Shown one piece after another: positions 1-58,571 of a DNA stretch of 58,571 nt. The translations under genes and the position numbers were made by a program. The notes under the pieces were generated by a model. That model had not been told where the DNA came from and did no database searches. It worked only from the letters and a program-made list of their open reading frames with translations. The stretch spans positions 1 through 58,571 of IMG/VR virus record IMGVR_UViG_3300030060_000055. One strand, given 5' to 3'. The first letter of the stretch is position 1. The number at the start of each line of letters is the position of its first letter. Source of the stretch: a virus.

Positions 1-1218
1 CCAGCATGGATAGTTGGCAGACAACCGCATAAGAAGATCATTATGGCTTCACATACTGCTGAACTGTCTCTCCGTTTCGGTAGAATGGTGCGTAACCTTA
101 TTGATAGCGAGGAGTATCAGGATATATTTCCAGACGTAAGTTTGAATCTCGATTCTAAAGCAGCTGGACGATTTGATATATCGGGTGGCGGTGAATATTT
201 TTCAATCGGAGTTGGCGGTGCGGTAACGGGTCGTGGTGCGGATTTGTTAATTATTGATGACCCACACTCAGAACAACAAGGACAGTCTGCTGATCCAAAA
301 ATTTTCGAAAGCACATACGACTGGTATTTATCCGGTCCTAGACAGCGTTTGCAGCCGGGTGGTGCGATTATCATTGTTATGACTAGATGGGGTAAGAAAG
401 ACTTATGTGGTTCTATACTTAAGGATGCAGCTACTAGAGACAATAGTGATGAGTGGGAAGTTATTGAACTGCCAGCTATATTGCCATCAGGCAGAAGTCT
501 ATGGGAAGAATACTGGAAGGTAGATGAACTTGAAAAGATTAAGGCAACCCTACCTATATCACATTGGGAGGCGCAGTATCAACAGAACCCTGTATCGGAA
601 GAAAGTGCTATTGTTAAACGTGAATGGTGGAAGGAATGGGAACATAAAGAACCTCCAGCATGTGAATTCATTATTCAATCATGGGATACCGCTTTCTTAA
701 AAACACAACGCTCTGACTTCTCTGCATGCACTACATGGGGTGTATTCTATAAAGAAGGTGAGAATGGCTATCCTGCTCCACAAGTTATATTGCTGGATGC
801 ATTTCAAGAAAGAATGGAGTTCCCTGAATTAAAACGTAGAGCATTTGAAGAACATCAACTATGGATGCCTGATGCTTTTATTGTTGAGGCAAAAGCTGCT
901 GGTTCACCTTTGATATTTGAATTAAGACAAATGGGCATACCTGTACAAGAGTTTACACCTTCTAGGGGTAACGATAAGATTGCACGTGTAAACGCAGTAG
1001 CAGATTTATTCGCATCAGGTACAGTATGGTATCCGAAGAAAAGATGGGCAGAAGAAGTTGTAGAACAGTTTGCATCTTTTCCTGTAGGAGACCACGATGA
1101 CTTAGTGGACTCTTCAACACAAGCTTTATTAAGATTTAGACAAGGTGGATTTATCAGATTAGAGCATGATGATGATGAGTATGAAGATGTGTCTGATAGG
1201 GTTGCTAAATACTATTAA
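1..1218 (+). CDS. terL: terminase large subunit, C-terminal part
   Basis: Packaging motor ATPase and nuclease. The reading frame is open from base 1 (PAWIVG...), so the gene enters from outside the window; the N-terminal 93 codons are at 58293-58571. The Walker B-like stretch LLIIDDPHSEQQ is followed by the motor-domain motif VMTRWGKKD, then an RNase H-like nuclease domain with acidic motifs SWDTAF, VEAKAAG and DDLVDSS. The order terminase-portal-scaffold-capsid is standard. Family members read MPPR-HTKSEFASYL-like-PAW here, so about 11 residues, including much of the Walker A region, are missing between the two window ends. The identification is secure; only the junction is unresolved. Confidence 0.95.
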   Translation, partial: PAWIVGRQPHKKIIMASHTAELSLRFGRMVRNLIDSEEYQDIFPDVSLNLDSKAAGRFDISGGGEYFSIGVGGAVTGRGADLLIIDDPHSEQQGQSADPKIFESTYDWYLSGPRQRLQPGGAIIIVMTRWGKKDLCGSILKDAATRDNSDEWEVIELPAILPSGRSLWEEYWKVDELEKIKATLPISHWEAQYQQNPVSEESAIVKREWWKEWEHKEPPACEFIIQSWDTAFLKTQRSDFSACTTWGVFYKEGENGYPAPQVILLDAFQERMEFPELKRRAFEEHQLWMPDAFIVEAKAAGSPLIFELRQMGIPVQEFTPSRGNDKIARVNAVADLFASGTVWYPKKRWAEEVVEQFASFPVGDHDDLVDSSTQALLRFRQGGFIRLEHDDDEYEDVSDRVAKYY

Positions 1219-1237
1219 TATATTTAAACTGATCTAA

Positions 1238-3646
1238 ATGGCTGAAGAAAACATTGACATAACTGTTGTTGATCCTGAAGTGGTCGCAATAGAAACAGAA
1301 GATGGGGGGATGTTAATTGACTTTGATCCTACCTCCTTAGATGAACAAGTACCCTTTGATGCTAACTTAGCAGAATACTTATCAGAAAAAGATTTATCTT
1401 TCTTAGGACACGAACTTGTGTCAGCTTATGAATCAGATAAAGATTCTAGGTCTGATTGGGAAAAGACATACACAGAAGGTTTAGACAACCTTGGATTAAA
1501 AATAGAAGAACGTAACGAGCCTTGGGCTGGTGCGTGTGGTGTTTATCATCCACTCTTATCAGAAGCGGTTGTACGTTTTCAATCACAAGCTATTACAGAA
1601 ATATTTCCAGCAGCAGGTCCAGTACGAACTAATATAGTTGGCAAGATAACTGACGATAAAGAACAACAAGGTAAACGTGTTCAAGACTATATGAATTATC
1701 TTCTTACAGAAGAAATGAAAGAGTATAGGAATGAAACAGAGAATATGTTGTTTAGTTTGCCTTTAGCTGGATCAGCATTTAAAAAGATTTACTACGATGT
1801 GAACATGCAAAGACCATGTTCCATGTTTATACCAGCAGAAGACTTTGTTGTTAGCTATGGTGCATCTGATTTAAGAACAGCTGCACGTGCTACTCATGTT
1901 ATGAGGATGACATTAAATGATATTTTAAAGTTACAGTACGCTGATTTCTATAGAGAAGTATCTTTACCTCAGTCTAGTATAGGTGCAGATAGGATTAGAG
2001 CGAAGTATGCAGAGTTAGCAGGTGATAATCCTAACTACGAGTACGATGTAAACAGCTATAGCAAAGATGGAATGCACACTTTGTTAGAAATGCATGTAGA
2101 TTTAGACCTAGTAGGTTTTGAAGATGAACGTAATGGCAACAAAACAGGTATTGCTTTGCCTTATGTAGTAACAATAGATCAAGGATCAGGTGAAGTTCTA
2201 TCAATCAGGCGTAATTATTTAGAGTCTGACCCCATGAAAGAGCGTAGACAACACTTTGTTCACTATAAATACATGCCCGGATTAGGCTTTTATGGGTTCG
2301 GATTGATACATATGGTAGGTGGACTAGCAAAATCTGCTACTTCTTTGCTTAGACAACTGGTTGATGCAGGTACTTTAGCTAATTTACCGGGTGGTTTGAA
2401 GACTAGAGGTCTTAGAATCAAGGGTGATGACACTCCAATCTATCCCGGAGAGTTCCGTGATGTAGATATTCCGGGTGGAAGCATCAGAGACAACATAACT
2501 TTCCTTCCATATAAAGAACCATCAGGCACTTTGTACCAATTATTAGGAAATATTGTAGAGGAAGGACGTAGATTTGCTTCTATAACAGACTTGAAGGTGT
2601 CTGACATGAACAATCAAGCACCTGTAGGTACGACATTAGCGTTATTAGAGCGCAATATGAAGGTGATGGGCGCGATTCAAGCTAGATTACACGCATCCAT
2701 GCGCCAAGAACTAGGAATCTTGTCGGATATCATCAAAGATTACATGCCAGCAGACTACGAATACGAAGTTGATGGCGATACAGCCATAAAAGCTGTAGAT
2801 TTTGACGAAAGAGTAGACATAATTCCAGTATCAGACCCAAATGCAGCAACAATGGCGCAAAGAATCATGCAATATCAGGCAGCTTTGCAACTTGCACAGT
2901 CTGCACCACAGTTATATGACCTACCAAAGCTACACAGACAGATGTTAGAGGTGTTAGGCATACGTGATGCGCAAGATATCGTGCCATTAGAGGATGACAT
3001 CAATCCTACAGACCCTGTATCAGAGAATATGGACATACTTAATGGCAAACCTGTAAAAGCTTTCGAGTATCAAGACCATGCTGCACATATCACAGTGCAT
3101 ATGTCTATGTTACAAGACCCCAAGATACAAGAACTTGCTGCCCAAGCACCTAACGCTGACGCAATACAGGCTGCACTAAGCAATCACATAGTAGAACACT
3201 TAGGATTTGAATACAGAAGGCAGATAGAAGAGGAGATAGGAACTAAACTACCACCTGTAGGAGAACCACTACCACCAGAAATAGAACTAAGACTATCAAC
3301 TCTAGTGGCAGCAGCAGCACAACAACTGCTTGGTAAAAACTTACAAGCTGCTCAGATGGAACAGGCACAAGAACAGATGCAAGACCCTGTTCTACAAATG
3401 CAACAACAGGAACTTGCTATCAAAGCACAACAAGCACAAGACAAAACAAACACTGATGAGGCACGTATAGCTGCTGACTTAGAGAAAGCTAGAATGAAAG
3501 ATGAACTAGAACGTATTAAGATCGAAGCTGATCTTGAAATGGCTGGTGCTAAAGTCGGTGCTGATATAGCTAGAGTATCTGCACAAGAAAGAACTAAAGG
3601 TGCAGAGATAGGTAGAAAGATAGCAGATACACTTACTAAAGATTAA
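1238..3646 (+). CDS. portal protein, P22/podovirus type
   Basis: Dodecameric head vertex through which DNA is packaged and ejected. At 802 residues it is in the large P22-like portal size class. The N-terminal part contains ERNEPWAGACGVYHPLLSEAV and IFPAAGPVRT, and the core has GLIHMVGGLAKSATSLLRQLVDAGT followed by a P(G/S)G-rich loop, as in many marine phage portals. The last 130 residues are glutamine-, alanine- and lysine-rich helix, matching the C-terminal barrel or coiled region of this class. It starts 20 bases after the terminase stop with a weak ribosome site, and its stop overlaps the next ATG (TAATG), suggesting translational coupling. Confidence 0.92.
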   Translation: MAEENIDITVVDPEVVAIETEDGGMLIDFDPTSLDEQVPFDANLAEYLSEKDLSFLGHELVSAYESDKDSRSDWEKTYTEGLDNLGLKIEERNEPWAGACGVYHPLLSEAVVRFQSQAITEIFPAAGPVRTNIVGKITDDKEQQGKRVQDYMNYLLTEEMKEYRNETENMLFSLPLAGSAFKKIYYDVNMQRPCSMFIPAEDFVVSYGASDLRTAARATHVMRMTLNDILKLQYADFYREVSLPQSSIGADRIRAKYAELAGDNPNYEYDVNSYSKDGMHTLLEMHVDLDLVGFEDERNGNKTGIALPYVVTIDQGSGEVLSIRRNYLESDPMKERRQHFVHYKYMPGLGFYGFGLIHMVGGLAKSATSLLRQLVDAGTLANLPGGLKTRGLRIKGDDTPIYPGEFRDVDIPGGSIRDNITFLPYKEPSGTLYQLLGNIVEEGRRFASITDLKVSDMNNQAPVGTTLALLERNMKVMGAIQARLHASMRQELGILSDIIKDYMPADYEYEVDGDTAIKAVDFDERVDIIPVSDPNAATMAQRIMQYQAALQLAQSAPQLYDLPKLHRQMLEVLGIRDAQDIVPLEDDINPTDPVSENMDILNGKPVKAFEYQDHAAHITVHMSMLQDPKIQELAAQAPNADAIQAALSNHIVEHLGFEYRRQIEEEIGTKLPPVGEPLPPEIELRLSTLVAAAAQQLLGKNLQAAQMEQAQEQMQDPVLQMQQQELAIKAQQAQDKTNTDEARIAADLEKARMKDELERIKIEADLEMAGAKVGADIARVSAQERTKGAEIGRKIADTLTKD

Positions 3647-3840
3647 TGGAAGTTGATATAAAGTTTACAGAAGACTTGACACAGAGTTTAAACGATGAGA
3701 TAAATAGAATTACTGAAGTCATTATAGATGGAGAAATAAAGGACCTTACGGAACTTTACCACTATAAGGGCAAGATCGAAGGGTTACGTATTGCCCTCCG
3801 TGAGATAACTGATAAATATAATTCAGTTGTAGAAAGTTAA
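3646..3840 (+). CDS. small helical protein after portal
   Basis: 64 residues, acidic, predicted mostly alpha-helical (LNDEINRITEVI...LYHYKGKIEGLRIALREI). The start codon overlaps the portal stop. It is probably a small packaging or head-assembly factor by position. No family is recognised and the function is unknown. Confidence 0.75.
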   Translation: MEVDIKFTEDLTQSLNDEINRITEVIIDGEIKDLTELYHYKGKIEGLRIALREITDKYNSVVES

Positions 3841-3846
3841 TACGCA

Positions 3847-3884
3847 CCTTTCATGGTGAAAGGAAAGGAGAACGTCAAACTCCT
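3847..3884 (+). other. two tandem hairpins upstream of groES
   Basis: CCTTTC (3847-3852) pairs with GAAAGG (3858-3863) across a 5-base loop, and AGGAG (3866-3870) pairs with CTCCT (3880-3884). They lie in the only gap (3841-3914) of this gene run. They could be an mRNA processing or translation-control element for the co-chaperonin; there is no T-run, so they do not look like a terminator. Confidence 0.4.
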
Positions 3885-3914
3885 ATATATATTTGATGCA
3901 ACATAAGGAAACTT

Positions 3915-4301
3915 ATGACAGTTGAAGCAGTAAAAGAGGAAGCTGTAGAGCAAGCGGAATCCGCAGAACCTACACAACTTCCCGAACCTCAAGGGTATAA
4001 AATATTGATAGCACTACCAGAACACGAAGAAGTATCTGATGGTGGTATTATTATTGCAGACCAATATAGAAAGAGAGAGGAGACAGCATCCATAGTGGGT
4101 TTTGTTTTAAAGATGGGTCCAGATTGCTATAAAGATGAAACTAGATTTCCTACAGGACCATACTGTAAGGAAGGCGATTTTATTATTATGAGATCATATA
4201 GTGGCACACGCATGAGTATTCATGGCAAAGAATTTAGACTTATTAATGATGATACTGTAGAAGCTGTTGTAGATGACCCTAGAGGAATAGAGAAAGCATG
4301 A
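3915..4301 (+). CDS. GroES-like co-chaperonin (Cpn10)
   Basis: Predicted lid for the host GroEL chamber, helping capsid proteins fold. After about 25 acidic residues the Cpn10 fold is visible: GYKILIALPEHEEVSDGGIIIADQ, the region of the mobile loop, then ASIVGFVLKMG, CKEGDFIIMRSYSGTRMSIHGKEFRLINDDTVEAVV near the C terminus. No GroEL is encoded, so it should act with the host chaperonin. It sits between portal and scaffold, immediately before the head genes it would serve, and the next gene overlaps it by 4 bases. T4 gp31 is the known functional precedent. Confidence 0.85.
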   Translation: MTVEAVKEEAVEQAESAEPTQLPEPQGYKILIALPEHEEVSDGGIIIADQYRKREETASIVGFVLKMGPDCYKDETRFPTGPYCKEGDFIIMRSYSGTRMSIHGKEFRLINDDTVEAVVDDPRGIEKA

Positions 4302-5245
4302 TGGAAGAAGCACAAGCTTTAGAAGAAGAACTTGCTCCTACTACAGAAGTACAAGTACCTGTACCTGATGTAGAGATAGAAGTAGTTGATGATCGTCCAG
4401 TAGAGGATCAAAGACCACCAAAGCAAGAATTATCCGATGATGATGTCGATGAAGAAATAGAAGGCATCGGTGAAAGAACTAAAAAACGTATAGACAAACT
4501 TAAGTTTGATTATCACGAAGAGCGCAGAAAAGCAGAAGCTGCCCAAAAAGTAAGGGATGAAGCTGCTGGCATAGCAAAACAGTTACATGATGAGAATCAG
4601 AGACTTAAAGCTACAGTTGCTAAAAGTGAAGATGCGTTACTTAATAGTTTAAAAACTAAAACCTCTACTGAGATAGAGGCAGCTAAAGAAACTTATAAGC
4701 AAGCATATGAGGCTGGTGACACAGAAAAGTTATTAGAGGCACAAGAAAAGTTATCATCAGCTTATGCTGATAAAAACTATGTTGATAATTATCAACCACA
4801 AATGCCTCAACCAGTACAGCAACCTCAACCACAACAATATGCACAACCTCAATACGCACAACCAACACAAGAACAGGTATCTATAGACCCTGCTGCTGCT
4901 GAATACATAAGGCAGAATCCTTGGTTTGAACGTGCTGGCGATGAGGATATGACAGCATTAGCTTATGGTATGCACGCTAAATTAGTAAGAGAAGGAATCG
5001 ATCCTGTGAGAGACTCTGAAACTTATTATTCAAGAGTAGACGAAGCTGTAAAACAAAGATTTCCAGAACGCTTTGAGGAGAACACTGCATCCTCACAGCG
5101 ACCCTCGACTGTGGTAGCACCTGCTAATAGAGCAAGTACTAAACAGCGCACAGTGCAGTTAACCAAGACTCAAGTTACTCTCGCCAAGAAACTTGGACTT
5201 ACACCAGAACAATACGCAGCGCAATATGCGAAGGAGCAAAGATAA
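4298..5245 (+). CDS. scaffolding protein
   Basis: Internal template for procapsid assembly. It has the usual architecture: an acidic, disordered N terminus (residues 1-60), a long charged helix (about 65-165, RIDKLKFDYHEERRKAEAAQK...), a Q/P-rich linker (about 170-200), and a short basic C terminus ending AKKLGLTPEQYAAQYAKEQR that could bind the coat. The call rests on composition plus its place just before the capsid gene. No protease signature is present. Confidence 0.75.
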   Translation: MMEEAQALEEELAPTTEVQVPVPDVEIEVVDDRPVEDQRPPKQELSDDDVDEEIEGIGERTKKRIDKLKFDYHEERRKAEAAQKVRDEAAGIAKQLHDENQRLKATVAKSEDALLNSLKTKTSTEIEAAKETYKQAYEAGDTEKLLEAQEKLSSAYADKNYVDNYQPQMPQPVQQPQPQQYAQPQYAQPTQEQVSIDPAAAEYIRQNPWFERAGDEDMTALAYGMHAKLVREGIDPVRDSETYYSRVDEAVKQRFPERFEENTASSQRPSTVVAPANRASTKQRTVQLTKTQVTLAKKLGLTPEQYAAQYAKEQR

Positions 5246-5718
5246 TGGAAAAGTCAGAACAAAATGATGTTCAAGAGCGCAACCCACGTGAATTAGAGTC
5301 AAGAGACTCTGAGCAACGAGAACAACCTTGGTCTCCCCCAAACTTGTTGCCTGACCCTAAACCTGAACCCGGATATGTTTTCCGTTGGATACGTACAGCA
5401 TCTGCTGGACAGTCTGACAATATGAATGTATCAACTAAGTTCAGAGAAGGTTGGACACCTGTTAAAGCAGAGGATCATCCTGAATTGCAAATGGTTAGGG
5501 ATACTAACTCGCAGTTCAAAGATGGTGTAGAGGTAGGTGGATTGCTTTTATGTAAAGCACCTGAAGAAGAAATCAAGAAGCGTGCTGATTATTATATTCA
5601 GCAAGCGGATCAACAGATGTCTGCTTTAGATGCTAACTACATGAGGGATGAAAACCCTGCCATGCCTATGTTTAAAGAAAGGAAGACACAGGTTACTTTT
5701 GGTAAAGGTGGTAAGTAA
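5245..5718 (+). CDS. hypothetical head-region protein
   Basis: 157 residues, hydrophilic, with a conserved-looking core PEPGYVFRWIRTASAGQSDNMN and GVEVGGLLLCKAPEE, and a C terminus ending RKTQVTFGKGGK. It starts on the last base of the scaffold stop (TAATGG). A role in head assembly is inferred from position only; I do not recognise a family of known function. Confidence 0.75.
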   Translation: MEKSEQNDVQERNPRELESRDSEQREQPWSPPNLLPDPKPEPGYVFRWIRTASAGQSDNMNVSTKFREGWTPVKAEDHPELQMVRDTNSQFKDGVEVGGLLLCKAPEEEIKKRADYYIQQADQQMSALDANYMRDENPAMPMFKERKTQVTFGKGGK

Positions 5719-5761
5719 TTACTATCTTTTTTGTTAAATTTTTGTATAAAAGGTATATAAA

Positions 5762-6343
5762 ATGAGTAGTTCAGCAACACCTTACGGAGCAAGACCTGTT
5801 GGCACTTTGAGTGCAAGCGGTTCTTTCACCGGCAAGGTAAGACATTACGGCATAGCTTCTGGCTATGGCACTGCAATTTTCTATGGCGATTTCGTTAAGT
5901 TAGTTGCTGCTGGTACAGTCGAAAAAGACACTGGCACAACTTCATTGACTCCCGTAGGAATTTTTCTAGGTGTATCTTATACCGATCCAAATACAAGCCA
6001 GAAAACTTTTTCTCAATACTTTCCAGCAAGTACAGCAGCTGATGATATTCAAGCTTATGTATTGGATGACCCAAATGTTCTTTTCGAAATGCAAGCAGAT
6101 GGCTCAGCCGCTGTGACCAATATCGGAAACAATGTAGCGGTAGTTCAAACTGCTGGTTCAACAAGTATTGGAACAAGTAAAAACGCCATTGATATATCTA
6201 CAGCAGCCACTACGACTGCTACACTTCCTGTAAGGATAGTAGATATCTCGCCTAAATCTGACAACTCAAGCGGTGATTCATACACTGACTTAGTTGCTAA
6301 GTTTAATGCGGGGCATATCATGGACAATACAACTGGCATATAA
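5762..6343 (+). CDS. putative head decoration protein
   Basis: 193 residues, rich in Gly/Ser/Thr and beta-prone, beginning MSSSATPYGARPVGTLSASGSF. Such proteins directly before the major capsid gene are usually capsid-stabilising decoration proteins. The motif DFVKLVAAGTVEKD...TPVGIFLGVSYTD fits a beta-barrel decoration fold. It has its own 43-base leader, which is T-rich with TATAAAA-like stretches, so separate promotion or strong translation is possible. Confidence 0.6.
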   Translation: MSSSATPYGARPVGTLSASGSFTGKVRHYGIASGYGTAIFYGDFVKLVAAGTVEKDTGTTSLTPVGIFLGVSYTDPNTSQKTFSQYFPASTAADDIQAYVLDDPNVLFEMQADGSAAVTNIGNNVAVVQTAGSTSIGTSKNAIDISTAATTTATLPVRIVDISPKSDNSSGDSYTDLVAKFNAGHIMDNTTGI

Positions 6344-6356
6344 AGGAGAATAAGAA

Positions 6357-7271
6357 ATGGCAATTTCAAGAGCGCAGTTACTTAAAGAACTCCTTCCGGG
6401 ATTAAATGCCCTGTTTGGATTAGAGTATGCTAAATACGAGAATGAGCATGAGCAGATTTATGAAACAGAAACTTCTGACAGATCGTTTGAAGAAGAAGTG
6501 AAGTTAAGTGGATTTGGTCAAGCTTCTGTTAAAGATGAAGGTTCAGCTATCAATTACGATACTGCACAAGAATCCTTTAGCACTCGTTACAACCATGAAA
6601 CAATAGCGATGGGTTTTGCTATAACTGAAGAAGCGATGGAGGATAACCTCTATGATTCGCTTTCTGCACGTTATACTAAAGCACTTGCTAGAAGCATGGC
6701 TTACACAAAGCAAGTAAAAGCTGCGAATCCTCTTAACCAAGGATTCTCAGGTGGTTCGTTCAATTCTGGCGATGGTGTAGATTTGTTTTCTACTGCACAC
6801 CCTTTGGTGTCAGGAGGAACAAACTCCAACACATTTGCAACACAAGCAGACCTTAATGAAACTTCATTAGAGAACGCTGTGATTCAAATAGCTGGATGGA
6901 CTGATGAGCGTGGACTGTTAATAGCAGCTAAACCACGTAAGCTTATCGTTCCACCAAACGGCATGTTTACTGCTTCACGTATCTTAGAATCTGATGGTAG
7001 ACCAGCGACAGCTGATAACGATCTCAACGCAATCAAAGCGAATGGAAGCATTCCTGAAGGTTACGTTGTTAATCACTTCCTAACAGACACTAATGCATTC
7101 TTCATAATGACAGACGTACCAAATGGCTTTAAGCACTTTGCACGTACTCCATTAGAAACAAGTATGGATGGTGACTTTGATACTGGTAATGTAAGATACA
7201 AAGCAAGAGAAAGATATTCCTTTGGAGTGTCTGATCCACTAGGTATTTTTGGTTCTTCGGGATCAAGCTAG
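6357..7271 (+). CDS. major capsid protein, Mu-like HK97 fold
   Basis: 304 residues. The N-terminal AISRAQLLKELLPGLNALFGLEY and FEEEVKLSGFGQASVKDEGSA..YDTAQESFSTRYNHETIAMGFAITEEAMEDNLYD match the Mu major head subunit family, with a C-terminal domain around RKLIVPPNGMFTASRILES. It is preceded by a strong AAGGAG ribosome site and followed by a hairpin terminator, consistent with high expression. No N-terminal delta domain is seen, so the separate scaffold at 4298 should serve assembly. Confidence 0.93.
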   Translation: MAISRAQLLKELLPGLNALFGLEYAKYENEHEQIYETETSDRSFEEEVKLSGFGQASVKDEGSAINYDTAQESFSTRYNHETIAMGFAITEEAMEDNLYDSLSARYTKALARSMAYTKQVKAANPLNQGFSGGSFNSGDGVDLFSTAHPLVSGGTNSNTFATQADLNETSLENAVIQIAGWTDERGLLIAAKPRKLIVPPNGMFTASRILESDGRPATADNDLNAIKANGSIPEGYVVNHFLTDTNAFFIMTDVPNGFKHFARTPLETSMDGDFDTGNVRYKARERYSFGVSDPLGIFGSSGSS

Positions 7272-7278
7272 TAACTTG

Positions 7279-7315
7279 AGGGGAGTTGAAATGATATATA
7301 CTCCCCTTTCTTTCT
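7279..7315 (+). terminator. intrinsic terminator after capsid gene
   Basis: AGGGGAGT (7279-7286) pairs with ACTCCCCT (7300-7307), an 8-bp GC-rich stem with a 13-base loop, followed by TTTCTTTCT. It lies 8 bases after the capsid stop. It is the only clear T-tailed intrinsic terminator I found in the late operon and probably attenuates rather than stops transcription, since no obvious promoter follows. Confidence 0.75.
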
Positions 7316-7387
7316 AGGGATTAAATTAATCTATCGACTGCCCTAGCAGACTCGCCAAGACGATAGAATTTATTAAGGAGACTTAGT

Positions 7388-7894
7388 ATGGCAAAATCAA
7401 CATTTTCAGGACCGGTTAGATCACTAGCTGGTTTTATTTCAGCAGGTAATGCTACAGTAACTAGCCTTACTGCTGACACAACTCTCACAGTCGCAGCACA
7501 CTCAGGTAAGATACTTACTTGTAATGACGCTGATGGTAAATTTACTTTACCTAGCATTGTGGCTACAGCACCAAATTCAGATGATGATCCGAATCAACTT
7601 AATAACTTAGGTGCTTCATTTACTTTTGTAATTGAAACAGCAGCTACAGACCTAGATATTTTAACTGATGGAACTGATAAGTTCGTTGGTGGACTGTATA
7701 TGGGTAAAAGCGATGCAGCAGGTAAAACATTTTTCTCAGGTGCAAGCAATGATGTTATAACTTTAAATGGTACAACTAAAGGCGGTATAGCTGGAACTAT
7801 CATTAGAGTTACAGCAATAGCTTCAGCTAAGTATGCAGTAGAGGGTATTAACCTTGCTTCTGGTACTGTAGTAACTCCATTTGCTGACGCTTAA
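7388..7894 (+). CDS. structural protein, probable head or fibre accessory
   Basis: 168 residues, Gly/Thr/Ala-rich and beta-prone (FTLPSIVATAPNSD..., FVGGLYMGKSDAAGKTFFSGASND). It has a good AAGGAG ribosome site. Upstream, CTATCG and CGATAG form a short inverted repeat in the leader. Composition suggests a virion surface or decoration protein; no specific family is recognised. Confidence 0.65.
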   Translation: MAKSTFSGPVRSLAGFISAGNATVTSLTADTTLTVAAHSGKILTCNDADGKFTLPSIVATAPNSDDDPNQLNNLGASFTFVIETAATDLDILTDGTDKFVGGLYMGKSDAAGKTFFSGASNDVITLNGTTKGGIAGTIIRVTAIASAKYAVEGINLASGTVVTPFADA

Positions 7895-7905
7895 GGGGGT
7901 CTATA

Positions 7906-8340
7906 ATGGCTGATGCAGTAACAACACAAACTATCTTAGACGATGGTGGTAAAAACTTAATAGTTAAATTAACTAATATAAGTGATGGCACTGGTGAAAG
8001 TGATGTCACTAAAGTTGATGTATCTGCTTTAACTTCAGGTATTAATGGTCAAGCATGTTCAGGTATAAATATAAATAGGATATGGTTTAGTAATGTAGGT
8101 ATGGGTTTCAAATTATTTTGGAATGCATCCTCAAATGTATTTGTATTAGAAGCAGGAGCAGATCAAACTGATACTTGGGATTTTACTTGGAGTAGTAAAA
8201 ATTTGCCGGGAATACCTAATAATGCAGGTAGTGGAAAAAATGGTGATCTATTATTAACAACTGTTGGACACACCAGCGGTGATACTTATAGCATCATTAT
8301 TTGGGCAAATAAAAGTTACGATACTGCTACTACAGCGTAA
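7906..8340 (+). CDS. structural protein, unknown role
   Basis: 144 residues, beta-rich, with NRIWFSNVGMGFKLFWNASSNVFVLEAGADQTDTWDFTW. It has an AGGGGG ribosome site and follows the previous gene by 11 bases. It is probably a capsid-associated protein by position. The stop overlaps the next start. Confidence 0.65.
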   Translation: MADAVTTQTILDDGGKNLIVKLTNISDGTGESDVTKVDVSALTSGINGQACSGININRIWFSNVGMGFKLFWNASSNVFVLEAGADQTDTWDFTWSSKNLPGIPNNAGSGKNGDLLLTTVGHTSGDTYSIIIWANKSYDTATTA

Positions 8341-8537
8341 TGTCTAAGTCAGTAGAAACTGATAACTTACCTTTAGAAGCACGTTTAAGTGGTTTAGAAA
8401 GAGAGTACGCTCTACGTTATGAGTACATAGAGCGTAGACTCGATGAAGGTAGCAAGAAGTTTTTAAGAATAGAAAATATGCTGTGGGGTCTTTATGGTTT
8501 AGTTTCTGTTGCAGTCGCATATATTAAATTTATATGA
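8340..8537 (+). CDS. small tail-anchored membrane protein
   Basis: 65 residues: a charged helix (EARLSGLEREYALRYEYIERRLDEG) followed by one C-terminal membrane segment (LWGLYGLVSVAVAYIKFI). It overlaps the next membrane protein, so the two may act together, for example as a holin with a partner. The function is not shown by sequence. Confidence 0.65.
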   Translation: MSKSVETDNLPLEARLSGLEREYALRYEYIERRLDEGSKKFLRIENMLWGLYGLVSVAVAYIKFI

Positions 8538-8851
8538 TGGAAGAATCTGTAAAGAAAAAAATTAATCTTGAAGTAGAGATAGATGCTAATGCAAATAGTG
8601 CAGGTGACAATCCTTTTCAGAAGTGGATACACCTAGCAAGAACTGTTGATGCTTGGAGAATATTTCCAAGAGCGTTTGTAACTGTATATATCATATTACT
8701 TTATAAAGTTGTCACTTGGTTCATGGACATACCAGAACCTAACTTAGAACAAGCAGGTCTTGTGTCTATAGTGGTTGGTGCTATGGCAGCAGTCTTTGGT
8801 ATATATGCTGGTACATCAGGACAAAGTAAAAAGTTTAAAGGTGAGGATTAA
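8534..8851 (+). CDS. holin-like membrane protein
   Basis: 105 residues with two hydrophobic segments, about residues 48-66 (AFVTVYIILLYKVVTWFMD) and 75-96 (AGLVSIVVGAMAAVFGIYAG), and charged ends. Size and topology fit class II holins, and similar proteins recur in marine phage head modules. The lysozyme is 27 kb away and other candidate holins lie beside it, so holin is only a suggestion. It overlaps both neighbours by one to four bases. Confidence 0.55.
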   Translation: MMEESVKKKINLEVEIDANANSAGDNPFQKWIHLARTVDAWRIFPRAFVTVYIILLYKVVTWFMDIPEPNLEQAGLVSIVVGAMAAVFGIYAGTSGQSKKFKGED

Positions 8852-9132
8852 TGGCTAAAGACTCTAAGTTAAAAAATGCAGGAGTAAGTGGATACAATAA
8901 GCCAAAACGAACACCAAATCATCCTAAAAAATCACACGTAGTTGTTGCCAAGAAAGGCGACAAAACTAAAACAATACGTTTTGGTCAACAGGGTGTTAAA
9001 GGTGCTGGCAAAAATCCTAAGTCTAAAAAAGATAAAGCACGTAAGAAATCATACTATGCAAGACACAATGCACAAGATGCTAGTCCAGATAAGTTTAGCG
9101 CAAGGTATTGGAGTCATAAGGTTAAATGGTAA
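8851..9132 (+). CDS. small basic protein 1
   Basis: 93 residues with many Lys/Arg and a distinctive core TKTIRFGQQGVKGAGKNPKSKKDKARKKSYYARHN, ending SARYWSHKVKW. I associate this pattern with many marine phages, where it has no assigned function. First of six consecutive basic proteins. Binding packaged DNA is a reasonable inference from charge only. Confidence 0.75.
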   Translation: MAKDSKLKNAGVSGYNKPKRTPNHPKKSHVVVAKKGDKTKTIRFGQQGVKGAGKNPKSKKDKARKKSYYARHNAQDASPDKFSARYWSHKVKW

Positions 9133-9344
9133 TAAGTAGAACTCAAACTAAAAAACAAATGACAGGCAAAAAAAAGAAATCAAGGGTAAATGAAGCTGGT
9201 AATTATACAAAGCCGGGTATGCGTGAGAGAATGTTTAAACGTATTAAGGCTGGTGGTAAAGGTGGAAAGCCCGGACAATGGAGTGCTAGGAAAGCACAGA
9301 TGTTAGCTAAACAATATAAATCAAAAGGTGGAGGATATAAGTGA
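9126..9344 (+). CDS. small basic protein 2
   Basis: 72 residues, strongly basic, with the recurrent pattern NEAGNYTKPGMRERMFKRIKAGGKGGKPGQWSARKAQMLAKQYK. I recognise this as a family common in cyanophages and other marine phages, function unknown. Overlaps the previous gene by 7 bases and the next by 4. Confidence 0.78.
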   Translation: MVISRTQTKKQMTGKKKKSRVNEAGNYTKPGMRERMFKRIKAGGKGGKPGQWSARKAQMLAKQYKSKGGGYK

Positions 9345-9466
9345 GCAAAGACTTAGAACCAGTAGTAAAGCAGTTGCAGAAAGCATCTAAGATGCATGCA
9401 GCGCAAGCTAAGATAGTAAAGAACCATATAAAGACTATGCACAATGCCGCTAAAAAAAGGAAGTAG
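9341..9466 (+). CDS. small basic helical protein 3
   Basis: 41 residues from a GTG start overlapping the previous stop (GTGA): [21 protein letters not shown] then a basic tail ending AAKKRK. It is one amphipathic helix with a net positive charge. Short, but the coupling with its neighbours and the similarity in kind to the rest of the cluster support it. Confidence 0.6.
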
Positions 9467-9596
9467 TCAGAAGGTTATATCTTCTAATATTTCTAAATTA
9501 AAAAAAGAAGGGAGACCACAGAAACAAGCAGTGGCTATTTCATTAGATAAAGCATATGGCAAGAGACCCAAAAGAAGGAACGGGAAAAAAACCTAA
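9444..9596 (+). CDS. small basic protein 4 (MPLKKGSS family)
   Basis: 50 residues starting [40 protein letters not shown]. The opening and the [10 protein letters not shown] motif are a pattern I recognise from many phage head regions, function unknown. It overlaps the previous gene by 23 bases and the next by 41 in other frames, so three genes are packed in one short stretch. Confidence 0.68.
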
Positions 9597-9858
9597 AGGA
9601 AGCGGAAGACGTTTATATACAGATGAAAATCCTAAAGATACAGTACCCATTAAGTTTGCAACACCTACAGATGCAAGGAAAACAGTTGCAAAAGTCAAAC
9701 GAATTAAAAAACCTTTTGCTAGAAAAATACAAATACTTACAGTCGGAGAACAAAGATCAAAAGTTATGGGTAAATCTGAGGTCTCTAATATATTTAAAAA
9801 GGGTAAAGACTCAATAAGAAAAACGCATGGCAATAGCAAAAAGTCAAAAAAGTCTTAA
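9556..9858 (+). CDS. small basic protein 5
   Basis: 100 residues, basic, starting [47 protein letters not shown] and ending in a Lys/Ser tail (GNSKKSKKS). The [23 protein letters not shown] pattern recurs in marine phages. The basic tail suggests nucleic acid contact; function unknown. Confidence 0.75.
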
Positions 9859-10066
9859 AGACTGGACTAAACAAAAATGGCGTACTAAGTCAGGCAAGAA
9901 GTCGTCTGATACAGGAGAAAGATATCTTCCTGAAAAAGCTATCAAAGCTATGTCAAGTTCACAATATGCAGCTACTACTAAAAAGAAAAGAGCAGATACT
10001 AAGAAAGGTAAACAATTTTCTAAACAACCTAAGTCTGCTGCAAAGATATCAAAGAGGTATAGGTAA
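9827..10066 (+). CDS. small basic protein 6 (DUF5872-like)
   Basis: 79 residues with [51 protein letters not shown]. This resembles DUF5872-type proteins of cyanophages and other marine phages; no function is established. Overlaps the preceding gene by 32 bases, and its stop overlaps the nuclease start. Confidence 0.75.
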   Translation: MAIAKSQKSLKDWTKQKWRTKSGKKSSDTGERYLPEKAIKAMSSSQYAATTKKKRADTKKGKQFSKQPKSAAKISKRYR

Positions 10067-10482
10067 TGTATGAATATTCTTGCGAAGTTAAAAGAGTCGT
10101 TGATGGTGATACTGTGGACGTTATTCTTAATCTTGGGTTTGATATTTTCTATAAGTCTCGTGTTCGTCTATATGGTATTGATACTCCCGAGTCACGTACT
10201 CGTAACAAAGATGAGAAGGCTAGAGGAAAAATGGCTGCGGCTTACTTAGAAGATGCTATTAACAATGGCAATACTGTTGTTATACAAACAAAACTAAAAG
10301 ATTCTAGGGGTAAGTATGGAAGAGTATTAGGTAATGTATTGGTTGATGATGTAAACATTAATGAACAAATGGTTGACAAACATCTAGCAGTAAAATACTT
10401 TGGACAAAGTAAAGAAGATGTTGAAGAAGAGCATCTTAAGAATAGACAAATATTAATTGATAACGGAACATTTGAACCTTAA
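10066..10482 (+). CDS. staphylococcal-type (thermo)nuclease homologue
   Basis: Calcium-dependent phosphodiesterase fold, 138 residues. The active-site set is intact: D13/D15 in VVDGDTV, R34 and D39/E42 in RLYGIDTPES, and R86 in KYGRVLG. No signal peptide is visible, so it acts inside the infected cell or is packaged. Located between basic head proteins and the adaptor, it could trim or resolve DNA during packaging or help degrade host DNA; the sequence does not decide which. Confidence 0.9.
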   Translation: MYEYSCEVKRVVDGDTVDVILNLGFDIFYKSRVRLYGIDTPESRTRNKDEKARGKMAAAYLEDAINNGNTVVIQTKLKDSRGKYGRVLGNVLVDDVNINEQMVDKHLAVKYFGQSKEDVEEEHLKNRQILIDNGTFEP

Positions 10483-10518
10483 AATAAATCAACATGTTTA
10501 AACAACAGGAGAAAAAAT

Positions 10519-10734
10519 ATGCCAAATGTAGGTAAAAAGAAATTTGCTTATGATGATGCTGGTATGAAAGCAGCACGTGAGGAAATGAAAAAATCAGGTA
10601 AGGATATGGTAATTAATTTTGACGAGGGTGGAAAGGTAGATGACTATCAAGATAGCCTTGTTAAAAAATTTGGTGGCGGTATGCCTAAGTATGGTAAAGG
10701 TGGAATGCCTTACGGAAATACAAAAAAAGATTAA
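10519..10734 (+). CDS. small Gly-rich protein with EGGKV/GGMP motifs
   Basis: 71 residues, MPNVGKKKFAYDDAGMKAAREEMKK then INFDEGGKVDD and KFGGGMPKYGKGGMPYG. The same EGG and GGMP signatures occur in the proteins at 20930 and 22603. It has an AGGAG ribosome site. Probably a structural or assembly protein; no known domain. Confidence 0.65.
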   Translation: MPNVGKKKFAYDDAGMKAAREEMKKSGKDMVINFDEGGKVDDYQDSLVKKFGGGMPKYGKGGMPYGNTKKD

Positions 10735-10740
10735 TAATAT

Positions 10741-11427
10741 ATGGCAACAGCCACTACTAACAACTTTGACTTAGATATAGCAGAAGCAGCAGAAGAGGCT
10801 TTTGAACTAGCTGGTTTAGAAATGAGAACTGGCTACGACTTGCGTACAGCTAGACGTAGTATAAATCTTATGATGCTTGAGTGGGCAAACAGAGGTTTGA
10901 ACCTATGGCAAGTTGAATCAGGTAGTACAACATTAACTGCTGGAACAGCTACGTATAGTTTAGATGCTGACACTATTGATTTATTAGAACATCATTTAAG
11001 AACGGATGATGGAGAAACAAGTGCGCAAAGTGATACATCTTTAACTAGAGTATCTTTTTCGCAGTATGCTGATATACCTAATAAATTAGATCAAGGTAGA
11101 CCTAATGAAATATTAGTCAATAGAGATAGTGGCACTACATCTTTTACTCTTTATCCAGTTCCTGATAGTACAACCACTTATAAGGTAGTTTGGTACAGGC
11201 TTAGACAGATATATGATGCAGGAACACCAGCATCTAATACTTTAGATATACCTAAAGTATTCTTGCCATGTCTTGTATCAGGTCTTGCTTATTATTTAGC
11301 TATGAAAAATCCAGAAGCAGCACAAAGAATTCCATTCTTAAAGCAACAATATGAAGAACAATGGAAACTTGCATCTGAAGAAAACAGAGTTAAAGCAGCT
11401 GTAAGATTTGTACCGGGAGGTTATTAG
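10741..11427 (+). CDS. head-tail adaptor, P22 gp4-like
   Basis: Adaptor ring that closes the portal after packaging. At 228 residues the N-terminal helical bundle is typical (IAEAAEEAFELAGLEMRTGYDLRTARRSINLMMLEWANRGLNLWQVE), followed by a small beta domain (TATYSLDADTIDLLEHHLR, TTSFTLYPVPDSTTTYKVVWYR) and a helical C terminus. It opens the tail gene run. Confidence 0.85.
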   Translation: MATATTNNFDLDIAEAAEEAFELAGLEMRTGYDLRTARRSINLMMLEWANRGLNLWQVESGSTTLTAGTATYSLDADTIDLLEHHLRTDDGETSAQSDTSLTRVSFSQYADIPNKLDQGRPNEILVNRDSGTTSFTLYPVPDSTTTYKVVWYRLRQIYDAGTPASNTLDIPKVFLPCLVSGLAYYLAMKNPEAAQRIPFLKQQYEEQWKLASEENRVKAAVRFVPGGY

Positions 11428-11428
11428 T

Positions 11429-11773
11429 ATGCCGTATGCTAAAGGTAAACATGCATATGGTATATGTGATAGAACTGGCTTTAGATATCCTTTAAAAGAT
11501 TTAAGAAATCAAATAAAAGATAAAAAAAGAACAGGACTGTTAGTAGGTAAAGACGTATTAGATAAAGATCAACCACAACTACAACTAGGCAGATTAAGGT
11601 TAAATGATCCACAGGCTCTTAAGAATCCTAGACCACAAACAGACTTACAAGCTAGTAGAGGGTTATCTGGATTCAATCCTATAGGTGGATGGAATTCAGC
11701 ATTTGGTGATTCTAGTCTTAGTAATATGGTGTTAAAAGGTCAACTAGGTAATTTAAAAATAACTACAAGCTAA
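11429..11773 (+). CDS. conserved tail-region protein
   Basis: 114 residues from ATG 11429 (MPYAKGKHAYGICDRTGFRYPLKDL); an upstream in-frame ATG at 11408 lies inside the adaptor gene and is less likely. DRTGFRYPLKDL and PQLQLGRLRLNDPQALKNPRP recur in marine podoviruses next to gp4-like adaptors. Function unknown; probably part of the connector or tail. Confidence 0.7.
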   Translation: MPYAKGKHAYGICDRTGFRYPLKDLRNQIKDKKRTGLLVGKDVLDKDQPQLQLGRLRLNDPQALKNPRPQTDLQASRGLSGFNPIGGWNSAFGDSSLSNMVLKGQLGNLKITTS

Positions 11774-12423
11774 TGTCATTTACATTTACAACATTAAAAA
11801 CTGCTATACAAGATTATACTGAAAATACAGAGACCACATTTGTAAATAATCTTTCTACTATAATAGTTCAAGCAGAGAATAGAATTAATGGCGCAGTAGA
11901 ATTACCTAACTATAGAAAGAATCAAACAGCAACTGCTACTATAAACAATCAATATCTTGGAGTGCCTGACGATTTTTTGTATCCATATTCATTAGCGGTA
12001 GTAGATTCAGATGGTAACTATAATTTTTTAATAAACAAAGATGTTAACTTTATAAGAGAAGCATATCCAAAAGCTTCTGCTAATACTGGATTGCCAGAAT
12101 ACTATGCTCAGTTTGATGATGATTTTTATATATTAGGTCCAACACCTGATGCTAATTACACAGTAGAGTTACATTATTTTTATTTACCACAATCTATAAC
12201 AGCCTCATCAGATGGAACAAGTTGGTTAGGAACAAATGCTCCTGATGTTTTACTATTTGGTTCTTTAGTAGAAGCATACATATTTATGAAAGGTGAGCCT
12301 GATATAGTGCAACTTTATGAAACTAGATTTAAAGATGCATTAGATAAATTAGTTATAGAAAATGATGGAAGAAATAGAAAAGATGCTTATAGAAGCGGAC
12401 AAAGAAGATTAGTAGAACAATAA
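11773..12423 (+). CDS. tail tube/connector adaptor protein
   Basis: 216 residues. SFTFTTLKTAIQDYTENTETTFVNNLSTIIVQAENRINGAVELPNYRKN is the opening seen in phage adaptor/tail proteins located between gp4-like and tail hub proteins; VPDDFLYPYSLAVVDSDGNYNFL and DFYILGPTPDANYTVELHYFYLP give a beta-rich second half. Start overlaps the previous stop (TAATG). Confidence 0.65.
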   Translation: MSFTFTTLKTAIQDYTENTETTFVNNLSTIIVQAENRINGAVELPNYRKNQTATATINNQYLGVPDDFLYPYSLAVVDSDGNYNFLINKDVNFIREAYPKASANTGLPEYYAQFDDDFYILGPTPDANYTVELHYFYLPQSITASSDGTSWLGTNAPDVLLFGSLVEAYIFMKGEPDIVQLYETRFKDALDKLVIENDGRNRKDAYRSGQRRLVEQ

Positions 12424-13190
12424 TGTTAAAAGAAAGAATACTAGATTTAGAAGGCAAACATGTAGCTATTGTGGCTATGGGTATGAGTCAAATAGATTTT
12501 CATCTATCACAGTTACATAGTAAGAAGTTTGACGAAGTTTGGGTAATTAATGCGATGATAGGAGTAGTTAAGAAAGCAGATAGAGCATTTATACTTGATC
12601 CTATGTCACGTTTTTTTGATACAGATGAAGCAGCATCTATGACTCAAATGATGAGAGAAGAGTTACCTAAAATAGATTATCCAATATATTCTTGTGAACT
12701 AGATGCAAGAGTGCCAGCAGTAGAAGAGTATCCTATTAAAAGTGTAATAGAAGATACATCATGTGCTTATCTTAACAATACAGTAGCTTATGCTATAGCT
12801 TTTGCTTACTGGAATAATGTTGGTTCTATTAGTATGTTTGGAACAGATTTTACTTATAACAATAACGCACACTTTGCAGAAATGGGTAGAGCATGTTGTG
12901 AATATTGGCTAGGCAAATGCATGGAAAATAATGTTGATGTATCTGTAGCTGTTAGATCAAATCTATTAGATGCTAATGTAGATATGAAAGATAAACTATA
13001 TGGGTATCATCGTTTAAACGATCCAATAGTATCTTATTTAAAAGATGGTGAACTATCAGTATGTAATTATTCAGAGATCATACAAGAAAAAATGATACCA
13101 CATGGAATCATAGGAAGAGAAAATCCTAAAGAGTGGGTTATAGATGAAAGATCAAATGGAAGTACACCACCAGAACCTTTAGTACCATAA
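12423..13190 (+). CDS. Rossmann-like protein, possibly DUF115/MptE-like
   Basis: 255 residues. An alternating beta/alpha pattern (HVAIVAMGMSQIDFHLSQL, VWVINAMIGVVKKADRAFILDP) and the motif SISMFGTDFTYNNNAHFAEMGRACCEYWLG resemble proteins of the DUF115/MptE-like and glycosyltransferase-like fold, where a G-x-D-x-x-Y...H motif lies near the active site. It is a metabolic-looking enzyme embedded in tail genes. It might modify a virion or host surface component. The family assignment is tentative. Confidence 0.5.
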   Translation: MLKERILDLEGKHVAIVAMGMSQIDFHLSQLHSKKFDEVWVINAMIGVVKKADRAFILDPMSRFFDTDEAASMTQMMREELPKIDYPIYSCELDARVPAVEEYPIKSVIEDTSCAYLNNTVAYAIAFAYWNNVGSISMFGTDFTYNNNAHFAEMGRACCEYWLGKCMENNVDVSVAVRSNLLDANVDMKDKLYGYHRLNDPIVSYLKDGELSVCNYSEIIQEKMIPHGIIGRENPKEWVIDERSNGSTPPEPLVP

Positions 13191-13480
13191 TGCAAACAGA
13201 TAAATTTGAAATATCAATAGGTAATCTTGGTGTAAAAACTACAGATTATAGAGGACACACAGTAGAAGAAGTTGCTGATATGGCAACTGATAGATTAGTT
13301 TCGATAAGTGATACAGCACCTGACACTATAAAAGCGCAAGCCCATATATTTAAAGATGCTGCACGACAGGTAATTACACACTATATGCATGAGGCAATAA
13401 AAAACCACATATGTACAGTATGTAATCAATTAGAACAGCAAGGACATAAAGACCTTGCCAATATAATAAGGAGGCTGTAA
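13190..13480 (+). CDS. small helical tail-region protein
   Basis: 96 residues, all-helical (GHTVEEVADMATDRLVSISDTAPDTIKAQAHIFKDAARQVITHYMHEAIKNHI) with two cysteines (CTVC) and the ending GHKDLANIIRRL, a pattern I recognise from other marine phages. It could be a chaperone for the following tail proteins. Overlapping start and stop codons on both sides. Confidence 0.65.
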   Translation: MQTDKFEISIGNLGVKTTDYRGHTVEEVADMATDRLVSISDTAPDTIKAQAHIFKDAARQVITHYMHEAIKNHICTVCNQLEQQGHKDLANIIRRL

Positions 13481-13911
13481 TGGCTATAACACAAGCAATG
13501 TGTACTTCTTTTAAGAAAGAACTTTTAGAAGGCGTACATAATTTTAAAAACTCAGGTGGTAGTACATTCAGGTTAGCACTCTATACGAGTTCAGCTACTA
13601 TGAGTGCAGCAACTACTGCATATACAACTTCTGATGAAGCTAGTGGTACTAACTACACCGCTAAAGGTAATACACTTACACGTGTAGACCCTTCTACTTC
13701 AGGCACAACAGCGTTTACAGACTTTGCTGATCTAACTTTTGGCACAGCAACTGTTACTGCTAGAGGTTGTATGATTTATAACGACTCTGCTTCAGGTGAT
13801 CCGGCAGTTGCAGTATTTGATTTTGGTGCTGATAAAACATCAACAGCAGGTTCATTTACTATAACTTTTCCAACAGCTGATGCAAGTAATGCGATTATAA
13901 GAATAGCTTAA
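13480..13911 (+). CDS. virion structural protein, beta-rich
   Basis: 143 residues (ITQAMCTSFKKELLEGVHNFKNSGGSTFRLALYTSSATMSAATTAYTTSDEASG). The opening helix followed by a Thr/Ser/Gly-rich beta domain is common in phage tail or decoration proteins. It immediately precedes two repeat-rich proteins. No catalytic motif. Confidence 0.65.
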   Translation: MAITQAMCTSFKKELLEGVHNFKNSGGSTFRLALYTSSATMSAATTAYTTSDEASGTNYTAKGNTLTRVDPSTSGTTAFTDFADLTFGTATVTARGCMIYNDSASGDPAVAVFDFGADKTSTAGSFTITFPTADASNAIIRIA

Positions 13912-13914
13912 TAC

Positions 13915-14748
13915 ATGTCTGTCGGTTGGGGTCGGTCCACTTGGGGAACAGGTCCTTGGGGCGAACCTGCCATAGTCAATGTTTCTGTAGATATTACAGG
14001 TGTTGCTGGTACATCAGCACTTGGAACAGAAACAATAACATGTGATGCTAATGTACCAGAGATAGGTGTTGCAGCTACAGGAGCAGTAGGCTCAGTAGTT
14101 GCTACTGGTGCAGCTAATGTTGCAGAAACAGGATTAGCAGCTACAACTGCTTTAGGAACAGAGTCTGTTACAGCTGATGCTAATGTATCTGAAACAGGCG
14201 TTGCAGCTACAGGTGCGGTTGGTAGCGAAACTGTAACAGGTGATGCTAACTTAACAGAAACAGGTGTATCAGCAACTACTGCATTAGGTACAGAATCTGT
14301 AAGTGGTGATGCTAATGTAGCTGAAACAGGTATAGCAGGTACGTCTGCTATAGGTAATGTTACAGCTTCAGGTATTGCTATTACTGGTGTTTCTGGAACT
14401 GCGTCTACTATAGCAGTAGGTGATGAAACAGTAACATGTGATGCAAATGTAGCTTGTACTGGTTTATCTGCAACAAGTGGACTAGGTACATTAAGTTTAG
14501 TTACAGTAAATGTATTATCTATAACAGGCGTAGAAGGAAATACTACAGCAGGTAATCTTAGTGTTTCAGGTATATCAAATGTATCTGTAACAGGTTTAAA
14601 CGCTACAGGAGAGTTAGGATTTGTAAGTGTATGGGGAGAAATAATACCCGGAGTTACAACATCATGGTCTGATGTAGATGAATCTGTAACTACAACTTGG
14701 TCTGATATAGATGAATCTGTAACTACTACATGGAGTGACGTAGCATAA
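13915..14748 (+). CDS. repeat-rich tail protein with WG-motif head
   Basis: 277 residues. It opens GWGRSTWGTGPWGEP, then about ten imperfect repeats of roughly 19-20 residues (ETGVAATGAVGSETVTGDAN-like) and ends in three copies of TT(T/S)WSD(V/I)DESV-like units. Repeats and lack of charge indicate an extended beta fibre or spike element next to the main fibre. The DNA repeats follow the codon frame, so this is protein-level repetition. Confidence 0.65.
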   Translation: MSVGWGRSTWGTGPWGEPAIVNVSVDITGVAGTSALGTETITCDANVPEIGVAATGAVGSVVATGAANVAETGLAATTALGTESVTADANVSETGVAATGAVGSETVTGDANLTETGVSATTALGTESVSGDANVAETGIAGTSAIGNVTASGIAITGVSGTASTIAVGDETVTCDANVACTGLSATSGLGTLSLVTVNVLSITGVEGNTTAGNLSVSGISNVSVTGLNATGELGFVSVWGEIIPGVTTSWSDVDESVTTTWSDIDESVTTTWSDVA

Positions 14749-14781
14749 TAAATAGTTTAATATTAGTTTAGAGGGAAAAAA

Positions 14782-17538
14782 ATGGCAACTTATGTAAATG
14801 ATTTAAGATTAAAAGAGATAGCAACTGGTGATGAGTCCGGAACATGGGGCGCATCAACAAATACAAATCTTGAGTTGATAGCAGAAGCATTTAGTTATGG
14901 CACTGAAGCTATTACTACTAATGCAGACACACATACAACAACTATAGCAGATGGTTCTACTGACCCCGGTAGATCAATGTTTCTTAAATATACAGGTGCA
15001 TTAGACTCTGCCTGTACTGTAACTATTGGACCAAACACAGTATCTAAATTATGGCTTATAGAGAATGCCACAACAGGTTCACAAAATTTAGTTATAAGCC
15101 AAGGCACAGGTTCTAACGTAACTATACCAGCTGGTAAAACTAAAATTATATATTCAGATGGTGCTGGCTCTGGTGGTGCAATGGTAGATGCATTAGCATC
15201 TATTAATATAGAAACAAGCGGTATCTTAGAAACATCAGCATCTATACAAACACCATTAATAGAATATACAGATGGTGATGATGCTATAACTATAGCTGAT
15301 GGAGGTCATGTAACTTTTGCTGGAAATATAGATGCTTCTAGTGGAACAATCAAACTAGATGGAGGCTATCCAACAGGAACAGGAAATACTGCTTTAGGAG
15401 ATACAGCCTTAGATAGTGTAACCACAGGTAACTACAATACTGCTATAGGAGAAAATTCTTTAACAGCTAATACAACAGGCGGAACAAATACTGCAATAGG
15501 TTCACGCACTTTGGATGAAAACACTACTGGAAGTTCTAATACTGCTGTCGGTCAAGGAGCGTTAAACTCTAATACAACAGCAGATAACAATACAGCAGTT
15601 GGTCAAGGTTCTATGGCAGCTAACACTACAGGAACAACAAACGTAGCAGTTGGTTCTGCTGCTTTAGCGGCTGCTACTACAGCAAGTGACAATACTGCTA
15701 TAGGTGCTAATGCTTTAACAACAGCAACCACAGGACACAGTAACACAGCTGTCGGTAAGGCTGCTGCTGAAGCACTTACGACTGGTGCAGAAAACGTATT
15801 TGTAGGTGAAAGAGCAGGAGATGCTACAACCACAGGAAGTAATAACACAGGTGTTGGACACAAAGCATTAAGTTCTTTAACTACAGCAAATTCTAATGAA
15901 GCTTTTGGTAACGATGCTTTACAAGCATTAACAACAGGTACTAATAATGTTGCAGTAGGTTCATTTTCTTTAGACGCTTTAACTGATGCTTCTTATCATG
16001 TTGGAGTTGGTTATCAGGCTTTATCTGCTAACACGACAGGAACACAAAATGTAGGAGTAGGTTGGAGTGCTTTATTAACAAACACCACAGGAAGTTATAA
16101 CACAGCCATAGGAAGTTCTGCACTATATGCTAATACAACAGGTGCAAGTAATGTTGCTTTGGGCAGAGACTCTATGGAATCAAATACTACAGGTTCTGAG
16201 AATACTGCGTTGGGTGCGAAAGCATTAAATTCAAATACAACAGGAAGCTATAACGTAGCAGTTGGTCGAAGGGCTTTGGAAGACAATACTACAGCCGATA
16301 ATAATGTTGCTTTAGGTTGGGGTGCATTAACAGAAAACACTACAGGTTCAACCAACACAGCCATAGGAAGAAGCACTTTAGCAGCAAGCACGACAGCTTC
16401 TGATAACACAGGTTGTGGTTATGCTGTATTGTTAGCAAATACAACAGGAACTAATAATACTGGAGTTGGTGTTAATGCTTTACAAGCAAACACGACAGCT
16501 TCTGATAATACTGCGGTGGGTAGAAATGCTTTACTATCAAACACCACAGGTGCATACAATACGGCAGTAGGAAGTTTATGTTTAGACTCTGTTATTGCTG
16601 GTCAAAAACATACTGCTATAGGGTATGGTGCTGGTAAAGATTTAACAGGTGGTGAAGAAAATACATTAGTAGGTTACTTGGCTGGGGAAAATCTTACAAC
16701 ATCGAGTGGTAATGTAGCAGTAGGGCAAGAGGCATTAAAAACAAATACTACTGGAAACTTTAATGTAGCTATAGGTAGAGAATCTTTGCTTGCTCTTACA
16801 ACAGCAGCTAACTGTGTTGCTGTGGGTAAAGCAACTCTTGAAAACGTAACTACAGGAGCAGAAAACGTAGGTATGGGTAAACAAGCTGGTGCATCAGTTA
16901 CTACAGGTGCTGCTAATGTTTTGGTAGGTGATTTTGCTGGAGCAAATTTAACTACAGGTGATAACAATGTTTGCATAGGTCATAATACTGCAACACAAGG
17001 TGAGTCATCTGTTACAAACAGTTCTTGTGTCTATATCGGAGAAGGTGCATCAGGTAATAACACAGCAACTTTTGAATATGTCATAGGACAAGGCAGGATT
17101 GGACTAGGCGGTAACTCTTTTGCTTTTGGTAAAGCAAGTAATGTTGTTTACAATCTTTTTACAAATGACGCTTCATGGACAAGAAGTTCAGACTTAAACA
17201 AAAAAACTAATATAGAAGATACAGATTTAGGTTTAAGTTTTATTAATGAACTTAGACCAGTAACATTTAATTGGAGACCTAATAATGAGTTTCCAGAGCA
17301 TTACAAAGATTATTCTGAAACAGAAAATACTATGAACACAGACGTAAATCTTTATGGAATGATTGCACAAGATGTTGAAAAAGCATTAGATAAAGTTGGT
17401 CATAAAAACTTTGGTGGATGGAAAGAAGAAGAAGATGGTTCACAAAGTTTGTCACAAGAAATGTTTATATACCCATTAATTAATGCTGTTAAAGAATTAT
17501 CAGCAGAAGTTGATGAAATAAAAAAGAAACTTAATTAG
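14782..17538 (+). CDS. tail fibre with YadA-like repeats and S74 chaperone
   Basis: 918-residue receptor-binding fibre. Residues 1-190 probably attach to the virion. From about 200 to 735 I count about 32 repeats of roughly 17 residues of the form N-T-A-(I/V)-G-x-x-A-L-x-x-x-T-T-G, like the left-handed beta roll of trimeric YadA-type adhesins. The C terminus is an S74 intramolecular chaperone starting at S803-D-L-N-K-K808; the Ser/Lys pair five residues apart matches the self-cleavage dyad of endosialidase fibres. It ends with a trimerising coil (VKELSAEVDEIKKKLN). The mature fibre should lose about 115 residues. Confidence 0.9.
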   Translation: MATYVNDLRLKEIATGDESGTWGASTNTNLELIAEAFSYGTEAITTNADTHTTTIADGSTDPGRSMFLKYTGALDSACTVTIGPNTVSKLWLIENATTGSQNLVISQGTGSNVTIPAGKTKIIYSDGAGSGGAMVDALASINIETSGILETSASIQTPLIEYTDGDDAITIADGGHVTFAGNIDASSGTIKLDGGYPTGTGNTALGDTALDSVTTGNYNTAIGENSLTANTTGGTNTAIGSRTLDENTTGSSNTAVGQGALNSNTTADNNTAVGQGSMAANTTGTTNVAVGSAALAAATTASDNTAIGANALTTATTGHSNTAVGKAAAEALTTGAENVFVGERAGDATTTGSNNTGVGHKALSSLTTANSNEAFGNDALQALTTGTNNVAVGSFSLDALTDASYHVGVGYQALSANTTGTQNVGVGWSALLTNTTGSYNTAIGSSALYANTTGASNVALGRDSMESNTTGSENTALGAKALNSNTTGSYNVAVGRRALEDNTTADNNVALGWGALTENTTGSTNTAIGRSTLAASTTASDNTGCGYAVLLANTTGTNNTGVGVNALQANTTASDNTAVGRNALLSNTTGAYNTAVGSLCLDSVIAGQKHTAIGYGAGKDLTGGEENTLVGYLAGENLTTSSGNVAVGQEALKTNTTGNFNVAIGRESLLALTTAANCVAVGKATLENVTTGAENVGMGKQAGASVTTGAANVLVGDFAGANLTTGDNNVCIGHNTATQGESSVTNSSCVYIGEGASGNNTATFEYVIGQGRIGLGGNSFAFGKASNVVYNLFTNDASWTRSSDLNKKTNIEDTDLGLSFINELRPVTFNWRPNNEFPEHYKDYSETENTMNTDVNLYGMIAQDVEKALDKVGHKNFGGWKEEEDGSQSLSQEMFIYPLINAVKELSAEVDEIKKKLN

Positions 17539-17547
17539 GAGTAAAAA

Positions 17548-17892
17548 ATGGCAGTAACAAAAGCAATAACAAGTTGTACCCCATACGTTAATAGTAATAG
17601 CAAAGTTGCTAAATGGGATATAGAAATGACATATGAAAACGATAGTGAAGGAGATGCTACTTACTATAAATCAAGATTTTCTACTACAGTTAATCAAAAA
17701 GATACTGATGCAGATGGTAATGTAACAACTAACTTTACACTTAAAGCTAAAGGTTCTTTTAGTAACGCTGATTTAGTAGCACTTTGTCCTGTATCGCAAT
17801 GGGATATAGTATTTGCTAGTCAGGTAGATAGTGTTATTACTAATCCATCAGTAGACAATACACCTGATAACGATTTTAACGTACCTAGTTAA
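17548..17892 (+). CDS. hypothetical protein after tail fibre
   Basis: 114 residues, MAVTKAITSCTPYVNSNSKVAKWDIEMTYENDSEGDATYYKSRFSTTV, beta-prone. It follows the fibre by 9 bases with a TTAGGAG ribosome site. A fibre-associated or assembly role is likely from position only. Confidence 0.65.
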   Translation: MAVTKAITSCTPYVNSNSKVAKWDIEMTYENDSEGDATYYKSRFSTTVNQKDTDADGNVTTNFTLKAKGSFSNADLVALCPVSQWDIVFASQVDSVITNPSVDNTPDNDFNVPS

Positions 17893-18593
17893 TGGCAGAA
17901 GTTACAGTACATAACATGCCTTCTGTTTACGTTATGGAAACAGAGATGCCTATAAGTATGGTGAATGACCTTAACGATTACCTTGATGAATACAAAGAAG
18001 ACCAAGATAAAAAATCATTAGCTAATACTTTAGTAGGGCAAATATCTCAAGGCGAACAACTACTAATGGATAACGAAGACTCCAGAGTAAAAGAATATTC
18101 TGAGTTTATATGTAGTCTTGGTGCTGATTATGTTAATTTCTTTTTTAATAGCACAGGCAACAAACTAAACAATCAAAAAGCTATAACAATAGATGAAACT
18201 TGGTCAGTACATAGTTATGAAGGCGACTACAATCCTATACACGATCATGGCACTAAAACAATCATGGGTATATCTACTACAGGTTGGACTAAAGTACCGC
18301 AACAAATATTAGAACAACCTACTGCTGGTTCACCACAATATTCTTTATATCACGCATCTGGTGATTGTGATGGCTACATAGCTTTTAATTATGGTCGTAA
18401 CGAATTAATGAATACAGAAAGACTAAGACCACCACAGTCTTTTATGATGAAGCCAGAAGTAGGAAAACTATTAGTATTTCCTTCTTGGTTACAACACATG
18501 GTATATCCTTTTAAGGGTGAAGGTGAAAGAAGAACAGTAGCATCTAACCTTAACTGTTGGGATGTGCAACCAACAGAAGATGCCACTAACTAG
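17892..18593 (+). CDS. 2OG-Fe(II) oxygenase superfamily protein
   Basis: 233 residues, predicted iron- and 2-oxoglutarate-dependent dioxygenase of the 2OG-FeII_Oxy_5 type. The double-stranded beta-helix signature is seen as NPIHDHGTKT (H117, H119) and, near the end, GKLLVFPSWLQHMVYPF with H202 and R213/R214 for co-substrate. The substrate is unknown; hydroxylation of a virion protein or a host target are both possible. It overlaps the next tail gene by 14 bases, so it is co-expressed with tail assembly. Confidence 0.8.
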   Translation: MAEVTVHNMPSVYVMETEMPISMVNDLNDYLDEYKEDQDKKSLANTLVGQISQGEQLLMDNEDSRVKEYSEFICSLGADYVNFFFNSTGNKLNNQKAITIDETWSVHSYEGDYNPIHDHGTKTIMGISTTGWTKVPQQILEQPTAGSPQYSLYHASGDCDGYIAFNYGRNELMNTERLRPPQSFMMKPEVGKLLVFPSWLQHMVYPFKGEGERRTVASNLNCWDVQPTEDATN

Positions 18594-20424
18594 ATATACA
18601 TTTAAACCCGGTATAAATAAAGAGGGTACTTCATATAGTAATGAAGGTAATTGGTTTGATGCTGATAAGATAAGGTTTCGTGCAGGTCGTCCAGAAAAAA
18701 TTGGTGGTTGGGTAAAGAAAAGTGTTAATACTTTTTTAGGCTCAGCAAGAAAATTACATCAATGGGTGGGATTAGATACAGATAAATTTATTGCACTTGG
18801 AACACATCTTAAATTATATTTGTTAAAAGGTAATACTTTTAGCGATATAACTCCTATAAGAGCAACAACTACAAATGGTGTAACTTTTGCAGCTACTAAT
18901 GGTAGTTCTACTATAACTGCAACTGATTCTAATCATGGCGCAAATAAGGGTGATTTTGTTACATTTGCACAGGCGGTTTCATTAGGTGGCAATATTACTG
19001 CTGATGTATTAAATCAAGAGTATGAAATAGCTGGTGTTACAGATGTAAATACATTTACTTTTACAGCAAAAGATACATCAGGTAATACAGTAACTGCTAA
19101 TGCAAGTGACTCAGGTAATGGTGGTTCAGGTGTTGATGGGTCATATCAAATAAATATAGGCTCTGATTTTTATACTAGCGGATTTGGATTTGGTTCAGGT
19201 ACATGGGGTGAAAGTACATGGGGTGGTGGTATTAATAGTTTTGCTACGCAACTTAGGTTGTGGACATTAGATAATTTTGGAGAAGATTTAGTTGCTAATC
19301 CGAGAGGCGGTAGTATTTATTATTGGGATAAAACAAATGGAGAAACTACAAGAGCAGTAGATTTTTCAACTTTATCAGGTGCATCAGATACACCAACTAT
19401 TGCAAATCAAATATTAGTATCTGAAATAGATAGGCACGTTATATGTATGGGTGCAAATCCAATAGGTAGTGCAACACAAGACCCTATGCAAATAAGATGG
19501 TCAGATCAAGAAAATGCAGCAATGTGGACTCCTAAGACAAATAATACTGCTGGTGGATTAAGATTATCTTCTGGTTCAGAAATAATAGGAGCGATAAGAA
19601 CAAGACAAGAGATAGCTATATTTACTGATACAGCTTTATATTCAATGCAGTTTATAGGTCCACCTTTTATTTTTGGTGTTAATTTAATTACTGAAGGTAT
19701 AAGCATGGTGTCACCACAGGCATGTGTTAATGCAAATAATGTTGTGTACTTTATGGATCAAGATAATTTTTATATGTACTCTGGTACAGTACAATCTTTG
19801 CCTTGTACAGTAAGAGCATATGTCTTTGATGATTTTAATTACTCACAAACATTTAAAGTATTTGCTACAAGAAATGCACAATACAATGAGGTATCTTGGT
19901 TTTATTGCTCAAGCAGTTCAGATGAAATAGATAGATATGTTACTTATAACTATCTTGAGCAAACATGGACTATAGGAACATTACCTAGAACATCTTGGAT
20001 TGATGCTGGGGGTGCTACCACAAATCCATTAGCAGCAGGTTCAAGTGGAACTACATCAAATTATTTATATGAACATGAAGTAGGTTCTAATGATGATGGT
20101 TCTGCAATGACTGCATATGTAGAAAGCGCAGATTTTGATGCAGGTGATGGAGATCAATTTATGTTTATAAAAAGATTAATACCTGATGTAGCCTTTGTAG
20201 GTACGGATACAGCACCTGAACTAACGTATTCTATTAAGACTAGAGACTTTCCTTTAGGAAGTTTAAACACTGCAACAACTGCAACAGTAACCAATACTAC
20301 GGGCGTAGCTTATATTAGAGCAAGAGCCAGACAAATGCGTGTAAGAATAGAAAGTACAGATGTAGATAATAGTTGGAGACTAGGCGATACAAGATTTGAT
20401 ATAAAATCGGATGGTAGACGATGA
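18580..20424 (+). CDS. tail hub/stabilisation protein (P22 gp10-like role)
   Basis: 614 residues from ATG 18580 (MPLTRYTFKPGINKEGTSYSNEGNWFDADKIRFRAGRPEKIGGWVKK), a start I recognise in marine podovirus tail proteins. The start lies inside the end of the oxygenase gene. A WG-rich turn (GSGTWGESTWGGG) occurs near residue 210. Beta-propeller-like repeats follow (LRLSSGSEIIGAIRTRQEIAIFTDTALYSMQF). The tail hub role rests on size, order and pattern. Confidence 0.65.
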   Translation: MPLTRYTFKPGINKEGTSYSNEGNWFDADKIRFRAGRPEKIGGWVKKSVNTFLGSARKLHQWVGLDTDKFIALGTHLKLYLLKGNTFSDITPIRATTTNGVTFAATNGSSTITATDSNHGANKGDFVTFAQAVSLGGNITADVLNQEYEIAGVTDVNTFTFTAKDTSGNTVTANASDSGNGGSGVDGSYQINIGSDFYTSGFGFGSGTWGESTWGGGINSFATQLRLWTLDNFGEDLVANPRGGSIYYWDKTNGETTRAVDFSTLSGASDTPTIANQILVSEIDRHVICMGANPIGSATQDPMQIRWSDQENAAMWTPKTNNTAGGLRLSSGSEIIGAIRTRQEIAIFTDTALYSMQFIGPPFIFGVNLITEGISMVSPQACVNANNVVYFMDQDNFYMYSGTVQSLPCTVRAYVFDDFNYSQTFKVFATRNAQYNEVSWFYCSSSSDEIDRYVTYNYLEQTWTIGTLPRTSWIDAGGATTNPLAAGSSGTTSNYLYEHEVGSNDDGSAMTAYVESADFDAGDGDQFMFIKRLIPDVAFVGTDTAPELTYSIKTRDFPLGSLNTATTATVTNTTGVAYIRARARQMRVRIESTDVDNSWRLGDTRFDIKSDGRR

Positions 20425-20588
20425 GTGAAGTATTTAATGTAAACACTCCATTAGAAATACCACCTGAAGAATATAGTGCAGATTATATGCGCAGACTTAT
20501 AAATCAACTGCGTTTAAACTTTGTACAATTAGATTCACCTGATACTATAAGAGAGGTATCACAAGCATTTGATTGGTATATTTCATAA
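20421..20588 (+). CDS. small hypothetical protein
   Basis: 55 residues, MSEVFNVNTPLEIPPEEYSADYMRRLINQLRLNFVQLDSPD, predicted helical. Start and stop overlap both neighbours (ATGA, TAATG), which is the main support. It may be a minor tail component. Confidence 0.65.
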   Translation: MSEVFNVNTPLEIPPEEYSADYMRRLINQLRLNFVQLDSPDTIREVSQAFDWYIS

Positions 20589-20920
20589 TGGCAAATAGAT
20601 ATACAGAAGTATTAACAACATTAGCATCAACGAATGCAACAAGTGTTTACACAGTACCAGATAATAAGAGTGCCATAGTTAAGACATTAAGTGCTTATAA
20701 CTCTGATGGTAGTAGTGCATATAGTTTAACAGTACAGTTGACAGACACTAGCGAAAGTACAACAGTTACTTGGGATGTAGAGTCAATAGCAACTAATACA
20801 CGTAAAGGATTTTTAACTAACGGAGAGGTGTTAGTTTTAGATGAATTAGATATAATAAAGCTGACTGCAAGTTCAGCGGATAAATTTCACATCGTAATAG
20901 GTGTGTTGGAAATAGATTAG
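20588..20920 (+). CDS. small beta-rich structural protein
   Basis: 110 residues from ATG 20588 (MANRYTEVLTTLASTNATSVYTVPDNKSAIVKTLSAYNSDGSSAYSLTVQLTDTSES); an ATG five codons upstream lacks support. The pattern is typical of phage small beta-sandwich proteins that attach to tail or head. Function unknown. Confidence 0.65.
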   Translation: MANRYTEVLTTLASTNATSVYTVPDNKSAIVKTLSAYNSDGSSAYSLTVQLTDTSESTTVTWDVESIATNTRKGFLTNGEVLVLDELDIIKLTASSADKFHIVIGVLEID

Positions 20921-20929
20921 GAGACCACT

Positions 20930-22603
20930 ATGAGTAATTTTCCATTACAAAATGCAGCAGAGCAACTAGCTAAACAGGGGAGATATGGCGATACCATGAT
21001 GGTACACATGAACCCTATAGAAGTAGATGCTTTAGCAAAACTATCACCAACAGGTCAGTTGACCATTAACCCACAAACAGGGCAACCAGAGGCGTTTCTG
21101 CCACTCGTAGGGTCATTGCTTGCCCCAACACTATTAGGTGGTACAGCATTGGGTGCAGCATTAAGTCCATTAGCAGCATCTGCAATAGGAACTGGAATAG
21201 GAACTATTGCCGAGGGTGGTAGTCTTAAAGAAGGTATAACAGCTGGATTAACAGGCGCAATCACAGGTGGTTTGTTAAAAGGATTTATGCCGGGTGGTGC
21301 TACAGAAATACCCGGAACTGAAGCTGTAACAGATGCAGCAGGACAAGTTACACAAGCAGCAGTACCAGCACAAAGTGTACCTATGCCTGAAATAAATACA
21401 TTACAAGACCTAAGTGCTGCAACTACAGGAACATTAGGAGCAAATGCAGCTGTGCCAACTTCAGGTGGATTTTTTAATCAGTTAGGAAGAAACTTAGGAT
21501 TTACTCCGGCAGCAGGTGAACAAGCAGTACAAGCTGGACAAGGCATAACTCAATCACAAGCTTTTCAGTCACAGTTTCTACCAGCAGCAGCATCAGGATT
21601 AGTAGGTGAAATGTATGTACCAATGGATATGGGTGGACCAGCAGAAGAACCTGATCCATTTGGAGACTATGAAGGTCCTTACACGCCTACAGAACAAAGG
21701 ACTATGATTCCGGGAAGTGGGGGTGATCCACTAGGTTCAGCTTTTGGCGGTGAACAAATGCTTATAGGCGGTAATCCTTTTCCATCAGGACCTGAATTTG
21801 ATGAAGGTGGTAAAGTAAGTAATCCTTTTGATTCTTTACCTGCAATGTCAGGTTTAGCATTAGCTGGCAATATGATGCAAGGAGGTAATTTTGGACTTTT
21901 ACCTATGGCAATAGATCAATTCAGAGGTTCTGATGATAAAGAAACAAAAACTGAAATGGAAAATAAACGCCAAATGATAGGCACTGTTCCAGTAGATATG
22001 GTTGCAGGTATGGATGCTATGCAAGTACCTACAGATATGTTGAATAAAGGTGGTATGCCTTTGCAGAATCCTAGTAAAGCTGATCTTGATAATGATGGAG
22101 AGTTATCTTCATATGAAAGAACAAGAGGTAAAGCTATTGAAGCAAACATGAAAAACATGGGTGGTCTTATAAAGATGGCTAATGGTCGTACACCTGCACA
22201 AGCACAAATAGAAGAAAGCGCAGAAACTTTAGAGCGTAGAAGAATAGATGATGCTATAAGAAAACAAGTAGAAGAAACTATGTCAGCACCTATGATTGAT
22301 CCAAGACTAGGTAGAATGGCTGATCCAATTAGTACACCTGTACAGAAAAGTTTAAACGATGTGATGACACCACAGCCTTTTCAAGCACCATCATTAGCAG
22401 AAATAAGAAGTATGCAAAGTGGAGCATTAGATAGAATGTTTGTACCAACAGACCCTGATAATACAATAGACAGAGGTATGGCAACATTTAACAGACAATA
22501 CAATCCTGTTGTTAGAGGAATAGAGGCAGTCTCACCTGTGCTAACTAAAGGTGCTTTAGAACTGTATGAAGCTATAGACGAATATAGAAAGAGAGATAGA
22601 TAA
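20930..22603 (+). CDS. internal virion-type protein with EGG motifs
   Basis: 557 residues. A Gly/Ala-rich hydrophobic segment (about 60-115, LLAPTLLGGTALGAALSPLAASAIGTGIGTIAEGG) may insert in membranes during ejection. Later the signatures EFDEGGKVSNPF, LNKGGMPLQNP and LGRMADPIS occur, followed by an EF-hand-like loop DLDNDGELSSYE. It leads the block of large proteins before lysis genes, where podoviruses encode ejection proteins. No enzyme motif. Confidence 0.6.
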   Translation: MSNFPLQNAAEQLAKQGRYGDTMMVHMNPIEVDALAKLSPTGQLTINPQTGQPEAFLPLVGSLLAPTLLGGTALGAALSPLAASAIGTGIGTIAEGGSLKEGITAGLTGAITGGLLKGFMPGGATEIPGTEAVTDAAGQVTQAAVPAQSVPMPEINTLQDLSAATTGTLGANAAVPTSGGFFNQLGRNLGFTPAAGEQAVQAGQGITQSQAFQSQFLPAAASGLVGEMYVPMDMGGPAEEPDPFGDYEGPYTPTEQRTMIPGSGGDPLGSAFGGEQMLIGGNPFPSGPEFDEGGKVSNPFDSLPAMSGLALAGNMMQGGNFGLLPMAIDQFRGSDDKETKTEMENKRQMIGTVPVDMVAGMDAMQVPTDMLNKGGMPLQNPSKADLDNDGELSSYERTRGKAIEANMKNMGGLIKMANGRTPAQAQIEESAETLERRRIDDAIRKQVEETMSAPMIDPRLGRMADPISTPVQKSLNDVMTPQPFQAPSLAEIRSMQSGALDRMFVPTDPDNTIDRGMATFNRQYNPVVRGIEAVSPVLTKGALELYEAIDEYRKRDR

Positions 22604-23799
22604 TGGCAAAATCTAATAAGGGTGGAGGATTTAATATAGGTCCGTATGGTGGCTTTGATCCATTTGCACCTCCTATTGCACCTATAGGTGGTAGAACAGG
22701 AGGAGGTAAAATTAAACAACCTTTTGGTGGATTTAAAGATATAAGAAGAATGCCACCTAGACCTTCTTTGCAACAACAATATGCAGGATTAAATCAAGGA
22801 GTGCGAGGATTCCAACCTTTAGGTATTAGAGGATATACGCCACCGCCTATGTTTCAACCGCAACCTATTTATGGTGGTCCAGTAAGAGGATATGGAGAAT
22901 TCTCCATTGGAGAACAATTTAATCCATTTGGTTATGGTTCTTTAGGAGGCAATCCTTTTATAAATCCACCGCAATTACCAGAAATTCCTTTTACTCCTCC
23001 TGTTGAAACTCCACAACCGGGAAGTCCTGATTATGTTATACCTGATGACATACAAGCTATTATTGATGGGTTTGAACCACAAATGGATTTAGAACCAGTA
23101 CAAAGGCAAGAACCAGTTTATCAAACACAAGTAGTACAAGGTGGTAGAGATATAATAAATAGGATTGATCCTCCTATTGTAGAACAGCCAACACCAATAG
23201 GACCTGCAATTCCATCAGTGCCTACTATAGCAAGTCAATACACGTCACCACAGATGCCTATAGCACAGACTGCTCCTTTTATAACTAATCAACCAATACA
23301 ACCAATAGGACCTACTAATCTTGCAATAGGTAAAGCAAGTGGTGGTAGAGTTTTAGGTTTTGCCGAAGGTGGTATGCCTGAAGAAAATCAAACATCAGAT
23401 AGATTAGAAGAAGAAACTATAATGGCTTTGATGGGTAAACATCCTAATCCAAAAGAAGTATTTATTAAATATATGGAAGTTTATGGTGAGAATGGTTTGA
23501 TGCAGTTGGCTACAGAAGTAGAAGAAATGATGCGTACAGATGGACGTATGATAGATGGACCGGGTGGTGGTGTTGATGATTTTGTACCAGCCATTATAGA
23601 TAATATGCAACCAGCAGCTTTATCTAAAGATGAATATGTAATACCAGCAGATGTTGTTGCACATGCAGGTGATGGTTCAAGTGAAGCTGGTGGTAAAGAG
23701 TTTGACAAGTTAGTATCAAGAGTTAGAAAAGCAAAGACAGGTAACACAACACAACCTGAACAAATAGAGTTTGAAGAAGAGATAAATCAAATAACATAA
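22603..23799 (+). CDS. Pro/Gly-rich virion protein with EGG motif
   Basis: 398 residues. The first 230 are Pro/Gly/Gln-rich and low in complexity; then SGGRVLGFAEGGMPEEN, and a folded C terminus with DGPGGGVDDFVPAIIDNMQPAALSKDEYVIPADVVAHAGDGSSEAGG. The second part is a pattern I have seen in marine podovirus internal proteins; function unknown. Translationally coupled to both neighbours. Confidence 0.6.
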   Translation: MAKSNKGGGFNIGPYGGFDPFAPPIAPIGGRTGGGKIKQPFGGFKDIRRMPPRPSLQQQYAGLNQGVRGFQPLGIRGYTPPPMFQPQPIYGGPVRGYGEFSIGEQFNPFGYGSLGGNPFINPPQLPEIPFTPPVETPQPGSPDYVIPDDIQAIIDGFEPQMDLEPVQRQEPVYQTQVVQGGRDIINRIDPPIVEQPTPIGPAIPSVPTIASQYTSPQMPIAQTAPFITNQPIQPIGPTNLAIGKASGGRVLGFAEGGMPEENQTSDRLEEETIMALMGKHPNPKEVFIKYMEVYGENGLMQLATEVEEMMRTDGRMIDGPGGGVDDFVPAIIDNMQPAALSKDEYVIPADVVAHAGDGSSEAGGKEFDKLVSRVRKAKTGNTTQPEQIEFEEEINQIT

Positions 23800-24332
23800 T
23801 GAAAGTTTATTTAGTACCACAAGAATATATTGCTAAAATTTATCCAGATATAGACAAATATATAGATAAGTTAGTACCTACAGCACATGGTAGGTTTGAA
23901 AAAATAGATTTAGTTAATGATATTCTTACAGGTAAAGCAACTCTTTGGACTGTAATAGATGAAGAAGATAATAATAAAATACATGGAATTATATTTACAG
24001 AAGTAACAACTTATCCTAGAAAAAAAATGTTAACTATATCATTTGCATCAGGAGATAATTTAGAAAGTTGGATAGATGAATCTTTAGAGGTATTAGAAAA
24101 TTGGGCAGTTGATAATGAATGCGTAGCTATGGAAATAACAGGACGCAGAGGATGGGTTAAAAAATTAAAATCACATAACTGGCAAGAAGAATTTGTAATT
24201 GTAAAAAAAGATAATTTAAAAAAGAATACTTTAAAAGTAGTAGACACGGAGAAAAAAGATGGGAAAGAAAAGCGGAGGAAGCAGTCAACCTCAACAGGTA
24301 GAGTCAAGGACATATCAGAGTCGACTGCCTGA
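23799..24332 (+). CDS. GNAT-like protein
   Basis: 177 residues. The pattern IDLVNDILTGKATLWTVIDEEDNNKIHGIIFTEVTTYPRKKMLTISFASGDN...AMEITGRRGWVKKLKSHNWQEE resembles acetyltransferase-fold proteins found beside podovirus internal virion proteins. The canonical acetyl-CoA Q/RxxGxG/A loop is not obvious, so catalytic activity is doubtful. Its basic C terminus overlaps the next gene by 74 bases. Confidence 0.6.
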   Translation: MKVYLVPQEYIAKIYPDIDKYIDKLVPTAHGRFEKIDLVNDILTGKATLWTVIDEEDNNKIHGIIFTEVTTYPRKKMLTISFASGDNLESWIDESLEVLENWAVDNECVAMEITGRRGWVKKLKSHNWQEEFVIVKKDNLKKNTLKVVDTEKKDGKEKRRKQSTSTGRVKDISESTA

Positions 24333-25554
24333 ATACGCTGCACCTTTCTACAAGAATCTTGTAGGTAGAGCGCAAGCATTATCTTATGAGGATTATATTC
24401 CTTATACAGCACCACGTGTAGCTGGATTTTCTCCTGAAACTATTGGTGCGCAAGAAGGTATACAAGCTTTAGCAACAAGAGACTTGCCCGGAATAGCGCA
24501 AGCTAGAAACATAGCTGGCATAGCATCAACTACTGGACCTATGATGGTAGGTTCACAATATGGTGGCACTAATGTAAGAAGTAGATTTGGTGGCTCTCCA
24601 ATAAGAAGTACATATAGTGCAGCACCTATAAGAACAGGAGTTACTGGTTTTGGACCTGAAGCATATATGAGAGCAGCTAGGGGTTTTGATGATAGGGCAG
24701 CACAAAGATATATGAATCCATTTTTAAGTAATGTTCTTGACAGACAACAACGTAGAGCAACAGATAGGTTTGCTGAACAACAAGCTACAAGAAATCAACG
24801 TGCTATACAAGCTGGTGCATTTGGAGGTAGTAGACAAGGTGTACAAGATGCAATAGCACAAAGAGAACTAAATGAATCTTTACGTGACATAGAAGCTAAA
24901 GGATTATCTGATGCGTTTACACAGGCTCAACAACAATTTGAAAGAGATAGAACAGCTAGATTTAAAGGATTAACATCATCAGATGCACAACAAATAGCAT
25001 TAGCACAACAAAGGTCTGCGGAACAAATAGCAACAGAACGAGCAAAACAACAAGCAGCAGATCAAAATTTAAGAGCGCAAATTGCACAGATGCAAGGATT
25101 ATCAAATGCAGATAAAAGAAGATTAGAAGCACAGATAGCAACAGGTAGATTTGCACAAGCAGCTGGACGTATGGATTTAGATGCACAACTAGCTAATCAA
25201 AAAGCACAAGAAGCTGCTCTTGCTAGAAGTTTACAAGGATCAAAATTATTAGCAGGTCTTGATAAACAAGAACAAGCATTAGACTTATCAAGATTAAAAG
25301 CACTATCTGATGTAGGATCACAAAGACAAGCACTTATGCAAAGAGCATACGATCAACAGTATGAAGACTTCTTGGCACAAAGAGAGTTCCCATATCAACA
25401 GTTAGAAAGGTACAGTGCCATACTACAAGGTATGCCAGCACAACCAAGTTTTTCAGAAAGAAGATTCACACCATCAGCTAATCCTACAGCACAATTATTA
25501 CAAACAGGATTAGGTGCATATGGTGCGTTTAGAGGACTAGGCGGAGGCGGTTAA
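24259..25554 (+). CDS. internal virion protein, Gln/Ala/Arg-rich helical
   Basis: 431 residues. Start 24259 is supported by GGAG eight bases upstream although it lies within the previous gene. Early motifs RLPEYAAPFYKNLVGRAQALSYEDYIPY and RVAGFSPETIGAQEGIQA recur in marine podoviruses. The middle is a long helix with YMNPFLSNVLDRQQRRATDRFAEQQATRNQRAIQAGAFGGSRQGV followed by Q/A/R repeats. It is likely an ejected or core protein. Confidence 0.6.
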   Translation: MGKKSGGSSQPQQVESRTYQSRLPEYAAPFYKNLVGRAQALSYEDYIPYTAPRVAGFSPETIGAQEGIQALATRDLPGIAQARNIAGIASTTGPMMVGSQYGGTNVRSRFGGSPIRSTYSAAPIRTGVTGFGPEAYMRAARGFDDRAAQRYMNPFLSNVLDRQQRRATDRFAEQQATRNQRAIQAGAFGGSRQGVQDAIAQRELNESLRDIEAKGLSDAFTQAQQQFERDRTARFKGLTSSDAQQIALAQQRSAEQIATERAKQQAADQNLRAQIAQMQGLSNADKRRLEAQIATGRFAQAAGRMDLDAQLANQKAQEAALARSLQGSKLLAGLDKQEQALDLSRLKALSDVGSQRQALMQRAYDQQYEDFLAQREFPYQQLERYSAILQGMPAQPSFSERRFTPSANPTAQLLQTGLGAYGAFRGLGGGG

Positions 25555-27116
25555 TGATAGATAGTAATATTAATAAGTTAATATCTATGGCTGAACGTCA
25601 GTCAGATCAGCGTCTTGCGCAAGAATTAAATCCGCAAACAGAAACAGGATTACTTGGACCTGCATTTATATCTGCATCCGAGTTAGCTTATAGGCAAAAA
25701 ATTAGGGATGAGGCACAAGCACAACCTATGCAAAGTCCTCCTATAGTTCAGCAGTTGGCACAACAAGCTACCATGTCACCCGTGCAGCCAATGCCAACTG
25801 CACCTATGCCTATGCAACAACCAATGCAACCTCCTATGCCAATGCCTCAACAACCTATGCCAAGTTTTCAAACTGGTGGTTTAATTCCTACATTTATGCC
25901 ACAGACAGACACTATGATTGATGAATCATTAGCAGAACTAGAAAAAGAACAAAAAAGACAACCAAGATTTTTACAGAATGTAGGGCAAGGTTTATTAGAT
26001 TTTAGTGACAGAGTACAATCAAGGGTAGATGCTAGAAAAGCAGCTGAAGAAGAAAGAAAAAGAAAAGAAAGTATAGTTGTAGATCAAGATAGATTATCAA
26101 GTTTTACTAGACTGCCAGAAAAAGTTGATAAAAGAAATCCACAAGTACAAGCAGCAGGTCCAGATACAGGTTTTCAAAATGTTAATCCTACAACTATGCC
26201 TAAGTATGATGTTAGTATTAAAACTGATAGCATAGTAACACCTGCTAATGCTCAAACTGTACAACAAGCTGCACAGAATAAACAAAGTGATGGCGTATTA
26301 ACACAACTAAAAGGTACGCCTTTATCTCAATCACAACAAGATATATTAATGGCTCAAGCAAAAGCTAATAGTTCACCAGTAACTAATACCGATACAGGAG
26401 AAGAAATAAAAGGACAACCTACCACTGGATTAAATAATGCAGCACAAAAAGATGCAGCTTATGCAGCTTCATCTGACTATGAAACTTTAATACAGCAGTC
26501 TATAAATGCAATGACTGACGAGAAAGGTAAGATGCAAAATAAGTGGCTACGTATAGCAGCTGGTGCATTTAATGCAGCACAAAAAGGTTCACCAACTTTA
26601 CTAGGTGGACTTGCTGATTTAGGTGCTGGAGTAACAGAAGAACTATTAGCATTAAATAAAGAAGAACAAGATCAAGCACAAGAGTTATTTGCATTATATG
26701 CAGCAAGAGAAAAACTTAGACTTGATAGATATACAACTGAATATGATTACGATAAAGATCGTAAAACAAGAATAGCTGATGCAATTAAAAATTATAATGC
26801 TGACCTTGCTAGATATCTAAATACAGATATAACTAAAGATATGACTAAGAGAGAGGCAGAAGCTATAACAGCTATTACATATGCAGATCAAGGAGTTAAA
26901 CCAGCACAAGGTAATTACGGAAGATTCGTAAAAGAAATACAAGGCATTATTAATGATATAAATGCAAGTGATCCTGATTTAACAAATAATGAATTTAAAG
27001 AAATTTTTGATGAACGAATTAAATCTGATAAAGCATTATCTATCGTTTATGATAATTATACAGATAGAGGAACTTTAGGAGTCGAAGACTGGCTAAATGA
27101 AAGACTATCTATTTAG
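25554..27116 (+). CDS. internal virion protein, helical, M/P/Q-rich linker
   Basis: 520 residues. Residues 70-105 form a Met/Pro/Gln linker (PMQQPMQPPMPMPQQPMP), followed by FQTGGLIPTFMPQTDTMIDESLAELEKEQ and, later, LRIAAGAFNAAQKGSPTLLGGLADLGAGVTEELLALNKEE. It is probably a core or ejection protein placed just before the giant polyvalent protein. No catalytic motif recognised. Confidence 0.6.
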   Translation: MIDSNINKLISMAERQSDQRLAQELNPQTETGLLGPAFISASELAYRQKIRDEAQAQPMQSPPIVQQLAQQATMSPVQPMPTAPMPMQQPMQPPMPMPQQPMPSFQTGGLIPTFMPQTDTMIDESLAELEKEQKRQPRFLQNVGQGLLDFSDRVQSRVDARKAAEEERKRKESIVVDQDRLSSFTRLPEKVDKRNPQVQAAGPDTGFQNVNPTTMPKYDVSIKTDSIVTPANAQTVQQAAQNKQSDGVLTQLKGTPLSQSQQDILMAQAKANSSPVTNTDTGEEIKGQPTTGLNNAAQKDAAYAASSDYETLIQQSINAMTDEKGKMQNKWLRIAAGAFNAAQKGSPTLLGGLADLGAGVTEELLALNKEEQDQAQELFALYAAREKLRLDRYTTEYDYDKDRKTRIADAIKNYNADLARYLNTDITKDMTKREAEAITAITYADQGVKPAQGNYGRFVKEIQGIINDINASDPDLTNNEFKEIFDERIKSDKALSIVYDNYTDRGTLGVEDWLNERLSI

Positions 27117-27139
27117 AGGATATAGTATAGAGATATAGA

Positions 27140-30100
27140 ATGGCAGACGAACCAAGAAACACACCAAATCCTTTTGAGATATTTGGTTCAAATACTGGTA
27201 ATGTACCTGACCAATTTGATATTTTTGATACATATCAAAGACCTCCAACACAAGACAATACTTCCGAGCAACTAGGCACTGATAAAGTTAATGATAGATC
27301 ATTACCTATATTTGGTCTTGCTACAAATAACTTTACCCCTGAAGAAAACGATTGGATAGACAGCGTTATAGCTGCACCCAGAGGTGTATTGCGTGGTGCT
27401 GCAAGAACTATACCCTTATTAGGTGAAGGTGTATGGGGCATATTAGATTTAGCAACTAACCTTTCAGGAAAAGAAGATTGGTTGAATCCTAGAGAAAGTG
27501 CATTCATAGCTAGAATGGATGAACTGCGTGATGCTATTGGCTATGAAGATAGTGTAGCTGGTAGAACAGGTGAAGCATTAGGTAGCATACTAGGTTTTGT
27601 AGGGTCAACTATACTTACAGGTGGTGCTGGAGCAGCATCAAGAGTAGGTGCTGGTTATAACGCACTAAAAGCTGGAGAGTTAACTGCTGGGGCAGCAACT
27701 AAAAGTTTAGCATCAGCTATGCAAATAGCAGCACCGGGTTCTGCTATAGGTGTAGGAGAAGCTAGTGGAAGGATGCGTGAGTATGAAGCTGAGATAGGTG
27801 AAGATTTATCTATAGCAGATAGAAACTTGGCAACAGCACTTGCTATACCTTTAGGTGCAACAGAGGTACTACCTATAGTTAGACCTTTATCTATATTATT
27901 TTCTAAGATAACTAAACGAGGATTGCCTAAAGAAACTATTGATAGCTATATGGATTTAGCTAAGTCAGCTGCCATAACTGGTACAGCAGAGGGTGTGCAA
28001 GAAGCATTAGCAAGTATAGGTCAAGATGCTATTGAGAAGGGTGTATATAACGAATCAGCAACTATAGGTGATTCTATAGCATCAGAGTTTGGATATGGTG
28101 GTGGTGCTGGTGCTATCTTTGACTTAGGTGTTAACTTACTTACTAAAGGTAGACCAAGAGGAGGTAGACCTGTTGGACCAGTAGAAGATGATACAGGTGG
28201 ATTATCAGGAACAGAAGCTACAGAGGTAGAAGATGCATCTACTTTAGATGAAGGTAGACCTAACACAGTAGCACAGTTTCAAGGTAGTGAAGAGATAGTA
28301 TTAGATAATGAATTTGAAGTGCCTAAAGATGCAGAGGGTGATGCGGTAATACCTCCTGATGTAAAAGTTGATGATGAAGTAGATATGTATGATGCTCTTG
28401 GCAATTCATACAAAGCTAGAGTTACTGCCGTATCAGATTCTGGTAGCATAAAAATTATAAATCAACAGGGTGAAGAAGTTGTTGCAAATATGAGTCCTAC
28501 AGCAACTACATCTAATGTTAATAATCCAAATTATGAGTTTAAAACAGTAAGCCCTGCATTTAAAAAGTCTGTTAATAATAAAAAAAATGTAAGTGAGTTA
28601 AATGAACAAGAAATAGCAGCAGCACAACTTGCATTAGAAGCACGTATTGAAGAGGCTGGTATTCAATTGATTGGGTTAGATGCACTACAAGATTTAAACG
28701 CTCTCAAACTACATCAAAAAAGAAGACAACAACCTTTAGATACAACTGTTGAGAATCAAACTAAATTAGGACCACAACAAGAAATAGAAGCACAAGCACA
28801 GGCATTTAAAGATGAAGTGCCAACAATACCTGATGCTGAAGAACAAATAAAAACAGAAGCTGTAAGACAACAGTTACAAGAAGTAAGTCCTGAACTGCAA
28901 GCAAATTTAGATCAAGAGGTAGAACTTGAAAGGCAAATACAACAAGCAGAAGATGCTGACAATTTGAATGAAGCAGATGATTTAAAAGAAAAAATAAATC
29001 AAGTAAAAGATAAACAAACAGAGTTAATTAAAAAACAAAAAACACCTATAAGAAGAAGTAGATTAATACAAACTTTTAATAGACCAGATGGTGAGACATT
29101 TACAGCAAGATTTCCTGATAGAGAAAGTGTAGATGCATTTAGTAATAAGAATGTAGTTAAAACTAAAAACAAATTAAATTTAACTACACCAGCATACAAT
29201 CAGTTTAAAACTAAATATGATTCTTATGTAGCTGAAGAAGTTAACTCAGCATATAAATCTGATACAAGAGAATTTAAGTTACAAAGCTTTAGAGACTTTG
29301 TGGCACAAGAACAAGGTTCAGTACAAGTAGGAGATATATTAAGTCAAACAACTCTTAAGAATATTGATCCTAATGATGCAGCGTTTAAACGATTCTTGTA
29401 TCTAAATACAAAGAAAAGAAATTTAAAAGACTTAAATGGTCTACAAAGAAAAGAAATTTTCAGACAAATAGAAGCTTTGCCTACACAAACAGCAGTCAAT
29501 ACAAGTATAGATAAAGCATTTAGTGAAAGCATAGATAATAGACAAGCATTTAGTAAAGCTGAAGCTATAAAAGCTAGAACTAAAGAGTTAGAAAATAAAT
29601 ATACCAAAGCACAACTATTAGATTTAGCTAAAACTAATGGTGTAAGTGAAGAGTTTATACAAGATGCAGTAGGCACTAGAGACAAAACAACTATAGCAAA
29701 AGGTATAGCAAGAAAAGAAATACAGAATCAAATATCAGCAGAAGAAAACTATGAACAAGTTGTAAGTAGAAGTGTTCCTAATGTACAAGTTAGGAAAGTA
29801 AAAACTAAAGCAGCTGACCAAGCAAGAGGATTTCAACAATATAGTGTGTTATATCCTGATGACACAATTATAAAAACTTTAGTGCCAGCAAATATAGATG
29901 TTGCAGATGCAAAGGAGCAAGCAGCTAGACAAACATTTACACAAAGAGTAGAAAGATTAGAAGAAGAAAATATAAAAACTAAAGATGTACCAGATGCATC
30001 ACAACAAGATTATATACAGGCTGTTACTAACTCACTGTTTAAACGCACTAACCCATTAGCAGAATTATTATCTATAGCTGGACCACAAGTAAAACAAAGT

Positions 30101-33100
30101 AGAACACCAGCAATACAAACAGAACAAGTCCAAGACCTAATAGAAGAAGCACCGCAGTTAGAAGCACCTGATCTATCTGGCATTAATTATCAGGGAAACT
30201 TATATAAGTTTAAAGACAATATAAATGCCAGTGATTTTATAATGAATTTAAGGCGCATAGCTAAAAGAACTATGCCTGATGCAGATGTAGTTGCAGTAGA
30301 TACATTGTTTAATGAAAGTGGTGAAGAAGTAGCTGGTGTAACTATTGGTGACATAATAGCTATAAATTTAGAAACTAATCCTGAAAATGGTAGACCTAGA
30401 TTTGCTTCACCTACAGATACTGTCTATCACGAAGCTGTTCATTACTTTATAAATAATAATTATTTTAAACCAGAAGTTTTACAAATCTTAGCTGAGAATC
30501 AACAAAGAATATTTGATATAGCTGAGACAAGATTTGGTGGAAAAGTAGGTACTTTTGAAGAAGCTGTTGCTATAGCATCAGGATATTACAACGAACAAAA
30601 ACTACAAGGCAGAACCCCTTTTGAATTTACACCCGGAATAAGAAGAGTATTTGAACCTCTATTTAAATTTTTTAATCAGGTTGCTAAATACTTTAGTGGC
30701 AAAAAATATAGGAAACTAGAGGATGTATTTGATGCTATAAGAACAGGTGATTTATATCAAGATGCTGTAGATAATCCTAAGATACTTAGTCCACCACAAC
30801 AACAGTTCCAAGAAGAATTGTTTAAACAAACTGGATATGTAGGCTCATACAAAGGCGGATCAATAACAGAAGATATGAATCTTGATTATGATTCAAATAG
30901 AAACATGACACCTTTGTATAGCAGAACACCTTCTTTTGGTTTACAAGAACTAAAGATTAGTGAAATGGGTCAAAGGATTGATAGGTTACAAGATGCTGTA
31001 AATAATACTAAAACTAAATCTACTAAAGCAGATAAATGGTTAACAACTAATAAACAAGGACAAGAGTTATTAACAGGCTCTAACGTGCCTTTTAATAAAC
31101 TTTACCTACAAGATACTAGATTAGATGAATGGTTGTCAGAACAAGTTAATGAAGATGGCAATCCAAGAGAAGTAAGCATAGATGAAATAAAAAATTATTT
31201 AAAAACTAATACTGGTTTTATATCTATGCAAATGACAGGCGGTGATACTACAACTTATGTAAGAGCAACTAATATAAATGAACAACAAACTATAGAGTAT
31301 TATCAAAATGAAATTTTAAATAGCACTATAGCTTTAAATCAATTTACGTCAGGTGTGCAATCACATTTAGTTAATAGGGATGATACATATAAAGCATTAA
31401 AAGAAGAGTTTTATACAGGACCAGACGATCAAGGTTCAGGAGCATTCTACGATTTAACAAGAAATTTAGACCAAATAGAAGAGTCTTATAAAAAATTAAA
31501 TCTTTCTATGAAACAACCTATAGGAAGAAACTTTGATGTTTTAAGACAAGCATTAAATGTAGAAACTAAATCACCTGATTTTCTTTTTTCAGATGCTAAA
31601 GCTGGAGAAATAGAGACAGCTATAAATCAATTAACTGTATCAGGGCAGTTGCTACAAAATACAGATGCTCTAAGAAAGGCTGATCCTGATGGTCATTTAG
31701 AAAAATTTTTAGTAGCTTTAGAAAATAATAAAATAGTTAGTGATCCTATAATAGAAATATTAGATGAGATAAATACAGACTCATTTGATGGCGGTAATAG
31801 GTACAATAAATTAGATTTACAAGATAATAAATTAACTCAATTAGTTAATGCAAGAAATCAAGCAAAAAGACAAAACGAATATTTTACAAGGTTGTTATAT
31901 GGAGAGGGTACAACAGGTGAACTTAATCCTGTAATAAGATCATCATTTGAATCTGCTGGATATGCAACAACTCCCGGTTTTAACATAGATACTACAAGTG
32001 GTAAGTTTACTGATATACAAAGATTAGCATTTCAAGCTATTAAAGATGGCAATCCTAATAAATCAGAAGGACAAATAATACAAGAACGTCTACAAGGAAT
32101 ACCACAAGAAGTTGCAAACTTTACAGAAGATCAATTAGCAGAGTTTACACGTAGACGTAGATTTGATGGTGAAGATTATGGAACTACAGTACACGTAGAA
32201 AATAGTAGAAATGTTGTTTACGCTTGGAATCCCGGTGCTTCGCAAGAACAAAAAGGATACTATTCAAATCCACATTTTCCTAACTCTATACGTAACGCTT
32301 TTGTTCATGCAAGAATAAAAGATGTTTATGTATTAGATGATAATAATACTTTAAAGAAAATATTATTTATAGATGAAGTGCAGTCTGATATGTATGCAGA
32401 TGTAAAGAAAGCTATAGACAAATACTTAAATGAATTAAATGATGGTGATCCTAGAAAAGAAGGAGGTGCATCTTCTTTGACAGAAGCAGAAGTAAAAGAA
32501 GCATTAGAAGGTTATCCAACTACTCAAGATATGCCAGCTGTACCACTTATAGGATTTCCTAAACCTAACTTTAATAAGTGGCAAGATTTTATTATTGAAG
32601 AAATGAATATGCTTGCTGTTAATGAAGGGTTTGATGGCATAGCTATTGCTAGTACAGCAATACAAGCAGAAAGAAATGGTAATAATCTTAAGAACAATTT
32701 TAACTTTTTAAGTTTTTATCCTTCAGTAAAACCATCAGATATTTCTACCAATCTTAGTACAGAATTAACTCATACTCCTTCTGGACAAACAGTAGAAGAA
32801 AGCACTTTATTACAACAGGGATATTTAACACAAGAAGAATTAAATCAAGACGATCCTGTTACTCCTAAATTTATTAGAAGTGCAGCAGCACAATATTTTG
32901 GTGATGTATTTTCAAGAGATACTAACTCATATGAATTTAAAACATATGTAAATTATGCACGTTTAGTAGGTATGACAGATGGATTTATTACTAAAGATAT
33001 GACTTTATCTTTACAAGAATCTAATCCTATTCGTGGGCATTTTGTAGATGGTGTGAATTATTTAGGTAGAGGTATTGGAGAGACACAAGTAGGTAGTGTA

Positions 33101-36100
33101 TCTTCTATATTACCAAATGATCTTGCTGATTTAATTATAGGTCAAATACAAAATGGCATCAGATCAAATATGCAAAGACCTGATATCAATGTAATTACAC
33201 AACAAGAAGCTAGGCAAGATCAAAATAATAATTTAACTATTGATACTTCAAGGTTATTACGTAATGCAGGTAATCAATCAGCTATAGGTGCTGGATATAT
33301 AAACTTAAGAAAGTTAACTGATAATCAAACACAACAGTTTTTTTCTAAGTCAGGATGGGATATATATAGCAATACATACCCTAATAAAATTAAAAAATCT
33401 TTAGATAAACTAGGTATTAAATATGAAACACAAGGTCAATCTGTTAAGGAAATAATACAAGATATATTTGGTGCAGATTCTGATGTGACTATTAATAATG
33501 TAGTAGATAGAGACTTTCATTCTAATAGATTATATCAAGCACCATATGACGAGTTAGTAGAGCAAGAACAATTTACTGTAGATGAAGTTATATTTAGAAC
33601 TAAATCTGAAATAGATGCTAGAAAAGGTAAACCTTTATTACTACAAACAGCATTTAAAGATAATGCTAGATTGCTTTATAGAGGTGAGCCAGCAAAGAAA
33701 CATCAATCAAGATTTAATGTGCCAGTATTTACTTTTGAAAGTGATGCACAAGTAGTAAACAACCCAGCGAAATATTCTAGTACACCAGCAGATGCACAGA
33801 AAGCTAGTTATTGGAAAAGAATTGTAAACTTTTTAGGTAACCTTACAGAGAGTAAATACTTTAGTGGTCTTGGTAATCTTGAACAAAGAAAAGAATATCA
33901 AAGATTAAAAGGATTAACTGCTGGTGAAATTAATAAAGCCGAAAAAGTAGCTAAAGATTTTTATAATGATCTAGGACAATATCTTAATCCTAGAAAATCA
34001 CAAAAAACTAAAGAAGAACTTAATAGAAATGTACAACAGTTTAATGCTTTTATAGAGGGTGGCATGGATGCAGACCCTGCACTTATAACAGATGAAGGTT
34101 TAAGAAAGGTTGCTGTTAAAAGTAAACAAGCTATAGATAGAATAGGACAGATGTTAGTTCAAAGAGGTGTACTACCTAGATCAAAGTTTGAAGAAAATAG
34201 AGGAACATATTTACCTTTGTTATATATGAAACATATTCTTAATAATCCAACAGGTACTAAGTTTTCATATACAAAAGCTAGGAAAGATTTAACAGATGAA
34301 ACTAAATTAATACTAGGTGATATAACAGAACTATCACCAGAGTATAGAGTTCTTGCTGGTGTACAAAGACCATTGCGTGATATGGCAATATTAGATTTTT
34401 TTAATCAAGTTTCTAAGAATCAAAACTGGGCAATACGTAATGATGATATGTTAGTTACTATTGAACAAGGTGGAGTAGAACAAAAGGTAAGTGCTTTGTG
34501 GTTATTAGAAGAAGCTAAAAGATTACAAGAACAAGCAACTTATTTTGAGAATGGTCAACCTGAACAAGCACTAGCTATGAGAAATCTTGCACAGCAATAT
34601 GAACAACTAGGAATGCCTGTAGCAGAAAGACTAGGATATGGTGCTGATAAACCATTAGATGAAAACTTTAAGAGACTACCTACTACTAAACAGTATGGAA
34701 TGATGAGAGGTGTGGCTGTAAGAAAAGAAATTTATGATGATGTCATAGGTACTTTTACTATGGGTGATACTGATAATGCTTTTAGTAAAACCATAGCTGC
34801 TTTAGAAAAAGGCACAAGTATTTGGAAACTTCTTAAAGTACCACTTAACCCACCAACTGTAGTACGTAACGTAGGTTCTAACATGATACTTATGAATATA
34901 GTTGGGGGTGTGCCTATACATAAAGTATTGCCTAGAATGAGACAAGCTATAGAACAAATAAGAAGTAATGGTAAGTATTGGAAGATAGCTGAAGATTACG
35001 GCATACAAAATACACAGTTTACAAATCAAGAAATGCTACAAATAAGTGAAGAGTATTTAGATTTGTTACAAGAAGTTGATCCACTAGGACCAGTAGCTAA
35101 GTTTTTTAGACTGCCAAAATTGTTAACTGCTAGAGTATTTAAAACTGCTGGTGATGTATATCAATTTACAGAATCTGTAGGTAAGACAGCAGTAATAATA
35201 GATGCTATGGAAAGACAAGGCATGTCAGAGTTTGATGCATTTCAACTTGCACAGAAAGCTTTGTTTGATTATTCCGATGTACCTATGGCTGGTAAGTTAT
35301 TTAGGAAAGCACCTATAGGTATGCCTTTCTTTACTTTTTATTACAAAGCATTTCCAGCTTTAGTTGAAGCAGCTATTAATCATCCATTTAGATATGCACC
35401 ATACGTAGCCTTATCAGCTGGACTTACTGCTTTATCTGCATATGCATTTGGTTTTGAAGATGATGAAGAAGAAAAGTTACAAAAAGGATTAGAGCCTTGG
35501 CTTGCTAAAAGAACAGGTGTTTATGTACTGCCTTTTAAAGACAGTGATGGAAGATATCAATTTTTAGATATAGGATATTTCTTTCCTTGGACTATGTACA
35601 CAGATGCAGTAAGAGATATAGCTGGTGGTGATTTCTTTGAAGCACAAAGGACAACAGGATTTTTATCAGGACCTTTTTCAGATATTTTCCTAGCAATTAA
35701 AACTAATAAAGACCCGTTTACACAACGTACTATATGGGATAAACGTGATCCTGTAGAAGATAGAATACAAAATATGTTTTGGTATATGTATAGTTTAGGT
35801 ATGCCTTCATGGTTAACACCTAATGGTGCTATAAGTAAAACTACTAAAGCATTACAAGATATACCTAGACCAACAGGCGCACCAGCAGATACTGTGCCAC
35901 AAGCATTGTTACGTTTTGTTGGAGTAAACGTATATGGATTAGATACAGAAGAAACTAGGATAAGAAATATTAAGAAGATGAGACAAGAGATTCTTGATAT
36001 ACAACAAAGATTTAAGTATGCAATGGCAAATCAATCTTATACACAAGAAAAGAAAGATAGATTAAGACAGAGATACATGCAGATGATTAAAGAAAAAGTA

Positions 36101-36181
36101 GATTTATTGCAAAGGTATAAAATAGATACAGCAATACCAAGACATATATTAGAAAGGGAGAGTAAATTCCAAGATGGATAG
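27140..36181 (+). CDS. giant polyvalent internal virion protein
   Basis: 3013 residues, the largest gene. The N-terminal 330 residues are hydrophobic helices (SILGFVGSTILTGGAGAASRVGAG), a likely membrane-interacting ejection region. A zinc-metalloprotease-like HEAVH is at 1097-1101. Around 1720-1830 ILFIDEVQSDM and NEGFDGIAIAST match a module found in large polyvalent phage/plasmid proteins. The C-terminal third (SIWKLLKVPLNPPTVVRNVGSNMILMN, then a hydrophobic stretch near 2755) resembles the LPD38-type tail end. Such proteins are injected with DNA and carry several effectors. No phage N4-type RNA polymerase motif was seen. Confidence 0.8.
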   Translation: MADEPRNTPNPFEIFGSNTGNVPDQFDIFDTYQRPPTQDNTSEQLGTDKVNDRSLPIFGLATNNFTPEENDWIDSVIAAPRGVLRGAARTIPLLGEGVWGILDLATNLSGKEDWLNPRESAFIARMDELRDAIGYEDSVAGRTGEALGSILGFVGSTILTGGAGAASRVGAGYNALKAGELTAGAATKSLASAMQIAAPGSAIGVGEASGRMREYEAEIGEDLSIADRNLATALAIPLGATEVLPIVRPLSILFSKITKRGLPKETIDSYMDLAKSAAITGTAEGVQEALASIGQDAIEKGVYNESATIGDSIASEFGYGGGAGAIFDLGVNLLTKGRPRGGRPVGPVEDDTGGLSGTEATEVEDASTLDEGRPNTVAQFQGSEEIVLDNEFEVPKDAEGDAVIPPDVKVDDEVDMYDALGNSYKARVTAVSDSGSIKIINQQGEEVVANMSPTATTSNVNNPNYEFKTVSPAFKKSVNNKKNVSELNEQEIAAAQLALEARIEEAGIQLIGLDALQDLNALKLHQKRRQQPLDTTVENQTKLGPQQEIEAQAQAFKDEVPTIPDAEEQIKTEAVRQQLQEVSPELQANLDQEVELERQIQQAEDADNLNEADDLKEKINQVKDKQTELIKKQKTPIRRSRLIQTFNRPDGETFTARFPDRESVDAFSNKNVVKTKNKLNLTTPAYNQFKTKYDSYVAEEVNSAYKSDTREFKLQSFRDFVAQEQGSVQVGDILSQTTLKNIDPNDAAFKRFLYLNTKKRNLKDLNGLQRKEIFRQIEALPTQTAVNTSIDKAFSESIDNRQAFSKAEAIKARTKELENKYTKAQLLDLAKTNGVSEEFIQDAVGTRDKTTIAKGIARKEIQNQISAEENYEQVVSRSVPNVQVRKVKTKAADQARGFQQYSVLYPDDTIIKTLVPANIDVADAKEQAARQTFTQRVERLEEENIKTKDVPDASQQDYIQAVTNSLFKRTNPLAELLSIAGPQVKQSRTPAIQTEQVQDLIEEAPQLEAPDLSGINYQGNLYKFKDNINASDFIMNLRRIAKRTMPDADVVAVDTLFNESGEEVAGVTIGDIIAINLETNPENGRPRFASPTDTVYHEAVHYFINNNYFKPEVLQILAENQQRIFDIAETRFGGKVGTFEEAVAIASGYYNEQKLQGRTPFEFTPGIRRVFEPLFKFFNQVAKYFSGKKYRKLEDVFDAIRTGDLYQDAVDNPKILSPPQQQFQEELFKQTGYVGSYKGGSITEDMNLDYDSNRNMTPLYSRTPSFGLQELKISEMGQRIDRLQDAVNNTKTKSTKADKWLTTNKQGQELLTGSNVPFNKLYLQDTRLDEWLSEQVNEDGNPREVSIDEIKNYLKTNTGFISMQMTGGDTTTYVRATNINEQQTIEYYQNEILNSTIALNQFTSGVQSHLVNRDDTYKALKEEFYTGPDDQGSGAFYDLTRNLDQIEESYKKLNLSMKQPIGRNFDVLRQALNVETKSPDFLFSDAKAGEIETAINQLTVSGQLLQNTDALRKADPDGHLEKFLVALENNKIVSDPIIEILDEINTDSFDGGNRYNKLDLQDNKLTQLVNARNQAKRQNEYFTRLLYGEGTTGELNPVIRSSFESAGYATTPGFNIDTTSGKFTDIQRLAFQAIKDGNPNKSEGQIIQERLQGIPQEVANFTEDQLAEFTRRRRFDGEDYGTTVHVENSRNVVYAWNPGASQEQKGYYSNPHFPNSIRNAFVHARIKDVYVLDDNNTLKKILFIDEVQSDMYADVKKAIDKYLNELNDGDPRKEGGASSLTEAEVKEALEGYPTTQDMPAVPLIGFPKPNFNKWQDFIIEEMNMLAVNEGFDGIAIASTAIQAERNGNNLKNNFNFLSFYPSVKPSDISTNLSTELTHTPSGQTVEESTLLQQGYLTQEELNQDDPVTPKFIRSAAAQYFGDVFSRDTNSYEFKTYVNYARLVGMTDGFITKDMTLSLQESNPIRGHFVDGVNYLGRGIGETQVGSVSSILPNDLADLIIGQIQNGIRSNMQRPDINVITQQEARQDQNNNLTIDTSRLLRNAGNQSAIGAGYINLRKLTDNQTQQFFSKSGWDIYSNTYPNKIKKSLDKLGIKYETQGQSVKEIIQDIFGADSDVTINNVVDRDFHSNRLYQAPYDELVEQEQFTVDEVIFRTKSEIDARKGKPLLLQTAFKDNARLLYRGEPAKKHQSRFNVPVFTFESDAQVVNNPAKYSSTPADAQKASYWKRIVNFLGNLTESKYFSGLGNLEQRKEYQRLKGLTAGEINKAEKVAKDFYNDLGQYLNPRKSQKTKEELNRNVQQFNAFIEGGMDADPALITDEGLRKVAVKSKQAIDRIGQMLVQRGVLPRSKFEENRGTYLPLLYMKHILNNPTGTKFSYTKARKDLTDETKLILGDITELSPEYRVLAGVQRPLRDMAILDFFNQVSKNQNWAIRNDDMLVTIEQGGVEQKVSALWLLEEAKRLQEQATYFENGQPEQALAMRNLAQQYEQLGMPVAERLGYGADKPLDENFKRLPTTKQYGMMRGVAVRKEIYDDVIGTFTMGDTDNAFSKTIAALEKGTSIWKLLKVPLNPPTVVRNVGSNMILMNIVGGVPIHKVLPRMRQAIEQIRSNGKYWKIAEDYGIQNTQFTNQEMLQISEEYLDLLQEVDPLGPVAKFFRLPKLLTARVFKTAGDVYQFTESVGKTAVIIDAMERQGMSEFDAFQLAQKALFDYSDVPMAGKLFRKAPIGMPFFTFYYKAFPALVEAAINHPFRYAPYVALSAGLTALSAYAFGFEDDEEEKLQKGLEPWLAKRTGVYVLPFKDSDGRYQFLDIGYFFPWTMYTDAVRDIAGGDFFEAQRTTGFLSGPFSDIFLAIKTNKDPFTQRTIWDKRDPVEDRIQNMFWYMYSLGMPSWLTPNGAISKTTKALQDIPRPTGAPADTVPQALLRFVGVNVYGLDTEETRIRNIKKMRQEILDIQQRFKYAMANQSYTQEKKDRLRQRYMQMIKEKVDLLQRYKIDTAIPRHILERESKFQDG

Positions 36182-36611
36182 AGATAAATTAGTAAAAGAA
36201 ATAATACAAGACGAAGGGTTTGAATATGAAATATATTTAGACCATTTAGGATACCCAACATTTGGTGTTGGTCATTTAATTATTCCTAAAGATAAAGAAT
36301 ATGGCATGGATGTAGGAACACCAGTATCTGAAGAAAGAATATTAGAGTGTTTAAACGCTGACATAGACATAGTGTGTATGGAGTTAGATAGAAACATGTC
36401 ATGGTGGAGAGACTTAGATGATGATAAACAAAGAGTTATGGCGAACATGGCTTTCAACTTAGGTCTACCTAGATTGGGAGGATTCAAAAAATTTTTGAAG
36501 GCTATGGAGGAAGGAGATTTCCAAACAGCCGCTGTCGAAATGATGGATAGTAGATGGGCGACACAGGTAGGGAACAGAGCCAAAAGGTTGAGAGATAGAG
36601 TGGCATCGTGA
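36174..36611 (+). CDS. endolysin, T4-type lysozyme (GH24)
   Basis: Hydrolyses the glycan strands of host peptidoglycan. The triad E14 (DEGFE), D23 (YLD) and T29 (YPTFGVGH) has the same spacing as T4 lysozyme E11/D20/T26. 145 residues, with no signal peptide, so it needs a holin. It overlaps the polyvalent gene end by 8 bases. The C-terminal part (NMAFNLGLPRLGGFKKFLKAMEEGDF..A..MMDSRWATQVGNRAKRLRDRV) is typical. Confidence 0.93.
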   Translation: MDRDKLVKEIIQDEGFEYEIYLDHLGYPTFGVGHLIIPKDKEYGMDVGTPVSEERILECLNADIDIVCMELDRNMSWWRDLDDDKQRVMANMAFNLGLPRLGGFKKFLKAMEEGDFQTAAVEMMDSRWATQVGNRAKRLRDRVAS

Positions 36612-36904
36612 CAGAAGCATTTGATCTAATAGCTAAGCTAGGACTGCCTATAGCTAGTGGATTAATAATGGCTTTCTTTATATTCTTAGTTATGAAACAA
36701 CTCATGGATGGTCTAGTAGATGAGATCAAAACCATAGAGGGTATATCTAAGATGCTTATAACAAGAGCATCAACAATGAACAACGACATCATACGTATAG
36801 ATACCAGTGTATCTAGCGCACTTAACATATCGCCAGACTTAGAACGCATAGCTAGAGCAGAGAACTTTGTAGAGGATGGCAGTATAGATGCAAGGCGAGA
36901 CTAA
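36608..36904 (+). CDS. small membrane protein, candidate holin
   Basis: 98 residues from a GTG start overlapping the lysozyme stop. One strong membrane segment (about 12-33, GLPIASGLIMAFFIFLVMKQLM) then a charged helix. Directly after lysozyme, it is the best positional candidate for a holin or antiholin. No specific family is recognised. Confidence 0.6.
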   Translation: MTEAFDLIAKLGLPIASGLIMAFFIFLVMKQLMDGLVDEIKTIEGISKMLITRASTMNNDIIRIDTSVSSALNISPDLERIARAENFVEDGSIDARRD

Positions 36905-37158
36905 TGGATATAGCAAAGATAGTACAAGACTTTGGTTTTCCTGTAGTTATGGTAGTAGGTCTAGGATATTTCGTATACTTTGTATGGCAGACTATAACCA
37001 ATAAGATAGACCCAGCAGTTGCCGAAATGAAAACAACAATCATTAGGCTTACCGACCAGCTTAGATTGTTAGATCAAGATATGATTCGTTTACAACAAAA
37101 GGTAAACACAGTCTTAGAACTTAAAGAAAAAGAAAAGGAAGATGCAAAACAACGATAA
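36904..37158 (+). CDS. small membrane protein with coiled coil
   Basis: 84 residues: one membrane segment (about 11-30, FPVVMVVGLGYFVYFVWQTI) and a C-terminal coiled coil (MIRLQQKVNTVLELKEKEKED). Similar proteins occur in marine phage lysis regions. It could be a second holin component. Overlaps the previous stop by one base and csgF by 17 bases. Confidence 0.6.
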   Translation: MDIAKIVQDFGFPVVMVVGLGYFVYFVWQTITNKIDPAVAEMKTTIIRLTDQLRLLDQDMIRLQQKVNTVLELKEKEKEDAKQR

Positions 37159-37609
37159 TATATTTGCGATTGTAGGTATAACATTGGTGTTATTAGTTGT
37201 GGTAATACAACAGTTACAGTCTGATGAAATGGTGCATCAATTTAAAAATCCTAGTTTTTCAGGTGTTGGTACATCCAGTCACTATCTAACTATAGAAAAC
37301 CAAGAGTTCTCTAGGAAAGAAGCTATACGTGAAGAGATACAAGCTTATGTAGAAGAACTAGAAAGAGAAGCTGATAACACTACGTTAGCTAGATTTATAC
37401 GTAACCTAGAGAGTAGAATATACGCACAACTAAGCAGACAATTAGTAGATAGTTTGTTTGGAGAGACTGCATCTGAGTTTGGTATCCTAGAACTAGAAGG
37501 CAACACCATAGAATACAAAGTAGAGGATGACAAAGTAACACTTATAATTACAGATGAAGAAGGCAATACAACAGAAATTACTGTACCTCTTGGTTCTTTT
37601 ACTTTCTAG
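37142..37609 (+). CDS. csgF: CsgF-like curli assembly protein
   Basis: 155 residues. After a signal-like hydrophobic segment (about 7-24) the CsgF domain begins MVHQFKNPSFSGVGTSSHYL, matching E. coli mature CsgF (FQFRNPNFGG). The helix LARFIRNLESRIYAQLSRQL corresponds to its central helix, and the end NTIEYKVEDDKVTLIITDEEGNTTEITVP to its C-terminal strands. In bacteria CsgF binds the outer rim of the CsgG pore and couples secretion to surface nucleation. It overlaps csgG by 56 bases, so the pair is co-translated. Confidence 0.85.
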   Translation: MQNNDNIFAIVGITLVLLVVVIQQLQSDEMVHQFKNPSFSGVGTSSHYLTIENQEFSRKEAIREEIQAYVEELEREADNTTLARFIRNLESRIYAQLSRQLVDSLFGETASEFGILELEGNTIEYKVEDDKVTLIITDEEGNTTEITVPLGSFTF

Positions 37610-38360
37610 TTGTTCATTAATCATACCCCCATTAGATAATGGGTTGCCCCCGATAAGGAACATTGAGCCAGCAGAAGTTGGTTCTCTATTAACTAAACTA
37701 GCAGAAGTATCTAAACCTGAACGCAAACCTGTAGTAGCTATATATCCTTCCTCGTTTAAAGATAATACAGGACAGCGTAGAAGTAATAGCCAGTATGCTA
37801 GTTTTAGCACAGCAGTAACACAAGCACCTGATGCATATCTTATTAGAGCATTACAACACTCTAATGTATTTGATGTAGTAGAGCGTACAGGACTAGATAA
37901 TCTTACTAAAGAACGACAGATTATACGTACAACTCGTGAGTCATTTGATGAAAAACAAAAGGTAAAACCTTTATTGTTTGCTGGTTTATTAATGGAAGGT
38001 GGTGTTGTAAGTTATGAAACCAATGTTAAATCAGGTGGTGCTGGTGCAAGATACTTAGGTATAGGTGCATCAAAACAATATAGACAGGACTCAGTTACTA
38101 TATCTTTACGTACAGTTTCAGTAAGCACAGGTAAAATATTGTTAGAAGTGTTAGTAACTAAGTCAATTCTTAGTGCATCTATCTCTTCAGATGTGTTCAG
38201 ATTTTATACAAATAATACTGAATTAGTTGAAATTGAAAGTGGTATAGTAGAGAATGAGTCTATAAATATTGCTTTGCAGATGGCTATTGAGTTAGCAGTT
38301 CTACAAACAATAGAGGAGGGTTATGAAAAAGGTTATTGGAAACAAAAAGACCACACTTAA
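37554..38360 (+). CDS. csgG: CsgG-like outer-membrane secretion pore
   Basis: 268 residues. The N-terminal lipoprotein signal (MKKAIQQKLLYLLVLLLSSCS, lipobox LSSC with C20) is followed by the CsgG domain: KPVVAIYPSSFKDNTGQ, FSTAVTQAPDAYLIRALQHSNVFDVVERTGLDNLTKERQIIR, and the hallmark MEGGVVSYETNVKSGGAGARYLGIGASKQYRQD. In E. coli CsgG forms a nonameric 36-strand pore that exports curli subunits. Residues before FSTAV, the constriction loop, differ from E. coli (SQYAS versus YPASN). No CsgE is visible. The stop overlaps the curlin-like gene by 38 bases. Confidence 0.93.
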   Translation: MKKAIQQKLLYLLVLLLSSCSLIIPPLDNGLPPIRNIEPAEVGSLLTKLAEVSKPERKPVVAIYPSSFKDNTGQRRSNSQYASFSTAVTQAPDAYLIRALQHSNVFDVVERTGLDNLTKERQIIRTTRESFDEKQKVKPLLFAGLLMEGGVVSYETNVKSGGAGARYLGIGASKQYRQDSVTISLRTVSVSTGKILLEVLVTKSILSASISSDVFRFYTNNTELVEIESGIVENESINIALQMAIELAVLQTIEEGYEKGYWKQKDHT

Positions 38361-39063
38361 TTTATTGTTTCTACTAATATCTTTTAGCGTATATACAGCT
38401 GACAATGAAGTATACATAGATCAGTCAGGTGCAACATCTAACTTAGATATAGAACAAGTTGGCGGTGGTGGTAATATTATTGGTGGATCAGATGCTACAG
38501 CTGGTGCTTCTAATATGACTCCATTGGATTTAGATGGTGCAACTATGACGCTAGACATATTACAGAAAGGTGCATCAAATAAATTTCTTGGTGATATATG
38601 GGCAGATACTTACACAGGTTACTTCTCATTTATAGGTGATAGTAATACATTCAATATGTCTACTGATGAAACCAATGCCACAGGTGCAGATGGTTCTAAT
38701 GTAAATGTACAGGTCACAGGTAATACAAATACTATGACACTCAATCATGCTATGACTGCACTTGCTGCTAATTTAGATTTAGATTGGATAGTGCAAGGTG
38801 GGGGTAATAGTATTACAGCAGCTATAGATGTAGATGGTGCTACTAACTACATGGATATTGATGGTAATGATAATACTGTAACCTATGATGGTGATGGATA
38901 TGCTGGTGGTTATTTCTACCTAGATCATACAGGTGGATCAAGAACATTTAATATAGATCAGGAATCTACATCTGATAATGATTGGCTCAAGATTACATCT
39001 GTTGGCTCTAATGGTACAGTTTGCGTTACTCAGTCAGACGCAACAACTTCATTCGTCTGTTGA
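38323..39063 (+). CDS. secreted curlin-like repeat protein
   Basis: 246 residues, start supported by AGGAGGG. A signal peptide (MKKVIGNKKTTLNLLFLLISFSVYTA, cleavage before DNEVY) precedes eight or nine loosely spaced curlin-like units of form (I/V)xQxGxxN(x)(I/V/M): IDQSGATSNLDIEQVGGGGN, DILQKGASN, QVTGNTNTMTLNH, WIVQGGGNSITAAIDVDG, IDGNDNTVTYDG. Bacterial curlins CsgA/CsgB share the Q-x-G-x-x-N rhythm and form amyloid fibres. It is the likely cargo of the adjacent CsgG pore. Longer and less regular than E. coli CsgA; ends in two cysteines. Confidence 0.75.
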   Translation: MKKVIGNKKTTLNLLFLLISFSVYTADNEVYIDQSGATSNLDIEQVGGGGNIIGGSDATAGASNMTPLDLDGATMTLDILQKGASNKFLGDIWADTYTGYFSFIGDSNTFNMSTDETNATGADGSNVNVQVTGNTNTMTLNHAMTALAANLDLDWIVQGGGNSITAAIDVDGATNYMDIDGNDNTVTYDGDGYAGGYFYLDHTGGSRTFNIDQESTSDNDWLKITSVGSNGTVCVTQSDATTSFVC

Positions 39064-40093
39064 TATAGGTTCTATATCTGAACTCAGAGGCAATGCACAA
39101 GTCTTAAGAGACAAACCTTATGGTGCTGAACTAGAGTTTAACATTCAACAAATGGATGATGTCCGCACAGAGGCGGGCAGAGTTGCCATTACTTTTGAAG
39201 ATAGTTCTACAGTTAAATTAACTGAACATTCTAAGTTAGTTATAGATGAATATATCTATGACCCTGACCCATCAAAATCTAAGATGGCACTTAAGTTTGC
39301 TAGTGGTACAGCACGTTTTATTACAGGCAAGTTTAATAATAAAAGTAATATATCTATTAAAACACCTACTGCTGATATAGCTATTAGGGGTACAGACTTT
39401 ACTTGTACAGTAGATGAATTAGGTAGAAGTCTAGTTATATTGTTGCCTGATGAGAATGGTATATCTAGTGGCGAGATAGTTGTAGCTACAGCTATGGGTA
39501 GCGTTACATTAAACAAACCTTATCAAGCTACCACAGTATCTGTATATGAAAACAATCCTACTAAACCTGTTACGTTAGATATATCACTAGACTTAATAGA
39601 TAACATGTTGATTGTTAATCCTCCGCAAGAAACAGAACAATCAATAGAGGAAACAAGAACACAATCATCTGTAGATTATTTAGAGTTTGATGATCTTGAT
39701 ATAGATTATTTGAATGAAGATTTTCTTGATGCAGAGGCAGACCTTGAGTTCACAGAACTAGATGTAAACTATTTAGATGTAAATTTTTTAGAAGATTTAC
39801 TTAATGTATTAGATGCATTAGCTATATCTAAAGAAGAAGATCAATTAAAACAAGGCGGTGTAGGTATTCGTATAGTTGGTACGGAAATAGGACAAGATAA
39901 AGATACACAGATTACAACTATAGTTACAGGGCAGACTATAAGTTTAAACAGAACAGTAAATCAAAGTGCAAGATTAAATCTTGATGGTTCTAATAGTTAT
40001 ACGATTATACTTATACAAGATGGTGTTGCTAATACAGTTAAGATTAATGGTGGTTCATCTACAACAATAACAATTAAACAAGGGTCAGGATGA
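38978..40093 (+). CDS. FecR-domain protein with curlin-like C terminus
   Basis: 371 residues. A signal-like start (MIGSRLHLLALMVQFALL) leads to a FecR domain (about 28-150): SISELRGNAQVLRDKPYGAEL..DDVRTEAGRVAITFEDSSTVKLTEHSKLVI..GTARFITGKF..IKTPTADIAIRGTDFTC. FecR domains are periplasmic sensors or ligand-binding scaffolds. After an acidic linker (215-280, LEFDDLDIDYLNEDFLD-like repeats) the last 60 residues carry curlin-like strands (NSYTIILIQDGVANTVKING, TTITIKQG). An internal ATG at 39011 is an alternative start. Overlaps the curlin-like gene by 86 bases and the cyclase by 4. Confidence 0.8.
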   Translation: MIGSRLHLLALMVQFALLSQTQQLHSSVDIGSISELRGNAQVLRDKPYGAELEFNIQQMDDVRTEAGRVAITFEDSSTVKLTEHSKLVIDEYIYDPDPSKSKMALKFASGTARFITGKFNNKSNISIKTPTADIAIRGTDFTCTVDELGRSLVILLPDENGISSGEIVVATAMGSVTLNKPYQATTVSVYENNPTKPVTLDISLDLIDNMLIVNPPQETEQSIEETRTQSSVDYLEFDDLDIDYLNEDFLDAEADLEFTELDVNYLDVNFLEDLLNVLDALAISKEEDQLKQGGVGIRIVGTEIGQDKDTQITTIVTGQTISLNRTVNQSARLNLDGSNSYTIILIQDGVANTVKINGGSSTTITIKQGSG

Positions 40094-41856
40094 AGAAAAG
40101 TATTATATTTATAGGTTTGTTTATTACGCTAGGTTCAATATATATTTATCAACCTGTAGCCTATGAAATATTAAAACTAAAAACCTTTGATGCTTTTGTA
40201 GAAGAGAAAGAACCTTCAGGATATTTTACTGTACTTAATATAACTGAAGATGATATAACTAACGAGGGCGGTTATCCTTTACCAAGACAGAGGTTAAGTG
40301 AGATACAAGCGCAGTTGTTAGAAAATGGTGCTTCTGGTATTGGCTGGGTAATCGCCTTCCCACAGCCAGACAGATTTGGTGGTGATGTAGAGTTTAAACA
40401 ATCTTTAGAGCAGGCTGCGTCCGTGCTGGCAATGTTTGAAGGTAACAATGGCTTATATCCTCCTACTACTGGTACTGTAATATTGGGTGATGATATAGGC
40501 GGGATGCAAATAGAAGGTGTGATCCAGAACATTGATATGTTTAAACAATCAGCAGCGCAGGGTTTGGCTGTAGCCCGGACCGATGTAGATAATCTTATAC
40601 GTAGACTTCCTTTGTTAATGCGTACACCTGATGGATGGACACCAGCTTACGGAACAGAAGTATTAAAGATACTGGCTGGTGCAGATACTTATGTTATTAA
40701 AACAAATGATAATGGATTAGAAGAGATACGAGTTAGAGGTTTGCCACCTGTGCCTGTAGATTCTTTAGGTCGTAAGTGGATTAGTTGGGTTAATACACCG
40801 CAGACAGACTTAGCTACTATGGATGTACAAGATAAGTTTGTGTTTATAGGTTTTACAGCTAAAGGTATTATGCCTCAGTTAGCTACGCCTATAGGATTAT
40901 TAGAACCACATAAAATACAAGCAAGCTTAGCTGAAAGTATACTTATACAAGATAGTCCTTACATACCTGACTACGCTCTAGCACTAGAGATATTATTATT
41001 TATTGCCTCTGTCGTATTTGTTTGGCTTGTATTAAACGTATTTGGTATTACTTTAGGGATATCATCCTTTGTTATAGTTTTTGCTTCTACGGCTTTCTAT
41101 GGCGTTTATACGATACAAAGTGGTATATTAATAGATGTAACTTGGGCATTGATATCACAATTTATTACTGCAAGTGTTGCTTTCTACTTAAGATTTAGAG
41201 AACAATACAAGTTAAGACAACAAATAAAAAAACAATTTGAACATTATCTTGACCCAAGACAGGTAAAAGAATTACAAAAAAATCCTAGCTTGTTAAAGTT
41301 AGGGGGAGAAAAACGATATGCTACCTTTTTATTTACTGATGTTAGGGGATTCACTTCTATGTCAGAGTCTCTTGAACCGGAAGACGTTACCTACATTATG
41401 AATAAAGCTTTGACTGCACAACAAAGTGCGGTGCAAAAACATGGTGGTATGGTAGACAAATATATAGGTGATGCAATGATGGCAATATTTAATGCACCTA
41501 TAGACCAAGACTTCCATGAAAATAAAGCTATAGATTGTGCTGTGGATATACAGCGTAACATGGAAAGTTTAAACGTAGAGTTAGCGGACCGGGGTATCCC
41601 AGCTGTAGCTATTGGTATAGGTATAAACACAGGCTATGCTGTAGTAGGAAACATGGGAAGTGAATCTAGATTTGATTACACAGCTATCGGTGATGCTGTA
41701 AATATAGGAGCAAGACTAGAAAGCGGTACAAAAGAGGCTGGTGTTGATGTGTTAATAGGATATAACACTGCTATAAAAAGTGATTATGAGTTAAGATTAT
41801 TAGAACCTTTACATGTAAAAGGTAAGGAGAAAGCATTAGATGTTTACACACTATAA
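40090..41856 (+). CDS. CHASE2-domain class III adenylate cyclase
   Basis: 588-residue membrane receptor making cAMP. One N-terminal membrane helix (5-22), a periplasmic CHASE2 domain (about 30-285; GIGWVIAFPQPDRFGGD, VFIGFTAKG), three membrane helices (about 297-370), then the cyclase domain. All key residues are present: metal ligands D417 (FLFTDVRG) and D461 (KYIGDAMMAIF), adenine-binding K457 with T531 (YTAIGDAVN), and transition-state N538 and R542 (GARLE). Lys/Thr is the class IIIb adenylate pattern. CHASE2-cyclases often adjoin FecR proteins in bacteria, so the pair may sense an envelope signal. Confidence 0.93.
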   Translation: MKKSIIFIGLFITLGSIYIYQPVAYEILKLKTFDAFVEEKEPSGYFTVLNITEDDITNEGGYPLPRQRLSEIQAQLLENGASGIGWVIAFPQPDRFGGDVEFKQSLEQAASVLAMFEGNNGLYPPTTGTVILGDDIGGMQIEGVIQNIDMFKQSAAQGLAVARTDVDNLIRRLPLLMRTPDGWTPAYGTEVLKILAGADTYVIKTNDNGLEEIRVRGLPPVPVDSLGRKWISWVNTPQTDLATMDVQDKFVFIGFTAKGIMPQLATPIGLLEPHKIQASLAESILIQDSPYIPDYALALEILLFIASVVFVWLVLNVFGITLGISSFVIVFASTAFYGVYTIQSGILIDVTWALISQFITASVAFYLRFREQYKLRQQIKKQFEHYLDPRQVKELQKNPSLLKLGGEKRYATFLFTDVRGFTSMSESLEPEDVTYIMNKALTAQQSAVQKHGGMVDKYIGDAMMAIFNAPIDQDFHENKAIDCAVDIQRNMESLNVELADRGIPAVAIGIGINTGYAVVGNMGSESRFDYTAIGDAVNIGARLESGTKEAGVDVLIGYNTAIKSDYELRLLEPLHVKGKEKALDVYTL

Positions 41857-41888
41857 AAAATTGGCTGCGCCCGCACGTGGTGGTGAAG

Positions 41889-42290
41889 ATGTTTAAAATA
41901 AGTGTCGGACTTGCAATCGCTCTGGTCTTGTCTGGTATATGGATATGGAGTTTAAACGCAACTATAACGCAGCTTCAGGCAAATCAGATCGTACTAGAAA
42001 CTGAAGTCGCTAAACAGAATGAGCAAATAAAAAAGAATTTGGAACAGCAAGCGCAGACTTATGCGCAGATAGACAGCTTAACAAAGAAGAATCAGGAGTC
42101 TATGCGTGAAGTAAACGCACTCAAGCAGACATTCGCTAAGCATGACTTGGATAATCTTGCCCTAGCAAAACCCAAGATGATACAAACTAGAGTCAATAGA
42201 GCGAGCAAGAGAGTGTTCGATGACCTAGTTAAGATAACTAACCCTACACAATTTGATGAGACAGATGAAGAAACTAGCAATACTGATTAG
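41889..42290 (+). CDS. inner-membrane spanin (Rz-like)
   Basis: 133 residues from ATG 41889; three GTG codons just upstream (41877) are alternatives. N-terminal signal anchor (ISVGLAIALVLSGIWIWSL), then a periplasmic coiled coil (about 22-85) and a basic C-terminal region (KPKMIQTRVNRASKRVFDDLVKITN) typical of i-spanins. Its end overlaps the lipoprotein gene in another frame, the classical Rz/Rz1 arrangement. Together they fuse inner and outer membranes at lysis. Confidence 0.8.
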   Translation: MFKISVGLAIALVLSGIWIWSLNATITQLQANQIVLETEVAKQNEQIKKNLEQQAQTYAQIDSLTKKNQESMREVNALKQTFAKHDLDNLALAKPKMIQTRVNRASKRVFDDLVKITNPTQFDETDEETSNTD

Positions 42291-42615
42291 CTTTTGCCTG
42301 TTGGCAAGTGGATGTTCGTTGATGAGACAGGCAGTCAAGCCTATAGAAGTGGTCAACATAGAGGAAAGACCGCCTATGTTTCACCCTCCATTGCCTATGG
42401 AAATGCAGATGATGGAGTTCGATTGGGAGGTTCTAACGCCTGAAATCATGCAAGAGTACCTCACCCTTGTCGAAGAAGGTAAAGCACCTAGACAGGCTTA
42501 TTATGCGCTTACAACGAAGGATTATGAGAACATCAGCAACAACATGGCTGAGATCAAGAGATACACAAGGGATATCCTTGCCATCGTAGAATACTACAGA
42601 GACTTAGACGAGTAG
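42265..42615 (+). CDS. outer-membrane lipoprotein spanin (Rz1-like)
   Basis: 116 residues from ATG 42265: signal MKKLAILISFCLLASGC with lipobox LASGC (C17), then a Pro/Met-rich stretch (PPMFHPPLPMEMQMME) and a helical end. Lipoprotein plus overlap with the upstream coiled-coil gene makes it the o-spanin. It is longer than lambda Rz1. It ends the rightward late operon, one base from the convergent gene, leaving no room for a terminator between them. Confidence 0.78.
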   Translation: MKKLAILISFCLLASGCSLMRQAVKPIEVVNIEERPPMFHPPLPMEMQMMEFDWEVLTPEIMQEYLTLVEEGKAPRQAYYALTTKDYENISNNMAEIKRYTRDILAIVEYYRDLDE

Positions 42616-42616
42616 A

Positions 42617-42829
42617 TTACTTTGTTCTCCATATTCTGTAACCATTAGGAGAAGGTTCTTCGGTCTTTCTTACTGTAACTGACCAACCCAAACGTATCAT
42701 TGCATGTCTATATCTTTCAGAATCTTTTTTTGTGTTGACCCATATAGAGTCACCCACTTCCATCTTCTCAATGTCTTTTCTAGTTTCTGACCTTGCTTTT
42801 TGTATTGGTATATCTTTATCTATTTTCAT
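42617..42829 (-). CDS. small hypothetical protein
   Basis: 70 residues, basic and hydrophilic (DIEKMEVGDSIWVNTKKDSERYRHAMIRLGWSVTVRK). The layout 'VGDSIWV...A...LGW..TVRK' is a small alpha/beta domain seen in many phages beside DNA-metabolism genes; function unknown. Last gene of the leftward block. Confidence 0.65.
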   Translation of the reverse strand: MKIDKDIPIQKARSETRKDIEKMEVGDSIWVNTKKDSERYRHAMIRLGWSVTVRKTEEPSPNGYRIWRTK

Positions 42830-42837
42830 TTGTTTTC

Positions 42838-43452
42838 CTATGTTGCTTTTGCTTTTGGATAAGGCATGATTGGGTAATTAAGATTGGCTTTAGCTTTTTT
42901 TGTAAAAGATTTATCTCCCACAAATATTACATATCTGTGTTTTAAAGACCTTAATCTGTAACCTACATCATCACCATATTCTTCCTCCATTTGTTTGTAA
43001 GTTTTGCCTCTGTATGTAGCATGATGCAGATGTGGTTTCGACTTTAAATAAATTTCTTTAATAGGTTTAGTAATACCTGTGTATAAAAAATTTGTGGCTT
43101 GATACACAATACCTACATGACCTTGTGTTGAGTCTGCATAACTAACAACAATTTTGTTGCCTAACTTCTTTAGAGAATTGCCTACTAAAAAAGATGCTTC
43201 GTTCTTGTTGTTATTTTTTAAAACCAATCTATTCAACTCTATAACATCTTTTTTAAAATGCTCTCCACATACTCCTTTGAGTAGCGTGTGTGATGGTGGT
43301 ATTCCATAACTACATATACCTAATAAATCTTTATCAGAATAAAGACCATAAGCAATTTGTAGTGGTGGCATCCTCTTTGCGTAATGAATATCTAATATAA
43401 AAGGTTTTGTTTCTTCATAAGAAACTTTTTTAATTTCATATTTTTCTTTCAC
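42838..43452 (-). CDS. Mom-family DNA modification protein
   Basis: 204 residues, GTG start overlapping the upstream stop. It matches the phage Mu Mom family, GNAT-fold enzymes that turn adenine into N6-carbamoylmethyladenine and protect DNA from restriction: HYAKRMPP (23-30), ELNRLVL (72-78), NEASFLVG (84-91) and VSYADSTQGHVGIVYQATN (103-121). The last motif, with a conserved D and Y, is the family hallmark. No Com-like zinc activator is seen. Likely protects the genome during entry into new hosts. Confidence 0.8.
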   Translation of the reverse strand: MKEKYEIKKVSYEETKPFILDIHYAKRMPPLQIAYGLYSDKDLLGICSYGIPPSHTLLKGVCGEHFKKDVIELNRLVLKNNNKNEASFLVGNSLKKLGNKIVVSYADSTQGHVGIVYQATNFLYTGITKPIKEIYLKSKPHLHHATYRGKTYKQMEEEYGDDVGYRLRSLKHRYVIFVGDKSFTKKAKANLNYPIMPYPKAKAT

Positions 43453-43943
43453 TACCTTCCTACTGCTTGCATAAATTCGTTTATATGCTCAGTTAATTTA
43501 GTTTGACCTTCTTTGTTTTCTTTTAAATCTTTACGACTTAAAACACCACAGACATTTCTGATTACCTCAGATGCATATGTCTCATCGTTTTCTTCTGACT
43601 CGTCCACAGAGTACAACTGCATCCATCGTTCAGAGTTTAAACGTACCCAGCTTATGTAGCTGGGGTCACGACATATCAAACATGCTCGTTTAAATGCACG
43701 TTCACCTATGGTTACTTCTTCAGGTATCACAGGGTAATCAGTTTCATCTTCCATCCTGACAATACCCAACATATACCTAGCACCTATCTGACTAACAGAT
43801 AATTCTTGCGTTAATAACTTAGGCACATCATCAGGATGTATAAGGAAAGAAACTACTGTACCCTCCCTTGTCTGCCTGTATGCGTGTTTCTTTGCCTCAA
43901 CACCTTGTAAGGCTTTCTCAAGTACATCTTTACCTACTGTCAT
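43452..43943 (-). CDS. hypothetical protein next to Mom
   Basis: 163 residues with VVSFLIHPDDVPKLLTQELSVSQIGARYMLGIVRMEDE and RAFKRACLICRDPSYISWVRLN. The segment 'SFLIHPDDVP..L....IGARYMLG' recurs in phage DNA-metabolism clusters without known function. AGGAG ribosome site. Coupled to mom by the overlapping stop/start. Confidence 0.65.
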   Translation of the reverse strand: MTVGKDVLEKALQGVEAKKHAYRQTREGTVVSFLIHPDDVPKLLTQELSVSQIGARYMLGIVRMEDETDYPVIPEEVTIGERAFKRACLICRDPSYISWVRLNSERWMQLYSVDESEENDETYASEVIRNVCGVLSRKDLKENKEGQTKLTEHINEFMQAVGR

Positions 43944-43952
43944 ACTGCACTC

Positions 43953-44153
43953 CTAATAATATCTAATTTCAAAGATTATTCTTTCAACAGTCGGCATCCA
44001 TACAAGACCAAGCCATAAGGTGAATAACACCAAGCCTGTAATAAATACCACTTTGATTAAGTTAAACCAACTAGACTGTAAGTAATCTATTGCATCACTT
44101 ATTTTGTTAAACACTCGTTCTCTTTTCTGTATTTTCTTTTTAGGTCTACCCAT
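43953..44153 (-). CDS. small membrane protein
   Basis: 66 residues: basic N terminus (MGRPKKKIQKRERVF) and one membrane segment (VVFITGLVLFTLWLGLVWM). AGGAG upstream. Function unknown; early phage membrane peptides often act on host envelope or exclude superinfection. Confidence 0.6.
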   Translation of the reverse strand: MGRPKKKIQKRERVFNKISDAIDYLQSSWFNLIKVVFITGLVLFTLWLGLVWMPTVERIIFEIRYY

Positions 44154-44162
44154 TTATTTCTC

Positions 44163-44360
44163 CTACTTATTAATAAATTTTAATATCTCAACATCAGCTA
44201 AGATTGCATTAGCTACTACTAAGATTGCAAAGGACAGTAAGAATATGACAAACAAAACAAAGACTATGATGGCTACACCAACCCATTTCATTTCTTTTTC
44301 TAATTCTTTTTCAAATATCTTTTCTTCAAATTCTTCTTCAAATACTTTTTTCAAAGCCAT
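44163..44360 (-). CDS. small membrane protein
   Basis: 65 residues: charged N terminus (MALKKVFEEEFEEKIFEKELEKEMK) then one long hydrophobic segment (VGVAIIVFVLFVIFLLSFAILVVANAILA). The start overlaps the upstream stop by 10 bases. Function unknown. Confidence 0.6.
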   Translation of the reverse strand: MALKKVFEEEFEEKIFEKELEKEMKWVGVAIIVFVLFVIFLLSFAILVVANAILADVEILKFINK

Positions 44361-44851
44361 AAGCCTATTTCCAATTCATTAATGTCATGTAACACATCAT
44401 CAGGCAAGAAGTAAGCGTGTCTGTTCGTACCCTGTGGGTCACTCCAATACTTCTTATCCTTGCCATCAGCACCCATAATCCACCCCTTGATATAGAACTC
44501 AGGGGGGTTTGCATATACAAGCACGTAAGGTCTGTCGTCCTTATCGTCATCATGTAGTATCAATCGTTTCTTACTGTGATCTACTGTGCGTACTTGTAAC
44601 TTCTGCACATCATCCGCTTGATAGTCACCAAGCGAACCACTCCACCATAAGCCACCCCACTTGGCAACACAAGCCTCGCCCATAGTGCCATAGATGTTGA
44701 TCGCCCATGCGGTCATGTCTTTAGGCGCACCATACTTAGGTGTACGATTGTCTCGTAGATTCTGTACCATGCGCATAAGTCCTTGTTGTCCGGCAGTTAA
44801 CATTTCAGCCGGTGTTAAAGTAACTTTTATTTCTCGTTGAACTCTTTCCAT
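44351..44851 (-). CDS. PD-(D/E)XK-like phage protein
   Basis: 166 residues. GTMGEACVAKWGGLWWSGSLGDYQADDVQKLQVRT follows the layout of a restriction-fold nuclease family found in phages: a helix with E, then D-x(n)-(E/Q)-V-(K/R). Here the last motif reads QVR rather than ExK, so activity is uncertain. WIMGADGKDKKYWSDPQGTNRHAYFLPDDVLHDI is also typical. It could process DNA ends with its recombination neighbours. Confidence 0.6.
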   Translation of the reverse strand: MERVQREIKVTLTPAEMLTAGQQGLMRMVQNLRDNRTPKYGAPKDMTAWAINIYGTMGEACVAKWGGLWWSGSLGDYQADDVQKLQVRTVDHSKKRLILHDDDKDDRPYVLVYANPPEFYIKGWIMGADGKDKKYWSDPQGTNRHAYFLPDDVLHDINELEIGLWL

Positions 44852-45123
44852 TTTTCATCCACCCACTCCAAAGGGTCTACTCCTTCCATCGCCCACCATC
44901 TACCCTCATTACCATGAGCATGTAGTAAGCGATGATGTTCTTCACAAAGCGGTACTGCAAACTGATCTCCTGTTCGCCTCATTCCACGTGAGCCTTCCAT
45001 GATGTGTGTAAGGTGATGCGCTTGCGAAGGTCTACTACAAATTAAACATCCATGTGATCGCACAAAAGTTAGATACTTCTGTGAACGTATCTTGTCCGCC
45101 CAATCGTTAGAAGGGGATGTCAT
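44827..45123 (-). CDS. HNH-like/DUF968-type nuclease
   Basis: 98 residues from ATG 45123. LTFVRSHGCLICSRPSQAHHLTHIMEGSRGMRRTGDQFAVPLCEEHHRLLHAHGNE has the paired cysteines (CLIC), HH, and C..HH of zinc-bound beta-beta-alpha nucleases related to lambda Rap/DUF968 recombination endonucleases. Position beside SSB, ERF and exonuclease genes supports a role resolving recombination intermediates. Overlaps the ssb gene by 17 bases. Confidence 0.75.
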   Translation of the reverse strand: MTSPSNDWADKIRSQKYLTFVRSHGCLICSRPSQAHHLTHIMEGSRGMRRTGDQFAVPLCEEHHRLLHAHGNEGRWWAMEGVDPLEWVDEKWKEFNEK

Positions 45124-45469
45124 CGTCAGAAGGTTTAAACGATGTGTCACTACCTATAGCGGTGTTTTGTGTACCAGTAGTATTTTGTGATTGATAGCCA
45201 ACATCAGGTGGTTTAGGTGTTCCTTGAAAGTATTTCTTACCTTCTTTAGAAACTTTCTCCCAACTGTTTGCCTCTAAATCTTCACCATTAAGAGTCAACT
45301 TAACTAGGTATGTAGGTCTATTATCACCCTCAACTTTGTTCCTGTTCTTGTATATGCGTAGCTTATGTTCCTCGCCTTTCACACGAAAGAACACGCTCAC
45401 ATCTACTGCGCTATCAGGGTTCTCATTATTAGGAAATATCCTAAGACTATCAGGGTATTCTTTTTCCAT
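45107..45469 (-). CDS. SSB-like protein with DDDIPF tail
   Basis: 120 residues from ATG 45469, preceded by GGAG; an earlier ATG (45481) overlaps that ribosome site. A beta-rich N-terminal domain is followed by a flexible linker and the tip DDDIPF, the hallmark of bacterial SSB proteins that recruits replication and repair partners. The OB fold itself is not obvious, so this may be a non-homologous ssDNA-binding protein. Operon with ERF and exonuclease. Confidence 0.65.
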   Translation of the reverse strand: MEKEYPDSLRIFPNNENPDSAVDVSVFFRVKGEEHKLRIYKNRNKVEGDNRPTYLVKLTLNGEDLEANSWEKVSKEGKKYFQGTPKPPDVGYQSQNTTGTQNTAIGSDTSFKPSDDDIPF

Positions 45470-45496
45470 ATTTTTCTCCATTAATTAAACAAGTCA

Positions 45497-45531
45497 TGTA
45501 AGGCGGTAGTTTTGTGAGTAACCGCCTTACA
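45497..45531 (-). other. 11-bp perfect hairpin between ERF and SSB genes
   Basis: TGTAAGGCGGT (45497-45507) pairs with ACCGCCTTACA (45521-45531) over a 13-base loop, in the 132-base gap upstream of ssb. A second stem, TGGGTG with CACCCA, lies in the same gap. There is no adjacent T-run on the minus strand, so it is more likely an mRNA stability or attenuation element than a simple terminator. Confidence 0.5.
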
Positions 45532-45601
45532 CTATCCATTTCTTAACCCAAAGAGGACTAGCCTTTGATGAATTGGGTGGCTGAAAGCACACACCCATCG
45601 G

Positions 45602-46309
45602 TTAAACTTCATCTTGATCTATGACCTCTCTGATTTTTTTCAACTCGGCAACTGCCTCATCAAACTTTTTCTTATCTTGCCTTTGCAACTGTGCAGTTTT
45701 TTCCGCACTAGCTAACCAAAGTTTTTCTACTTCGATTACAGTATCTTTACCTCTAGCCTCTTCAAGAAGGTTTTCTATAAAGACATGTAAATCCTCTGTG
45801 TTGCTAGGCTCTTTTACTTTGCCACCTTTCTGTACCTGTGGCTCAGCACCTACATGATCTGTGTCTGCTATCTGTCCATCATCGTCTACATCTGTAGCTA
45901 TGTTGAGCATAGAACTCAGCGCATACCTACGCATGTAAGTCAGCGCAGAACCTAAAGCTTGTGCGCCATCACGTTGTTGTCTTAATGGCAACTCACTTTC
46001 CATCCACTCACCACTACTATGTAGTAGTCTTGTGACTAAGGTGTTACCTTTATTACTAACGATTGGTATTTGCACCACAGATAAACCATGCTTGCTAGTT
46101 ATAGGAACTATAACTTTTAATATATCAGCTAGATCAGCGTAACTATACTTGTAGCTTTTGCCATCATGTGTACGCACCTCAACTGTTTTGGTTTTAGGTA
46201 TGGTTGGGAACTCAGACTGCGCCTCCGCTAGTGCCTTTCCTAACTCACCTAATGTTTCACTTGTACGACTAGACGTAATTACACCTGTCGTGTCATCAAT
46301 CATTTCCAT
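45602..46309 (-). CDS. ERF-family single-strand annealing protein
   Basis: 235-residue recombinase that anneals complementary ssDNA. The ERF core is clear: KSYKYSYADLADILKVIVPITSKHGLSVVQIP, LVTRLLHSSGEWMES, GAQALGSALTYMRRYALSSMLNIATDVDDDGQ. The C-terminal part is helical and charged. AAGGAG upstream. Overlaps the exonuclease gene by 14 bases, forming a Red-like pair useful for recombination-dependent replication and concatemer formation. Confidence 0.92.
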   Translation of the reverse strand: MEMIDDTTGVITSSRTSETLGELGKALAEAQSEFPTIPKTKTVEVRTHDGKSYKYSYADLADILKVIVPITSKHGLSVVQIPIVSNKGNTLVTRLLHSSGEWMESELPLRQQRDGAQALGSALTYMRRYALSSMLNIATDVDDDGQIADTDHVGAEPQVQKGGKVKEPSNTEDLHVFIENLLEEARGKDTVIEVEKLWLASAEKTAQLQRQDKKKFDEAVAELKKIREVIDQDEV

Positions 46310-47147
46310 TTAATTCTCCTTGATATTGGTCACAAAATGCAGACACATCACAGAACTTTGCACAACGAATCGCTTCGCCCTTGCGATGTTCTATGACGTA
46401 ATCTTCGTGTTCCTCAACAAATTCTTGGGCTAATTCCTGTGATTCAAATAGTTTAAACGCTCTCTTACCACCGGATTTCATCACCGCAAACTTGTCAGGT
46501 CTCTTCCATCTTTCCTCGTCTGTACAATCAGGCAAGGTGATAGCAGATAACTGATGTGCCTCCACTTTATCACGCACAAACTGTTCTTGTTCTGCAAAAG
46601 TCCATAGGTCTATGTCAGTAACAGTAACTTCACTTTGTGGATAATCAGGATTTCTTTCAGCCTCAAATGAGGAATGGTCACGAATAATGTTAACAATCTG
46701 TAGTTGGGATACTTCCCTACCATTCTTGCGAGCAAGCCAAGCGTATATATTGAGTTGCTCAACATCACTTCTGCGACCATTCATCACCGCATAAGCCTTA
46801 CGAGTTTTCCAATCCATAATTGTTATGCCTTGAGGGTCTAATCTTTGTACGTCTATTTGACCTGATACTGTCCATCCACAACATTGAGCAAAGTATCTTT
46901 GCTCTAAGATATAACCATCTAGTGTTCCTAATTCTAGGATGTGATGCACCGCCCTTCCAAACAGAGACCACACTTGCTTGGAAACATCGACTACGATTTG
47001 ATCGTCATGTTGATATGCTAGGTGTGCTTGTCTAGGTGGCTTGAGTAGTCCTGTTGCGGATATGTCAGCCTTGCCACGTGAATACGTATCTCGGACGACT
47101 GCTTTCGCAAAAACATCCGGAAGATTATTCACATTGCTATACTTCAT
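46296..47147 (-). CDS. PD-(D/E)XK (RecB/Cas4-like) exonuclease
   Basis: 283 residues. Active-site pattern H68/H69 (GRAVHHILE), D99 (SGQIDV), D112-W-K114 (IMDWKT), and QLNIYAW following, as in RecB-family nucleases. A C-terminal cysteine set (RCAKFCDVSAFC) may hold a metal cluster in the Cas4 manner. It should generate single strands for the ERF annealase. First gene after the predicted leftward promoter at 47166-47194. Confidence 0.85.
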   Translation of the reverse strand: MKYSNVNNLPDVFAKAVVRDTYSRGKADISATGLLKPPRQAHLAYQHDDQIVVDVSKQVWSLFGRAVHHILELGTLDGYILEQRYFAQCCGWTVSGQIDVQRLDPQGITIMDWKTRKAYAVMNGRRSDVEQLNIYAWLARKNGREVSQLQIVNIIRDHSSFEAERNPDYPQSEVTVTDIDLWTFAEQEQFVRDKVEAHQLSAITLPDCTDEERWKRPDKFAVMKSGGKRAFKLFESQELAQEFVEEHEDYVIEHRKGEAIRCAKFCDVSAFCDQYQGELNGND

Positions 47148-47165
47148 ATTACACTCTCGCTATCT

Positions 47166-47194
47166 ATTAAATACTAGATTCAATAAGTTGTCAA
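47166..47194 (-). promoter_or_regulatory. sigma70-type leftward promoter
   Basis: Read on the minus strand: -35 TTGACA (47194-47189, perfect), 17-base spacer, -10 TTTAAT (47171-47166, 5 of 6). Transcription would start about 10 bases before the exonuclease ATG (47147) and drive the 47147-42617 block. The best promoter match in the window; suggests the block uses host RNA polymerase. Confidence 0.75.
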
Positions 47195-47219
47195 ACATTT
47201 GTGTAAATTTGTGCAGATT

Positions 47220-47260
47220 AAGGGGAAAAGTATTTAACGCTATCGAGACCTTTTCCCCTT
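47220..47260. repeat. 11-bp inverted repeat in divergent control region
   Basis: AAGGGGAAAAG (47220-47230) and CTTTTCCCCTT (47250-47260) are perfect inverted repeats 19 bases apart, between the leftward promoter and the rightward primase region. Just downstream on the + strand AACTGGAG (47263-47270) precedes an ATG (47280) opening a 10-codon frame, so a leader peptide is possible. Could be an operator, an RNA hairpin or part of an origin. Confidence 0.5.
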
Positions 47261-47289
47261 ATAACTGGAGTGATAAACCATGAATAAAT

Positions 47290-47641
47290 TTATCAACGTA
47301 AAAATTTTTTAAAAAAAAACTTGCACGCAAAATACATTCTATAGTATTTTGTAAATAGAACAAGTGGAGGGGTAAGACCATAGCATTTGTTCATTGATGG
47401 TTACTATGGGATGCATACATAGCCAAATGCGAGACCGAAAGTGTGAACGCAGTATGCCTTAAAGCACTAGATTTAAGTAAGTAGCACACGAATCAGACAT
47501 TGAGTGCAGTAGTCTGATGCCAATGGCGATGTCCGAGAAGATTAGCATGGCGTAATGTCTACTCTTTGTTTACACACAAGGATGTTAGACCTATGCCATA
47601 ACTCAATCCTCAAAGAATAGCATGAGAGTAAGTCCATAAAA
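47290..47641 (+). other. non-coding hairpin-rich region, origin or structured RNA
   Basis: No convincing gene from 47281 to 47655. After an A-tract (TTTTTTAAAAAAAAA) and a possible -10 (TATAGTATTTT near 47340), four helices follow in order: CCATAG/CTATGG (47378, 47404); GCATAC+TGCG with CGCAGTATGC (47413-47457); ATCAGAC/GTCTGAT (47492, 47512); and ATGGC..GTCTA with TAGAC..GCCAT (47547-47599) enclosing CTTTGT/ACAAGG. The region ends at the ribosome site of the replication gene at 47656. An origin, a leader RNA or a trans-acting RNA are all possible. Confidence 0.5.
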
Positions 47642-47655
47642 AACTGGAGAAAAAT

Positions 47656-47943
47656 ATGGAAAATGAATATGCCTTTGAAGGTGTTGTAATCAGGCTGACT
47701 CAAGCTGACTATGACAAATGGCTTAAAACCTTCACAAACATACCTAACTTAGATGCAGTCCTGATGTCACGTGACGTGTGGTTATCAGAGGAGGCTGACG
47801 ATAAATCAAGAAAGAAATGGTATATGTCCACAGTAAATTATCTTGTCAATGTGGATGCAAGATTCAAAGACAAGAATAAAAAGGACGAGCAAGGACGTAG
47901 GCTCGGTGAAGATGGCAAACATATATTTAAGAGGATGCCATGA
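47656..47943 (+). CDS. small replication-associated protein
   Basis: 95 residues: IRLTQADYDKWLKTFTNIPNLDAVLMSRDVWLSEEADDKSRKKWYMSTVNYLVNVDARF. A helical 'YDKW...IP.L...L...D.W......KKW...V..YL' pattern is common beside phage replication genes and resembles the C-terminal domain of DnaT/primosomal-type proteins. Ribosome site AACTGGAG. It overlaps the primase-helicase start by 4 bases, supporting a helicase-loading role, which remains inference. Confidence 0.65.
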   Translation: MENEYAFEGVVIRLTQADYDKWLKTFTNIPNLDAVLMSRDVWLSEEADDKSRKKWYMSTVNYLVNVDARFKDKNKKDEQGRRLGEDGKHIFKRMP

Positions 47944-49661
47944 ACGAAGTAAAACTAACTAAAACTTTAGACCAACAACTAAACGATAAAGGAATACATC
48001 TTAGGCACTATGACATAGGGCAACAGAAAACTACATGCCCTGAGTGTTCGCATGAACGCAAGAACAAACGTGACTTGTGCCTGTCAATAAATATAAATGA
48101 ACAGGGCGCACGATGGCGATGCCATCATTGCTTGTGGGAGGGCAACGCATGGCGAGAGTCATTGAAGAAACCACCACAGATACGAAAGGTTGCGCCTAAG
48201 AAACCATCCATAATACCCAACACAAAAAGTGTACGAGGTACATGGGCGGAACAATTCTTGAACGAGCGAGGAATAGACACAGACTTTGCAGACAAACATG
48301 GAGTGGGTGTAGTCTCACACTTTGTTAATAACAAACGACAAGACTGTATTGCCTTTGTGTACAAGAACGAGGAGGGTGTGCCTGTAAATATTAAGTTTCG
48401 CACGCCTGATAAACACTACGCCCAACTACCTGACTGTGAGCGCATCCCTTATGGAATTGATTGTTTAAACGACTCAACGGACACGATCCTGATCTGCGAG
48501 GGCGAGATGGATGCACTCACTTGGAAGTTAATCACAGAGAACGTACTGTCTATACCTGATGGTGCAAGTGATAGAAAGATGGATTGGTTAAGCGAGTTTG
48601 ATTTCAACAAGTACAAAAGAATTTATCTAGCACTTGATAACGATGATGCCGGTATCCAATGTCGTGAGGAGTTGGCAAGAAGGATAGGTAGGGAAAGATG
48701 TTTCATAATTACATATCCTGATAATTGTAAAGATGGCAATGAGATACTATGTAAACACGACAGATCATCGCTGCAACAATGTTTAAACACAGCTGAGCCA
48801 TATCCAATCAAGTCTTTGTATACTGCAAATGGATTTATGGAAGAGGGTTTGCAGTTGTTTAGGGGGGGGTTGCGCAAAGGATTATCCACAGGCATAGAAA
48901 CCCTAGACGATATATTCTTAGTACGTCCATCAGAAGTAACCATATGTAGTGGTGTGCCTAACTGTGGTAAGTCTGAGTTCATAGATGCAATCGCAGTAAA
49001 CATGGCACGTATGCACGATTATAAGTGGGCGATATGTAGTTTTGAAAACCCTGTAAGCGAACATCTAAACAAGCTTGCAGAAAAGAAAGTAGGTAAACCT
49101 ACAAGGGATGGTGCTACTCCTAAGATGGATGAGGAAGAGTTGCTAGATGCTTACGATTGGTTGGCACAACACTTCTTCTTCATAAGATCAGAGGACGAAT
49201 CACCTACGATAGATTGGTGCTTGGAGGCAAGCATCAGCGCAGTATTGAGGTATGGTGTCAACGCAGTAATCTTTGACCCCTATAACGAGTTCGATCATCA
49301 ACGACCACAAGGCATGACAGAGACAGAATACGTCAGTCAGATGATGTCTAAGATAAAAAGGTTTGCGCTCACGTATGGTGTGCATGTGTTCTTCGTAGCG
49401 CATCCGGCTAAGATGCGTAGGTCTGCTGATGGTGAGTTCCCTTTAGTAGAACCCTATGACATTGCCGGTAGTGCAAACTTTGCAAACAAAGCTGATGTGA
49501 TATTGATAGTTGAAAGAGACTTCACACAGGGAAGTAGGGATGTGCGGATACACACAAAGAAGATGAGGTTTAAACAGTCAGGTAGTCTAGGTCAGGTAGA
49601 CTTGGAGTATGACCCTGTTAGTGGGCGATACTCCAAAGCCTTCGGCTATCCAACTATTTAG
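47940..49661 (+). CDS. primase-helicase (T7 gp4-like)
   Basis: 573 residues. An N-terminal zinc-binding domain (C33PEC36 ... C61HHC64), TOPRIM primase domain (E187 in CEGEMDA, D233NDDAG), and a DnaB-type RecA helicase domain with Walker A GVPNCGKS (338-345), then NAVIFDPYNEF and HVFFVAHPAKM. It should unwind and prime phage DNA at the fork. Since no DNA polymerase is seen, host polymerase must be recruited. The 3' end overlaps the convergent gene at 49654 by 8 bases. Confidence 0.92.
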   Translation: MNEVKLTKTLDQQLNDKGIHLRHYDIGQQKTTCPECSHERKNKRDLCLSININEQGARWRCHHCLWEGNAWRESLKKPPQIRKVAPKKPSIIPNTKSVRGTWAEQFLNERGIDTDFADKHGVGVVSHFVNNKRQDCIAFVYKNEEGVPVNIKFRTPDKHYAQLPDCERIPYGIDCLNDSTDTILICEGEMDALTWKLITENVLSIPDGASDRKMDWLSEFDFNKYKRIYLALDNDDAGIQCREELARRIGRERCFIITYPDNCKDGNEILCKHDRSSLQQCLNTAEPYPIKSLYTANGFMEEGLQLFRGGLRKGLSTGIETLDDIFLVRPSEVTICSGVPNCGKSEFIDAIAVNMARMHDYKWAICSFENPVSEHLNKLAEKKVGKPTRDGATPKMDEEELLDAYDWLAQHFFFIRSEDESPTIDWCLEASISAVLRYGVNAVIFDPYNEFDHQRPQGMTETEYVSQMMSKIKRFALTYGVHVFFVAHPAKMRRSADGEFPLVEPYDIAGSANFANKADVILIVERDFTQGSRDVRIHTKKMRFKQSGSLGQVDLEYDPVSGRYSKAFGYPTI

Positions 49662-49902
49662 ATTTTTTCTTCTTAGATTTTTTAGCCGGTGCTTTACCAC
49701 CTACCCACGCCTCGTTTACATCAGGTGTACTAGGGTCATCGGCTACAAACTTACCGACTTCATTTCTTACCCTTGTAGGTGTAGCGGTTGCTGAAACGCT
49801 ACCACTTTCTGTGGTTGCATCTACAGATACTTCTACTTCTTCTTTAGGTTCAGGCTTATCTACAATCCAATACTTGAACCACGATTTTATTTTATTTAAC
49901 AT
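49654..49902 (-). CDS. small acidic/basic hypothetical protein
   Basis: 82 residues from ATG 49902, which has GGAGG 11 bases upstream; ATG 49920 lacks a ribosome site. An amphipathic start (MLNKIKSWFKYWIVDKPEPKEE), a Thr/Val/Ser middle, the phrase KFVADDPSTPDVNEAWVGG known from many phage proteins, and a Lys-rich tail (KKSKKKKSK). Function unknown. Confidence 0.65.
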   Translation of the reverse strand: MLNKIKSWFKYWIVDKPEPKEEVEVSVDATTESGSVSATATPTRVRNEVGKFVADDPSTPDVNEAWVGGKAPAKKSKKKKSK

Positions 49903-50291
49903 ATCTTTGTTTTCCTCCATTCGTCTATTGTTAATGATAAGTTAGTTTTCTCTACGATACGATCTAAGTCAGCATCCTCTTGCTCTCTCCACATACGAAT
50001 GAGTTTGTATACATACTGCCTTGACACACCTACAAGATTGGCAATCTGATTGCCATTCATACCCTCTTCATGCAGTTCACGTATCCTTGCGGTACGCTCT
50101 GCACTCTCAGGCGGATTAGATGGTTGACATAATGCATCATACTCATCCTGTGTAAGATTAAGATTGAGTTGATATCTTATTGTTGAGACTGGTTGCAAGA
50201 TTATGTTGGATATCTCTGTTAAAGAGTCACCTCTCTTGCGTAAATCTATGGCTTGTTCAAGCCAATAGGGAGACTTATTTCTTCTTGGCAT
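49896..50291 (-). CDS. helix-turn-helix DNA-binding protein
   Basis: 131 residues from ATG 50291 (AGGAGA just upstream). Two helix-turn-helix regions: LRKRGDSLTEISNIILQPVSTIRYQL and LHEEGMNGNQIANLVGVSRQYVYKLIRMW, the second very typical (resolvase/homeodomain-like). A candidate early regulator of the leftward blocks or the late promoter. Overlaps the end of the upstream gene by 17 bases. Confidence 0.7.
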   Translation of the reverse strand: MPRRNKSPYWLEQAIDLRKRGDSLTEISNIILQPVSTIRYQLNLNLTQDEYDALCQPSNPPESAERTARIRELHEEGMNGNQIANLVGVSRQYVYKLIRMWREQEDADLDRIVEKTNLSLTIDEWRKTKIC

Positions 50292-51264
50292 CATTCTCCT
50301 CTGCTTGTCGCATAGCATTGTCAATGATGTCATCTAACTCAGCGTTGGTAACTGGTTTAGTTCCATTCATTTCGTGTAGCTTTTCTTTTGCTCGCTTTAG
50401 TTCTTCTGCTTGCTTGACCACATTACGTGGGTCGCCTTCAAGTATGTCTTTGCCTGTTACATATCTGTCATGTGCATGTGCAAACCATCTAGGTGCAAAC
50501 GTATCAAGATGATGTTTTGCTATAAGACCAATTAAATCCTCAAACCACAAGACGTATTTTCTTACTGCGTTTACACCTTTACTCTCTATGTCAAATATCC
50601 AATGGCTTTCAGCCAAAGACCGCAAGTCCTCATCGCTTTGCAACTGCCTATACCTACCTGTCTGTACCATGTGATACACATTTGATGTGTCGCTGAACTT
50701 CTTGAACTCTTCACCCCTAAGTATAGGGTCATTAGCACGTTCTCTACCCACGATGATTACCTTCTTGGGTAGCACAACGATTTCTTTTTCTTTCCTGTTG
50801 TCATAAGCACAGATGATATCTGTCTTACGTACCATGCCTTGCAAGAGTATGTACTCATTATCTATAGCCATACGTAACGCAAACTTCTCAGCTACTTTTC
50901 TATCGGTAGTCCATGAACACCCTTGTTCATTAAAGCTATGACACCCTCTGAATACTGCAAATTCATCAGGCAAACTAAGAAAGAAAGCCTTGTCGTCAGG
51001 CTCAAGTGTACCCAAACGATGCTCGCTTTGTAACATGTCATAATTAAAACCCCAATCGTCATACTCAAACATGTCATTGATTAAAGGCATGAAGTCAGAT
51101 GGATTCTCAACTGAGTTCCAATACTGATGGAACATAGTCCAAAAGTTTATAGGCTCTACCTCTCTGTACAAAGCATGTAGTGCCTCAATCCTGTAAGGCT
51201 TATCTACATACAACATTAACTCTGATATGTCCGCTAACTGTTCTTTTATTTTTTCTTTATTCAT
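50275..51264 (-). CDS. putative ADP-ribosyltransferase
   Basis: 329 residues. The central part fits the R-S-E class of mono-ADP-ribosyltransferases: R106 in FAVFRG, S117-W-T in GCSWTTDRKVAEKFA, and E159-K-E161 in NRKEKEIVVLP. T4 Alt/ModA/ModB show that phages use such enzymes to modify host RNA polymerase and ribosomal proteins. The flanks are unrelated to T4 proteins. Placement in the leftward early block favours a takeover role. The spacing of motifs is right, but the fold is not proven. Confidence 0.65.
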   Translation of the reverse strand: MNKEKIKEQLADISELMLYVDKPYRIEALHALYREVEPINFWTMFHQYWNSVENPSDFMPLINDMFEYDDWGFNYDMLQSEHRLGTLEPDDKAFFLSLPDEFAVFRGCHSFNEQGCSWTTDRKVAEKFALRMAIDNEYILLQGMVRKTDIICAYDNRKEKEIVVLPKKVIIVGRERANDPILRGEEFKKFSDTSNVYHMVQTGRYRQLQSDEDLRSLAESHWIFDIESKGVNAVRKYVLWFEDLIGLIAKHHLDTFAPRWFAHAHDRYVTGKDILEGDPRNVVKQAEELKRAKEKLHEMNGTKPVTNAELDDIIDNAMRQAEENDAKKK

Positions 51265-51467
51265 TTGTTTTCCTTGTTATCTATAGCATCATAAACTTGT
51301 TTAGCTATCACAATCCCCCACAAACAGTCAGTCTGTAAGGATTTGTGAAGCCATTCATTTGCATTGTTTAAACGCCTCTCCCGCATCTGGTTCTGTTCGG
51401 GAGTTGTAAAGTCTATGTTAACTTCATGTGGCTTAATGTGCCACGTGGTTTTCTTTACAGACTGCAT
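51261..51467 (-). CDS. small hypothetical protein
   Basis: 68 residues, MQSVKKTTWHIKPHEVNIDFTTPEQNQMRERRLNNANEWLHKSL. Overlaps both neighbours (4 and 13 bases). Helical, hydrophilic; no family recognised. Confidence 0.55.
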   Translation of the reverse strand: MQSVKKTTWHIKPHEVNIDFTTPEQNQMRERRLNNANEWLHKSLQTDCLWGIVIAKQVYDAIDNKENK

Positions 51468-51916
51468 GACAATCTATCTTTAGTATCCAAAGCTTTCTGT
51501 AAGAAAGATATAAGTAAGTCTGCCTCACCTTGTAGGTACTTCATAGCATCGTCATACGTCCACTCGCTAGGCATGTTGTCTTGGAATCCCTGACTCACAT
51601 GCAAAGGTGCATCCTCAACCATGTCTAGAAATTTACGTATACCATCGGTGTCTAAGTAACCTTCGTCATCACACATAGGCAAGATATCCTCCCACCACGA
51701 CAGGTTCATCGCCCACAGTACGCTACCTGAGTTGTACGAATCACGAAAGTACACGTCACCCTGTTTATACAGGTCATCATATATGTTCGACATGTGTTGT
51801 CTTTGTGCCTCGCTTAGTTCTACTTCGCTACCTACTTTGTCAAAGCTATCAAGTGTTTCCTTGTGATCTTCATACTTCTTATCGTATGCCTTCTCTAAAA
51901 ATACATCTGCTCCCAT
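51455..51916 (-). CDS. hypothetical protein (YFRDSYN..LSWWEDI family)
   Basis: 153 residues. GADVFLEKAYDKKYED at the start and YFRDSYNSGSVLWAMNLSWWEDILPM in the middle are a signature I recognise from proteins of many large phages; the function is unknown. TAATG overlap with the upstream small gene; AGGAG ribosome site. Confidence 0.7.
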   Translation of the reverse strand: MGADVFLEKAYDKKYEDHKETLDSFDKVGSEVELSEAQRQHMSNIYDDLYKQGDVYFRDSYNSGSVLWAMNLSWWEDILPMCDDEGYLDTDGIRKFLDMVEDAPLHVSQGFQDNMPSEWTYDDAMKYLQGEADLLISFLQKALDTKDRLSCSL

Positions 51917-52041
51917 TACTTTTTCTCCTTTTGTTTTTTTAATTCATTAAGTTTAAGTTTCAGTTGCCACCTCTTAGGTTTGCGTTGCAACCCCTCATCA
52001 GGATTCTTTTGCCAATCCTTATAAGCTTTAGTCAAGTCCAT
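51916..52041 (-). CDS. very small basic protein
   Basis: 41 residues, MDLTKAYKDWQKNPDEGLQRKPKRWQLKLKLNELKKQKEKK. It fills the gap between two genes, and its stop overlaps the next start (TAATG), with GGAG upstream. The Trp- and Lys-rich amphipathic helix could bind nucleic acid. Function unknown. Confidence 0.6.
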   Translation of the reverse strand: MDLTKAYKDWQKNPDEGLQRKPKRWQLKLKLNELKKQKEKK

Positions 52042-52234
52042 TGTTTCTCTCCAATAGTTGTACACCCATCTTACGTAACATATCCATCACCATGTTATGT
52101 AATGCCATGTTAGGTTCGTGACGAAACACAAGTGTCTCATCGTTTAAACTGTCTCTTGCAGTCAACAGGATATCCCCATCGTTCTTGAATTCAACAGTCA
52201 TAGTGAGTTCACCCTCCGGTATATTTTCTTGCAT
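52028..52234 (-). CDS. small hypothetical protein
   Basis: 68 residues. ATG 52234 follows AACTGGAG at good spacing; ATG 52201 (after GGAGGG) is an alternative giving 57 residues starting MTVEFKNDGDILLTARD. A short beta hairpin then a helix; unknown function. Confidence 0.55.
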   Translation of the reverse strand: MQENIPEGELTMTVEFKNDGDILLTARDSLNDETLVFRHEPNMALHNMVMDMLRKMGVQLLERNNGLD

Positions 52235-52238
52235 ACGT

Positions 52239-52568
52239 TTACTCCAGTTCGTAATTAATTAACACACTACACTTGCCAACAATCATGTCACCAAACGCAG
52301 TACGTCCTGTCTTTCTTAGCCACTTATACCATTTTGTAGTAGCCATCTTATTGATTTCGTTTGAGTTATCAAACTTACCTTCTTCGTCTATGATCGCATG
52401 ACATTCCTTGCCATCATGTATGACGTTAAGCACCTCAATCATTCCACTCTTAGTCCACGACTGCATCGTTTTTAAGTCAGGCTTTTCGTCATACTCTACT
52501 ATTTCAAAGAACACACCCTCATCATTAGGCACATCATTTATGTGCATCACATTATATGTATCACTCAT
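52239..52568 (-). CDS. hypothetical protein
   Basis: 109 residues, acidic, mixed alpha/beta (EGVFFEIVEYDEKPDLKTMQSWTKSGMIEVLNVIHDGKECHAIID). No family recognised; lies in the run of small early genes. Confidence 0.6.
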   Translation of the reverse strand: MSDTYNVMHINDVPNDEGVFFEIVEYDEKPDLKTMQSWTKSGMIEVLNVIHDGKECHAIIDEEGKFDNSNEINKMATTKWYKWLRKTGRTAFGDMIVGKCSVLINYELE

Positions 52569-52577
52569 TGTCGCCCC

Positions 52578-52979
52578 CTAGTGCAATATTTCATCGTTAA
52601 GTACACGCTCAGCTTGAGCATCCATGCCTTCAAGAACTTCTTCATCAGACATTTTTACCATCTGTTCGGTTTTCACTCTGTGCTGATTCCATTCTTCGTA
52701 CCAATCAAGCCTACCGCTTACATCTTCAAGCACGTCTTTGACCAAAGCTTTTTCTGTACGTAGCATCATGTGGCAAAGAAATGCAGTAAGCATGTCATAC
52801 CATACGCTTACAGGGTCGCCTTCACGTTCTTTGATTTCTTCAAAGCCAACCATGTTTACAAATGTATTTGTGAATCCCCATATCCTTTCGTATGCATCTA
52901 TAGCCTCACCTAAGTCGTCACCTTCGGCACATACAGTTGCGGATATTTTACGTAAGAACTCTTTATCTTTTTTATTCAT
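52578..52979 (-). CDS. hypothetical acidic protein
   Basis: 133 residues, helical (EFLRKISATVCAEGDDLGEAIDAYERIWGFTNTFVNMVGF). Start supported by AAGGAG. The upstream gap 52980-53055 is AT-rich and contains no gene. Unknown function. Confidence 0.6.
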   Translation of the reverse strand: MNKKDKEFLRKISATVCAEGDDLGEAIDAYERIWGFTNTFVNMVGFEEIKEREGDPVSVWYDMLTAFLCHMMLRTEKALVKDVLEDVSGRLDWYEEWNQHRVKTEQMVKMSDEEVLEGMDAQAERVLNDEILH

Positions 52980-53055
52980 GTTAATATCTCCTTGATATTA
53001 TTTTAGTTATAGTTACCAACATGTCAACGTAATTTAACATTACGTTTACACATCC

Positions 53056-53274
53056 TCATAATTCATTTAACTTAGTTAACAAACCTTCAAGAAAAACTTT
53101 TCTCTCTCTTGCGTCAGCTACCATTTCAGGTGTATAGCTACTATTTTTTCTAATTGACCCATCTTTATTTCTAAGTAAATAAATATCAGGATTTTCGGCA
53201 AGACCTCTAATCCTGTTCAAGTCATAAGAAACACTTTCAATAAGTTCTTCTTTTTCTTTTTTGCTAAATTGCAT
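53056..53274 (-). CDS. small hypothetical protein
   Basis: 72 residues, helical (KKEKEELIESVSYDLNRIRGLAENPDIYLLRNKDGSIRKNS...LEGLLTKL). AGGAG at good spacing. No family recognised. Confidence 0.6.
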   Translation of the reverse strand: MQFSKKEKEELIESVSYDLNRIRGLAENPDIYLLRNKDGSIRKNSSYTPEMVADARERKVFLEGLLTKLNEL

Positions 53275-53286
53275 AATTTTCTCCTA

Positions 53287-53499
53287 TTAAATATCAGATT
53301 CCAAGAACCTATCGCCATAAGCCTCTGTTGCATTGATCGCTTGATCTACTGCGTTCATGGGTATACCAATCTGTATGTATCCATGGTCAGGTAGACAGGC
53401 AAGCAAGTCTTTTGCGTTGTACAGATTCTGCATCGCTTGCTCATATATTTTCTTATGATCTTCACGTTCACCTAAGTCTGTATCAAATTCCTCACTCAT
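53287..53499 (-). CDS. small hypothetical protein
   Basis: 70 residues, MSEEFDTDLGEREDHKKIYEQAMQNLYNAKDLLACLPDHGYIQI. Start overlaps the upstream stop (ATGA) with AGGAGG upstream. Helical; unknown function. Confidence 0.6.
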   Translation of the reverse strand: MSEEFDTDLGEREDHKKIYEQAMQNLYNAKDLLACLPDHGYIQIGIPMNAVDQAINATEAYGDRFLESDI

Positions 53500-53732
53500 G
53501 CAAACCTCCTAGCTTTTCTGCGGTTACTTGGTTTAATTCTGTTTAAACATTCCATAGCCACAGCATTCCACAAGCCTAGTGTACATACACCAACACCAAC
53601 ACCTGATGCAAAGAGGACATACACATCAACCCCCCCTACATCATAGGCAATATGTAAACCATACGTATAACCTAGACCACCAAATGCAACTAATCCCATA
53701 GCAGTTGCCACTATTATTATGATGTTAAGCAT
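53496..53732 (-). CDS. small two-helix membrane protein
   Basis: 78 residues from ATG 53732 (AAGGAG seven bases upstream). Two hydrophobic segments, LNIIIIVATAMGLVAFGGLGYTYGL and VYVLFASGVGVGVCTLGLWNAVA, then a basic tail (KPSNRRKARRFA). Unknown role in the host membrane. Confidence 0.6.
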   Translation of the reverse strand: MLNIIIIVATAMGLVAFGGLGYTYGLHIAYDVGGVDVYVLFASGVGVGVCTLGLWNAVAMECLNRIKPSNRRKARRFA

Positions 53733-53919
53733 CATCACTCTCCTTATTATCAACAGGTTCACCTGTTATTTTATCCACAGGGTATGCATGTACTCGCATA
53801 CCTTCTGCCTCACGTGTCACCTCAACTCTAAGAGTTTGTCCTTCTTTAAGTTTAGGTTCTTCTTCTGCAATGGCTAACTTGATAGCCATCTGTATTCTTT
53901 CTTCTATTGAATACTCCAT
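53725..53919 (-). CDS. small hypothetical protein
   Basis: 64 residues, MEYSIEERIQMAIKLAIAEEEPKLKEGQTLRVEVTREAEGMRVHAYPVDK, a helix then a beta sheet. AAGGAG upstream. Unknown function. Confidence 0.6.
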   Translation of the reverse strand: MEYSIEERIQMAIKLAIAEEEPKLKEGQTLRVEVTREAEGMRVHAYPVDKITGEPVDNKESDDA

Positions 53920-53971
53920 AATTTTTCTCCTTATATGTAGTAGGTATATTCATATACATTCATATACCCTA

Positions 53972-54811
53972 CTACTTATCTTCTAACTTAGTGCCATCCC
54001 AATCTAAACCTTGCGTTTGATTCTCGTATATCTTAATCGTCCTATACATCTGTCTATCCATGTTACTCTCACGCATTTCGTTCACAGATGGGAAGTACAC
54101 ACAACCATGCCTCATGTGAAGTGGTAACTCAGCCGGAGTACCATATCCACATGACCAATCTTCTTCGGCATTGAGTTGACGTTCAGTCAAGGCAAAGATG
54201 ATCTTGCGTAGCATAGATGGATGTACCATCGCATAAGCGCATCTGTCTATGTCCAATGGCTGACCGGCAGTCTTTAAAGGCATTTCAATCAAGCCACTAC
54301 TTTTATTAGCTTTCGTATACTCAATCAATGTAATTGCACAAGACAATCCACTATCCTCAAGCTTGTCCACAAGTGACAGGATGCTTGCACCTCTACGCAT
54401 CAAAGTCTTTTCATTGATGTGCGCTGATGCACTTATGTTGACCTTGATCTCAACCACTCTACCCATAGAGCGTTCATCACCAAGCGGACTCATCATATGT
54501 GATGGGCAACCTGACACATACAGAGGTATGTTAGGCATGTATCCGGCTACGTTGTACTCATGTGATGGCAGTCTCTCGAATGACGTAGATGCATGAGCCA
54601 TATCCAATTCGTCAGACATGTGTTGCCTACCATCTTTCCATCCATACTCTGCGAGTTCCATAGCACCATTAACGTCTACGTTACCACTCCATTTGTCAGG
54701 GGCATCATCAGATGCACATCTACCCTTCCATTTAGGTATATTAGGGTCTTTTAAAAACCCTAACATTTCATCAAAGGTCTCAAACCTCATAGCAAAATTA
54801 TTATTAGCCAT
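53972..54811 (-). CDS. hypothetical partner of AAA+ ATPase, DUF7192-like
   Basis: 279 residues. It begins AMRFETFDEMLGFLKDPN and contains WSGNVDVNGAMELAEYGWKDGR and RVVEIKVNISASAHINEKTLMRRGASILSLVDKLEDSGLSCAITLIEY, then GQPLDIDRCAYAMVHPSMLRKIIFALTE. The second part has the strand-helix rhythm of a von Willebrand A-like domain, with a degenerate metal site. MoxR/CobS-type ATPases commonly work with VWA proteins, and this gene follows one directly. Family name and fold are tentative. Confidence 0.6.
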   Translation of the reverse strand: MANNNFAMRFETFDEMLGFLKDPNIPKWKGRCASDDAPDKWSGNVDVNGAMELAEYGWKDGRQHMSDELDMAHASTSFERLPSHEYNVAGYMPNIPLYVSGCPSHMMSPLGDERSMGRVVEIKVNISASAHINEKTLMRRGASILSLVDKLEDSGLSCAITLIEYTKANKSSGLIEMPLKTAGQPLDIDRCAYAMVHPSMLRKIIFALTERQLNAEEDWSCGYGTPAELPLHMRHGCVYFPSVNEMRESNMDRQMYRTIKIYENQTQGLDWDGTKLEDK

Positions 54812-54835
54812 AACTTTCTCCTTGTTTAAACAGTC

Positions 54836-56089
54836 TTACACACCAGCTTCGGTACGAATCCTCTTCACAGTATCATCATCCAAGCCACCAAATACGTACT
54901 GACTAAGCACATCCTCCATGTCACATCCATCAAGTATTGCACGACCACCCTTGATGCTTGCTCTAGGTGATATGACACAACGTATCTTCATGTCATCCTT
55001 TGCCTTACGTAATTTCTGTACGATCTTCGTAAAGTTCCTATCAGGACTGATCTTCAACTCAAGCTTTTCATCATAGTCAAGGCTGATGACTGGCTTGAAT
55101 CTGTCAATGGTTGCACCATCAAGTTGATTCCTACCTACGTACTCTCTGTCTGCACCTCTACCATATGTGTTGGCACATGCAATCAAGCGGAAGTTCGGAT
55201 GTTTCTTGACCACTCCACATGGGAAGTCAGCTACGTCATTCTCCATAGATGCATTGAGAGCAACCAATGCTTGTGGATTAGAACCATCGATTTCATCGAA
55301 CAGGAACAAACCACCATCACGAAAGCACTTAACGAATGAGGACTCAACGTAGTTGCCATTGGCATCCATGTAACCTCTTACTTCGTAAGCTTGGAACATA
55401 GCACCTGACATACCGAATTGGTAATCATCTTGGTCAAAGGCTTTGCCTAACATGTCTGTCAACTGCGTAGCCATTGTGGTCTTACCACTACCGGCACCGC
55501 CTACAAGAAGTACGTTATCACCACGTATCAAGGCTTTGAGTACCTGTGGCAACTTCTCATGCATGAGACCATCAAACTCAACCGCACCGCTAGGCTTGGG
55601 TATCTCAACCACAGTCTTACCACCGCCATGCTTTTCAATCAGATCAACGATCACCTTTTCATTGACACCATCGTGGCAACCATCATCCAATGTTGGATGC
55701 ACCTTCTTGATGATATCAACGATCTCTTTCTCAAGAGCGTTCTTAGGCTCATACTCCGGAGGAGTATCAGACTCACCATCGCCATCAGACTCATGCTCGG
55801 ACTCGGACTCGGAAGAATCATCCTTTTCACCATCTGCATCATCTGCATCATGTGGCTCTGCATCACCGCCATCGCCATCATCTGCATCAGCTTTTAGCTG
55901 AGCGATATCAATGTCGTTGTACAGAGCGATGAGTTCCTCATCGGACATCTGACTAGCACGTTTGCCATAGGCAACTGCTAACTTTTTAAGAACCCTACGC
56001 TCACCATCGGTGAGAGTATCCAATGTGCAAGGGAAACCGAACATTGCTTTAGCACTTTCAGCAATGCTGAGGATTAAATCTACATTCAT
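54836..56089 (-). CDS. MoxR/CobS-like AAA+ ATPase
   Basis: 417 residues. N-terminal helical domain, a strongly acidic D/E/S linker (68-112), then an AAA+ core: Walker A GGAGSGKT (197-204), Walker B LFLFDEID (261-268), sensor region FRLIACANTYGRG. This resembles the CobS/MoxR chaperone-like ATPases that remodel or metallate partner proteins with a VWA subunit. No cobalamin gene is present, so a cobaltochelatase role is unlikely; partner remodelling is more plausible. Confidence 0.82.
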   Translation of the reverse strand: MNVDLILSIAESAKAMFGFPCTLDTLTDGERRVLKKLAVAYGKRASQMSDEELIALYNDIDIAQLKADADDGDGGDAEPHDADDADGEKDDSSESESEHESDGDGESDTPPEYEPKNALEKEIVDIIKKVHPTLDDGCHDGVNEKVIVDLIEKHGGGKTVVEIPKPSGAVEFDGLMHEKLPQVLKALIRGDNVLLVGGAGSGKTTMATQLTDMLGKAFDQDDYQFGMSGAMFQAYEVRGYMDANGNYVESSFVKCFRDGGLFLFDEIDGSNPQALVALNASMENDVADFPCGVVKKHPNFRLIACANTYGRGADREYVGRNQLDGATIDRFKPVISLDYDEKLELKISPDRNFTKIVQKLRKAKDDMKIRCVISPRASIKGGRAILDGCDMEDVLSQYVFGGLDDDTVKRIRTEAGV

Positions 56090-56112
56090 GTGTATTCTCC
56101 AATTAACTGCGT

Positions 56113-56703
56113 TTAAACAACGAACAGACTATCAGTCTGCTCACAAGCCGGACATGGTGCAGTTTCCATATCTAGCATAGCTACGTTCTTACGACTCGTA
56201 CGAAAGTGAAAGTCGCAACTACCACAGGATACTTTCAGCATCCTAGTGGACTGTTTCTTTGTGAAATCGATATCGATTGCCCCATGTGGGTAGTCTCCTA
56301 AGAGACCAAGCACACCATCAATCTGCTCCTTCAAGCGGTTACCGGCATGGGTAGAGGTAAGCTTGCCCTCAAGACCAATCTTCCTCGCTAAGCGAGAAAA
56401 TCTGCCCTTGTGACCACTCTCATTCTTATCCACCACATGAACAAGTTCATGTGCAAGTATTTCCAATGCTTGAAAGCCATCGTCAATCACAGGATTGATA
56501 AACACTTCAAAGTGATTATCACTTGATGCATCAGCATGTATGCAGACACCAAGCACCTTACCACCTCGGTGACGAGGTGCATATCCAACAGACACCCTGT
56601 AGGGTGGCATGTCATCCCAATGACCATCATCAATCGAAAAGATAGAGATCAGTTGATCCGCACCTTCGGTGAGCCAAGCCTCACGATCAGTATAATTTTC
56701 CAT
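56113..56703 (-). CDS. SprT-like zinc metallopeptidase
   Basis: 196 residues. The zinc motif HELVH (85-89) with a further His at 98 (ESGHKGRF) and conserved LARKIGLEGKLTSTHAG identify the SprT-like family, followed by a C-terminal zinc ribbon (CGSC...CPAC). SprT/SPRTN relatives degrade DNA-bound proteins. Its leader carries the hairpin at 56723-56764 and the AACTGGAG site. A GTTTAAAC palindrome overlaps its stop codon. Confidence 0.8.
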   Translation of the reverse strand: MENYTDREAWLTEGADQLISIFSIDDGHWDDMPPYRVSVGYAPRHRGGKVLGVCIHADASSDNHFEVFINPVIDDGFQALEILAHELVHVVDKNESGHKGRFSRLARKIGLEGKLTSTHAGNRLKEQIDGVLGLLGDYPHGAIDIDFTKKQSTRMLKVSCGSCDFHFRTSRKNVAMLDMETAPCPACEQTDSLFVV

Positions 56704-56722
56704 AGTATTCTCCAGTTGTTTA

Positions 56723-56764
56723 GTTTAAATACTCTCTTCACTATGTTCAGAGAGTTATTTAAAC
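56723..56764 (-). other. leader hairpin A with GAAC(A/G)TAGTGA loop
   Basis: Arms GTTTAAATACTCTCT (56723-56737) and AGAGAGTTATTTAAAC (56749-56764) pair along 15 bp with one bulged base; the 11-base loop on the transcript reads GAACATAGTGA. It ends 19 bases before the SprT-like start, followed by AACTGGAG. The element at 57240-57279 has a different stem but the same loop. No T-run. Confidence 0.65.
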
Positions 56765-56776
56765 AAATTGTTAAAG

Positions 56777-57208
56777 TTAAGAGCCAATGTGTACTTGAAG
56801 TACATCACCTCCTTTTAGGTCAAGGTCTCTATCAGCAAAGCTGTATGCACCTTCTTTTGCTTTAGCAAAATTCTCTATAAAGTAGCCATGATATCCGGTC
56901 TGCTTTAGCAGTTCGTCTGTTGCTTTCATCACAGACTCAACATCCCAATAGCCATCTTTTACGATGGCTTTCGTAGATGATGCATGCCACAGACGTTCGT
57001 AGGCATTCATGCCCTTCATCCGGTCAAACAATCCGGTATCAATTAATTGACAACTGATGAGAGTGTACTCTCCATCAGGTAAGTCAGAGTAAGTCCAACT
57101 ACTCTCGTCAAGGCTTTCAGCCTTCGTGCCATAGTCAGGAGTAGACCACACCACTCCATATTTTTCCTCAAGCTTTTCAAGCTTGTCAGCAGATATATTT
57201 CTATCCAT
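56777..57208 (-). CDS. hypothetical protein, first gene of leftward block
   Basis: 143 residues, MDRNISADKLEKLEEKYGVVWSTPDYGTKAESLDESSWTYSDLPDGEYTLISCQLIDTGLFDRMKGMNAYERLW, mixed alpha/beta. As the promoter-proximal gene of a 7.5-kb early block it may be an immediate-early host takeover factor. No family recognised. Leader hairpin at 57240-57279, ribosome site AACTGGAG. Confidence 0.65.
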   Translation of the reverse strand: MDRNISADKLEKLEEKYGVVWSTPDYGTKAESLDESSWTYSDLPDGEYTLISCQLIDTGLFDRMKGMNAYERLWHASSTKAIVKDGYWDVESVMKATDELLKQTGYHGYFIENFAKAKEGAYSFADRDLDLKGGDVLQVHIGS

Positions 57209-57239
57209 TCTGTTTCTCCAGTTGTTGTTTAGGGGATTA

Positions 57240-57279
57240 GGTTTAAATCCCCTTTCACTACGTTCAAGGGGTTTAAACC
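57240..57279 (-). other. leader hairpin B with GAAC(A/G)TAGTGA loop
   Basis: Arms GGTTTAAATCCCCTT (57240-57254) and AAGGGGTTTAAACC (57266-57279) pair with one bulge; the loop on the transcript is GAACGTAGTGA. It lies in the 5' leader of the gene starting at 57208. Compared with hairpin A, the inner stem has changed on both sides (CTCTCT/AGAGAG to CCCCTT/AAGGGG) while the loop differs at one base, pointing to selection on RNA structure. Confidence 0.65.
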
Positions 57280-57316
57280 AATCCTCTTTACCATTTTCAT
57301 TCTCTCAACATTCTCC

Positions 57317-57345
57317 ATGGTAGCGTAGGACATTATGCACGTCAA
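57317..57345 (-). promoter_or_regulatory. possible leftward promoter for second early block
   Basis: On the minus strand: -35 TTGACG (57345-57340, 5 of 6), 17-base spacer, -10 TACCAT (57322-57317, 4 of 6). It would drive genes 57208 to 49654 and give a leader of about 100 bases that includes hairpin B. Weaker than the promoter at 47166-47194. Confidence 0.5.
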
Positions 57346-57394
57346 CTACTGATTGAATGTGGGGTTGCCGAAGGAAACGAATTGATCTACGTTT

Positions 57395-57414
57395 AGGTAT
57401 GATTTATCATACCT
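57395..57414 (+). promoter_or_regulatory. palindromic operator-like site at terS start
   Basis: AGGTATGAT, TT, ATCATACCT: a perfect 9-base inverted repeat ending two bases before the terS ATG (57417). It contains TATGAT, a possible -10. It could be a repressor/activator operator for the late genes or an RNA hairpin masking the start, since no Shine-Dalgarno sequence is visible outside it. Confidence 0.55.
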
Positions 57415-57416
57415 CC

Positions 57417-57872
57417 ATGACAGATCAAAAGACAAAGAACCCCATAGGTACACTAAGCGTCAAAGAACGCTTATATGCTAGGTATAAGGCTCAAGGCTAT
57501 TCCAATGGCAAGAGCGCAGAGTTAGCCGGATACAAGGGCGGTACAAGTGCAGAAAAGCAAGGCTACAGACTGTCCAAAAAAGCTGATATACAAGACGAAA
57601 TCGCAAGGATATTGGCGGAGCAAGAGACTAGGTCTCTTATTGATAGGGAATCACACCTCGATGAACTGGCAAAGCTAAGGGATAAGGCGGTTGATACAGG
57701 GCAGATCGGCTCAGCAGTAACTGCTGAACATTACCGAGGCAAGGTAGCTAACTTATATACCGAGAGACTAGAAGTCTCAGATGCTAATAAGGAGTCCTCC
57801 GATGAGATAATGACTCGTATCAGTAAACTGCTTGGCAAAGAACAGACCGATAAAGATTCATCTTTACACTAG
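57417..57872 (+). CDS. terS: terminase small subunit
   Basis: 151 residues from ATG 57417 (MTDQKTKNPIGTL). Terminase_2-like features: LSVKERLYARYKAQGYSNGKSAELAGYKGGTSAEKQGYRLSKKADIQDEIARIL is an N-terminal helix-turn-helix for pac recognition, then a helical oligomerisation region and a C terminus for the large subunit. An in-frame ATG at 57357 has no ribosome site. It lies 420 bases before terL. Confidence 0.85.
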   Translation: MTDQKTKNPIGTLSVKERLYARYKAQGYSNGKSAELAGYKGGTSAEKQGYRLSKKADIQDEIARILAEQETRSLIDRESHLDELAKLRDKAVDTGQIGSAVTAEHYRGKVANLYTERLEVSDANKESSDEIMTRISKLLGKEQTDKDSSLH

Positions 57873-58129
57873 GGAACTGTTTAAACCTTCTCCAAACTGC
57901 GCAGGTGACGCGTACCAATGTGTTTACACATTTCCTGCGTAGGCGCACACAGTTTTAGCGACACCCCACCCCCCCTGTACACAAGCGGGACTCCGCACAC
58001 ACACATATACATACTGTTTCAAATTTTCACACAGTAAAAAATGAGTTTTATTTAACAAAGCATTTACATACCCCACCCCCCTAAACACAGATAAACGCTC
58101 TAGGTTCACAGGGCTAGAAAAATTTTGCA
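57873..58129. other. terS-terL intergenic region with two C-tracts, candidate pac site
   Basis: No convincing gene in 57873-58292. Two C-rich tracts, CCCCACCCCCCC (57964-57975) and CCCCACCCCCC (58071-58081), 107 bases apart, stand out in AT-rich DNA; the opposite strand is G-rich. Between them are CA/GT-rich stretches (CACACACACATATACATAC). A GTTTAAAC site is at 57879. A location between the terminase genes suits a packaging start or regulatory site, but nothing proves it. Confidence 0.4.
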
Positions 58130-58233
58130 TATAATTTTGGGGATGTGAGGCTAGTCTATGTTAGTTCCTAATAGCTGTTAACCAGCCTCACGGGGTAGAA
58201 TGGACAGGATTTGTTGAGAGTGTAAGACTGTCC
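58130..58233 (+). promoter_or_regulatory. possible terL promoter and structured leader
   Basis: TATAAT (58130-58135) is a perfect -10; no good -35 at 17 bases (TTCACA is 19 away). Downstream GTGAGGCT (58145-58152) pairs with AGCCTCAC (58184-58191), and GGACAG (58202-58207) pairs with CTGTCC (58228-58233), giving a two-hairpin leader before the terL ATG at 58293. Confidence 0.45.
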
Positions 58234-58292
58234 TCTGGAGATACCCTTGCACTACAGTATATAGAGTTGTAATATGGTTGACAATACTACAT

Positions 58293-58571
58293 ATGGGTAT
58301 ATCACAGAAACAGTTGAGAGAGGTTATGGGTCATCTTACAGATGACAATCTTGCTAAGCTTAATGGACCGCAACGTAAGGAACTTGACAACCTCATAGTA
58401 AATTTAGAGAAGGCAGTTGTAAGAGAACAGTCGCAAGATAGTTTCTTGGACTTTGCTGATTCTGTATGGCAAGAGTTTATGTGTGGAGCGCATCATAGAA
58501 AGATGGCTGAAGCTTTTGAGCGTGTAGCTAATGGTGAATGTAAACGCTTGATGATAAACATGCCTCCTAGA
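58293..58571 (+). CDS. terL: terminase large subunit, N-terminal part
   Basis: The first 93 residues (MGISQKQLREVMGHLTDDNL...) ending WQEFMCGAHHRKMAEAFERVANGECKRLMINMPPR, the sequence leading into the Walker A-like motif of this terminase family. The frame is open at the window edge and continues, after about 11 missing codons, at base 1. No clear ribosome site precedes the ATG. Confidence 0.92.
   Translation, partial: MGISQKQLREVMGHLTDDNLAKLNGPQRKELDNLIVNLEKAVVREQSQDSFLDFADSVWQEFMCGAHHRKMAEAFERVANGECKRLMINMPPR

Follow-up and report, generated by a model that had tools for sequence, protein, structure and literature searches.

Structured leaders at early phage genes are already a known kind of element. 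The RNase III processing hairpins of early phage mRNAs (T7, SP82) are long hairpins that lie at early-gene junctions just before ribosome sites, with several per early region, and we know of no shared conserved cap among them of the kind described below. The put RNAs of phage HK022, which act on elongating host RNA polymerase to give terminator read-through, are paired stem-loops. The early phage genes themselves usually carry host takeover and counter-defence functions. As a general precedent, the half-life of an mRNA is set by stem-loops at its 5' end and by ribosome sites close by, and stabiliser stem-loops of this sort stand in the 5' leaders of E. coli ompA and other genes (review: PMC7509114). 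The promoter hairpins of phage N4 are DNA elements having a stem of about 7 bp (PMC4496689), and the N4 P1 template oligonucleotide carries a GAA loop on the template strand (PMC12633501).

The locus studied here lies in the window, the whole 58,571-nt stretch of DNA that was analysed, and contains two hairpins, A and B. The genes that they head are on the minus strand, and hence the functional reading is the reverse complement of the plus strand. The features, in order of reading, are:

57317..57345, minus strand: putative sigma-70-like promoter TTGACG-17-TACCAT upstream of B, from a consensus scan
57240..57279, minus strand: hairpin B, leader of the 143-aa ORF; the stem extends to about 57231-57287
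57255..57265, minus strand: conserved loop of B, GAACGUAGUGA
57216..57219, minus strand: GGAG ribosome site 3' of B, with 11 nt between it and the extended B stem
56777..57208, minus strand: 143-aa ORF headed by B; in relatives this slot holds variable cargo
56723..56764, minus strand: hairpin A, separating the 143-aa and 196-aa ORFs
56738..56748, minus strand: conserved loop of A, GAACAUAGUGA
56710..56713, minus strand: GGAG ribosome site 3' of A, 9 nt from the A stem
56113..56703, minus strand: 196-aa ORF headed by A; PHROG 6361, HELVH motif
54836..56089, minus strand: AAA ATPase, next in the operon; PF07728, PHROG 249

On the minus strand A reads GTTTAAATAACTCTCTGAACATAGTGAAGAGAGTATTTAAAC, then TAAACAACTGGAG..ATG(56703), and has the parts GUUUAAAUAACUCUCU-GAACAUAGUGA-AGAGAGUAUUUAAAC, whereas B reads GGTTTAAACCCCTTGAACGTAGTGAAAGGGGATTTAAACC, then TAATCCCCTAAACAACAACTGGAG..ATG(57208), and has the parts GGUUUAAACCCCUU-GAACGUAGUGA-AAGGGGAUUUAAACC. 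The two have the loop U-GAAC(A/G)UAGUGA-A in common and their stems differ with full compensation. After each hairpin comes UGGAG, at a distance of about 10 nt or less, and then AUG. An earlier sequence-only reading had reported both hairpins, their shared GAAC(A/G)TAGTGA loop and the ribosome sites behind them. All were found, with the loop, read on the minus strand, occurring only twice in the window and a GGAG about 10 nt downstream of each hairpin. Its description of the hairpins as preceding consecutive early genes stands for the consecutive genes, and the word early follows from gene order alone.

The 40-42 nt elements A and B fold better than 200 of 200 shuffles (z -4.7 to -4.8) and the extended B stem (57231-57287) reaches -27.4 kcal/mol (z -6.4); these shuffle-tested folds were computed on the plus strand, and identical stems form when the minus-strand leaders are folded. 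A together with its flanks is less striking, as 5% of shuffles fold equally well. When the window was scanned with a covariance model only A and B were found, at 44.3 and 43.7 bits, the next match (14.4 bits) being the antisense of A. An intrinsic terminator was considered and rejected because no U-run follows the stem, and there were 0 terminator-like sites at 56600-57460.

The conserved core of the element is U-GAAC-R-N-A-GUGA-A, the loop plus a U-A closing pair. From base-pairing rules the cap may be drawn as the U-A closing pair, G.A and A.G mismatches, an AC/GU mini-helix and an R-N-A triloop (R, purine; N, any base). Loop variants that fit this drawing are the four-base loops GUAA and UUAA and an AU/AU mini-helix. 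The triloops AAA, GAA and AGA were recovered by the covariance model though absent from its seed; the sequences tolerated overall are GUA, AUA, AAA, GAA and AGA plus GUAA and UUAA. The outer GTTTAAA/TTTAAAC stem, which the sequence-only reading had counted among the shared parts, is present and typical of the window clade, but it weighs less as evidence than it appeared to, because these arms consist of GTTTAAAC, which with 30 copies (1.9 expected from base composition) outnumbers every other 8-mer in the whole genome, and many related copies of the element have quite different outer stems. The palindrome itself is found both inside and outside genes (for example at 10496, 54824, 56111 and 57271), has 28 copies in the relative G001 and 0-2 copies in the examined parts of HTVC023P, HTVC027P, 023Pt_psg01 and DSL-LC04, and resembles some sort of recognition site.

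In the window clade, where the search pattern left the inner stem free, 98.9% of the cells were paired and six of the eight pairs showed double changes; 0 of 500 shuffles did as well and slid controls were 40-59% paired. Compensatory changes in excess of shuffles are what a structured RNA is expected to show, and they bear out the compensating changes that had been seen in A and B. Among 39 diverse copies there were 59 double-change cells and 0 cells changed on one side only, although in most of these copies the inner four pairs were partly fixed by the search pattern. Hence, the clean tests are that of the window clade and that of the outer arms, for which the copies were chosen mostly without reference to those arms. 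The outer arms paired with their own partners at a mean of -15.5 kcal/mol, versus -4.9 with swapped and -6.4 with shuffled partners, and in 30 of 47 copies no foreign arm paired equally well. Stem change is also recent, with both arms in step: copies whose downstream genes are 97-98% identical have the stems CTGTCT/AGACAG, CTCTCT/AGAGAG and CTTCCT/AGGAAG, each fully compensated.

Stem length across the copies is 14-22 pairs. A property that went beyond the earlier reading is the near absence of G-U pairs from the stem, an unusual feature if only RNA were under constraint: of the outer stem pairs 1.1% are G-U, versus 14.2% in terminator-like hairpins of the same contigs. Any of three causes would produce such a deficit: strong selection for duplex stability, a DNA-level function, or correction of one arm templated by the other within the hairpin. 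A whole-genome hairpin census was too noisy and was left out of the results.

The element also extends well outside the clade of the window. Scans of IMG/VR found the window-type hairpin in 34 contigs, the same loop on a C/T-rich inner stem in 106 contigs and RVA loop variants in 85 more, whereas a reversed control pattern found 0 contigs (versus 106). Thus, a lack of further copies in relatives, which the sequence-only reading had named as telling against the element, was not what these scans gave. The copies are polarised. In two sets of unique long-stem copies, 66 of 70 and 57 of 69 had a sense ATG ORF 10-80 nt downstream, and 12 and 19 had an ATG ORF on the other strand. This bias for sense ORFs indicates that the element belongs to the gene behind it, and no such bias was seen for bacterial copies of the loop (16 sense versus 12 antisense). 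Genomes have 1-5 copies, usually several per operon and about 0.4-3 kb apart, and in all eight records examined the hairpins were on the strand opposite most long (structural) ORFs. Copies both with and without a Shine-Dalgarno site were found. No clear copy was seen in the examined parts of the annotated relatives HTVC023P, HTVC027P, 023Pt_psg01 and DSL-LC04. Short BLAST matches were followed to Pectobacterium phage Ymer, where the stretch examined is not such a hairpin, and to several crAss-like phages, where the three stretches opened were all inside annotated genes.

Upstream of B the consensus scan placed the candidate promoter, which would start a transcript about 30 nt before the hairpin; the scan gave four such matches in the region versus 2.2 expected by chance, and related contigs have the same TTGAC(A/G)..TANNNT arrangement. 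In relatives the spacer of this promoter (57317-57345, minus strand) holds a conserved GCATTATGTCC-like stretch, possibly a candidate operator. Between B and A the relatives (L003-L036) have 1-3 small unrelated genes from about eight families, while on one side of this slot the B leader is constant and on the other the A leader and the 196-aa gene behind it. Two relatives (L023 and L029) have no slot gene between the leader hairpin and the 196-aa-type gene. As the same B leader stands before several unrelated first genes, the leader is not gene-specific. The 196-aa ORF gave no Pfam match and by inference may be SprT-like.

The window is nearest to the HTVC023P-type podoviruses (terminase 55-57%). 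Among the other phages that carry the hairpin, the G002 helicase is related to Maribacter and Cellulophaga phage helicases and the G011 portal resembles those of Arthrobacter phages (25%). Given such diverse similarities, the hosts of these phages are putative. The window also has a 3013-aa ORF (27140-36181, plus strand) that gave no Pfam, PHROG or PDB sequence match, and giant ORFs (2600-4100 aa) are present in several other hairpin phages.

What was observed is a hairpin of defined structure, covariation, position and polarity that is general across cargo genes and phages, which accords with the earlier proposal of a structured leader element under selection: the loop is fixed, the stems compensate, the position is before the ribosome site and many further copies exist. 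The most likely reading, to which we assign a probability of roughly 0.4 from sequence data, is that A and B represent the same RNA element twice: a portable hairpin of early mRNA by which the message below it is insulated, stabilised or given a processing point. The element lies in the leader and at the first gene-to-gene junctions of early phage operons, immediately ahead of the ribosome site, where it presumably is transcribed and acts as RNA. Once transcribed, the hairpin would fold at once, keep the adjoining ribosome site single-stranded and mark the start of an mRNA segment, blocking decay. Alternatively, it may be a processing point for a host RNase that leaves a defined, protected 5' end. 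In either case it would serve whatever gene is inserted behind it. Stabilisation of mRNA and binding of a protein or ribosome, the candidate roles of the sequence-only reading, remain putative.

Both classes of described leader differ from the portable early-mRNA hairpin in part. The T7 and SP82 hairpins are alike in length, junction position and multiple copies, and a stem of 14-22 pairs would be compatible with RNase III processing, but the near-perfect Watson-Crick stems of the phage element are unlike theirs. With stabilisers of the ompA type it shares a stable 5'-leader stem-loop adjoining a ribosome site. However, those are leaders of single genes whereas the element recurs as one family before many genes of unrelated phages, and unlike them it would be about 30 nt inside the predicted B transcript. 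Moreover, the loop is conserved beyond the need of a pure stabiliser, AC/GU being strongly preferred over GC/GC. This preference, together with the lack of common stable caps, suggests specific recognition. The GC-paired variant (16 contigs versus 106 with AC/GU) was considered as evidence for generic loop stability and set aside, as it is rare and not polarised. Scarcity of G-U pairs could reflect a DNA-level constraint or palindrome-correcting mutation rather than RNA selection alone. A more sweeping proposal, which we think rather unlikely, would be that one conserved host machine (the ribosome, RNA polymerase or a processing RNase) recognises the GAAC-RNA-GUGA cap across bacterial phyla, whatever perfect stem carries it, unrelated phages having spread or re-evolved the cap as a general licence for early expression and the stems being kept perfect by rapid arm-to-arm correction.

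The cap is specific beyond what a pure stabiliser would require, which makes a conserved host binding factor the leading rival. Here the GAAC-RNA-GUGA cap would be read by such a factor, by the ribosome or by a small phage protein, and would control early-gene translation. The fixed GAAC...GUGA on freely varying stems, the preference for AC/GU over GC/GC and the adjoining ribosome sites all argue for it, but the triloop tolerates the many sequences given above and copies occur with and without a Shine-Dalgarno site. No protein family was common to all eight phage records (blastp, 1e-4), and thus a phage partner would need to be small or very diverged. We consider control by a bound factor unlikely, though it deserves attention before the explanations that follow.

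An RNA that acts on elongating host RNA polymerase for terminator read-through, as put RNAs do, would likewise be sense-oriented, in an operon opposite the structural genes and behind a sigma-70-like promoter (that upstream of B), and it would operate in unrelated phages without a shared protein. Antitermination of this type would, however, need neither up to five copies per operon nor tight coupling to a ribosome site, and the element is a single hairpin rather than paired stem-loops; we regard it as improbable.

A poor but not negligible candidate is a DNA element of the REP/MITE-like, mobile or repetitive type, or else a seam at which early-gene cassettes recombine; the RNA structure would then be incidental. 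The perfect palindromes and the hairpin-bounded slot with its changing genes, absent in L023 and L029, are in its favour, as is the presence of the same loop in dispersed bacterial repeats. The REP/BIME-like bacterial repeats with GAACGTAGTGA or GAGCGTAGCGA loops have the same loop letters and a C/T-rich inner stem, but unlike the phage element they are dispersed, unpolarised to gene starts and often in inverted pairs, whereas phage copies are strictly oriented before start codons. No Y1 transposase of the REP/RAYT kind was found in 13 phage records, the controls being positive in five genomes, and stems that differ between copies are poor substrates for recombination. In Gemmataceae contigs (L208, L212, L219, L241, L285 and other loci) the same loop is found in inverted pairs about 79 bp apart, which recur across the genome in REP/BIME-like fashion.

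The G-U deficit led us to consider a promoter of the phage N4 kind, a DNA hairpin used by an RNA polymerase that is packaged in the virion. Like the N4 hairpins the element has a small conserved loop (of C(GNA)G type), a variable stem and a few copies near early genes, and the 3013-aa giant ORF without known relatives might be thought to encode the polymerase. However, that ORF has no polymerase motifs, B already has its putative sigma-70-like promoter, the loop is purine-first, of RNA type and on the coding strand rather than the template strand, and the stem is 14-22 pairs rather than the short stem of N4. No such polymerase was found: a PF00940 search of 16 records gave no single-subunit RNA polymerase match, a weak result as the controls were silent too. 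An N4-type promoter is thus very unlikely. The last explanation is chance, or else a recent DNA duplication in which A arose from B, the latter a possibility raised by the sequence-only reading should the flanks prove identical. The shared GTTTAAA arms, which reflect the genome-wide octamer, are in its favour. It is nevertheless practically dismissed, since the inner stems and flanks of A and B differ with both copies retained in relatives, and well over 100 copies exist elsewhere with zero in the reversed control.

As far as tested, a single capped-hairpin family common to unrelated phages is undescribed. A literature search with the loop letters in both senses, in a corpus with most subscription journals outside its coverage, gave only unrelated papers, and in Rfam 15, searched at strict and at loose thresholds, the window had no match at the gathering threshold, the best weak match being 18.1 bits against a cut-off of 35. 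Few undescribed RNA families are shared by unrelated phages, and the genes marked by this one are early genes. The hairpin could be used to locate early operons and anti-defence cargo in uncultivated viruses, and a host machine that reads it, if found, would reveal a common solution to early expression among phages whose hosts differ. Fourteen further contigs gave only tRNA, tmRNA, pistol and hammerhead matches in Rfam. Among the multi-hairpin contigs, L416 (12123-12382) and L417 (2267-4233) include matches to tmRNA, the pistol ribozyme and the type II hammerhead ribozyme.
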